In this document: one piece after another, positions 1 to 39,761 of the stretch
How positions within the stretch are numbered: position 1 is the stretch's first letter
Layout: the number at the start of each line of letters is the position of its first letter
Origin: Acidimicrobiales bacterium
Lineage (GTDB): Bacteria; Actinomycetota; Acidimicrobiia; Acidimicrobiales; MedAcidi-G1
Direction: 5' to 3'
Assembly (NCBI GenBank): GCA_022452035.1
Contig: JAKURV010000019.1
Span: forward strand, 1-39,761
DNA length: 39,761 bases
The notes under the pieces: model-generated
Told to the model about the DNA's origin: nothing
Seen by the model: only the letters and a program-made list of their open reading frames with translations
Database searches by the model: none
Translations under genes and position numbers: made by a program

Positions 1-96
1 CCGACCACGACGACGGTGGCGCCGACCACGACGACGGTGGCGCCGACCACGACGACGGTGGCGCCGACCACGACGACCGTGGCGCCGACCACGACC
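1..96 (+). repeat. 21-nt tandem repeat coding for PTTTTVA
   Basis: The unit ccgaccacgacgacggtggc(g) is repeated four times from the first base and then decays (a fifth unit begins at 85). In frame 1 it encodes Pro-Thr-Thr-Thr-Thr-Val-Ala. The array is cut by the window edge, so its true length is unknown. Such low-complexity Thr/Pro linkers are common in secreted actinobacterial proteins. Confidence 0.85.
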
Positions 97-153
97 AGCA
101 CCCGACCCCCAGCCCGCGGGATGGTCCCTCCCCGGCCGGTCTATATCGGCTGA
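1..153 (+). CDS. C-terminal end of a Thr/Pro-rich protein (partial)
   Basis: Frame 1 is open from the window edge to a TGA at 151-153 and gives 50 residues: four to five PTTTTVA units, then a short basic tail ending in Pro-Val-Tyr-Ile-Gly. No folded domain is visible. Frame 3 also reads through the repeat (Asp/His/Gly-rich) but would run into prs, so frame 1 is preferred. In mycobacteria glmU lies upstream of prs, but nothing here identifies GlmU. The function cannot be assigned from this fragment. Confidence 0.55.
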   Translation, partial: PTTTTVAPTTTTVAPTTTTVAPTTTTVAPTTTSTRPPARGMVPPRPVYIG

Positions 154-226
154 TCCGCGAGCGGGAGAGCCGACCTATGCTCCACTTCCGGAACTCCCAC
201 CGCCGACGAGAGCACCCACGCCCCTC

Positions 227-1207
227 ATGGAACTGGTCACCCACAAGAAGCTGTACCTCGTCGCCGGTCGGATCAGCCGACCGCTGGCCGAGTCGATCGC
301 CGCCGAGCTGGGCGAGTCGCTAGGCGAGCCGAACCTGGCCGACTTCTCGAACGGCGAGATCCACTGCCGGTTCTCGGAGTCCATCCGAGGGTCTGACGCC
401 TTCATCATCCAGACCCATTGCCATGCCGGGGACATGTCCATCAACGACGCCCTAATGGAGCACCTGATCATGGTGGACGCAGCCCGCCGGGCCTCGGCCA
501 AACGAATCACCGTGGTTTGTCCCCACTATGGCTATGCCCGCCAGGACCGCAAGGCCTCAGGACGTGAGCCCATCACGGCCAAGCTGGTGGCCAACCTGTT
601 CAAGGAGGCAGGGGCCAGCCGCCTGGTTAGCGTCGACCTCCACTCTGGCCAGATCCAGGGCTTCTTTGACGGTCCTGTCGACCACCTGACCGCCATGCCG
701 GTGCTGGTCGACCACCTCCGGTCCCTAGAGGGAGACCTGACCATCGTCTCGCCCGACGCCGGCCGCGTGAAGGTGGCCGAGCGCTACGCCATACAACTCG
801 GGGCCGACCTGGCCATCGTGCACAAGCGGCGCAACCACTCGGCGTTTCACTCCGTGGAAGCCAAGGAGGTCGTCGGCGAGGTGGACGGCAAGGTGTGCAT
901 CCTCGTTGACGACATGATCGACACGGCGGGCACCATCTGCGCGGCGGCCGACCAGCTCACGGAACGTGGTGCGGCCAGGGTCGTCGCCGCCACCACCCAC
1001 GGGGTGTTCTCCGGGCAGGCCATGGAGCGTCTGGCCGCCTCGTCGATCGAAAAGATCATCGTGACCGACACCGTGCCGCTGCCCGAGGACGCCGACCACG
1101 ACCTGATCGAAGTGCTGTCGGTGGCACCCCTGATTGCCAGGGCCATCGACGCCGTATTCGAGGACACCTCGGTCAGCGAGATCTTCGGTGGCAACAACCT
1201 GGCCTGA
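227..1207 (+). CDS. prs: Ribose-phosphate pyrophosphokinase
   Basis: This enzyme makes PRPP from ribose 5-phosphate and ATP in the cytosol for nucleotide, His and Trp synthesis. The 326 residues match the family length. Visible hallmarks are the N-terminal FSNGEIHCRF segment, YARQDRK near residue 105, the SVDLHSGQIQGFF stretch, and the PRPP-binding loop V227-DDMIDTAGT-236. The ATG start at 227 has no strong ribosome site, but the family start motif follows closely. It opens a conserved actinobacterial block (prs-rplY-pth-mfd). A candidate -10 box TATGCT lies at 176-181. Confidence 0.96.
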   Translation: MELVTHKKLYLVAGRISRPLAESIAAELGESLGEPNLADFSNGEIHCRFSESIRGSDAFIIQTHCHAGDMSINDALMEHLIMVDAARRASAKRITVVCPHYGYARQDRKASGREPITAKLVANLFKEAGASRLVSVDLHSGQIQGFFDGPVDHLTAMPVLVDHLRSLEGDLTIVSPDAGRVKVAERYAIQLGADLAIVHKRRNHSAFHSVEAKEVVGEVDGKVCILVDDMIDTAGTICAAADQLTERGAARVVAATTHGVFSGQAMERLAASSIEKIIVTDTVPLPEDADHDLIEVLSVAPLIARAIDAVFEDTSVSEIFGGNNLA

Positions 1208-1269
1208 GCCGGGCCCGATCACCAGCCGTCGGTCATTGCCCAGGTCACCCGACCGGCCCGTGAGATCCA

Positions 1270-1279
1270 CCGGTAGACT
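1270..1279 (+). promoter_or_regulatory. Candidate extended -10 promoter of rplY
   Basis: CCGGTAGACT contains TAGACT (TAnnnT) preceded by CCGG. The same CACCGGTAGnnTC arrangement precedes coxS at 9596-9605. No clear -35 box is visible. Transcription from here would give a leader of about 55 nt before the L25 start. Confidence 0.35.
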
Positions 1280-1339
1280 CGCCCGTCGGTTCCCACGGGA
1301 CCGGCCATGCGCCTCCCCTCCGCCCCAGAAAGCCTTCCC

Positions 1340-2044
1340 ATGAGCGAGATCGTCCTCTCCGCCGAGACCACTCGGGTCACCGGAACCCGATCCAGCCGCC
1401 GCCTCCGGCGGGCCGGGCGCGTTCCCGCCGTGGTCTACGGCCTCTCCCAGGATCCGGTCAGCATCGACGTGGCGTGGAGCGACCTCCGCCTCGCCTTGAC
1501 CACCGATGCCGGCGTCAACGCCGTCATCCACCTCGAGCTCAGCGGTGAGAAGCAGATGTCCATCGTCAAGGACATCCAACGTCACCCGGTGCGGCGCGAC
1601 GTCACCCACGTGGACTTCCTTCGAATCGACCCCAAGCAGGACGTGACCGTGGACGTGCCGATTGTCATGATCGGCGAGGCCAAGGAAGTCACCGACGCCG
1701 ACGGCATGGTCGACCAGAACCTGTTCAGCCTGACCGTGAACGCCGCTCCGGACAGCATCCCCAACGAGTTCGAGGTGGATATCTCGGGCCTGACAATCGG
1801 GGACTCCCTGCGCGTTGGCGACATTGTCCTCCCGTCCGGCGTCACCACCGACGTCGACGTCGAGGAGACGGTGGCCGTCGGCATGATCACCCGCTCGACG
1901 CTCGAGGCCATGGCGGCCGACGAGGCTGCGGAGGCCGAGGCACTGGCGGCCGAGGAGGCAGCCGAGGCAGCCGAGGGTGAGGGCGACGAGGCTTCTGCCG
2001 ACGACGCTGGTGCCGCCGCCGACGAGGCCGCCGACGACGAGTAG
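1340..2044 (+). CDS. rplY: 50S ribosomal protein L25/general stress protein Ctc
   Basis: This 5S-rRNA-binding protein of the large ribosomal subunit is the long Ctc/TL5 type. The N-terminal L25 domain (residues 1-90, with a basic TGTRSSRRLRRAGRVPAVVYG segment) is followed by the beta-rich C-terminal TL5 domain (to about 190). The last 45 residues are an Ala/Glu/Asp-rich acidic tail typical of actinobacterial members. An upstream in-frame ATG at 1307 exists, but MSEIVLSAE at 1340 is the usual family start. It is followed within 16 nt by pth. Confidence 0.93.
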   Translation: MSEIVLSAETTRVTGTRSSRRLRRAGRVPAVVYGLSQDPVSIDVAWSDLRLALTTDAGVNAVIHLELSGEKQMSIVKDIQRHPVRRDVTHVDFLRIDPKQDVTVDVPIVMIGEAKEVTDADGMVDQNLFSLTVNAAPDSIPNEFEVDISGLTIGDSLRVGDIVLPSGVTTDVDVEETVAVGMITRSTLEAMAADEAAEAEALAAEEAAEAAEGEGDEASADDAGAAADEAADDE

Positions 2045-2060
2045 CGGTCAGGGCCGACCC

Positions 2061-2672
2061 GTGCTGTGGCGGTCCCGAGCCGGACGAACCGGCGAACCGG
2101 CGGCCTGGATGGTTGTCGGTCTGGGAAACCCTGGTGACCGGTATGCCGGCACGCGCCACAACGTGGGCGCCGACGTGATCGGCCTGCTGGCCGACCGCCA
2201 CGGCGGGACGCTGAAACGCTCCAGGGAACTTGCCCTGTCGTGTGAGGTGCGTGTCGACGGTGAACGGGTAGCTCTGGCTTTCCCGCAGACGTTCATGAAC
2301 GAATCCGGCCAGTCCGTCGGCCGCCTGATCCGTCGCTACGGCATCGAAGATCCCGGGAGGATCGTGGTCGTCCACGACGAGCTGGACCTCCCGGTCGGGG
2401 GGCTACGGATCAAGGCAGGGGGTGGCCTGGCTGGTCATAACGGCCTGCGGTCCATCACCGCCCACCTGAAGACCCAGGACTACCTCAGGGTCCGCATCGG
2501 AGTCGGTCGCCCACCAGGCCGCCGGTCGGGTGCCGACCACGTGCTACGCCGCCCTGGTCGGGCCGAAGCCGACGAGTTGGGCATCGTGGTACAAGAGGCG
2601 GCGGACGCCGTGGAGGCCGTGCTGGCCGACGGCGTGGACGCCGCCATGTGCCGCTTCAACGACCGTTCGTGA
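2061..2672 (+). CDS. pth: Peptidyl-tRNA hydrolase
   Basis: It releases tRNA from peptidyl-tRNAs that drop off ribosomes. The hallmark VVGLGNPG, TRHNVG (catalytic His in RHN), the FMNESG segment, HDELDLPVGGLRIK and GGGLAGHNGLRS are all present. The start is uncertain. A GTG at 2061 gives 203 residues with a basic N-terminal extension ending in W-MVVGLGNPG, a context I recall in related actinobacterial proteins. The ATG at 2109 gives a minimal 187-residue enzyme. It sits between rplY and mfd, as in mycobacteria. Confidence 0.88.
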   Translation: MLWRSRAGRTGEPAAWMVVGLGNPGDRYAGTRHNVGADVIGLLADRHGGTLKRSRELALSCEVRVDGERVALAFPQTFMNESGQSVGRLIRRYGIEDPGRIVVVHDELDLPVGGLRIKAGGGLAGHNGLRSITAHLKTQDYLRVRIGVGRPPGRRSGADHVLRRPGRAEADELGIVVQEAADAVEAVLADGVDAAMCRFNDRS

Positions 2673-2697
2673 AACGGTCAGCGACCAACCACCACCG

Positions 2698-5600
2698 ATG
2701 ACCGCCATTCTGGGGGCCCTTCCGGCCCTCCTTGACGACGAGCCGGCCCTCGCCTCGGTCCTTGGCCGCCGGTCGGCCGCCCTGGCCGTCGCCGAACCGG
2801 CTCGGGCCATGGTGCTGGCCGCCCTGGTGCAACGTGCCGGACGCCTCCCGCTGATCGTTGCCGTCCCGACCGGCCTGGAGGCCGAGCGCCTAGCCAACGA
2901 CCTTCGCCTGTATCTCGGTGACCGCGCCGTCGAATCCTTCCCCGCCTGGGAGACCCTGCCCTTCGAACGGGTCAGCCCGGGCGTCGAGACCATGGGCCGG
3001 CGTCTCCGGGTCCTGCACCGGCTCAGCGACCTGGAGGACCCCCCGGCGGTAGTCGTGGCCTCCGGTCGGGCCCTCGTGCAGAGACTCGGCCCTGGGGCGG
3101 GCCGGACGCCGCCCCAACGAATCGGCCCGGGCGACATGGTGGACCAGAGCAACCTGGTGGCCGACCTGATAGCCACCGGCTACCGCCGCGAGTACCAGGT
3201 TGAGCACCGGGGGGAGATGGCGGTCCGGGGATCCATCGTCGACGTATGGCCGTCGACGACCGACGCCCCGTTCCGTATCGACCTATGGGGCGACGAGGTC
3301 GACCGGCTGACCGAATTTGGGGTGGCCGACCAGCGGGCCACCGTGCATCGCGCCGAGGTGGAGATCTACCCGTGTCGCGAACTCATCCCAGACCAGGAGG
3401 TGCGGGAGCGGGCCACCGCCCTGCTAGCCGAGCAGCCCTGGGGGCGCGAGCAGTGGGACCGCTTAGCCGATGGCGAGCTGTTCGATGGCATGGAGTCCTG
3501 GTTGCCCTGGCTGTCAGGCGATGAGCGGGTGCTCTTCGACCTGGTCGACAACGACGCCTTGGTGGTGGCCGTAGAACCCCGTCGCCTTCGGGACCGGATT
3601 GCCGACCTACGGGCCGAGGAGGCCGAGCTGGCCACCACGCTGGCCGCCACCTGGGGGGCCGACGGAACGGCCTTCCCGCGCCTGCACACCGAATGGGAAC
3701 GCCTGCTGGTCCACACCGAAGCGCCGGTCTGGACGATTGCCGCCGTTCCGGACAGTCCAGGGGTAGAGACCGTGGTTGCCTCCGGATGGGGACGTGACGC
3801 TCTGGTCGACGAGGCCGAAGGCGTACCGGGCCGCCTACGCCGCCTCCTGGCCGACGGACACCGGGTGGTGGTGGCCGCCGACGGACGCGGCTCGGTCGAT
3901 CAGCTGGCCCGACGCCTCCGCGACGCCGGAGTGGAGGTCGTCCCGATGGCCGGTGACGAGGTGGGGAAAGATCCAGGCGCCTCACTGGTCGTGGCCCCCG
4001 TGGAGAGCGGCTTCGTCCTCCCCGAATCCCGGCTGGCCGTAGTCACCGAGTCCGAGCTGACCGGACGCCGCCGGACCCGACGCCGGACCCGTCCCCGGCG
4101 CACGGCAGCAGTCCGGGTCTTTGAAGACCTTTCACCAGGGGACCACGTCGTCCACGAGCAGCACGGTGTGGCCCGCTTCGGCGGCCTGGTGACCCGGACC
4201 CTGGGCGGTGTCGAACGCGACTACTTGCTGCTGGAGTACCGGGGCGACGACCGGCTCTACCTTCCCACCGACCAGATCGATGCCATCAGGCCGCACACCG
4301 GAGGTGAGACGCCCAGCCTCAGCCGGATGGGGGGCGCCGACTGGCAAAAGACCAAGGCCCGGGTGCGCTCCGAGGTGGCCGAGATCGCCCAGGAACTCGT
4401 CACCCTCTACCAGGCCCGAACCACTGCCGCCGGCCACGCCTTTGCCGAGGACACGCCGTGGCAGCGCGAGCTGGAACAGTCCTTCAGCTTCCAGGAGACG
4501 CCAGACCAGTTCCGGGCCGTCGAGGACGTCAAGGGCGACATGGAACGGCCGGTGCCCATGGACCGGCTGGTGTGCGGCGACGTGGGATTCGGCAAGACCG
4601 AGGTGGCGGTCCGAGCCGTCTTCAAGGCCGTCCAGGACAGCCGACAGGCCGCCGTACTGGTTCCGACCACTCTGCTGGCCCAACAACACGGCCAGACCTT
4701 CCGCGACCGCTTCGCCCCGTACCCCATCCGAGTTGAGGTCCTCAGCCGATTCCTCACCACCGCCGAGGCCCGGCGAGTTGTCGCCGGGCTGGCCGACGGG
4801 TCGGTGGACGTGGTGATCGGCACCCACCGCCTTCTCTCCGACGACGTCCGGTTCAAGAAGTTGGGCCTGCTGGTCATCGACGAGGAACAGCGCTTCGGGG
4901 TCGTCCACAAGGAGGCGATCAAGAAAATTCGGACCGGGGTGGACGTCCTGACCCTGACCGCCACTCCGATCCCGCGGACGCTGGAAATGTCGCTGACTGG
5001 CATCCGTGACCTCAGCCTCATTAACACCCCACCTGCCGACCGCCAACCGATCCTGACCTACGTCGGCGACTATGACGAGCGACCGGTGGCCGAGGCCATC
5101 CGCCGAGAACTCCTCCGGGAAGGCCAGGTCTTCTTCGTACACAACCGGGTGCACGACATCGACCAGGTAGCGGGCGGGGTCCGCGAACTGGTCCCGGAGG
5201 CCCGAGTGGCCGTGGCCCACGGCCAGATGGACGAAGCCACCCTGGAATCGGTGGTCATGGACTTCTGGGACGGCGGGTACGACGTCCTGGTATGCACCAC
5301 CATCATCGAGTCGGGCATCGACATGCCGACCGTCAACACGTTGGTGGTGGACAGGGCCGACCTGTTGGGCCTCGGACAACTTCACCAGTTGCGGGGCCGG
5401 GTGGGTCGGGCCGGCCAGCGGGCCTACGCCTACCTGTTCACCCCTCCGGACCGGGCTCTCAGCGAGGAGGCCCACGAGCGGCTACGCACCATCGGCGAGA
5501 CCACCGAGCTGGGGTCGGGATTCCGGATTGCCATGCGGGACCTGGAGATTCGGGGGGCCGGCAACCTGCTGGGCACCGGCCAGAGCGGCCACATCGCCGC

Positions 5601-6174
5601 GGTCGGCTACGACCTCTACTGCCAGATGGTCACCGAGGCCGTGGCCGAGTTGGCTGGGACCACGACACCCGACGTGCCGGAGATCCGCGTCGAGCTCCCG
5701 GTCGACGCCCACCTGCCCGACGACTACGTGTCGCGTAGCGACCTCCGCCTGGAGGCCTACCGGCGTCTGGCCGCCGCCGGGACCAGCCCGGACCCGGCCG
5801 ACGTGGACGCCGTGCAAGCCGAGTGGGAGGACCGGTACGGTCCGGTGCCCGAGCCCGCCCGGGCTCTGCTGGCCGTGGCCCGCCTGCGGACGGCCTGCGT
5901 GGCCCGGGGCATCACCTCCGTAGTAGCCACCCGGGGTCCGGGGCTGGGTGGGCCCGATCTCCTGGCCCGCTGCGCCCCCGTGGTCCTGCCCCTAAGCCGT
6001 CAGACCCGGCTAGCTCGGCTTCACAGCGACGCCCGCTACAAGGAAGGGCCTCGCCAGCTCCTCCTGCCCGTAGGCCGGAACGACCCAGCCGGTGCGCTTA
6101 CCCAGTTGCTGGAGGACCTGGTGCCGGTGGCCGTCGAGGCGGTCCCGACCGACCAGACCGACGACCAGGCCTGA
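2698..6174 (+). CDS. mfd: Transcription-repair coupling factor Mfd
   Basis: This DNA translocase removes stalled RNA polymerase and recruits UvrA. At 1158 residues it has the normal length. An N-terminal UvrB-like region is followed by a short basic linker (TGRRRTRRRTRPRRT), the RNA-polymerase-interacting CarD-like domain (FEDLSPGDHVVHEQHGVARF), then the RecG-like motor. The motor has Walker A GDVGFGKTE (627-635), DEEQ (728-731), TATPIPRT and the QLRGRVGR motif. A C-terminal TRCF domain ends the protein. The ATG at 2698 is the first start codon after pth that leaves the expected N-terminus; the reading frame extends further upstream inside pth only by chance. Confidence 0.97.
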   Translation: MTAILGALPALLDDEPALASVLGRRSAALAVAEPARAMVLAALVQRAGRLPLIVAVPTGLEAERLANDLRLYLGDRAVESFPAWETLPFERVSPGVETMGRRLRVLHRLSDLEDPPAVVVASGRALVQRLGPGAGRTPPQRIGPGDMVDQSNLVADLIATGYRREYQVEHRGEMAVRGSIVDVWPSTTDAPFRIDLWGDEVDRLTEFGVADQRATVHRAEVEIYPCRELIPDQEVRERATALLAEQPWGREQWDRLADGELFDGMESWLPWLSGDERVLFDLVDNDALVVAVEPRRLRDRIADLRAEEAELATTLAATWGADGTAFPRLHTEWERLLVHTEAPVWTIAAVPDSPGVETVVASGWGRDALVDEAEGVPGRLRRLLADGHRVVVAADGRGSVDQLARRLRDAGVEVVPMAGDEVGKDPGASLVVAPVESGFVLPESRLAVVTESELTGRRRTRRRTRPRRTAAVRVFEDLSPGDHVVHEQHGVARFGGLVTRTLGGVERDYLLLEYRGDDRLYLPTDQIDAIRPHTGGETPSLSRMGGADWQKTKARVRSEVAEIAQELVTLYQARTTAAGHAFAEDTPWQRELEQSFSFQETPDQFRAVEDVKGDMERPVPMDRLVCGDVGFGKTEVAVRAVFKAVQDSRQAAVLVPTTLLAQQHGQTFRDRFAPYPIRVEVLSRFLTTAEARRVVAGLADGSVDVVIGTHRLLSDDVRFKKLGLLVIDEEQRFGVVHKEAIKKIRTGVDVLTLTATPIPRTLEMSLTGIRDLSLINTPPADRQPILTYVGDYDERPVAEAIRRELLREGQVFFVHNRVHDIDQVAGGVRELVPEARVAVAHGQMDEATLESVVMDFWDGGYDVLVCTTIIESGIDMPTVNTLVVDRADLLGLGQLHQLRGRVGRAGQRAYAYLFTPPDRALSEEAHERLRTIGETTELGSGFRIAMRDLEIRGAGNLLGTGQSGHIAAVGYDLYCQMVTEAVAELAGTTTPDVPEIRVELPVDAHLPDDYVSRSDLRLEAYRRLAAAGTSPDPADVDAVQAEWEDRYGPVPEPARALLAVARLRTACVARGITSVVATRGPGLGGPDLLARCAPVVLPLSRQTRLARLHSDARYKEGPRQLLLPVGRNDPAGALTQLLEDLVPVAVEAVPTDQTDDQA

Positions 6175-6182
6175 CCGTCCCC

Positions 6183-6188
6183 TAGCAT
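6183..6188 (+). promoter_or_regulatory. Candidate -10 box (TAGCAT), near-leaderless start
   Basis: TAGCAT ends 9 nt before the GTG start of the PpiC-type lipoprotein, so transcription would begin at or next to the start codon. Confidence 0.35.
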
Positions 6189-6197
6189 CCACTCCTC

Positions 6198-7096
6198 GTG
6201 GCACCCGCTTCTCACACCCTGTCGTCCGGCCGCCTTCTAGCAGTCGCACTGGTCCTGCTGGTGGTCACGGCATGCGGATCGACGACCATCGCCGTCCGGG
6301 TGGGTGCCTCCACGCTGGACCGCGACGCCGTGGCCATCCTGGTCTCGGAGGTCACCGGCCAACCGGTCGGCGGGAGCCTCGACGCCGTCGTGGCAGCCGG
6401 CGTGGTGGACCGTTACGTCCGTTACGAGGCCCTGGTCGACCTGCTGGCCGAGAACGGCGTGGTGGTCACCGACGACGACCAGGCGGCTGCCCGGGACCGG
6501 CTCCTGGCCGCCGGGATCGATCCCGGAGACCCAAGCCTTCCCCGAATCACCAGATGGCAGGCCGCCCTGGACCTGGTGGAGGTCGGCGTTCCCGGCGTAC
6601 AGGCCTCCTACGACGGCAATGCTGCCCTGCTCGGCCACGACCTGTGTACCAGCCACATCCTGGTCTCAGAAGAGGACGATGCCCACGCCGTCCTCCATCT
6701 GCTCGCTCAGGGCGAAGATTTCGCCATTCTGGCCGGCAACGTGTCCCAGGATCCGGGGTCCGCGCAGAACGGTGGTGCTCTGGGCTGCGTGCCGTTGGGC
6801 GCCTTCGTTCCGACCTTCGAACGTGCCGCCCTCGGGGCGCTAGCCGAGGGTCGGACCCTGGTCGGGCCGGTGCCCAGCCAGTTCGGCTTCCACGTGATCC
6901 GCATCGATGAGGTCCGGCGAGTTGACCCGGTGCCGTTCGCCGAGTTGGACCAGCGCCGGTCGGCCGCCCTGCTCCAGATCGCCGGGCTGACCCGCACGGT
7001 CGAAGTCGAGTCCCGCTACGGCACCTGGGACGCCGCCGTGGGCCGGGTTGCATCGCCGCCGGGGCCTTTGGCTCCCGCCCTGGCCCGGCTGGGGTC

Positions 7097-7100
<4 letters not shown>
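6198..7100 (+). CDS. PpiC/SurA-type peptidyl-prolyl isomerase lipoprotein
   Basis: This is a predicted extracytoplasmic foldase. The N-terminus carries a lipoprotein signal: hydrophobic LLAVALVLLVVTA followed by lipobox Cys26. A SurA-like N-terminal helical region spans about 30-150. A rotamase (parvulin) domain spans about 155-240, with CTSHILV, the QDPGSAQNGGALGCVPLG segment, and FGFHVIRIDEV. At 300 residues it has normal length for a single-parvulin protein. It lies between mfd and mazG; in mycobacteria the lipoprotein lpqU lies between mazG and eno instead. Its stop overlaps the mazG start by 4 bp (GTGA). Confidence 0.87.
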
Positions 7101-9227
<2,127 letters not shown>

Positions 9228-9231
9228 CCCC

Positions 9232-9558
9232 GTGCGGCCCGCCACCACCCGCCGCCTGGCCTTCCTGGGGGTGACCGTGGCCGCCATGCTGGCCGCCCTA
9301 ACGCTGGGCGTGGTGCCGTTTCGCGACTGGCTGGAGCAGAGAGAGCGCACGGCCGAGCTCCGAGTCGAGGTGGCCGAGGTGGAGGCCGTCAACCAGTCGT
9401 ACGAAGAGCGGATTGACGCCCTCAACACCGACGAGGAGATCGAGCGTCGGGCCCGCAGCGAGTACAACCTGATCCGACCGGACGAGGAGGCCTACGCCGT
9501 GCTCCCGCCGCCCCGGTCCGAATACCCGGTGCCCGGGATCTGGCCCTTCGCCGACTGA
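9232..9558 (+). CDS. ftsB: Septum formation initiator, FtsB/DivIC family
   Basis: This small bitopic divisome protein has 108 residues: a short basic N-terminus, one membrane helix (about 8-27, LAFLGVTVAAMLAALTLGVV), then a coiled coil with Leu/Val/Ala heptads (EQRERTAELRVEVAEVEAV), and the typical RARSEYNLIRPDEEAY segment. The GTG at 9232 lies 4 nt after the eno stop. The position after eno is conserved in actinobacteria (compare Rv1024). There DUF501 and ppx follow directly; here they are displaced by about 12 kb. Confidence 0.9.
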   Translation: MRPATTRRLAFLGVTVAAMLAALTLGVVPFRDWLEQRERTAELRVEVAEVEAVNQSYEERIDALNTDEEIERRARSEYNLIRPDEEAYAVLPPPRSEYPVPGIWPFAD

Positions 9559-9595
9559 GCGGTCCGGTGGCGGGTGTCGTCCCGCCCAAGGACCA

Positions 9596-9605
9596 CCGGT
9601 AGTGT
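9596..9605 (+). promoter_or_regulatory. Candidate extended -10 promoter of the coxS operon
   Basis: CCGGTAGTGT contains TAGTGT and matches the arrangement before rplY (CACCGGTAGnnTC). A purine-rich ribosome site (GGAGAGGGGAGA, 9637-9648) follows, directly before the coxS ATG. Confidence 0.35.
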
Positions 9606-9651
9606 CCGCTGCCTCGGGACCGACGCCAACCGGCGTGGAGAGGGGAGACCG

Positions 9652-10113
9652 ATGCAGGTATCGATGACCGTCAACGGGTCCAACGTCTCCCACGACGTCG
9701 AGCCCCGGACGCTCCTGGTCCACTACCTGCGTGAGCAGACCGGCCTGACCGGCACCAACATCGGCTGCGACTCGTCGTCATGCGGGGCTTGCACCATCCA
9801 CGTGAACGGCGAGGCCGTGAAGTCATGCACGATGCTGGCCGTCCAGGCCGACGGGCAGGATCTGACCACCATCGAGGGCCTAGCCGACGGCGACACGCTG
9901 CACCCCATGCAGCAGGCCTTCCACGAATGCCACGCCCTGCAGTGCGGCTACTGCACCCCCGGCATGGTCATGGCCGCCGTCTCACTGCTCGACGAGGTGC
10001 CCGACCCGACCGAGGCCCAGGTGCGCGAGGGTCTGGAGGGGAACCTCTGCCGGTGTACCGGCTACCACAACATCGTGGCCGCCGTCCTGAAGGCTGCCGG
10101 GTCGTCGCAGTGA
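9652..10113 (+). CDS. coxS: CoxS-type [2Fe-2S] subunit of a molybdenum hydroxylase
   Basis: This is the small iron-sulfur electron-transfer subunit of an aerobic CO dehydrogenase or related xanthine-oxidase-family enzyme. The N-terminal plant-ferredoxin cluster is bound by C39, C44, C47 and C59. The C-terminal helical-bundle cluster is bound by C98, C101, C133 and C135 (QCGYC and LCRC). The 153-residue length is standard. The ATG at 9652 is preceded by a good purine-rich ribosome site. coxM overlaps its end by 4 bp. Sequence alone does not separate CO dehydrogenase from other members without the large subunit, which is not present in this window. Confidence 0.92.
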
Positions 10114-10934
10114 TCCCGGTCCCTTTCGATTACGAGCGGGCCACCTCAGCCGAGCACGCTCTGGCCCTGCTGGCCGAGCACGGAGACGACGCCAAACTCC
10201 TGGCCGGTGGCCACTCGCTCCTGCCGCTCATGAAGTACCGGCTGGCCGCTCCGGCCCTGGTGGTCGACATCGGCCGGTTATCCGACCTGTCGTACGTTCG
10301 GGAGGACGGCGACGTACTGGCCATCGGGGCGCTGACGCGCCACCGGGACGTAGAGACCAGCGACCTCGTGCGAGCACAGACCGGCCTGCTGGCAGCAGCT
10401 ACGTCCAAGGTTGGCGACCCCCAGGTGCGCCACCGGGGCACCCTCGGGGGCTCGTTGGCCCATGGCGACCCGGCGTCCGATCTTCCGGCCGCCCTGATCG
10501 CCCTGCGAGGTTCGGTCGTCGTTCAGGGTCCGGCCGGACGCCGAGAGGTGGCCGTCGACGACTTCTTCACCGGGTTTCTGGAGACCGATCTGGCCCCCGA
10601 CGAGCTCCTAGTCGAGGTGCGGGTCCCCCGCATGCCCGAGGCCCGCTGGTCATTCCAGAAGTTCAACCGACGGGCTCAGGACTGGGCCATCGTGGGGGCC
10701 GCCGTGGTGGTCGACGGCGGTTCGTGCGGGGTGGGCCTGGTCAACATGGACTCCCGGCCCGTCCGGGCCGCCGGGGTGGAGGCAGCCGTGGATTCCGGAA
10801 CGTCGGCTGCCGACGCAGCTGCCGTGGCTGCTGACGGCCTGGAGCCGCCCAGCGACCTCAACGCGGGAGGCGAGTACCGGTGCCACCTGGCCCGGGTCCT
10901 TACCCGCCGTGGCCTGGAGGAAGCAGGCTGCTGA
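10110..10934 (+). CDS. coxM: CoxM-type FAD-binding subunit
   Basis: This medium subunit carries FAD and passes electrons from the Fe-S centres onward. The two FAD-binding signatures are present: AGGHS at 32-36 and [13 protein letters not shown] at about 109-121. The C-terminal CODH-flavoprotein domain ends the 274-residue chain. The GTG start overlaps the coxS stop (GTGA). In most CO oxidisers the genes run M-S-L; here the order is S-M and no large subunit follows. Confidence 0.92.
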
Positions 10935-10976
10935 CCGCTCCGGGCGGCGGACGGCTGACGCCGGCCTCCGTCGCCC

Positions 10977-10982
10977 TAGCCT
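10977..10982 (+). promoter_or_regulatory. Candidate -10 box, leaderless coxD
   Basis: TAGCCT lies 7 nt before the ATG at 10990, so the mRNA may start at the AUG. This would separate coxDE from coxSM transcriptionally. Confidence 0.4.
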
Positions 10983-10989
10983 GACGGGC

Positions 10990-11913
10990 ATGGTTCCGGA
11001 TACCCCAGCAAACGAGGTCGCCTCGGTCGACGAGGTCGTCTCTGCCCTGTATGACCAGGACTACCTGGCCGACGAGGGCCTAGCCACCGCCATCTACCTA
11101 GCCCTGCGTCTCCGCCGTCCGCTGCTGCTGGAGGGCGAGGCCGGCGTGGGAAAAACCGAGGTGGCACGGGCGCTGGCCTCCTGGACGGGAGGAGAGCTGA
11201 TCCGCCTCCAGTGCTACGAGGGCCTAGACGCCTCCCAGGCTGTCTACGAGTGGGACTACTCCCGCCAACTTCTGCACCTGCGAGCCGCCGAAGCGACGGG
11301 CGCCACGGCCCAGGCCGAAGTGGCCGATCTGGAAGACGAGCTCTACGACGAACGCTTCCTGGTCCGGCGACCGCTGCTCCGTTCGTTGGTCGCCCCGTCC
11401 GGAATTCCGCCGGTGCTGCTGATCGACGAGGTGGACCGGGCCGACGACGAGTTTGAGGCCTTCCTGCTGGAGATCCTGTCCGACTACGCCGTCACCGTTC
11501 CCGAGGTGGGGACCTTCCGGGCCGAGATTCCCCCGGTGGTGGTGATCACCTCAAACCGCACCCGCGACGTCCACGACGCCCTCAAGCGTCGATGCCTCTA
11601 CCACTGGGTTCAGCACCCAGACGTGGACCGCGAGGTGGAGATCCTGCGGGTCCGGGCTCCCCACGTGCCGGCCGCCCTGGCCCGGGACGTGGCCACGGTG
11701 GCGGCCGAACTGCGGGACATGGGCCTGTACAAGCCACCCGGTGTGGCCGAGACCCTCGACTGGGCCGAGGCCCTGGTGCTGGTAGGCGTGGACGACCTCG
11801 ACGAGACGGCCATGGAGTTCACCATCGGAACCCTCCTGAAGTACCGCGAGGACCAGGACCGCCTGCGGTCCCGTGGCTTCGGTGAGGTGGTTGGTCTGCT
11901 GCGCGGGGCCTGA
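10990..11913 (+). CDS. coxD: CoxD-like MoxR-family AAA+ ATPase
   Basis: MoxR ATPases act as maturation chaperones. CoxD helps assemble the sulfurated Mo-Cu centre of CO dehydrogenase. The 307-residue protein has Walker A GEAGVGKT (49-56), Walker B LLIDEVDR (143-150), the sensor segment VVITSNRTRD and an Arg-finger region LKRRCLYHW. The ATG at 10990 is chosen because MoxR homology begins just after it; a reading frame from 10909 overlaps coxM. The gap to coxE is 3 bp, as usual for MoxR/VWA pairs. Confidence 0.92.
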   Translation: MVPDTPANEVASVDEVVSALYDQDYLADEGLATAIYLALRLRRPLLLEGEAGVGKTEVARALASWTGGELIRLQCYEGLDASQAVYEWDYSRQLLHLRAAEATGATAQAEVADLEDELYDERFLVRRPLLRSLVAPSGIPPVLLIDEVDRADDEFEAFLLEILSDYAVTVPEVGTFRAEIPPVVVITSNRTRDVHDALKRRCLYHWVQHPDVDREVEILRVRAPHVPAALARDVATVAAELRDMGLYKPPGVAETLDWAEALVLVGVDDLDETAMEFTIGTLLKYREDQDRLRSRGFGEVVGLLRGA

Positions 11914-11916
11914 GCG

Positions 11917-13041
11917 GTGGCCGTTGAGGTGCAGCTCACCCTGGACCGCCACCTAGTCCGCTTCGTCGACGAGCTCCGTCGGGCCGGGTTGGACGTTCCC
12001 CCCGGATGCACCCTGGAGTTCGGGCGGGCCGTGGCCGAGGTCGGTGCCACCACCCGGTCCGGCGTCTACTGGTCGGGCCGGGCCACCTTGGTCCGCCGAC
12101 CGGAGGACGTGGAGCGGTTCGACGCGGTCTTCGAGCACCACTGGACGGGGGCGCCGACCGGTGGTCGGGTCCCAGTGGAGCACTCACCCGTCACCCTGGT
12201 CCTCGACACTGCCGATGACTCCCCGGGCCCCACCGACGAGGAGGGGGACCGGGGCGACGACCACCTGAGCGTGCGCTGGTCCCGAGCCGAAGTGCTCGGA
12301 TCCCGAGACTTCGCCGAGTGCACCGACGGGGAGCTGGCCGAACTCCATGACCTGATGTCCCGGCTGCGGCTGTTCGGCGCCACCCGGCGCTGTCGTCGGC
12401 TCCGACCGACCTCTCGTCGGGGTCGCCCTGATCTCCGCCGGACCGTGCGGGAGGCGCTGCGAACCGGGGGAGAGCCCATGCGCCGGGTGTTCGCCGAACC
12501 CGGGGAGCGGCGCCGCCGCCTCGTGCTGCTCCTGGACGTGTCGGGGTCGATGGAGCCCTACGCCCGGGCCCTCGTCCGGTTCCTGCACGCAGCCATGGTC
12601 GGCCGTCGCGACGTGGAGGCCTTCGCCCTCGGTACACGGCTGACCCGTCTGACCCGCGAGTTGTCGACCCGTGACCCCGACGCCGCCCTGGCCCGGGCCG
12701 CCGAGGCCGTCACCGACTGGTCGGGTGGGACCCGGCTGGGCGACGGATTGCGTTCCTTCAACGACCGTTGGGGGGTCCCGGGGATGGCCCGGGGAGCCAT
12801 CGTCGTGGTGTTGTCCGACGGCTGGGACCGCGGCCAGCCCGAGGTCCTGGGCGAGCAGATGGCCCGTCTGCAACGGGTGGCCCACCGGGTGGTGTGGGTG
12901 AACCCTCTGAAGGCCAGTCCCGGGTATGCCCCGTTGGCTGGAGGTATGGCCGCCGCCCTACCCCACGTGGACCGCTTCGTGGAGGGCCACTCCCTGGACT
13001 CGCTTCGTGAACTGGCCCTCGTGCTGTCCGAGCCCGGCTAG
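11917..13041 (+). CDS. coxE: CoxE-like von Willebrand factor A protein
   Basis: This is the partner of the MoxR ATPase in metal-centre maturation. The 374 residues comprise a CoxE N-terminal region (with VYWSGRATLV near 50-60), an Arg-rich linker (about 157-175) and a C-terminal VWA domain. The domain has the MIDAS motif D207-V-S-G-S211 and a downstream SGGTRLGD and LSDGWDRG. The last residues PLAGGMAAALPHVD are typical of the CoxE family. The GTG start is 3 bp after coxD. It converges on ppc. Confidence 0.92.
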   Translation: MAVEVQLTLDRHLVRFVDELRRAGLDVPPGCTLEFGRAVAEVGATTRSGVYWSGRATLVRRPEDVERFDAVFEHHWTGAPTGGRVPVEHSPVTLVLDTADDSPGPTDEEGDRGDDHLSVRWSRAEVLGSRDFAECTDGELAELHDLMSRLRLFGATRRCRRLRPTSRRGRPDLRRTVREALRTGGEPMRRVFAEPGERRRRLVLLLDVSGSMEPYARALVRFLHAAMVGRRDVEAFALGTRLTRLTRELSTRDPDAALARAAEAVTDWSGGTRLGDGLRSFNDRWGVPGMARGAIVVVLSDGWDRGQPEVLGEQMARLQRVAHRVVWVNPLKASPGYAPLAGGMAAALPHVDRFVEGHSLDSLRELALVLSEPG

Positions 13042-13060
13042 CCAAGCTCCGCTCAGCCGG
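13034..13060. terminator. Inverted repeat at the coxE/ppc convergent junction
   Basis: Arms CCGGCT (13034-13039) and AGCCGG (13055-13060) can pair across a 15-nt loop. The coxE stop overlaps the left arm and the ppc stop overlaps the right arm. There is no T-run, so this is a candidate bidirectional terminator or mRNA 3' cap only. Confidence 0.3.
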
Positions 13061-15782
13061 TGTTACGCATTCCGGCGGCAATGCCGTTGATGGTCAGCAG
13101 CAACCCCCGCTGGAGTTCCTCGGAGACCTCGCCGGCTCGGGACCGGTGGAGCATCTCGACCTGTAAGACGTTGATGGGGTCCAGGTAGGCGTCGCGGACG
13201 GCCAGTGTTCGGCGCAGCATCGGCTTCTCGGCCAGCAGATCCTCTCCGGTGATGGCCTTGACCTCGCCAACTGTTCGGTGGTACTCGTCGACCACGGTGT
13301 CGAACAGGTGGTGGAGCGAGGGGTCCACGAGGCGTTCCACGTAGTGCCGGGCGATGGTCAGGTCGGTCTTGGTCAGCGTCATCTCCACGTTGGAGATGAA
13401 TGTGCGGAAGAAGTGCCATTCCTCGAACATCCTGCGCATCTCGTCGCCGTGGCCGGCAGCCCGGCAGGCGGCCAGCCCGCTTCCGGCGCCGAACCAGCCG
13501 GGGATGATCTGGCGGGACTGAGTCCAACCGAACACCCACGGGATGGCCCGAAGGTCGGCGATTCCTGCAGTGGCGCCCCGACGTCGGGCCGGCCGGGAGC
13601 CGATGTTCATCTCCCCCAACTCCTCGACCGGAGTCGAGGTGGTGAAGTACTCGACCAGACCCGGGGTCTCCACAAACCGGCGATAGGCGGCGTAGGCATC
13701 GTTAGCCATGCCGTCCATGATCGAGTACCACCGCGTGATGGTGCCCTCGTCGTGGCGGGGGGACTTGTGGGCCAGGGAGGCCTCCAGCACCGCGGTGAAC
13801 GCCAGGTCCAGGTTCCGACGGGCGATTTCCGGGTGGCCGTACTTGTCGGCGATGACCTCGCCCTGTTCGGTGAATTTGACCTCGCCGTCCAGGACGCCGT
13901 TGGGCTGGGAGAGAATCGAGGCGTGGGTCGGCCCGCCGCCCCGGCCGATAGTTCCGCCCCGGCCGTGGAACACCCGGATGGGGATCCCGGTCTCCGTCGA
14001 GACGTCCCGGATGGCTCGGAGGGCTTTGTGGATCTCCCACTGGGAGGTAGTGATCCCGCCGTCCTTGTTGGAATCGGAGTAGCCGACCATGACCTCCTGG
14101 GTACCGCCCCGCAGGTCGACGATCTGCCGGTAGGGCTCAACGGCGAACAAGGCCCGCAGGGTGGGGCCGATGGAGCGCAGGTCGTCGATGGTCTCAAACA
14201 GAGGGACGAAGCCCAGGCGGGCCGTGTCATGGGCAAGGTCGACCAGCCCGACCTCGCGGGCCAGAACCACGGGGGCCAGCACGTCCTCTACGCCCTGGGT
14301 CATGGAGATGATGTAGCTCTCGATGACGGCGTCGCCGTCCCGGTCCATGAGCGTGCGCAGGGTGCGAAACAGGGCCAGCGCCCCGGCGTCGTCTGGGGTA
14401 CTGGGCGGTGCCAGCGGTCGGCGGCTGGCCAGCTCGGCGGCCAGGAGATCAGCTCGGTCGGCGTCGGAGGTCCCGACGTAGTCGAGGTCGTTGGCGGCAA
14501 AGAGGGTGGCCAGGGCCTCGTGGTGCCGGTCCGAATGCTCTCGGATGTCCAGTGTGGCGAAGTGGAAGCCGATCACCTGGAGGATCCGGCGTACCCGAGA
14601 CAGGATGCCGTCGGCCAAAAGCTCGCCGCTGTTCTCCCGCAGGGACCGCTCGATTACCTCCAGGTCAGCGTCAAGGTGGGCCGGCGTCCGGTAGCCGCGT
14701 CGGCTGGTGTCACCGTCGGCGCTGGCCACGAGCCGTCGTCGGATGGCCTCGCACCGGACCCGGTAGGGCTCTGACCAGTCGATCCGACCCTGTACGTCCT
14801 TGAGTGCCGGGCGGTCAGCGTCGACGGCTTCCCGGAGCTCGTCGGACACCCCGTGGACGCGGGTGCTGATGCTCAGCTCGTGGCCGAGTGCCCCTACCTC
14901 GTCCACGAGGATTTCCAGGGCCCGCCGCCGCTGGAGGCCGAGAACCTGGTCGGTGGTGGCTGGGGAGACGTTCGGGTTGCCGTCCCGGTCGCCGCCCACC
15001 CAGGAGCCGAAGCGGATAGGGACGCGGTCCGTGGGAAGGGCCTGGCCGATAGATCGCAGGGCAGCCTGCATCTCGTCCAGGAGTTCAGGTATGGCCTCGC
15101 GGACGGTCAGGTCAAGGTAGTAGAGGACGGCTCGGGCCTCGTCCAGGGGTTCAGGCCGGACGTGACGTAGTTCGTCGGTCTGCCAGATGGCCTCGACCAG
15201 TTCCTCGATGCGCCGGTCGATACGACGACGGTCGGCTTCGGTCCGGCGACTCTCGCTGCGCTGCTCGATGAGGCGGCTGACCATGGCCAGTTTGTCCAAG
15301 ATGGCTCGGCGAGACGCCTCGGTGGGATGGGCGGTGAACACCGGCCGCAGCTCGGCCCGGGCGACCAGGTTGGAGATCTCCGGTGGAGCGATGCCCGAGT
15401 CGGTCAGAGCCTGGACAGTCTCTTCGAACTGGTTGGCAAAGTTCGGCGAGCCAGAGTTCAGGTCCTCGATCCGGTGGACCTGTTCGGCCACGTTGGCCAG
15501 GTGGAAGTACACGGTGAAGGCGCGGACCAGCAGGATGGCGTGGGCCACGTCGGTGTCGTCGAACAGTTCGTGGAGTTCCGCCGTTACGTCCTCGTTGGAG
15601 CCCTGGTCCCGAAGGTTGCGGGTAAGCATCCGGACCCGCTCTACGGCGTCGAGCAGGGACTCGCCGTGCTGGCGGACGAGAGTGTTGCCGAGCTGGTGTC
15701 CGAGGCGCCGGATGTCGGATCGCAGGGCGGTATCGGAGGGTTCCGAGCCGCGGTCCGGCGTCACGGGGGTTGCCAAGGACAT
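13053..15782 (-). CDS. ppc: Phosphoenolpyruvate carboxylase
   Basis: It carboxylates PEP with bicarbonate to oxaloacetate. The 909-residue protein contains FTAHPTEA (149-156, catalytic His152), GSWVGGDRDGNPNV, the VGYSDSNKDGG and FHGRGGTIGRGGGPTH catalytic loops, and ends in the conserved MRNTG (905-909). It lies divergent from the malyl-CoA lyase gene and convergent with coxE. The start codon is part of a perfect palindrome whose centre is a TAGTTT -10 hexamer, so the mRNA is probably leaderless and strongly regulated. In Methylobacterium ppc belongs to the serine-cycle cluster with mtkAB and mcl, as it does here. Confidence 0.97.
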   Translation of the reverse strand: MSLATPVTPDRGSEPSDTALRSDIRRLGHQLGNTLVRQHGESLLDAVERVRMLTRNLRDQGSNEDVTAELHELFDDTDVAHAILLVRAFTVYFHLANVAEQVHRIEDLNSGSPNFANQFEETVQALTDSGIAPPEISNLVARAELRPVFTAHPTEASRRAILDKLAMVSRLIEQRSESRRTEADRRRIDRRIEELVEAIWQTDELRHVRPEPLDEARAVLYYLDLTVREAIPELLDEMQAALRSIGQALPTDRVPIRFGSWVGGDRDGNPNVSPATTDQVLGLQRRRALEILVDEVGALGHELSISTRVHGVSDELREAVDADRPALKDVQGRIDWSEPYRVRCEAIRRRLVASADGDTSRRGYRTPAHLDADLEVIERSLRENSGELLADGILSRVRRILQVIGFHFATLDIREHSDRHHEALATLFAANDLDYVGTSDADRADLLAAELASRRPLAPPSTPDDAGALALFRTLRTLMDRDGDAVIESYIISMTQGVEDVLAPVVLAREVGLVDLAHDTARLGFVPLFETIDDLRSIGPTLRALFAVEPYRQIVDLRGGTQEVMVGYSDSNKDGGITTSQWEIHKALRAIRDVSTETGIPIRVFHGRGGTIGRGGGPTHASILSQPNGVLDGEVKFTEQGEVIADKYGHPEIARRNLDLAFTAVLEASLAHKSPRHDEGTITRWYSIMDGMANDAYAAYRRFVETPGLVEYFTTSTPVEELGEMNIGSRPARRRGATAGIADLRAIPWVFGWTQSRQIIPGWFGAGSGLAACRAAGHGDEMRRMFEEWHFFRTFISNVEMTLTKTDLTIARHYVERLVDPSLHHLFDTVVDEYHRTVGEVKAITGEDLLAEKPMLRRTLAVRDAYLDPINVLQVEMLHRSRAGEVSEELQRGLLLTINGIAAGMRNTG

Positions 15783-15802
15783 TTGGGGAAACTACCCCAA
15801 AT
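15781..15802 (-). promoter_or_regulatory. Palindromic operator over the ppc -10 box and start codon
   Basis: On the plus strand ATTTGGGG (15781-15788) and CCCCAAAT (15795-15802) are perfect 8-bp inverted arms. The 6-nt centre, read on the minus strand, is TAGTTT, a -10 hexamer placed 6 nt before the ppc ATG. The start codon is formed by the palindrome's edge. A regulator bound here would block polymerase. The minus strand also contains AGTTTCCCCA, found again upstream of the glyoxylate aminotransferase at 22840. Confidence 0.6.
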
Positions 15803-15823
15803 CGCCCTTCTGGTTCCACCTAC

Positions 15824-15852
15824 TTGAATCTCAGGAAAAATTCGGGCAGGAT
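15824..15852 (+). promoter_or_regulatory. Candidate promoter of the mcl-mtkAB operon
   Basis: A -35-like TTGAAT (15824-15829) and a -10-like CAGGAT (15847-15852) are separated by 17 nt. Transcription would begin near 15860 and give a leader of about 115 nt. Confidence 0.4.
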
Positions 15853-15861
15853 GTAGGCAAC

Positions 15862-15973
15862 ATGAGGGGAGGTCGGCTTCAAAGGGGCAGCCGACGGGAA
15901 CTGGTTGCCGGACCGTGTACCGGAAACCGGTCCGTCCTTCGTCCCGAATCCGCCACTTTCCGCCGGAGTACCG
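15862..15973 (+). other. Structured leader of mcl
   Basis: This non-coding stretch holds GTCGGCT (15872-15878) pairing with AGCCGAC (15889-15895) across 10 nt. Further on, GGACCG pairs with CGGTCC, with a nested ACCGG-AAA-CCGGT hairpin. The family of any RNA element is unknown; no match to the glycine riboswitch core is apparent. A GGAG ribosome site at 15964-15967 precedes the mcl ATG. Confidence 0.35.
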
Positions 15974-16912
15974 ATGAGCCACACCCGTTATGCGCCAGCC
16001 CGCCAGCGGCTCCAGCGAAGCGAGCTGGCCGTTCCTGGATCCAACCCTGCTCTGTTTGAGAAGGCGGCGGCCAGCGACGTCGACTACGTCTTCCTGGACC
16101 TAGAGGACGCGGTGGCTCCGGGTGACAAGGTCCAAGCCCGCCTAAACGTCATCGAGGGCCTCCGGGACATCGACTGGCGGGGCCTGGGCAAGACGATTTC
16201 GGTCCGCATCAACGGTATCGACACTCACTACATGTACCGCGACGTCGTCGACGTAGTGGAGCAGGCCGGCGAGCACCTGGACACCATCCTGATCCCCAAG
16301 GTGGGCGTGGCCGCCGACGTCTACATGGTGGACGCCATGGTTAGCCAGATCGAAGAGGCCTGTGGCCTCACGGAGAAGATCGGCATCGAGGCCCTCATCG
16401 AGACCACCCTCGGCATGGCCAACGTGGAGTCCGTCGCCGTCTCCAGTCCGCGGTTGGAGGCCATGCACTTCGGGGTGGCCGACTACGCGGCCAGTTGCCG
16501 GGCCAGGACCACCAACATCGGCGGGCTCAACCCGGACTATCCGGGGGACCAGTGGCACCAGGCCCTCTCCCGGATGCTGGTGGCCTGTCGGGCCTACGGT
16601 CTCCGCCCCATTGACGGTCCGTTCGGCGATTTCAATGACCCGGACGGGTACATAGACGGCGCCCGTCGAGCGGCCGCCCTTGGCTACGAGGGCAAGTGGG
16701 CCATTCACCCATCCCAGGTCGCCCTGGCCAACGAGGTCTTCTCGCCGCCGGTTGCCGAGGTGGACCGGGCCCATCGGATCCTGGTCGCGCTCGAGGAGGC
16801 AGCGGCCGAGGGTCGTGGCGCCGCCCAACTGGACGGCCGGATGATCGACGCCGCGTCGGCCCGCATGGCTGAGAACGTCGTGGCCCAGGCCGCGGCTATC
16901 GAGAACAAGTAG
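15974..16912 (+). CDS. mcl: L-malyl-CoA lyase (HpcH/HpaI, CitE superfamily)
   Basis: It cleaves malyl-CoA reversibly to acetyl-CoA and glyoxylate. The 312-residue protein starts with a family-typical LQRSELAVPGSNP, then VFLDLEDAVAP (about 39-49, metal-binding acidic residues). It also carries RINGIDTHYMYRDVVDVVE, ILIPKVGVAADVY, the EALIETTLGMANVE metal site, FGVADYAAS, RPIDGPFGDFNDPDGY and GKWAIHPSQ. These long stretches closely match my memory of Methylobacterium Mcl and separate it from citrate lyase beta chains. The ATG at 15974 has a GGAG site. It is 30 nt upstream of the CoA-ligase pair that would make its substrate. Confidence 0.92.
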   Translation: MSHTRYAPARQRLQRSELAVPGSNPALFEKAAASDVDYVFLDLEDAVAPGDKVQARLNVIEGLRDIDWRGLGKTISVRINGIDTHYMYRDVVDVVEQAGEHLDTILIPKVGVAADVYMVDAMVSQIEEACGLTEKIGIEALIETTLGMANVESVAVSSPRLEAMHFGVADYAASCRARTTNIGGLNPDYPGDQWHQALSRMLVACRAYGLRPIDGPFGDFNDPDGYIDGARRAAALGYEGKWAIHPSQVALANEVFSPPVAEVDRAHRILVALEEAAAEGRGAAQLDGRMIDAASARMAENVVAQAAAIENK

Positions 16913-16942
16913 TCGCGACGAGGGGACGGGGGACCAGCACCC

Positions 16943-18115
16943 ATGGACATTCACGAGTACCAGGCCAAGGCCCTGCTCGCGGAGTACGACGTGCCGATCG
17001 CAACTGGTGGCCTCGCCTACAGCCCAGAGCAGGCGGCCTACCGGGCCAAGGAGATCGGTGGCGGCCAGTGGGTCGTGAAGGCCCAGGTGCACTCCGGGGC
17101 CCGCGGCAAGGCCGGTGGCATCAGGATGTGCGACAGCGAGGACGAGGTGTGGGAGGCCGCCGACGACCTGCTGGGGCGGCGGCTGGTCACCGACCAGACC
17201 GGTCCGGTCGGAAAGGGCGTCTACCGCCTATACGTCGAACCGGTGGTGCCCTTCGGCACTGAGATCTACCTGAGCATGGTCCTGGACAGGCAGTCCGAGC
17301 GGATCATGCTCGTCATGTCCGGCTCCGGTGGCATGGAGATCGAGGAAGTGGCTGAGACCGACCCCGACGCCATCGTGCGGATCTCCATCGAGCCGGCCGT
17401 CGGCCTCCAGGCCTTCCAGGCCCGAGCGATGGCGTTCGCCTGCGGCCTGGACGCCGGGCTGGTCTCCCAGGCCGAACAGCTGCTGCTGGGTGCCTACCGG
17501 GCCTTCCGGGATCTGGACGCCACGATGTTAGAGATCAACCCGTTGGTGGTGACCGAAGAGGGCCGCCTGCTGGCCCTTGACGCCAAGATGAGCTTCGACG
17601 ACAACGCCCTGTTCCGGCACCAGAACGTGTCGGAACTCCGGGACAAGTCCCAGGAGGACCCCCGGGAGATGAACGCCGCCGACCGCGGCCTTAGCTACGT
17701 GGGCCTCGACGGGAACATTGGTTGCATCATCAACGGCGCCGGCCTGGCCATGGCCACCATGGACATGATCAAGCACTCGGGCGGGGAGCCGGCCAACTTC
17801 TTGGACATCGGCGGTGGCGCCTCCCCGGACCGGGTGGTCAAGGCGTTCAAGCTGGTGCTGTCCGACGAGCGGGTGGAGGCGATCCTTGTCAACATCTTCG
17901 CTGGTATCAACCGTTGCGACTGGGTGGCCGAGGGGGTGGTCAAGGCGATGACCGACCTTGAGGTGAAAGTCCCGGTGGTCGCTCGGCTTTCGGGGACCAA
18001 CGTGGAGGAGGGACGCCGAATCCTTGCCGAGAGCGACGTCGAACTGATTACGGCCGAAACCCTGGCCGAGGCCGGCGAAAAGGCCGTGGCCGCGGTTTCA
18101 TGGGAGGCGAACTGA
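16943..18115 (+). CDS. mtkA: Malate-CoA ligase beta subunit (SucC-like)
   Basis: This is the ATP-grasp subunit of an ADP-forming acyl-CoA synthetase. The 390 residues start [12 protein letters not shown] and contain [43 protein letters not shown] and [18 protein letters not shown]. The segments after LFRH (a SQEDPRE-type stretch) and [14 protein letters not shown] resemble Methylobacterium MtkA as I recall it, rather than E. coli SucC (IVRCDLIADG). Adjacency to malyl-CoA lyase and ppc supports malate as substrate. Succinate cannot be excluded, and the protein could serve both. A GA-rich ribosome site precedes the ATG. Confidence 0.82.
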
Positions 18116-18116
18116 C

Positions 18117-18995
18117 ATGAGCATCATCGTTGATGAAAAAACTCCGGTCATTGTTCAGGGGTTCACCGGTCGCATGGGCACCTTTCACGCCGAGGAGATG
18201 ATCGAGTACGGGACCAACCTCGTAGGAGGTACGGCTCCCGGCAAAAGCAGCGGTGGCCACCTTGGGCTACCGGTCTTTGACACTGTGCGCGACGCCGTCA
18301 ACGAGACGGGTGCCGAGGCCAGCATCGTGTTCGTGCCACCGCCCTTCGCCGCCGACGCCATCATGGAGGCGGCCGACGCCGGTATCAGGCACTGCGTGTG
18401 CATTACGGACGGCATCCCGGCCCAGGACATGATGAAGGTCAAGCGTTACATGCGGACCAAGAGGGTCGAAAAACGCATGACGCTCATGGGCCCAAACTGT
18501 GCCGGCGTGATCAGCCCCGGCAGGGCGCTCCTCGGCATCATGCCGGGCCACATCTACGCCCAGGGGCCGGTCGGCATCGTCGGACGGTCGGGCACTCTCG
18601 GCTACGAGGCCGCCTCCCAGCTCAAGGCCCTCGGCGTCGGGGTTAGTACCAGCGTGGGTATTGGTGGCGACCCCATCAACGGCAGCTCGTTCACCGACCA
18701 CCTCAAGTCCTTCGAGCAGGACCCCGAGACCAGCCTGGTGGTGATCATCGGCGAGATCGGCGGCCCCCAGGAGGCCGAGGCGGCGGCGTACGCCCGGGAC
18801 CACATGCACAAGAGGGTGGTGGCCTACATCGCCGGCTTGTCAGCCCCTAAGGGTCGGACCATGGGCCATGCCGGGGCCATCGTGACCGGTGTCGGCGAGT
18901 CGGCCGCTGAGAAGATTGAGATCATGAGAGAGGCAGGCGTCGGCATCATCGAGCGCCCGTCCGACTTTGGAGCAGTCATCTCGAAGATGCTGTAG
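18117..18995 (+). CDS. mtkB: Malate-CoA ligase alpha subunit (SucD-like)
   Basis: This is the CoA-binding and phosphohistidine subunit, 292 residues. It shows the N-terminal Rossmann segment (VQGFTGRMGTFHAEEM), MGPNCAGVISPG, RSGTLGYEA, GIGGDPINGSSF, IGEIGGPQEAEAAAY and the active-site His251 in MGHAGAI. FAADAIMEAADAGI and CITDGIPAQDMMKVKRYM are closer to MtkB than to SucD (FCKDSILEAIDAGI, ITEGIPTLDML) in my memory of the families. It begins 1 nt after the mtkA stop. Together with mtkA and mcl it would convert malate, CoA and ATP to acetyl-CoA and glyoxylate. Confidence 0.82.
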   Translation: MSIIVDEKTPVIVQGFTGRMGTFHAEEMIEYGTNLVGGTAPGKSSGGHLGLPVFDTVRDAVNETGAEASIVFVPPPFAADAIMEAADAGIRHCVCITDGIPAQDMMKVKRYMRTKRVEKRMTLMGPNCAGVISPGRALLGIMPGHIYAQGPVGIVGRSGTLGYEAASQLKALGVGVSTSVGIGGDPINGSSFTDHLKSFEQDPETSLVVIIGEIGGPQEAEAAAYARDHMHKRVVAYIAGLSAPKGRTMGHAGAIVTGVGESAAEKIEIMREAGVGIIERPSDFGAVISKML

Positions 18996-19025
18996 GGCGG
19001 TCCGTGGTCCGCACGGCCGGGCCTC

Positions 19026-19031
19026 TAACCT
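19026..19031 (+). promoter_or_regulatory. Candidate -10 box, leaderless xdhC-type gene
   Basis: TAACCT lies 6 nt before the ATG at 19038, so this gene may have its own leaderless transcript separate from mtkB. Confidence 0.4.
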
Positions 19032-19037
19032 GACCCC

Positions 19038-19352
19038 ATGCGGGAGATCCTGGGCGACCTGGCGAGGTGGCGCGGTGACGGCCGTCGCGTTGCCGTGGCC
19101 CGGGTGGTGGACCTCGAGGGATCGGGGCCGCGCCTGCCGGGGGCGGCCATGGCCGTTGCCGAAGACGGAGAGGTGGCCGGCTCGGTCTCCGGGGGTTGTG
19201 TCGAGGGTGCTGTGGTGTCTGAGGCGTTGGATGTCCTGGCCACCGGAGACCGCCGCATGGTGTCCTTCGGGTACAGCGACGACGAAGCGTTCGCCGTCGG
19301 TCTGACCTGTGGTGGGACCATTCACCTGTTCGTCGAACCGCTCGACTGGTAG
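19038..19352 (+). CDS. XdhC/CoxF-family protein, N-terminal-domain type
   Basis: XdhC-family proteins bind and sulfurate the molybdenum cofactor and hand it to molybdenum hydroxylases. This 104-residue protein is just the N-terminal XdhC_CoxI domain: VVDLEGSGPRLPGAAMAV, SVSGGCVEGAVVSEA and the conserved GLTCGGTIHLFVEPL near the end. It stops with TAG, and the Rossmann half is encoded separately 10 bp downstream. Separate N- and C-domain proteins are known in cox clusters, so this looks natural rather than broken. Confidence 0.85.
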   Translation: MREILGDLARWRGDGRRVAVARVVDLEGSGPRLPGAAMAVAEDGEVAGSVSGGCVEGAVVSEALDVLATGDRRMVSFGYSDDEAFAVGLTCGGTIHLFVEPLDW

Positions 19353-19362
19353 GGGCCGATCC

Positions 19363-20178
19363 GTGGTCGCCACGTCGCCGGGAGGGTCGTTGTTCGACCG
19401 GCTGGCTGCCCTGTTGGAAGACGAGGTGCCGGTCGCCCTGGCCACCGTGGTCGAGGGTCCCGGTGTAGGCGGAAAGTTGCTGGTCCACCGAACGGACGAG
19501 GCCAACTCGTCGGTGCAAGGCACTCTGGGTGACGAGGGCCTGGACCGTGTGGTGGTCCGGGACGCCCTGGGCGAGTTGGCGGCCGGCCGCAGCGGGGTCC
19601 GCCACTACGGGGAGCATGGCGAGGCCCGGGAGGACGCTGTCCGGGTGTTCATCGAATCGTTCGCCGCTCCACCCCAGATGCTGGTCTTTGGCGCTGTCGA
19701 CTTCACCGGGGCACTGGTCCGGGTGGCCAAGGTGCTTGGCTACCGGGTCACCGTGTGCGACGCCCGGGAGGTGTTCGCCACAAACCAGCGCTTCCCACTG
19801 GCTGACGACGTGGTGGTCGACTGGCCCCATCGCCTCCTGGACGAGAAGGGGCCCGAGCTTCGCCGTCGGGACGCTGTCTGTGTCCTCACCCACGACCCCA
19901 AGTTCGACGTGCCGGCCATCGTCTCGGCCCTGCGTACCCGGGTGGGCTACATCGGCGTGATGGGTTCTCGACGAACCCACGCCGACCGGGTGGACCGCCT
20001 ACGAGAGGCTGGGGTCTCCGACGAAGAGTTGGCCCGCCTGCGGTCGCCAGTCGGGTTGGACATCGGCGCCCGGACCCCCGAGGAGACCGCCGTTTCCATT
20101 GTGTCGGAGATCATCGCCCTAAGGACTGGACGCTCGGCCCAGGCGCTATCGGCCTCCGACGGTCCTATCCACGACTGA
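19363..20178 (+). CDS. XdhC/CoxF-family protein with Rossmann domain
   Basis: This is a molybdenum-cofactor insertion/sulfuration chaperone of 271 residues. The N-terminal part resembles a truncated XdhC domain (VPVALATVVEGPGVGGKLLVH). The C-terminal half is the XdhC Rossmann domain: LVFGAVDFTGALVRVAKVLGY, VCDAREVFAT, VLTHDPKFDVPAI, YIGVMGSRRTHADRV, and SPVGLDIGARTPEETAVSI. The nucleotide-binding glycines are partly altered (FGAVDF rather than the usual FGAGHV-like form). The GTG at 19363 follows the N-domain gene by 10 bp. Confidence 0.87.
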   Translation: MVATSPGGSLFDRLAALLEDEVPVALATVVEGPGVGGKLLVHRTDEANSSVQGTLGDEGLDRVVVRDALGELAAGRSGVRHYGEHGEAREDAVRVFIESFAAPPQMLVFGAVDFTGALVRVAKVLGYRVTVCDAREVFATNQRFPLADDVVVDWPHRLLDEKGPELRRRDAVCVLTHDPKFDVPAIVSALRTRVGYIGVMGSRRTHADRVDRLREAGVSDEELARLRSPVGLDIGARTPEETAVSIVSEIIALRTGRSAQALSASDGPIHD

Positions 20179-20191
20179 GAAGGTTTCGCCG

Positions 20192-20749
20192 GTGACCGTT
20201 GCTGCCGTGGTCCTGGCCGCCGGGGGTGGTGCCAGGTGGAACGGCGCCGGGCACAAATTGCTGGCCGAGGTAGCCGGACGACCGCTGGCCGCCCACGCCC
20301 TGGTCGCCGCCTCGGAGGCCGGGCTAGACGAACTGGTGGTGGTCACCGGCAGCGTGGACCTGTCGGCCGTCCTGCCCATCGGAGCCACGGTTCTGCACAA
20401 CGACCGGTGGATCGACGGACAGGCCACCTCGCTCCGGTTGGCCGTCGACTATGCCGAGCGAGTCGGGCACGAAGCTGTCGTGGTCGGCCTGGCCGACATG
20501 CCGGGGGTGCCCGCTGCGGCCTGGCGGGCTGTGGCCGACTGCCCGTCCCCGTTGGCGGTGGCCACCTTCGACGGCCTGCGACGGCCGCCGACCAGGATCG
20601 CCCGCCTGTTGTGGCCGAAGTTGCCAACGACCGGAGACGAGGGAGGGCGGGTACTGCTATCCGAGCAGTCCTCGCATGTGGTGGAAGTAGCGTGTCCCGG
20701 CAATCCGGAGGACGTGGACACCGTGGAGGATCTCGAACCGTGGAACTGA
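20192..20749 (+). CDS. MocA/MobA-like molybdenum cofactor nucleotidyltransferase
   Basis: It probably attaches CMP (MocA-type) or GMP to molybdopterin; CO dehydrogenases use the cytosine dinucleotide form. The 185-residue protein has the glycosyltransferase-A-like start VLAAGGGARWNGAGHKLL, AGRPLAAHAL, the HNDRWIDGQATSL segment and LADMPGVPAAAW. The ending NPEDVDTVEDL is typical of this family. A GTG start follows the XdhC gene by 13 nt. The last 10 bp overlap coxG, which suggests coupled translation. Confidence 0.85.
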   Translation: MTVAAVVLAAGGGARWNGAGHKLLAEVAGRPLAAHALVAASEAGLDELVVVTGSVDLSAVLPIGATVLHNDRWIDGQATSLRLAVDYAERVGHEAVVVGLADMPGVPAAAWRAVADCPSPLAVATFDGLRRPPTRIARLLWPKLPTTGDEGGRVLLSEQSSHVVEVACPGNPEDVDTVEDLEPWN

Positions 20750-21387
20750 ACAACGACTTCGAGGTGGCGGCACCCATCGATCGGGTGTGGGACGTGCTCA
20801 CCGACGTGGAGCGAATTGCCCCCTGCCTTCCCGGAGCTCAGCTACAGGAGATCGAGGGCGACGAGTTCCGGGGTGTGGTGAAGGTCAAGGTCGGCCCGAT
20901 CACCGCCCAGTACAAGGGAGCAGCTTCCTTCGTGGAACGCGACGACGTCGGACACCGGGCCGTGCTGCGAGCCGAGGGCCGCGACACCCGAGGCGCCGGG
21001 AACGCGGCCGCCGACATCACAGCTCAGCTGGAAGCCGTCGACGGCGGGACCCGGGTCACGGTAACCACCGACCTGACGGTCACCGGCAAGGTGGCTCAGT
21101 TCGGGCGCGGTGTGATGGCTGACGTGTCCAGGAAGCTGATGGGACAGTTCGCCGACAACCTGAGCGACCTGATCTCCACGGCCGACAGCGAGCCCGCCTC
21201 CGACGCTGACCCCACCCCGGTGGACGAGCCACCCTCCGAGGTGGAGGCGGTCCGAGTGGTCGACGGTCCGGAGGCCGAGGCCATCGACCTGCTGGGCACG
21301 GCCGGGGCGCCGGTCCTCAAGCGGCTGGTGTCCACGTTGGTCGTGCTGGCCGTAGTCGTCGTGCTGGTCGTCTGGGTCCTGGGCTAG
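20740..21387 (+). CDS. coxG: CoxG, SRPBCC-fold CO-dehydrogenase accessory protein
   Basis: CoxG tethers CO dehydrogenase to the membrane and is thought to pass electrons to quinone. The 215-residue protein has the SRPBCC domain (about 1-150) with the family start FEVAAPIDRVWDVLTDVERIAPCLPGA, VGPITAQYKGAASF and a GRGVMADVSRKLMGQFADNL end. An acidic Pro-rich linker (about 150-190) and a C-terminal membrane helix formed by the last 21 residues follow. It closes the cox accessory genes. Its presence supports a real CO-dehydrogenase-type enzyme in this cell despite the missing coxL. Confidence 0.9.
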   Translation: MELNNDFEVAAPIDRVWDVLTDVERIAPCLPGAQLQEIEGDEFRGVVKVKVGPITAQYKGAASFVERDDVGHRAVLRAEGRDTRGAGNAAADITAQLEAVDGGTRVTVTTDLTVTGKVAQFGRGVMADVSRKLMGQFADNLSDLISTADSEPASDADPTPVDEPPSEVEAVRVVDGPEAEAIDLLGTAGAPVLKRLVSTLVVLAVVVVLVVWVLG

Positions 21388-21424
21388 GGCCAACGCCGAT
21401 CGCCCCGGAGTTGAGGGCAACCCC

Positions 21425-21922
21425 ATGGATCCGACGGTTCCCGACGGGCAAGCCCGCGACGATGACGTAGAAGCGGTGACCGCCCTCCTGGGCCGACGAC
21501 CCGAAGGTCGTTTTGAAGTGGTGGTGCGAGACGGGGACGGAGTACCGGTGGTCATCCGCAACCACCCCCTGCTTGACGACGGTCGTCCCATGCCGACCCG
21601 GTTCTGGCTGGTTGGCGAGGACCTCCGGTCACGGGTCGGCACCCTGGAATCCGGCGGCGGCGTCCGGGCCGCCGAAGAGGCCTGTGAGCCGGCTGAGCTG
21701 GCCGACGCCCACCGCCGGTACGCCGAGGAACGTGATGCGGCGATCCCGGGCGACCACGTCGGCCACCGGCCATCGGGCGGGGTGGGCGGAACTCGTCAGG
21801 GCGTCAAGTGCCTGCATGCCCACTACGCCTGGTTCCTGGTCGGCGGCGACGATCCGGTCGGTCGCTGGGTGGACGCCCGGCTCGCCGGAACAGATGGACC
21901 TCAAGGTGATCCAGATGCTTGA
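21425..21922 (+). CDS. DUF501 family protein
   Basis: This is a conserved actinobacterial protein of unknown function, found between ftsB/divIC and ppx in mycobacteria (compare Rv1025). The 165 residues show the family hallmarks: TALLGRRPEGRFEVVVR, VIRNHPLLDDGRPMPTRFWLVG, the SGGGVRAAE segment and GTRQGVKCLHAHYAWFLVGGDDPVGRWV, with the CLHAH motif suggesting a metal or redox site (inference). Its 3' end overlaps ppx by 8 bp. Confidence 0.9.
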   Translation: MDPTVPDGQARDDDVEAVTALLGRRPEGRFEVVVRDGDGVPVVIRNHPLLDDGRPMPTRFWLVGEDLRSRVGTLESGGGVRAAEEACEPAELADAHRRYAEERDAAIPGDHVGHRPSGGVGGTRQGVKCLHAHYAWFLVGGDDPVGRWVDARLAGTDGPQGDPDA

Positions 21923-22823
21923 GGTGGTGGCCGCCGTCGACTGCGGAACCAACTCCACCCGCCTGCTGATCGGCGACGGGGAACAGACGTTGGACCGTCG
22001 CATGCGTATCACCCGGATGGGAGAGGGGGTGGACTCCACCGGGCGCCTCGACCCGGGGGCCGTCGAGCGGGTACTGGTCGTCCTCCGGGAATACCGCGAA
22101 GCACTTGACCACCACGGAGTGACTCGATGTCGTGTGATCGCCACCTCGGCGGCCCGCGACGCCACCAACCGGGAGGAATTCTTCGACGCCGCTGAGGAGA
22201 CGTTGGGTCACCGACCGGAACTGCTCTCGGGCCCTGAGGAGGGTCGCCTCTCGTTTGCCGGTGCCACCGCTGAGCTGGATCCGGCGGACGGGCCGTTCCT
22301 GGTGGTCGACATCGGTGGTGGTTCGACGGAGTTCGTGGTCGGCACCATCGAGGCCGAAGCAGCCCGTTCGTGTGATATCGGCTGTGTCCGCCTCTCCGAG
22401 CAGTGGATCCACCACGATCCGCCGCTCCCCGAGGAGTTGGTGGCCTGCCTGTCCATCACCGAGGGCCACCTCGACGACGTGGTCCGGGAGGTTTCCGGCG
22501 TTTCCGAGGCCCGGACCCTGGTCGGCCTGGCCGGCACGGTCTCGTGTGCAGCGGCCGTGGAATTAGGTCTGGCCACCTACGACCGGGACCGCATCCACCA
22601 CTTCCGGCTATCCAAGGAGGCCACCGAGGACGTATTCCGTACGTTGGCCACCGAGAATCGTGCGGAGAGGTTGGCCAATCCAGGCATGGAGGAGGAACGG
22701 GCTGACGTGATCGTGGGCGGCATGGCCATCCTGGTGAAAGTCATGCGCCAGTTGGGCTTCGACGAGTGTCTCGTCTCGGAGTCCGACATCCTGGACGGTC
22801 TGGTGGCCTCACAGCAGTCCTGA
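21915..22823 (+). CDS. ppx: Exopolyphosphatase/ppGpp phosphohydrolase (Ppx/GppA family)
   Basis: It belongs to the actin-like ASKHA fold family that hydrolyses polyphosphate or pppGpp. The start VAAVDCGTNSTRLLI, the ATSAARDATNREEFF segment, LLSGPEEGRLSFAGA, phosphate-2 loop VVDIGGGSTEFVVG and LAGTVSCAAAVELGL are all present. At 302 residues it is the short, single-module actinobacterial form. I chose the ATG at 21915 because it directly precedes the first strand; an ATG at 21894 is also possible. Confidence 0.9.
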   Translation: MLEVVAAVDCGTNSTRLLIGDGEQTLDRRMRITRMGEGVDSTGRLDPGAVERVLVVLREYREALDHHGVTRCRVIATSAARDATNREEFFDAAEETLGHRPELLSGPEEGRLSFAGATAELDPADGPFLVVDIGGGSTEFVVGTIEAEAARSCDIGCVRLSEQWIHHDPPLPEELVACLSITEGHLDDVVREVSGVSEARTLVGLAGTVSCAAAVELGLATYDRDRIHHFRLSKEATEDVFRTLATENRAERLANPGMEEERADVIVGGMAILVKVMRQLGFDECLVSESDILDGLVASQQS

Positions 22824-22839
22824 GCGGCAGCAGGGAAGA

Positions 22840-22892
22840 AGTTTCCCCACAGGGTAGAACTTTCCCAAGAGTAGTGGTATTTGCCGTAGGAT
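22840..22892 (+). promoter_or_regulatory. Promoter region of the glyoxylate aminotransferase with 19-nt spaced repeats
   Basis: A -10 box TAGGAT (22887-22892) lies 7 nt before the ATG at 22900, so the transcript is probably leaderless. Upstream, TTTCCC occurs at 22842 and 22861, with TTTGCC at 22880, a spacing of 19 nt each. AGTTTCCCCA at 22840-22849 is identical to the sequence in the ppc operator. A shared regulator is inferred. Confidence 0.45.
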
Positions 22893-22899
22893 GGCCTGC

Positions 22900-23994
22900 A
22901 TGTCGCACGCAGACCGCATCCTCATGGGTCCCGGTCCTGGTAACCCCTACCCAGAGGTCATTGAGGCCTTTGGACGTCCGGTCCTCGGCCACCTCGACCC
23001 CGACTTCATCGCCCTTCTGGATGAGACCAACGACCGGCTCCGTCAGGTCTTCCGGACGGGTAACCCGCTGACCTTCCCGGTGTCGGCGACCGGGTCGGCG
23101 GGCATGGAGGCCACGTTCGTAAACGTCCTGGGCCCCGGTGACACCGTGGTGATAGGCGTCAACGGCGTGTTTGGAGAGCGCATGTGCGACGTGGCGGCCC
23201 GCTGCGGCGCCGAGGTCGTCCGCGTGGAAGCGCCGTGGGGTGCCGCCATCGACCCCCAGGCCCTGTTGGACGCCCACCCGGACCCCAAGGTCATTGCCAT
23301 CGTCCACGCCGAGACCTCCACCGGGGTCCGTAACGACATCGAGCCCCTCGGCGCCGGAAAGGGCGACGCCCTGCTGCTGGTCGACTGCGTCACCTCGCTG
23401 GGTGGCATTCCCGTGGAGATCGATGACTGGGGTGTGGACCTGGCCTACAGCGGAACGCAGAAGTGTCTCGGCGTGCCACCCGGACTCTCCCCGGTCACCG
23501 TCTCACAGGCCGCCATCGACCAGTTCGTCGAGCGGTCGCAGTCCTGGTACCTCGACTTCGCCATGATCGCCAACTACGTCACCAGCGGAGGCGCCCGGGC
23601 GTACCACCACACGGCGCCCATCTCCATGATCTACGGCCTCCACGCCGGGCTCGGCGTGGTGCTCGAAGAGGGCCTCGAAAACGCCCAGGCCCGCCACCAG
23701 GCGTGTGGCGACCAGCTGCAGGACGGCCTCGTCAAGCGCGGCTTCGAACTGTTTGCCCAGGAGGGCCACCGGCTGCCCGAGCTGACGTCGGTGATAGTCC
23801 CCGAGAATCGCCTGCCCGACGGCCTGGACGAGGCCGGGGTGCGTAGGAGGCTCTTGGCCGAGTTCGGCATCGAGATCGGCGGTGGCCTCGGCCCGGTGGT
23901 CGGACAGGTTTGGCGGATCGGGTGCATGGGCCACACAGCCCGTCTCCGCAACGTCACGATGCTGCTGGGCGCCCTCGACGAGATCCTCGGCTGA
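22900..23994 (+). CDS. Serine/alanine-glyoxylate aminotransferase (AGXT type)
   Basis: This PLP enzyme of fold type I, 364 residues, converts glyoxylate to glycine with alanine or serine as donor. The start [66 protein letters not shown] and the PLP lysine K188 in [13 protein letters not shown] are clear. MYHHT-like [13 protein letters not shown] and [17 protein letters not shown] also match the family. It looks closer to AGXT/serine-pyruvate enzymes than to Methylobacterium Sga. Glyoxylate from malyl-CoA lyase is the natural substrate here. The ATG at 22900 fits the -10 box; an ATG at 22891 is less likely. Confidence 0.9.
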
Positions 23995-24043
23995 CCGGGC
24001 GCCGACTTGCGGTGCCCCCCGGTCGTTTGGGGATGATGGCCCC

Positions 24044-24682
24044 ATGGCAATCGAACAGGTGGCGGACACCCCGGTCCTCCGTGGCCGCCGGACGACTCTC
24101 CGGCCGCTCGAGGTCGAGGACTTTTCGGCCTGGCGTGAGGTACGGCGTCGCAACGCCGAGCTCCTGAACCGCTGGGAGCCCCGGCGGACCTTCGGCCAAC
24201 CCGACCCGGTCGAGGACCGGCGGGCCTTCGCCATGCGCTGTGCAGCCCGACGGCGGGAGCGCCAGCTGGGTACCGGTTGGGGCTTCGGGGTGTTCCTGGA
24301 TGAGCACGGCTCCGAGTCCTTCATCGGGGAGATGAACCTTTCCAACGTGGTGCGCGGCGCCTTCCGAAGCGCCACCGTCGGCTACTGGGTGGACCAGGAC
24401 CGGGCGGGCAACGAGTACATCCCCGAGTCACTTGTCGTGGCGTGCCGTTTCGCCTTCGAGGAGATTGACCTCCACCGGCTCCAGGTCTCGATCGTGCCCC
24501 GCAACACCCGGTCCCGCCGGGTAGTAGAGAAGTTGGGGCTCCGGTGCGAGGGACAGGCCGAGCGGTACCTCGAGATCAACGGCGTCTGGGAGGACCACCT
24601 GCAGTTCGCCATCACCGCCGAGGAGTGGTGCGAGCGTCGGGCCGACCTTTGTGAAACCTGGCTGGAGGCCCGCAACTCCTAG
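24044..24682 (+). CDS. GNAT acetyltransferase, RimJ/RimL type
   Basis: This is a predicted N-acetyltransferase of ribosomal-protein-alanine type, 212 residues. It has RTTLRPLEVEDFSAWREVR at the start, FIGEMNLSNVVRGAFRSATVGYWV, the EYIPESLVVACRFAFEEIDLHRL segment, the acetyl-CoA region VPRNTRSRRVVEKLGLRCEG and a YLEINGVWEDHLQFAIT end. The true substrate is unknown. It converges on the crotonase-fold gene. Confidence 0.88.
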   Translation: MAIEQVADTPVLRGRRTTLRPLEVEDFSAWREVRRRNAELLNRWEPRRTFGQPDPVEDRRAFAMRCAARRRERQLGTGWGFGVFLDEHGSESFIGEMNLSNVVRGAFRSATVGYWVDQDRAGNEYIPESLVVACRFAFEEIDLHRLQVSIVPRNTRSRRVVEKLGLRCEGQAERYLEINGVWEDHLQFAITAEEWCERRADLCETWLEARNS

Positions 24683-24690
24683 CCGGTGTT

Positions 24691-24706
24691 CGACCGCGTC
24701 CGGTCG
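24691..24706. terminator. Hairpin between convergent GNAT and crotonase genes
   Basis: CGACCG (24691-24696), loop CGTC, CGGTCG (24701-24706) form a perfect 6-bp stem with a tetraloop between the two stop codons. No T-run follows on either side. Confidence 0.4.
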
Positions 24707-24709
24707 TGG

Positions 24710-25477
24710 TCAGCCCTTCGTCGAGATCCTGGCTTTTAGCTTGGCCACCATCTCAACGAACGCCGGCTGGCGCATCGACCACACCTGAGGACCGATCTCC
24801 AACTCGACGGCCGGTACCGACTCGGTGATCCCCGCCGTGTCGTGCAGTGTCTTCTTGGTGGCGGCCACCAGTTCCTTCGGATGGCCTGCCGCCCGACCTG
24901 CCAACTCCACCGCCCGGTCGACCAGGGCGTCGTCGTCCACGCACTCCCAAGCCAGGCCGTGATGGGCAGCCTGCTCGCCGTCCAGGATCTGCTCGAACAG
25001 CACCATGGCCTTGGCCGTCTGGAGGTCGGTGATGTTGCGGAGTCGCCACGTGTGGCCGCCTCCCGGATGAATCCCGATGGTCAGGAAGCGGCTGTCGAAA
25101 CGCGCCGAGCATCCGGCCACCACGAGGTCGCAGGCCAGCACCATGTTCATTCCGGCGCCCACCGCGGCACCGTTCACGGCAGCCACCGTGGGCAGCGTGG
25201 AGTGGGCCACCCGCAGGAACCCCCGGTAGATGTCCGGAAGCGTGCCGTCGTCGCTTCCCCGGCCCGCGTCCAGAAGGTCATCCAGCACGGCTCCGGCGCA
25301 GAACGCCCGTCCCTCGCCGGTCAGCACGACTGCCCCGACCTCAGAATCGGCCTCCAGGGTGTCGAAGGCGGCCAGCAACTCGTCGTTCATCTCGTCGCTC
25401 ACGACGTTGCGGCGGTCCGGGTCGTCGAAGGTGAGGACCGCCACGCGGTCACGTCGTTCGATCCGGAGCACGCTCAT
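24710..25477 (-). CDS. Crotonase-fold protein (enoyl-CoA hydratase/isomerase family)
   Basis: The 255-residue protein has the crotonase scaffold: VAVLTFDDPDRRNVVSDEM, the first oxyanion segment AFCAGAVLDDL, and VNGAAVGAGMNMVLACDLVVA. By comparison with rat enoyl-CoA hydratase as I recall it, the two catalytic Glu positions are replaced (FDSRFLTIG for the FGQPEILLG segment, and AKAMVL for AMEMVL). It is therefore unlikely to be a standard hydratase and may act as another acyl-CoA isomerase, lyase or thioesterase. No partner genes of beta-oxidation are nearby. Confidence 0.85.
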   Translation of the reverse strand: MSVLRIERRDRVAVLTFDDPDRRNVVSDEMNDELLAAFDTLEADSEVGAVVLTGEGRAFCAGAVLDDLLDAGRGSDDGTLPDIYRGFLRVAHSTLPTVAAVNGAAVGAGMNMVLACDLVVAGCSARFDSRFLTIGIHPGGGHTWRLRNITDLQTAKAMVLFEQILDGEQAAHHGLAWECVDDDALVDRAVELAGRAAGHPKELVAATKKTLHDTAGITESVPAVELEIGPQVWSMRQPAFVEMVAKLKARISTKG

Positions 25478-25565
25478 GACCGGAGTCTCCCACGTCCCCC
25501 CGGGCGCCCTGCGACCGGCGATCCCGGGACCCCGAGCCGCTGGGAGGCCCGAAAGACGCTGGGGT

Positions 25566-25571
25566 TAGGGT
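25566..25571 (+). promoter_or_regulatory. Candidate -10 box, leaderless MFS gene
   Basis: TAGGGT lies 6 nt before the ATG at 25578. Confidence 0.4.
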
Positions 25572-25577
25572 CGCCGG

Positions 25578-26837
25578 ATGGCCGGGGCGGGACCGAGGGA
25601 ACCGGACCACCGACGCTTCCCTGCCCTCGGGATTCGGAACTACCGCCTGTTCTGGATCGGCGGGATGCTGACCAACAACGGTCGTTGGAACCAGTACGTA
25701 GCCAGCTACTTCGTGGTGTACCAGCTCACCGAGTCCGCAGCCTGGGTGGGCTTGGCGGGCTTCTCGTCGTTCATCCCGATGCTGGTTACCAACCCGCTGG
25801 CCGGTTACGTCTCGGACCGCTTCGATCGGCGGAAAGTCCTTCTGGTGACGAACGCTCTGAACGCAGTCGTGGCGGCCGTCCTGGCCGTGGCATGGGGGTC
25901 GGGCGTCCGCAGCATCGGTGTCTGGATGGTCCTCCTGCTGGTCGGCGGCACGGTTTACGGCATCCAGCTGCCGACATGGCAGTCCTTCGTGGCCGAGTGC
26001 GTGCCCCGGAGGCTCCTCCGCAACGCCATCACGTTGAACTCCACCCAGTTCAATGCGGCTCGCACCGTCGGGCCGGCGGTCGGAGGCCTCCTGATCGGCA
26101 CGTTCGGACCCGGCTGGGCCCTAGCCGTGGCCGCGGCCAGCTACGGCCCGGTTCTTGTGGCCCTTCTCCGGATCGACCCGTCGGCACTCCACCGCCCGGG
26201 CCAGGCGGCGGCCCTGTCGTCGGGTCGGGCCTCGGTGGTAGGCGAGTACCGGGCGTCGATCCGCTACGTCCGCGGAGAGCCAGGCATCCGGGCCGCCATC
26301 ATCACGGTGGCCCTGATCTCCACGGCCGGCCAACCCATCGTCCAGCAGATCGTGGTGTTTGCCGAGGAGGTGTTCGAGGTCTCACCGTTCTGGTTCGGGA
26401 TGCTGGGCTCGGCCCAGGGAATCGGTGCCCTGGTCGCTGCGCCGCTGGTGGCCGGGGAGCTCAGCCGGCTACGCCGGTCCCGAATCCAGTTGTTTGCCAC
26501 CACGGGCTACGGGTTGGCCATCGTCCTGTTCGCCCTGGCCCCGTCGTTCTGGCTGGGCTACGCCGGTCTCGGGCTGATCGGTGCCATGCACCTGGCGTCA
26601 GCCACCAACCTCAACTCCACCGTGCAACTCCAGGTTGACGACGCCTTCCGGGGACGGGTGATGGCCATCTACCTGATGGGGGTCCTGGGCCTGGCGCCGT
26701 TCGCCAACCTGCTCATGGGATGGCTCATCTCGGTCTTCGGCCCCCGCCCAGTGGTGACGATGGCAGGGCTCCTGGTCGTCGGTGGTGGTCTAACCCTCCA
26801 AGCCACCGGCCGATACCGGCAGCTGGACAACGGCTGA
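25578..26837 (+). CDS. Major facilitator superfamily transporter (MFS_3/EntS-like)
   Basis: This is a 419-residue inner-membrane transporter with about 12 hydrophobic segments. The N-terminal half begins FPALGIRNYRLFWIGGML, a typical MFS_3 start, and has the cytoplasmic loop motif GYVSDRFDRRKVLLV between helices 2 and 3. ATNLNSTVQLQVDDAFRGRVMAIYLM in the C-terminal half is also typical. Members include the enterobactin exporter EntS and many uncharacterised drug or metabolite exporters. No siderophore genes are present, so the substrate is unknown. Confidence 0.9.
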   Translation: MAGAGPREPDHRRFPALGIRNYRLFWIGGMLTNNGRWNQYVASYFVVYQLTESAAWVGLAGFSSFIPMLVTNPLAGYVSDRFDRRKVLLVTNALNAVVAAVLAVAWGSGVRSIGVWMVLLLVGGTVYGIQLPTWQSFVAECVPRRLLRNAITLNSTQFNAARTVGPAVGGLLIGTFGPGWALAVAAASYGPVLVALLRIDPSALHRPGQAAALSSGRASVVGEYRASIRYVRGEPGIRAAIITVALISTAGQPIVQQIVVFAEEVFEVSPFWFGMLGSAQGIGALVAAPLVAGELSRLRRSRIQLFATTGYGLAIVLFALAPSFWLGYAGLGLIGAMHLASATNLNSTVQLQVDDAFRGRVMAIYLMGVLGLAPFANLLMGWLISVFGPRPVVTMAGLLVVGGGLTLQATGRYRQLDNG

Positions 26838-26861
26838 GGACCCGCTCGGCTGATCGGCACC

Positions 26862-26878
26862 GACCCGACCACCGGGTC
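26862..26878. terminator. Hairpin at the MFS/nuclease convergent junction
   Basis: GACCCG (26862-26867), loop ACCAC, CGGGTC (26873-26878) is a perfect 6-bp stem that runs into the stop codon of the minus-strand nuclease gene. No T-run is seen. Confidence 0.4.
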
Positions 26879-27836
26879 AGTCCGAGTCGTCGAACTGGGC
26901 CCGGTGAGCCTTCCCCTCATCGCACGTATCGAAGGCGGGACACCACCGACAGGGCGGACCCGGGATCCTGCTCGGCGTCCGGTCGCCGTAGAGGAGCCCG
27001 ACCAGCCGGCCCACACCGTCAGACAGGCGAGCCGCGGCGGCCATCAGGGTGTCCTCGGTGACCGCCTCCGGGACGAAGTGAGCCTGATCCAGGTAGTAGG
27101 AAGCCAGAAGGCGTGGTGGTACGCCGATGCGTAGCGTCTCGACCAGGGCGTAGAACCGGAGGTCCTCACGGTGGACGGGTAGGGAGCCACCGGTCTTGAG
27201 GTCCACGATCACCTTGCCGGCCTGCTGGCCCCGGGCGCTACCCAGCGTGAGGTCGACCTTGCCGGCCAGGATGAGGCGCCCGCCGCACAACTCGGCTCGG
27301 AGGCGGCTCTCGGTGACCGGGCGCCACGCCGGTTTCAGCGGTGGCCAGCACTCCATGTACTTGGTGAAGGCATCCAGCGCCTCAGAGCGCAGCTCCGCCC
27401 GGTCGACTTCACCACAGCCGCGAAGCCAGTGCCCAAGGCTGCCCGAGTCCGCCTCGTAGCGGGCCAGGGCCTCGTCGATCAGGGTCGGCGGTTCGACCTC
27501 CCGACGCCAGTTCACGGCCAACTCCACGGCCTTGTGGACGATCGTGCCCCGGGCCGTCGGGACCCGCCACTCAAACTCCTCGGCCTCGTCGGCCAGGAAC
27601 TTGGCCTCACATCCGTGGACCTGGGCCAGCCGGTGCTTGTGGACGAAGAGATCCTCACCGGCGGGCAGGCCGTCTAGGTGCGGTTCGACAGCCGTCTCGA
27701 TAGCCGACCGGAGGTGGTGGCGGAGGTCGTCGGCGAACTGGGGGCGCTGGTCGGCTGACGCCCCCAACTGGTCCAGCACGGCCTGCTGGGCGGGGTTGAG
27801 GTCGGCGTCGGTCGACGGGGCATTGGAGGGCTCCAC
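26877..27836 (-). CDS. RecB-like PD-(D/E)XK nuclease with Fe-S cysteines
   Basis: This is a predicted stand-alone RecB-family exonuclease of 319 residues. The nuclease core shows RGTIVHKAVELAV (His101), GKVDLTLG (D195) and VIVDLKTGG (D212, K214). Four cysteines are placed as in AddB/Cas4-type Fe-S nucleases: C76 far upstream and C296, C299, C305 (C-x2-C-x5-C) at the end. No helicase domain, Cas1/Cas2 or CRISPR repeat is nearby, so Cas4 is unlikely. An unclassified DNA-repair nuclease is the best description. Confidence 0.85.
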   Translation of the reverse strand: MEPSNAPSTDADLNPAQQAVLDQLGASADQRPQFADDLRHHLRSAIETAVEPHLDGLPAGEDLFVHKHRLAQVHGCEAKFLADEAEEFEWRVPTARGTIVHKAVELAVNWRREVEPPTLIDEALARYEADSGSLGHWLRGCGEVDRAELRSEALDAFTKYMECWPPLKPAWRPVTESRLRAELCGGRLILAGKVDLTLGSARGQQAGKVIVDLKTGGSLPVHREDLRFYALVETLRIGVPPRLLASYYLDQAHFVPEAVTEDTLMAAAARLSDGVGRLVGLLYGDRTPSRIPGPPCRWCPAFDTCDEGKAHRAQFDDSD

Positions 27837-27905
27837 GTCCGGAGTATGGCCCAGGATGGAGACAGCAGACCGACGTTGTCACACCGCCACGCGATACTCG
27901 AAGCC

Positions 27906-28208
27906 ATGGAGACGATCACCGTTCGCTTCGCGGAGACCGCCCGATCACTAGGTCGGGCAGCGCGGCTGCGAGGCCTTGAGGTGCCGACCTTCCGGAGCCC
28001 TCCAAGCCTGTGCGGCGTACAGCGGTCGATCCGACGACGGAGCGGCTCAGCCACCATCGCCGTGGTGATGAGGGGACGGCCGTGGGGTGCCGTGGTGGCC
28101 GACATGGTCGAGGGGATCGTGGTGGTCAATGACCTGGACCGGGAGCAGGCCGACACCGTGCGCGCCTCTCTCTGGCAGGCCGTCGACGAGCCGGCCCTCG
28201 CCGCCTGA
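27906..28208 (+). CDS. Small protein of unknown function
   Basis: A 100-residue protein starts METITVRFAETARSLG. It has an Arg/Ser-rich middle and a GAVVADMVEGIVVVNDLDREQADTVRASLWQAVDEPA end, a likely beta-alpha segment. I do not recognise a family. A -10-like GATACT lies 7 nt before the ATG, as at other leaderless genes in the window, and codon use matches the neighbours. It is divergent from the nuclease gene and 62 nt upstream of tRNA-Leu. Confidence 0.6.
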   Translation: METITVRFAETARSLGRAARLRGLEVPTFRSPPSLCGVQRSIRRRSGSATIAVVMRGRPWGAVVADMVEGIVVVNDLDREQADTVRASLWQAVDEPALAA

Positions 28209-28270
28209 ACCCACCCACCTAACCCCCGGAGACGATCGCATCCGTCGGGTGGTGGCTAGCGTGGTCGGGC

Positions 28271-28356
28271 GCCCGGGTGGCGGAACTGGTAGACGCAGCG
28301 GGCTTAAACCCCGCGGCCCCCCAGGGGGCGTACAGGTTCGATTCCTGTCCCGGGCA
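28271..28356 (+). tRNA. tRNA-Leu (anticodon UAA)
   Basis: An 86-nt class II tRNA. The acceptor stem GCCCGGG (28271-28277) pairs with CCCGGGC (28349-28355), with discriminator A28356. The anticodon stem GCGGG/CCCGC (28298-28302/28310-28314) encloses the loop CTTAAAC with anticodon TAA at 28305-28307. A long GC-rich variable arm follows, then the T arm with GGTTCGATTCC. The terminal CCA is not encoded (ACCC follows). It reads the rare UUA codon and UUG. Confidence 0.97.
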
Positions 28357-28398
28357 CCCGCGGTGGCCCCTGCCATCCCGCCCGGCGAGGATGGGCCC

Positions 28399-29139
28399 AT
28401 GGCATCCCAACCGGACGACCCATACGAGCACCCCTACCCGGCCCCCGACCTGGCGGCCCGGCATCCGTTCGTGGTCCTGGAGCCCCACCGGTATCCCGTG
28501 GACGAGATGCGAGCCCGGGCCCGGGCCTTTCACGAGGCGGCCGACCAGCGACGCAGCGTCCGCATGTTCAGCTCGGAACCCGTGCCACGCGACCTGGTGG
28601 AGACGGCCGTGATGGCTGCTTCCACTGCCCCCTCAGGGGCCCACAAGCAACCCTGGACCTTCGTTGCCGTGTCGGACCCCCACCTCAAGTCCCGGATCCG
28701 GGCCGCGGCCGAAGAGGAGGAACAGAAGAACTACCTCGAAAACCGTATGAACGCCGAGTGGCAGGAGGCCCTCGCCCCGCTGGGCACCGACCACCACAAG
28801 GAATACCTGGACGTGGCGCCGTGGATCGTCGTCCTGTTCGAGCAGCGGTACGAGCTCCGACCCGACGGCACCACCCGAAGGAACTACTACGTGAAGGAAA
28901 GCGTGGGGATCGCCGCCGGCCTGTTCGTAGCCGCCCTCCACGACATGGGTCTGGCCACCCTGCCCCACACGCCGTCGCCCATGGCTTTCCTCCGGACCCT
29001 GCTGGGGCGCCCCGCCAACGAGCGGCCCTTCGTGATGTTTCCGGTCGGCCACGCCCTAGACGGCGCCCAGGTCCCGGACCTCCGACGCAAACCACTGGCC
29101 GAGGTCTTCGTGGAGGTCACCGACGACCCGGTTACCTGA
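28399..29139 (+). CDS. Nitroreductase-fold flavoprotein, iodotyrosine deiodinase-like
   Basis: This is an FMN-dependent nitroreductase-superfamily protein of 246 residues. The FMN-binding RRSVRMFSSEPVPRDLVE and AASTAPSGAHKQPWTFV segments, the KESVGIAAGLFVAALHDMGL region and the end LLGRPANERPF...VPDLRRKPL match iodotyrosine deiodinase (IYD) as I recall it. The substrate-lid triad of human IYD (Glu157, Tyr161, Lys182) has counterparts E108, Y112 and K134 (EEEEQKNY and HHKEYLD). Reductive dehalogenation of a halotyrosine or a related halophenol is inferred. The ATG lies 43 nt after the tRNA. Confidence 0.87.
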   Translation: MASQPDDPYEHPYPAPDLAARHPFVVLEPHRYPVDEMRARARAFHEAADQRRSVRMFSSEPVPRDLVETAVMAASTAPSGAHKQPWTFVAVSDPHLKSRIRAAAEEEEQKNYLENRMNAEWQEALAPLGTDHHKEYLDVAPWIVVLFEQRYELRPDGTTRRNYYVKESVGIAAGLFVAALHDMGLATLPHTPSPMAFLRTLLGRPANERPFVMFPVGHALDGAQVPDLRRKPLAEVFVEVTDDPVT

Positions 29140-29269
29140 ACTACGCCCAGATGATCGAGGTGGCCGGCGGGTCGACCATCCGTCGGCAACCTCGGAGCCT
29201 GAGAGCGCGAGTCTCTCCACCACGCAGGTCCGAGATGCGTCGCCCCCGGTGTCGCGCGACGATGCAGCC

Positions 29270-29689
29270 ATGGAATCCGAACCGGTAACCCGAGCCACCG
29301 GCGGTTGCGACTGCGGCGGCGTCCGCTATCGAATCACCGGCAAGCTCCGCCCCGTCGTCCACTGCCACTGCACGCCGTGTCGGCGGATCACCGGCCACCA
29401 CATGGCAGCCACCGCGGCTGGCGTCGACAACGTGCACCTGTTGGCCGACGCGACGCTGACCTGGTACCAGCGCACCCCGACCATCCGGTACGGGTTCTGC
29501 AGCACCTGCGGGGCGACACTCTTCTGGTCGGCTGCCGACAAGGAGGAGACGCTGACCGTCGCCGCCGGGACCCTGGACCAGCCCACCGGGCTCCGGACCG
29601 TTCTTGCCATGTACGCCGACGAAGCCGCTGACTACCACCGCCTGGACGACGCGCTGGAGACCCACGGCGGCGAACTACCGCTCGACTAG
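29270..29689 (+). CDS. GFA/CENP-V family zinc-binding protein
   Basis: The family is named after the glutathione-dependent formaldehyde-activating enzyme of Paracoccus. This 139-residue protein carries the full cysteine set: C13 and C15 (GGCDCGGVRY), C32, C34 and C37 (HCHCTPCRR), and C77 and C80 (FCSTCG), which bind two zinc ions. Actinobacteria usually lack glutathione, so a formaldehyde role is uncertain; many members have unknown substrates. The ATG at 29270 is preferred over an in-frame GTG at 29249. Confidence 0.85.
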   Translation: MESEPVTRATGGCDCGGVRYRITGKLRPVVHCHCTPCRRITGHHMAATAAGVDNVHLLADATLTWYQRTPTIRYGFCSTCGATLFWSAADKEETLTVAAGTLDQPTGLRTVLAMYADEAADYHRLDDALETHGGELPLD

Positions 29690-29787
29690 GCGGTGTGGTC
29701 CGGCTCCGCTTCGGCCGGCTGACATCTAGACGGGCGGGGACCGCCCGCGGTTGGCGAGGGGTACCCGGTGGGCCGAAGCACCGCACC

Positions 29788-29793
29788 TATGCT
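29788..29793 (+). promoter_or_regulatory. Candidate -10 box, leaderless LysM lipoprotein
   Basis: TATGCT lies 6 nt before the ATG at 29800. Confidence 0.4.
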
Positions 29794-29799
29794 CCGGCC

Positions 29800-30462
29800 A
29801 TGCGCCGCCTGCTCGCTCCGATCCTGCTCTTGTCCGTCGTTTCCGTCGCCTGCGGTAGTTCCAGCGACGAGCCGATCGTGGTCCAGACCACCACCACCGG
29901 GATGTTCACCACCACGACGACCTCCACGCCAGTGGACGACACGGGTACCACCACCTCGACCACGTACGGCGCAACGACCACCACGTACGGCGCAACGACC
30001 ACCACGTACGGCGCAACCTCCACCACGTACGGCACAGCCACCACCACAGAACCCCCGACTGCCACGACGACCGAGCCGTCGGCCGACGGGCCCGAGTCGG
30101 TGACCGTCGAGAAGGGCGACTCTCTCTCCAAGATCGCCAAGCGGTACGGCACCACTGTTGATGCTCTGGTGCGGATCAACGAACTTTGTGACGCCAACCA
30201 GATCTTCGTCGGCCAGGTGATCCTCCTAGAAGACCTGAATGTCGACGAGGACGCCGAGCAGACGGCGACGTCGACGGTCATCGTCACCGTGGAGGTCGGA
30301 GACTCCCTGACCAAGATCGCCAAACGCCATGACACCAGCGTCGAGGCGATCATGGAACTCAACGACATCGACGATCCGAACCTCCTGTTCGTGGGACAGG
30401 AGCTGGTTATCGACGGCGAAGTGCCGACCGCCGAGGAAGCCGAAGAGAACCCGAACTGCTGA
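29800..30462 (+). CDS. Lipoprotein with Thr-rich linker and two LysM domains
   Basis: This is a predicted cell-envelope protein of 220 residues. The signal peptide ends in a lipobox with Cys18 (VSVAC). A Thr/Tyr/Gly-rich linker (about 28-95) includes four YGATTTT-like heptads. Two LysM peptidoglycan-binding domains follow: VTVEKGDSLSKIAKRYGTTV and VTVEVGDSLTKIAKRHDTSV, each ending in FVGQ(V/E)(I/L). No catalytic domain is present, so it probably anchors to the wall. Confidence 0.9.
   Translation: MRRLLAPILLLSVVSVACGSSSDEPIVVQTTTTGMFTTTTTSTPVDDTGTTTSTTYGATTTTYGATTTTYGATSTTYGTATTTEPPTATTTEPSADGPESVTVEKGDSLSKIAKRYGTTVDALVRINELCDANQIFVGQVILLEDLNVDEDAEQTATSTVIVTVEVGDSLTKIAKRHDTSVEAIMELNDIDDPNLLFVGQELVIDGEVPTAEEAEENPNC
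29962..30045 (+). repeat. Four 21-nt tandem repeats in the LysM lipoprotein linker
   Basis: The unit beginning acgtacggcgcaacgaccac is repeated at 29962, 29983, 30004 and 30025, the first two identical, the later two diverging. It encodes Thr-Tyr-Gly-Ala-Thr-Thr-Thr. The 21-nt period is the same as in the repeat at the left window edge. Confidence 0.9.
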
Positions 30463-30524
30463 CCCGAAGCCAGCAGGGATCCGGAGGTCCCGGATGACCG
30501 GGGTCGGGTGGAGCGGGCCGGGTC

Positions 30525-30530
30525 TACGCT
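30525..30530 (+). promoter_or_regulatory. Candidate -10 box, leaderless aconitase X operon
   Basis: TACGCT lies 7 nt before the GTG at 30538. The same hexamer and spacing precede the class IV aminotransferase gene at 34456 on the other strand. Confidence 0.4.
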
Positions 30531-30537
30531 CCGCCCC

Positions 30538-31806
30538 GTGACCCTGCGGCTGGACGAACGCGACGAGGCACGGCTGGCCGGCGACGAGGGCCCGGCGGTT
30601 CGGACAGCCATCAGGGTGGTCACCCGGCTGGCCACCGCCATGGGCGCCGACCGGCTACTGGACGTCACCGGCGCCCACATCGACTCCTGCCTCTACCACG
30701 GTCAGGCGGTGCTGGACTTCGCCGACCATCTGGCCGACGCCGGGGCCCGCGTCGCCGTGCCGACCACTCTGAACGTCTCGTCATTGGACCTGCTCCACCC
30801 CGAACTGGACCGTGGTGACCCCGTCGAAAGCGGGCAGTCCCGTCGGCTCATGGAGCGCTTCGAGGAGATGGGTTGCCGGCCTACGTGGACCTGTGCCCCC
30901 TACCAGTTGGAGACCCGACCGTCGTTGGGTGAGCAGGTGGCCTGGGCGGAGTCCAACGCCATCGTCTTTGCCAACTCGGTTCTCGGGGCTCGCACTCACC
31001 GCTACGGCGACTTCGCCGACATCTGCTGCGCCATCATCGGTCGGGCGCCGGCCGCCGGCCTCCACCTGGACGAGAACCGTCGAGCCACCGTGGTGGTCCG
31101 CTTACAGGGCGTCTCAGCGGAGTTGATCGGGCGCGACGTCCTCTACCCGGTTCTGGGCGGGCTCATCGGTCGTCTCGTCGGTCGGGGGGTTCCGGTGATT
31201 GACGGGCTACCCCCGGGCGTGTCGGAGGACCGGCTCAAGGCGCTGGGTGCTGCGTCGGCGTCCACGGGAACCGTCGGAATGTTCCACATGGTGGGGAGCA
31301 CCCCGGAGGCGTCGACGCTGGATGACGCACTCCACGGACGGAAACCAGACGAGGAGGTGACGGTGACGGCTGCTGACCTGCGGGCCGCCCGAGACCGCCT
31401 GAGCACGACCACCGACGACCGCCTCCGAACGGTCAGCCTGGGTACCCCGCACTACTCGATCACCGAAATCGGCCGGCTCGTGGAGTTGCTCGGCGACGGC
31501 CGGGTGGCTGACGGGGTGGCCTTCTACGTTTCCACGGGTCGCGACATCTACCACGAGGTGGAGCTCCGCGGGTGGGCCAACCGCCTGGCCGACGCCGGGG
31601 TGACCGTGGTGACCGACACGTGCACCTACTTCACTCCGATCATCGAGGACCTGGGCGGGACGGCCATGACCGACTCGGCCAAGTGGGCCTACTACGCGCC
31701 GAACAACCTCGGCGTCGAGGTGGTGTTCGGCAGCGTCGAGGACTGTGTGGCGTCGGCCATGACCGGTCGGGTGGTTCGCGACGAGTCGATCTGGGCCGAT
31801 GCCTGA
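30538..31806 (+). CDS. Aconitase X large (catalytic) subunit
   Basis: Aconitase X enzymes are Fe-S dehydratases. Bacterial two-subunit forms act mainly as cis-3-hydroxy-L-proline dehydratase, and archaeal forms as phosphomevalonate dehydratase. The 422-residue chain has the family start LDERDEARLAGDEG, the DVTGAHIDSCLYHG segment, VPTTLNVSSLDL, TCAPYQLETRPSLGEQVAWAESNA, ANSVLGARTHRYGDFADIC and DTCTYFTPI. The GTG at 30538 fits the -10 box; an earlier GTG at 30508 lies upstream of that box. No mevalonate genes are nearby, so hydroxyproline use is the better guess. Confidence 0.88.
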   Translation: MTLRLDERDEARLAGDEGPAVRTAIRVVTRLATAMGADRLLDVTGAHIDSCLYHGQAVLDFADHLADAGARVAVPTTLNVSSLDLLHPELDRGDPVESGQSRRLMERFEEMGCRPTWTCAPYQLETRPSLGEQVAWAESNAIVFANSVLGARTHRYGDFADICCAIIGRAPAAGLHLDENRRATVVVRLQGVSAELIGRDVLYPVLGGLIGRLVGRGVPVIDGLPPGVSEDRLKALGAASASTGTVGMFHMVGSTPEASTLDDALHGRKPDEEVTVTAADLRAARDRLSTTTDDRLRTVSLGTPHYSITEIGRLVELLGDGRVADGVAFYVSTGRDIYHEVELRGWANRLADAGVTVVTDTCTYFTPIIEDLGGTAMTDSAKWAYYAPNNLGVEVVFGSVEDCVASAMTGRVVRDESIWADA

Positions 31807-32209
31807 CCAGCCCCGGGTGCTGGTCGCTGGGACGGCCACCGGTGAGGTTCTCCACCTCGATGAGCCGCTGAGCTTCTGGGGCGGCCTGGACGCCACCGAC
31901 GGGCGCATCATCGACCGACGCCACCCACAGGCCGACCGGGTAGTTACCGGGCGGGTTCTGGCCATGCCACACGGCCGCGGCTCCAGTTCGGCCAGCAGCG
32001 TCCTGTGCGAGGCGGTCCGGGCCGGAACGGCTCCGATAGCGATCCTGATGGCCGAACCCGACGAGCTTGTGGCTCTGGGAGCCATTGTGGCCGAGGAGAT
32101 CTACGGGGTAGTCGTTCCTGTGGTCGTCGTGGGCCACGAGGCCTACCAGAGCATGGTCGACGGCGAGCGGGTAACCGTCGGACCCGACGGCACCGTAGAC
32201 CGGACCTGA
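31799..32209 (+). CDS. Aconitase X small (swivel-domain) subunit
   Basis: The 136-residue DUF126/AcnX swivel-domain protein completes the active site of the large subunit. It has TATGEVLHLDEPLSFWGGLDATDGRIID at the start and the conserved Ser-rich loop PHGRGSSSASSVL, followed by ILMAEPDELVALGAIVAEEIYG. Its ATG overlaps the end of the large-subunit gene by 8 bp. Separate subunits mark it as a type II rather than a fused type I enzyme. Confidence 0.88.
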   Translation: MPDQPRVLVAGTATGEVLHLDEPLSFWGGLDATDGRIIDRRHPQADRVVTGRVLAMPHGRGSSSASSVLCEAVRAGTAPIAILMAEPDELVALGAIVAEEIYGVVVPVVVVGHEAYQSMVDGERVTVGPDGTVDRT

Positions 32210-32225
32210 GCTGGACTCCGCTCAG
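32206..32225. terminator. Hairpin at the aconitase X/AhpD convergent junction
   Basis: CTGAGC (32206-32211) pairs with GCTCAG (32220-32225) across an 8-nt loop. The TGA of the aconitase small subunit lies in the left arm and the complement of the AhpD-like stop in the right arm. Three more pairs (GGA/TCC) are possible past a bulged C. Confidence 0.45.
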
Positions 32226-32779
32226 TCCTCGGGTAGCCAGCCCTCAGGGTTCACGCCCAGGCCGTCGGCGATCCGGTTGGCGTAGGCGTAGTAGGCGGTC
32301 ACCTCGGCGATGTCCAGGACGTCCCGGTCGCTGAAGCCAGCGGCCCTCAGGGCCTCCACGTCGGCCGCTGTCATCTCCCCGGGGGCCTGCGTCAGCTTCA
32401 CTGCGTAGGCCAGCATGGCCTGGCGGGCCGGCGACAGGGGAGCGGTCGTCCAGTCGTCCTCGACGGCGGCTAACAGGTCGTCGTCCCGGAGGAGTCGGCG
32501 CAGACCGCGCCGGTGGTGGATCGTTCAGTAGTGGCAGTGGTTCTCGAGGCTGACCACCAGGGCGATCATTTCGCGGTCGGCCTTGCGGAGCGAGCCGGTA
32601 CCGGCCATGGCCGACCGGTAGAGACCGTCGTGAGCAGCCAGGCCCCGAGGGTTGAGGGAGTGGATGGCCATGATGTGGTCGATCCGGCCGTGGGTGGCGT
32701 CGACCACCCGGCCGTACAGGTCAGCCAGGTCGGGGTCGTCCTCCCAACGGTCATCGGGAACGGTGTCGATCCAGGCCAT
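32222..32779 (-). CDS. AhpD-like peroxidase-related selenoprotein (in-frame UGA = Sec85)
   Basis: Read through one in-frame TGA (plus-strand complement at 32525-32527), this is a continuous 185-residue carboxymuconolactone decarboxylase/AhpD-family protein of the peroxidase-related type. It starts MAWIDTVPDD and has IDHIMAIHSLNPRGLAAHDGL. The redox motif reads N-H-C82-H-Y-U85-T-I-H88-H89, and the chain ends with LLAYAVKLT-like LAYAVKLTQAPGEMT, AAGFSDRDVLDIAEVTAYYAYANRIA and GWLPED. The TGA replaces exactly the second Cys of the C-x2-C site, and the usual His follows at +4. A SECIS-like hairpin lies just downstream. Likely role: thiol-peroxidase or disulfide reductase. The alternative is a gene broken by one nonsense mutation; the intact frame and motif placement argue against that. 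Confidence 0.85.
32496..32512 (-). promoter_or_regulatory. SECIS-like hairpin of the AhpD-like gene
   Basis: On the minus strand CGGCGC, loop GGTCT and GCGCCG form a perfect 6-bp stem with a five-base loop. The loop starts 18 nt after the TGA, inside the distance window known for bacterial SECIS elements. GGUCU is the SelB-binding loop I recall from E. coli fdhF. Confidence 0.8.
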
Positions 32780-32810
32780 GGTTGGAGTCTCGCGCTCGTA
32801 GGGCCGCCGG

Positions 32811-33530
32811 TCAGGCAACGAGGGCGTGTTCCAGCAGCCGGTCGTAATGCGGCCGGGCCTCGTCGATGACCGGTTGCAGGTGGTCGGGTACCGGCTCGGC
32901 GCTCGGGTGGCCGGCCTGGAAGCCGGAGGACCGGTGGGTGCTGGCGTACCAGTGCTCCGCCCACACTCCGTCTTCCGGCTTGGGCCCCGCCGGCCACGAC
33001 AGCATGGCGGGGTCGAAGTCCAGGCCCAGGCGCAAACAGAGCGTCCGAAGCATTGCCTCGGGGTCGGCCAGCAGGGTGGCTGAGTCGACGACCACCGGGT
33101 CTTCTCCCTCGGCCAGGATCGAGTCCAACAGGTCGACCTGGATGGGTAGTCCGGTATCGGCCACGTTCACGTCGGGGACGTTCTTGGCAAACGAGGTCAC
33201 CACCCGGGCCGGGTCCCGGATGAGGAGGATGTTGCGGCATGCGCCCAGGAATCCCCGGTCCAGGTCCACGAAGTGCTTGGCCATCTGCTTGAAGAAAGCG
33301 ACGGGGGTGGGGTGCCTGCCCAGGATCACGTCGCGGACCACTGCCTCACCGTCCGGGTTCTGGCTGGCCAGCACGTCGTCGCGGCCCGGGTGGTCCCGAC
33401 CGGTGACCCGCAGGTAGTGGGCGTAGATGGGCTCGTCGAACACGGTGGTGTCGGAGCGCTGCCGGAAGGCGTACATGAACGACGTGGAGATGTTCCGGGG
33501 CCCGGACCAGCAGTTGATGCGTAGCGTCAT
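32811..33530 (-). CDS. Sulfotransferase-like P-loop protein paired with an aminotransferase
   Basis: The 239-residue P-loop protein belongs to the sulfotransferase superfamily. The N-terminal nucleotide loop is CWSGPRNISTSFMYAF, followed by DEPIYAHYLRVTGRDHPG, the second nucleotide segment NILLIRDPARVVTSF, and the C-terminal GPKPEDGVWAEHWYASTHRSSGF. The last stretch resembles the N-terminal half of the plant branched-chain aminotransferase-like proteins as I recall them. Its start overlaps the stop of the aminotransferase gene by 4 bp (ATGA). The sulfate acceptor, if any, is unknown. Confidence 0.8.
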   Translation of the reverse strand: MTLRINCWSGPRNISTSFMYAFRQRSDTTVFDEPIYAHYLRVTGRDHPGRDDVLASQNPDGEAVVRDVILGRHPTPVAFFKQMAKHFVDLDRGFLGACRNILLIRDPARVVTSFAKNVPDVNVADTGLPIQVDLLDSILAEGEDPVVVDSATLLADPEAMLRTLCLRLGLDFDPAMLSWPAGPKPEDGVWAEHWYASTHRSSGFQAGHPSAEPVPDHLQPVIDEARPHYDRLLEHALVA

Positions 33531-34456
33531 CCCGGCTCGCCCTCTGCTACCACATCGGCCTCGACGGCCTCCAGGTACAGGCTCCGGAGGCGGGCCGTGA
33601 CGGGACCCGGACGACCGTCGCCGATCGTCCTCCCGTCGACTTCGATCACCGGGGTGAGTCCACCGAACGTGCCGGTGACGAAGGCCTCGTCGGCTGAGTA
33701 GACATCGTCCAGCGAAAACGGGACCTGGTGGGCGGCCAACCCGGCCTGGGGTGCCACCTCGAGGACGACCTGCCGGGTGATCCCGTTGAGGTTGTAGTCC
33801 CCGGTCGACGTCCAGACGCCTCCCTCCCGGATGACGAAGAAGTTGGTGGCGTTGCACGTGGCCACGGCGCCTGTGGTGTCCAGCATGAGCGCCTCGTCGG
33901 CGCCCGCTTTTACGGCCTGGATGAGGGCGATGACCTCGTGCAGCTTGGAGTGGCAGTTCAGCCGCTGGTCCAGGGTGTCAGGCGGTGGACGGCGCACGGT
34001 GGCCGTGAACAGGGTGATGCCGCTTTCGACGACCGCAGGATCGGCCGTCTTGTATTCGGCGATGATCACCACGTTGGGCCCACCGACCGCGTTGGAGGGA
34101 TGCTGGGAGGGCGTTTTCTTGTCACCCCGGGTGACCATGAGCCGCACGTGAGCGTCGTCGTGCATGTCGTTGTGTCGGACGGTGGCGTACAGGGCTTCGG
34201 TCACCTGGTCTCGGTCCAGGCCCGGGTCCAGATCAGCGGCCGTTAGGCCAGCGAAGAGGCGGTCCAGGTGGCGGTCCAGGAAGGCGAAGCGGTCGTGGTG
34301 GAGGCGGAGGCCTTCCCAGATGCCGTCCCCGACCAGGAACCCGCTGTCAAAAACCGAGATTCGGGCCTCGTCGCGGGGGAAGAACTCGCCGTTTATGTAC
34401 ACCTCCACCGAGGCGTTGCGCTCGTCGGCCAGGGCCTGGTGGGTGCTTCTTGACAT
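33527..34456 (-). CDS. Class IV (branched-chain/D-amino-acid type) aminotransferase
   Basis: This fold-type-IV PLP enzyme of 309 residues starts with VEVYINGEFFPRDEARISVFDSGFLVGDGIWEGLR, a typical region for BCAT and D-amino-acid aminotransferase. The PLP lysine is in NCHSKLHEVIALIQA. DEALMLDTTGAVATCNATNFFVI and NGITRQVVLEVA bind the cofactor phosphate, and DEAFVTGTFGGLTPV is also conserved. The substrate could be branched-chain amino acids (the divergent neighbour is a Liv transporter) or another amine. The ATG at 34456 is preceded at 7 nt by TACGCT on the minus strand. Confidence 0.87.
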   Translation of the reverse strand: MSRSTHQALADERNASVEVYINGEFFPRDEARISVFDSGFLVGDGIWEGLRLHHDRFAFLDRHLDRLFAGLTAADLDPGLDRDQVTEALYATVRHNDMHDDAHVRLMVTRGDKKTPSQHPSNAVGGPNVVIIAEYKTADPAVVESGITLFTATVRRPPPDTLDQRLNCHSKLHEVIALIQAVKAGADEALMLDTTGAVATCNATNFFVIREGGVWTSTGDYNLNGITRQVVLEVAPQAGLAAHQVPFSLDDVYSADEAFVTGTFGGLTPVIEVDGRTIGDGRPGPVTARLRSLYLEAVEADVVAEGEPG

Positions 34457-34463
34457 GCCGGCG

Positions 34464-34469
34464 AGCGTA
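34464..34469 (-). promoter_or_regulatory. Candidate -10 box, leaderless aminotransferase operon
   Basis: Read on the minus strand, TACGCT lies 7 nt before the ATG at 34456. Confidence 0.4.
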
Positions 34470-34475
34470 CCGACG

Positions 34476-34505
34476 TTGTTCGTCCCACACGGTTTCCGGT
34501 ATCTT
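34476..34505 (+). promoter_or_regulatory. Candidate livHMGF promoter
   Basis: TTGTTC (34476-34481), 18 nt, then TATCTT (34500-34505), preceded by TTTCCGG. The predicted transcript has a leader of about 30 nt with GGAG (34535-34538) before the GTG start. Confidence 0.4.
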
Positions 34506-34543
34506 CCCGTCCGCCCCTGGCCTATGACGACGACGGAGCGCGT

Positions 34544-35674
34544 GTGTCTACCCATGCCGTATCGACGAAATCCGCGAGGCGACTCGTGGCCGTCGACCGA
34601 TTCCTCACCTTCATCCGTGTCTTCCTAGTCACGATGATCGTGGTCGGGGTGCTGGCCTTCATCTGGCAGCAGATCGATGCCGACAACGTTTTTGCCCGTT
34701 GGCGGAACCCGAACGCCCGGGGCCTCACCGGCGACCAGTTCAAGGGTCTCCTGATCTCCGGGCTCTCCCAGGGTTCGATGTACGGCCTGATCGCCCTCGG
34801 TTACTCGATGGTCTACGGCGTGCTGGGGTTCATCAACTTCGCCCACGGCGAGGTCTTCATGGTGGGGGCTATGACCGGCTTCATCGCGTCGGACAAGTTC
34901 CAGGCCAACGGGATGTGGGAAGAGAACTTCGTGCTGTGCCTGGCGCTCATCGTCCTGATGGCCATCTTCTTCTCTACCTTCACCGCTGTGGTGATGGAAC
35001 GGGTGGCCTACCGGCCCCTTCGCAACTCTCCACGGTTGATTCCGCTGATCACGTCGATCGGCGTGTCTTTCTTTGTCCAGAACCTGGTGTTGGGGCTCTT
35101 CGGGCCGTCCTCCAAGAGCTATCCGAGGCTTCCCGAGTGGCTGGCCAAGCAGCGTTCCATCCTGACCTTCGAGATTGCCGGCACCCGCCTCATGGTCCTG
35201 GTCGTGGCCGCAGTGTCGATGGCCGTCCTGTGGTACGTCGTGGAGCGGACCAAGACCGGTCGGGCCATGCGGGCCGTCGCCGAGGACAAAGAGATCGCCT
35301 CGCTGATGGGGATCGACGTCAACCGAACCATTGTCACGACGTTCGCTGTGGGCGGCGCTATGGCCGGGGTGGGCGGGATCCTGTGGGGCCTCATGTTCCG
35401 GTCGGTTACCCACATGACCGGCTTCCTCCCCGGAGTGAAGGCGTTCACCTCCGCCGTGGTGGGCGGCATCGGCAACATGGGTGGTGCCATGGCCGGAGGC
35501 ATCTCGTTGGGTTCGGCTGAGTCGATCGCCCCGATGCTCATCCTGGAGCCCTTGGGTGTGCCCGGGGTGTCACAGCTCAAGGACGCTGTGGCCTTTACCG
35601 TGCTGGTCCTCGTGCTCCTGTTCAAGCCTTCCGGTCTCTTCGGGGAGCGGCTCTCGTCGGAGGACCGGGCATGA
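34544..35674 (+). CDS. livH: Branched-chain amino acid ABC transporter permease LivH
   Basis: This is an inner-membrane permease of the HAAT family, 376 residues, longer than E. coli LivH (about 308) because of an N-terminal extension with one extra membrane segment (about 24-42). The core begins LLISGLSQGSMYGLIALGYSMVYGVLGFINFAHGEVFMVGA, a family signature, and has the EAA-like loop TKTGRAMRAVAEDKEIASLMGIDVNR. A GVGGILWG helix and the LLFKPSGLFGE end follow. The GTG start has a GGAG site. It overlaps livM by 4 bp. Confidence 0.93.
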   Translation: MSTHAVSTKSARRLVAVDRFLTFIRVFLVTMIVVGVLAFIWQQIDADNVFARWRNPNARGLTGDQFKGLLISGLSQGSMYGLIALGYSMVYGVLGFINFAHGEVFMVGAMTGFIASDKFQANGMWEENFVLCLALIVLMAIFFSTFTAVVMERVAYRPLRNSPRLIPLITSIGVSFFVQNLVLGLFGPSSKSYPRLPEWLAKQRSILTFEIAGTRLMVLVVAAVSMAVLWYVVERTKTGRAMRAVAEDKEIASLMGIDVNRTIVTTFAVGGAMAGVGGILWGLMFRSVTHMTGFLPGVKAFTSAVVGGIGNMGGAMAGGISLGSAESIAPMLILEPLGVPGVSQLKDAVAFTVLVLVLLFKPSGLFGERLSSEDRA

Positions 35675-37479
35675 ACGTCAGGGTCGCTCCCACTCCGTCG
35701 TCGATCCTGGATCAGGACTGGTCCAAGGTTCTGCGCTGGGGTCTGATCTGCGGTGGTGCCCTGATCGCCATCTGCCTGGTCGGCATGCCCGTGGAGATGG
35801 ACCGCCGGATACTCATCGAGCGTTACCTCAGCCTCGGCTACCTCTCGGTTCTGTTCATTCCGGTGCTGGTCGGCTGGGTGGCTTCCACCCAGGTGGTCCT
35901 CGAGGGCGTCGAGGCACGCAAGCAGGGGCTCTTCGACCTGGTCACCGGTTTTGTGGTGGGGGCGATCGGCGGCGGGTTCCTGGCGCTGCTGATGGTGGCT
36001 CTGGATTCATGGAACCTGCGGGATCCGCTGGTCAACTGGAGCCCGAAGCTGTTTCGCTTCCTGACCTACGAGAACGGCATGGGTTTCGGTGCTGTGGCGT
36101 GGATCGTCACCGGGGCCGTCCTCGGCCTGGTCGGGGCCTCGTTCCACATCATGCCCCGGGTTGTCCGGCGGTTCACCACCTTCGTGGTGTTCGGGCTGAT
36201 TTCCCTGTCGATTTTGGAGTCCGTCATCGACGACCTGTCGGAGGGTTTCCGGCTCGAGTGGCTGGACGAGTTCATGTTCGCGAAGAAGGGCGGCCTGACT
36301 CTCACCTCGACGATCGTGATCGGGGCGGTGATCGGTGTCCTGTCTCTGGTGGCTGACGGCCGGATGAAGGCAGCCACCGAGCGTTACCGGAACTTGGAGG
36401 GTGTCGAGCGCCAGAAGACGTCGATTGTGCTGTTCGTGGTGGTCGCGGTGCTGTGCATCGTCCTGCCGATGTTCCTCGGCAAGATCGTGAACGAGTTGCT
36501 GGCCAATGTGGGGCTCTTCCTGCTGTTGGCCCTCGGTCTGAACATCGTGGTCGGCCTGGCCGGCCTGCTGGACCTCGGGTACGTGGCCTTCTTCGCTGTG
36601 GGCGGCTACACCACCGCTGTCCTGACTTCGCCGAACAGCCCCTGGTTCGCCCCGGAACTTCACTTCGGGTTCGCCCTGATCTTCGTGGTGATCTTCGCCA
36701 CCATTACCGGCCTGGTTATCGGAGCCCCGGTCATCCGGATGCGAGGCGACTACCTGGCCATCGTCACCCTGGGATTCGGCGAGATCATCCGTCTGCTGTT
36801 CATGTCGGACTGGCTGGGCCCGTACTTCGGGGGCGCCCAGGGCGTGACCAACATCCCGGGCGTGGACCTGGGGTTCGCCACAGTGAAGGGCACCGATCCC
36901 CGTTCGGTGTTCTACCTGGTGCTGTTCTTCTGCGCTATCGCCATCTACGTCTCGTGGCGGCTGCAGGCCTCCCGCCTGGGCCGGGCCTGGATGGCTATTC
37001 GCGAGGACGAGCAGGTCGCCGAGGCCATGGGTATCAATACGGTCAGCTCCAAGCTGATGGCCTTCGTGGTGGGCGCCGTCTTGGCCTCGTTCAGCGGGGC
37101 CGTCCTGGCCGCCAAAGTGGGTTCGGTCTTCCCGACCTCGTTCATGATTCTGGTGTCGATCATCATCCTCGTGGTGGTGATCGTGGGCGGCATGGGCAAC
37201 ATCGCCGGCGTGATGGTCGGCTCGTTCGTCCTCATCGGTGTGCTGGGTGGGCCCAAGCAGCCGGGCCTGCTCCAGGAGTTCCAGAACTTCAAACTGCTCA
37301 TCTACGGCCTGCTGCTGGTCTTCATGATGCTGAAACGTCCGGAAGGCCTGGTGCCCAGCGCCCGTCGCAGCCGCGAGCTGCACCAGGAGGAGTTCCTGCA
37401 GGACGCCTGGCTGCAGGGCGACAAGCTCGACAGCGACGACGAGGTCAGCGTGAGTGACGGGGGAGGGGAGGAGCAATGA
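35671..37479 (+). CDS. livM: Branched-chain amino acid ABC transporter permease LivM (extended)
   Basis: This is the second permease of the Liv system. At 602 residues it is much longer than usual (about 320-425). Residues 1 to about 250 form an extra region with several hydrophobic segments and polar loops that I cannot match to the core. The canonical LivM domain starts near 265 with LLLALGLNIVVGLAGLLDLGYVAFFAVGGYT. The RMRGDYLAIVTLGFGEIIRL and SRLGRAWMAIREDEQVAEAMGIN loops follow. The C-terminal 55 residues are soluble and acidic. It overlaps livG by 4 bp. Confidence 0.92.
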   Translation: MNVRVAPTPSSILDQDWSKVLRWGLICGGALIAICLVGMPVEMDRRILIERYLSLGYLSVLFIPVLVGWVASTQVVLEGVEARKQGLFDLVTGFVVGAIGGGFLALLMVALDSWNLRDPLVNWSPKLFRFLTYENGMGFGAVAWIVTGAVLGLVGASFHIMPRVVRRFTTFVVFGLISLSILESVIDDLSEGFRLEWLDEFMFAKKGGLTLTSTIVIGAVIGVLSLVADGRMKAATERYRNLEGVERQKTSIVLFVVVAVLCIVLPMFLGKIVNELLANVGLFLLLALGLNIVVGLAGLLDLGYVAFFAVGGYTTAVLTSPNSPWFAPELHFGFALIFVVIFATITGLVIGAPVIRMRGDYLAIVTLGFGEIIRLLFMSDWLGPYFGGAQGVTNIPGVDLGFATVKGTDPRSVFYLVLFFCAIAIYVSWRLQASRLGRAWMAIREDEQVAEAMGINTVSSKLMAFVVGAVLASFSGAVLAAKVGSVFPTSFMILVSIIILVVVIVGGMGNIAGVMVGSFVLIGVLGGPKQPGLLQEFQNFKLLIYGLLLVFMMLKRPEGLVPSARRSRELHQEEFLQDAWLQGDKLDSDDEVSVSDGGGEEQ

Positions 37480-38261
37480 GCCTTCTCGAGATCCGTGATC
37501 TGAAGGTCACCTTCGGTGGCCTGGACGCCCTGTCGGGCCTGAACTTCCATGTCGACGAGGGTGAGATCGTCAGCGTCATCGGCCCTAATGGCGCCGGCAA
37601 AACCACGTTCTTTAACGCCATCTCCGGTCTGGTGCCGCCCACCGAAGGCGAGATCGATTTCGAGGGAGAGTCGATCCTCGGCCTCGACCCCAGCATCGTC
37701 ACCTCGCTGGGCATCGCCCGCACCTTCCAGAACGTGCGGCTGTTCCCCAACATGACGGTCCTGGAGAACGTCATGGTCGCTCAGCACTGCCGAACGAACC
37801 AGCTACTCGTCGGGGCGCTGCTCCAGACCAAGGCCTTCAAGAAAGAAGAACGAGAGATCCGGGAACGGGCCGAGGAGGTACTCGGCTTCTTCGGGCACCG
37901 TCTCATCGGCTACCGGATGGACCAGCCGGCTTTCGCCCTGTCGTATGCGAACCGGCGTCGCTTGGAGATCGCCCGGGCGATGGCCACCCAGCCGCGCATG
38001 CTGCTGCTCGACGAGCCGGTGGCCGGCATGAACCCCATCGAGACCATCGAGCTGACCGAGATGATTGGTCGACTGCGCACCGAGTGGGGTTTCACCATCG
38101 TGGTCATCGAGCACGACATGAAAGTGGTCCGGGACGTCTCGGACCGGGTTGTGGTGTTGGACCACGGGGTGCCTATCGCCCAGGGGTCCTACGACGAGGT
38201 GTCAACCGACCCGGACGTCATCGAGGCCTACCTGGGTCGCCCGGTGGAGGCCGCATCATGA
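37476..38261 (+). CDS. livG: Branched-chain amino acid ABC transporter ATPase LivG
   Basis: A 261-residue cytosolic ATPase. It has Walker A GPNGAGKTT (36-44), a Q-loop in GIARTFQNVRLFPNMTV, Walker B MLLLDEPVAGMNP and the H-loop VVIEHDMKVV. The ABC signature is altered: LSYAN-RRRLEIARA replaces the LSYGQ-like form usual in LivG. VSTDPDVIEAYLG at the end is typical of the family. ATGA overlaps on both sides show a single transcript livHMGF. Confidence 0.95.
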   Translation: MSLLEIRDLKVTFGGLDALSGLNFHVDEGEIVSVIGPNGAGKTTFFNAISGLVPPTEGEIDFEGESILGLDPSIVTSLGIARTFQNVRLFPNMTVLENVMVAQHCRTNQLLVGALLQTKAFKKEEREIRERAEEVLGFFGHRLIGYRMDQPAFALSYANRRRLEIARAMATQPRMLLLDEPVAGMNPIETIELTEMIGRLRTEWGFTIVVIEHDMKVVRDVSDRVVVLDHGVPIAQGSYDEVSTDPDVIEAYLGRPVEAAS

Positions 38262-38992
38262 CCGGCCAGGACGGGGCCACGGCGCTGCTGGAGTTCCGGC
38301 AGGTCAACACCCACTACGGAGCCGTCCACATCCTCAAGGACGTGGACCTGGCCATCTACCCGGGCGAGCTGGTGTGCCTGCTGGGCGGCAACGCTTCAGG
38401 GAAGTCGACCACGCTGAAGACGTTGCTTGGCATGGTCACGCCCACTTCAGGTGAGGTGGTGCTGGACGGTGAGATCGTCAACGACAAGCCGATCAGTTAC
38501 CGGGTCTCTAACGGGATCACGATGGTTCCGGAGAACCGTCGACTGTTCAAGCGCCTGTCGGTCGGGGAGAACCTCGAGTTGGGGGCCTACCTGCGTACCG
38601 ACAAGGACGGTATTGCTGAGGACCTGGAACGCATCTTCGATCTGTTTCCCCGGGTCAAGGAGCGCCTGTCGCAGAAGGCGGGAACCCTGTCGGGCGGCGA
38701 GCAGCAGATGGTGGCCATCGGTCGGGCTTTGATGTCGCGGCCACGGGTCCTGCTCATGGACGAGCCGTCAATGGGTCTGGCCCCAGCGCTCGTGCAGCAG
38801 AACTTCGAGTTGATCCGTCAGATCCACGCGGACGGAATGTCCGTTTTCATGGTGGAGCAGAACGCCAACATGGCTCTGTCCATCGCCGATCGGGGGTGGG
38901 TGCTTCAGTCTGGTCGGGTGGTGCTGGACGACACCGCTGAGGCTCTTCTGGCTAATCCTGAGCTCCGGGCCTCTTACCTCGGTGAAGGCTGA
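38258..38992 (+). CDS. livF: Branched-chain amino acid ABC transporter ATPase LivF
   Basis: A 244-residue ATPase with Walker A GGNASGKST (43-51), in which Ala replaces the more usual Gly before SGKS. It has a Q-loop region TMVPENRRLFKRLSVGENLELGAYL, signature LSGGEQQMVAIGRALMSRP, Walker B LLMDEPSMGLAP and H-loop region VFMVEQNANMALSIADRGWVL. These are LivF-type features. No periplasmic binding protein (livK) follows, so the ligand receptor must be encoded elsewhere. Confidence 0.95.
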   Translation: MTGQDGATALLEFRQVNTHYGAVHILKDVDLAIYPGELVCLLGGNASGKSTTLKTLLGMVTPTSGEVVLDGEIVNDKPISYRVSNGITMVPENRRLFKRLSVGENLELGAYLRTDKDGIAEDLERIFDLFPRVKERLSQKAGTLSGGEQQMVAIGRALMSRPRVLLMDEPSMGLAPALVQQNFELIRQIHADGMSVFMVEQNANMALSIADRGWVLQSGRVVLDDTAEALLANPELRASYLGEG

Positions 38993-39099
38993 GCTTCGGC
39001 TCCGTTGACCCCTGTGCCCAGATTGACCGTTAAAGAAACGCCTGGTCAGGGCGACTTCCGTAGACGGCGGGACCCGATGCCTGCCCGGAAGCCACTGCT

Positions 39100-39761
39100 G
39101 TGAGTTCCGTTGTGACCGGCCTGGGCCGGCGTCCTCTGACCGTGATTGGTGAACAGGCGTCGACTGTGGAAGCCGTCTGGGATGACCAGCGACCCATCGT
39201 GAGTCCCGAGGTGCTTGGCGAACTGCTCGGCTGGGAGTGGCGTGCAGAAGGCCTGTGTCGTGAGACGGTTTGCGTCCCTGTCGCCGATCGCTCCCACGTC
39301 GAACACGACGAAGGAATCGACCTTTTGGCTGTCGCCGAAATATTGGACCGACCGGCCGTAATGGATCCGGACGCCGGGTTGCTGGTCTTAGGACAACCCA
39401 CAGGTGACCGGTCCGAAGCCCTTCACGGCCGCCGGGCCCCCGACTTCACACTCCCTGACCTGAACGGGTCACCGAAATCCTTTTCCGACTGGGCAGGCCG
39501 TAAACGGCTCCTGGTGGCCTTCGCCAGCTGGTGAGGGTGCGCTTTTGACCTGCCCGGGTGGCAGGCGCTGCAAGACGAACTGGGCGACACAGGATTCACG
39601 GTTATTGCGGTAGCTATCGACGAAAATGTCGACGCCCTCCAAGAGCTCGCTAAAGAGGTTTCCTACCCGGTGCTGGTCGACGCCGATCACCACCTCACCG
39701 AGCTGTACGCAATCAGCAACGTGCCAACTGTCATCTGGGTGGACGAAGAGGACCGAATCGT
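39100..39761 (+). CDS. TlpA/AhpC-like thioredoxin-fold selenoprotein, partial (UGA = Sec145)
   Basis: Read through TGA at 39532-39534, the frame stays open to the window edge (220 codons). Residues 1 to about 105 form a poorly characterised N-terminal region. A redoxin domain then starts with RRAPDFTLPDLNGSPKSF, continues LLVAFASW-U145-G-C147-AFDLPGWQALQDELGD, then VIAVAIDENVDALQELAKEVSYPVLVD and LTELYAISNVPTVIWVDEEDRIV (the cis-Pro region). The TGA sits where the first redox cysteine of this fold lies. A hairpin with SECIS spacing follows. The GTG at 39100 has GGAAG at 39087-39091; another start is possible. The 3' end lies outside the window. Confidence 0.8.
39549..39565 (+). promoter_or_regulatory. 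SECIS-like hairpin of the thioredoxin-fold gene
   Basis: CCTGCC, loop CGGGT and GGCAGG form a perfect 6-bp stem with a five-base loop containing G at position 2. The loop begins 20 nt after the TGA at 39532-39534, within the bacterial SECIS range. Confidence 0.7.

What the first reader, a model, noticed from the sequence alone, without database searches (positions are those of the whole stretch)
32222..32779. Candidate selenoprotein: AhpD-like peroxidase with C-H-Y-U active site
Seen: one minus-strand frame of 186 codons, including the stop, is interrupted only by a TGA at codon 85. Both halves belong to the same AhpD/peroxidase-related family. The TGA lies at the second cysteine of the C-x2-C motif, with the usual histidine four residues later. 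Known: Sec often replaces such redox cysteines, and AhpD-like selenoproteins have been reported in marine metagenomes. Inferred: UGA is decoded as selenocysteine. Standard annotation would give two fragments or a pseudogene.
Basis: partly seen in the sequence, partly recalled or inferred. Interest (0 to 1): 0.93.

Follow-up and report, generated by a model that had tools for sequence, protein, structure and literature searches.

The report
Selenocysteine AhpD-like redox enzyme
The gene is almost certainly a real selenium-containing relative of a bacterial antioxidant enzyme, with its in-frame UGA read as selenocysteine, but selenoproteins of this family have been catalogued since 2005.

Summary
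Window 32222-32779 (minus) is a 186-codon frame including its stop, broken only by TGA at codon 85; read through, it scores 139.7 bits to TIGR01926. Selenocysteine decoding is supported by: (1) tRNA-Sec, SelA, SelB and SelD in the genome; (2) TGA at this codon in 16 of 17 same-genus genomes (the 17th has a scrap on a fold-back contig end), in 29 of 29 ortholog-level hits among 198 genomes of the order, and in Acidobacteriota and Chloroflexota homologues; (3) purifying selection on both halves; (4) a GGUCU-loop hairpin 18 nt after the UGA in 44 of 44 aligned genes, with compensatory stem changes, at the spacing of E. coli fdhF; (5) U85 aligning with the second Cys of CxxC, with the AhpD relay residues kept. 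The kind is known: AhpD-like CxxU selenoproteins were reported in 2005, and a 2026 review lists them under TIGR01926. Sec insertion and chemistry remain unproven.

The parts
32222..32779 (-). AhpD-like / peroxidase-related selenoprotein gene (TIGR01926), 185 residues with Sec85; its stop codon TGA is 32222-32224
32525..32527 (-). In-frame TGA, codon 85, read as selenocysteine; last position of C82-H83-Y84-U85
32496..32512 (-). SECIS hairpin: six stem pairs around a 5-nt loop. The inner five pairs are 32497-32511; the outermost pair forms in 27 of 39 distinct rows
32502..32506 (-). GGUCU apical loop, 18 nt between TGA and loop; the same in 44 of 44 aligned genus and order genes
32811..33530 (-). 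Same-strand upstream neighbour, Sulfotransfer_5 domain protein; adjacent in 7 of 16 genus genomes, so not taken as part of the mechanism

Best explanation
A functional AhpD-like (peroxidase-related) selenoprotein. UGA-85 is decoded as selenocysteine by SelB with tRNA-Sec at a bacterial SECIS hairpin just downstream. Sec85 most likely acts as the peroxidatic nucleophile in place of the second Cys of CxxC, Cys82 resolves it as a selenenylsulfide, and Glu70 and His89 form the proton relay, so the protein reduces peroxides or serves as a redox adaptor. Shown by computation: frame, conservation, SECIS, sel genes, fold by homology and prediction. Inferred: Sec insertion itself, the chemistry and the substrate. 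The confidence given is for the Sec decoding; the peroxidase-type role alone I put near 0.7.
For: Same genome: tRNA-Sec 67.5 bits, ARAGORN anticodon tca; SelB 272.8 bits, cut-off 242.25, over profile positions 2-344 of 581; SelA 387.7 bits beside it; SelD 361.8 bits with its own TGA at U-GCK. TGA in 16 of 17 genus genomes and in 29 of 29 genomes with a match of 180 bits or more, out of 198 in the order. Of these 29, 28 have tRNA-Sec, against 87 of the other 169 (Fisher p 9e-7, relatedness ignored). Low dN/dS before and after the TGA. GGUCU loop in 44 of 44; covariation score 0.176 against 0.074 in shuffles, 0 of 500 as high; synonymous entropy of codons +4 to +9 is 0.26 of maximum against 0.67 upstream and 0.66 downstream. 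The 18-nt spacing equals that of E. coli fdhF. U85 aligns with Cys in 3c1l, 2pfx and 2oyo. AF2 model pLDDT 87.1, TM 0.83 to 2pfx. E70, C82, Y84, U85, H89 have the spacing of the PA0269 relay Glu36, Cys48, Tyr50, Cys51, His55 (PMC3141380, passages).
Against: No protein-level evidence. The 71-nt fold alone is no better than shuffles (z +0.79); among 16 genus genes the 37-nt MFE fold shows the GGUCU hairpin in 15, and L023 folds otherwise. Random synonymous recodings make loop plus 5-bp stem in 3,037 of 100,000, with a codon pool that includes the SECIS codons. An Rfam scan of 201 nt gives no SECIS (whether Rfam holds a bacterial SECIS model was not established). The tRNA-Sec cut-off is not fully specific: a tRNA-Ser also passes it at 47.2 bits. 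tRNA-Sec was not found in 2 of 17 genus genomes (85% and 66% complete) nor in G086 (80% complete). Outside the order the loop letters often differ: 11 of 15 further phylum loci, and both other-phylum loci.
Confidence: 0.96

Rival explanations
1. Pseudogene: the TGA is a nonsense mutation and the frame is decaying.
For: In one genome alone, a single stop in an intact frame looks like a fresh nonsense mutation.
Against: The same TGA in 44 of 44 genus and order genes and in two other phyla; low dN/dS on both sides.
Confidence: 0.01
2. UGA is a true stop: a short N-terminal protein, or two proteins, or a regulated truncation.
For: The first 84 codons are an ORF by themselves.
Against: The stop would fall at the second redox residue; the hairpin is conserved beyond coding needs; CMD is found only across the join.
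Confidence: 0.01
3. UGA is read through as another residue, not Sec.
For: Some bacteria recode UGA (recalled); suppressor tRNAs were not searched for genome-wide.
Against: A tRNA-Sec with anticodon tca, sel genes and a SECIS are present. TGA is also the end codon of 15 of the 16 genus genes.
Confidence: 0.02
4. A Sec enzyme, but with a non-peroxidase reaction of the CMD superfamily.
For: The superfamily is mixed; the debrominase Bmp8 (6ohi, 6ohj) is a fold match at TM 0.74-0.76. No substrate is shown for this group.
Against: The best fold and sequence matches are peroxidase-related proteins, and the five relay positions fit PA0269, which has weak peroxidase activity.
Confidence: 0.25

Closest known systems
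AhpD-like selenoproteins, CxxU, TIGR01926 / COG2128 (Sargasso Sea 2005; 'AhpD-like 1' of GOS 2008)
   Same: Same family model, CxxU motif, Sec at the second position.
   Different: Those sequences are metagenomic; the passages I saw do not tie them to this lineage, and I did not compare sequences with the review's example MCB9421940.1.
AhpD_rel_CFYUT, NCBIfam NF041238 (the review's 'AhpD-related protein, hypothetical protein 1, Sargasso Sea')
   Same: AhpD domain with C-x-Y-U-T; a member with one TGA is in this same genome.
   Different: Longer model (357 positions); this protein reaches 41.4 bits against a cut-off of 175, and three CFYU rows fall on a far branch.
Cys peroxidase-related proteins 2pfx, 3c1l, 2oyo, 6k40
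   Same: Fold; in 3c1l, 2pfx and 2oyo the CxxC lies at the same place.
   Different: Cys in place of Sec in the three aligned; 32-36% identity.

Membership tests
TIGR01926 peroxidase-related AhpD-like | Score above the curated cut-off (81.8 bits) | tested here: met
   139.7 bits with the TGA read through
TIGR01926 peroxidase-related AhpD-like | CxxC/U pair with Glu, Tyr or His, and His of the relay | tested here: met
   E70, C82, Y84, U85, H89 invariant in 17 rows; spacing as in PA0269
TIGR01926 peroxidase-related AhpD-like | Peroxidase activity | not testable with these tools
   needs purified protein
Bacterial selenoprotein | In-frame UGA at a redox Cys position of homologues | tested here: met
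Bacterial selenoprotein | Hairpin just 3' of the UGA with a guanosine in a small apical loop | tested here: met
   criterion from PMC1088965, passages
Bacterial selenoprotein | selA, selB, selC and selD in the genome | tested here: met
Bacterial selenoprotein | Selenium in the protein | not testable with these tools
   needs mass spectrometry or 75Se
NF041238 AhpD_rel_CFYUT | Score above 175 bits and the CFYUT motif | tested here: not met
   41.4 bits, CHYUT

The most novel reading that the evidence does not exclude
An actinobacterial AhpD-like clade in which selenocysteine is in effect obligatory: in the order sample each ortholog-level copy keeps Sec, none has gone back to Cys, and genomes without Sec decoding lack the gene rather than carry a Cys form. 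It would be a natural case for what only Sec can do.
Probability: 0.35. Interest if true: 0.45.

Novelty: new member of a known kind. Interest (0 to 1): 0.3.

Why it matters
Ordinary annotation would cut this gene at its active site or call it a pseudogene. The 44 aligned orthologs, with a covarying SECIS of fixed spacing, give a usable model of an actinobacterial SECIS. A clade with 29 Sec and no Cys orthologs in 198 genomes is a place to ask why some redox enzymes do not revert to cysteine.

Tried and rejected
Single-sequence folding of 71 nt around the UGA gave no significance (z +0.79); only the alignment did. RF00031 found nothing in the genome, but rang in none of 14 controls, so this says nothing. 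An Rfam scan of 201 nt gave two weak hits, neither a SECIS.

Operon reasoning was rejected: Sulfotransfer_5 and Aminotran_4 genes adjoin the gene in 7 of 16 genus genomes (own window included); 7 with flanks of 8 kb or more show no sulfotransferase match (one has a 31% aminotransferase match about 3 kb away); 2 have under 310 bases upstream and cannot tell.

The Sec/Cys tree (73 rows) is biased, because the query was the Sec clade and loci were taken by score, and its bootstrap had not settled. I use it only to say that no Cys row lies inside the 48-row clade that holds the window (46 U rows, and two SGYW paralog rows on a long branch). The plasmid tblastn gave 406 records, all under 60% identity; the 5 listed are 34-44%. 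Viral and metagenome collections were not searched.

The rows without a stop were mostly not opened: of these I read the motif only in L091 (CLYC) and the two SGYW paralogs. The order and phylum searches scored at most 17 and 8 candidates a genome, so misses are possible.

Full report
Observation. The minus strand of window 32222-32779 reads as 186 codons including the stop, with one internal TGA at codon 85 in the motif C82-H-Y-U85, and His at 89. The N-half alone scores 28.3 bits to TIGR01926, the C-half 88, the whole 139.7 (cut-off 81.8). The Pfam CMD domain passes E 0.001 only when the frame is read through.

Machinery. The window lies in a genome of 2,184,948 bases in 65 contigs, 96.1% complete. 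It has a tRNA-Sec (67.5 bits; ARAGORN anticodon tca), selB (272.8 bits, cut-off 242.25, profile positions 2-344 of 581), selA next to it (387.7 bits) and selD (361.8 bits). The second hit over the tRNA-Sec cut-off (47.2 bits) is a tRNA-Ser. The selD frame has one TGA, at the site U-GCK. The genome also has an NF041238 gene with one TGA in CFYU (281.1 bits). So at least three genes of known selenoprotein families have an in-frame TGA here.

Conservation. Of 17 genomes in the genus, 16 (own included) have the full gene with one TGA, at 63-99% identity. The 17th, G009, matches only over residues 159-184, within the last 400 bases of a contig that folds back on its own neighbour sequence, most simply a chimeric contig end (inferred). 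tRNA-Sec was found in 15 of 17; the two without are 85% and 66% complete. In 198 genomes of the order, 47 match the A1 profile at 1e-25; 29 do so at 180 bits or more, and all 29 have TGA at the site. Of these 29, 28 have tRNA-Sec (exception G086, 80% complete), against 87 of the other 169 (which also drew 198 genomes; the handles listed agree, so I take it as the same draw; Fisher p 9e-7, relatedness ignored). The best match without a stop in the order scores 131.1 bits and is an SGYW paralog. In 396 genomes of the phylum, 17 match at 1e-35: 13 have TGA at the site and 4 have Cys. Homologues from Thermoanaerobaculia (44%) and Chloroflexota (42%) also carry TGA. Both sides of the TGA are under purifying selection: in eight pairs within the window's own group dN/dS is 0.00-0.22 before and 0.17-0.33 after; in the second group several distant pairs are near saturation.

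SECIS. In 44 of 44 genes (16 genus, 28 more from the order) GGTCT lies 18 nt after the TGA. Its Gly codon is GGT in 44 of 44, while elsewhere in the same stretches GGT is 61 of 420 Gly codons. The stem pairs in 93.2% of cells (39 distinct rows), four of six pairs have changes on both sides, none of 500 shuffles reaches the observed score, and sliding the partner by 1-3 columns lowers pairing to 21-53%. Synonymous entropy in codons +4 to +9 is 0.26 of maximum, against 0.67 upstream and 0.66 downstream. E. coli fdhF has GGTCT at the same 18 nt. Against: 71 nt folded singly are no more stable than shuffles; the 37-nt MFE fold shows the hairpin in 15 of 16 genus genes, not in L023; random synonymous recodings make the loop and a 5-bp stem in 3,037 of 100,000. 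Beyond the order sample the loop letters vary: 4 of 15 further phylum loci have GGTCT and 11 do not, and the Acidobacteriota and Chloroflexota loci have GGCCT and GACCT.

Function. U85 aligns with the second Cys of CxxC in 3c1l, 2pfx and 2oyo. The AF2 model (pLDDT 87.1, pTM 0.83) matches 2pfx at TM 0.83 and 6k40_B at 0.85. The M. tuberculosis AhpD relay is Glu118, Cys130, His132, Cys133, His137, and that proposed for PA0269 is Glu36, Cys48, Tyr50, Cys51, His55 (PMC3141380, passages). E70, C82, Y84, U85 and H89 here have the same spacing and are invariant in 17 rows. I infer a peroxidase-type redox role with Sec as nucleophile. The substrate is unknown, and another CMD reaction is a live rival.

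Known or new. The Sargasso Sea paper (PMC1088965, passages) reported 27 AhpD-like CxxU sequences in 2005. The GOS paper (PMC2398784, passages) lists AhpD-like 1 (COG2128, 299 selenoproteins, 902 Cys homologues) and AhpD-like 2 (70). A 2026 review (PMC13188914, passages) gives 'AhpD-like protein, TIGR01926, CxxU' with the 2005 paper as its reference; a 2022 review (PMC9312934, passages) lists it too. The kind is therefore known. In one search, none of the 12 listed of 17 papers held all of selenoprotein, AhpD and Acidimicrobi- (the listing puts papers with more terms first); two relatives bear Acidimicrobiales or Acidimicrobiaceae titles. I score interest 0.3 and novelty as a new member of a known kind.

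Noticed in passing
L046 (G000:C16:39537-40460, minus): SelD of the same genome has an in-frame TGA at U-GCK, so it is itself a selenoprotein candidate.
   Followed up: partly
L112 (G000:C31:10963-11946): A second AhpD-related selenoprotein candidate (NF041238, CFYU). The copies in G002, G009 and G015 have GGTCT downstream of the TGA; this one does not in the 57 nt looked at.
   Followed up: partly
L076 and L082 (G154:C239, G122:C289): A paralog with SGYW in place of CHYU sits directly beside the Sec gene in two genomes: both redox residues lost, perhaps a non-catalytic partner.
   Followed up: no
L062 (G009:C86), last 400 bases: The contig end folds back on its own neighbour sequence and carries only the end of the gene (residues 159-184): likely a chimera.
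   Followed up: yes
L102, L099, L109: Motif variants in distant TGA homologues: AHYU (no resolving Cys), CHCU and CVYU.
   Followed up: no
L092/L109, L094/L110, L093/L108: Three genomes of the phylum (G269, G380, G415) carry two TGA-containing paralogs each.
   Followed up: no
window 32811-34447, minus: A Sulfotransfer_5 gene and an Aminotran_4 gene lie upstream of the AhpD gene on the same strand, kept in 7 of 16 genus genomes.
   Followed up: partly
window 28271-28358, plus: tRNA-Leu (taa), which also scores 41.3 bits against the tRNA-Sec model, under its cut-off.
   Followed up: yes
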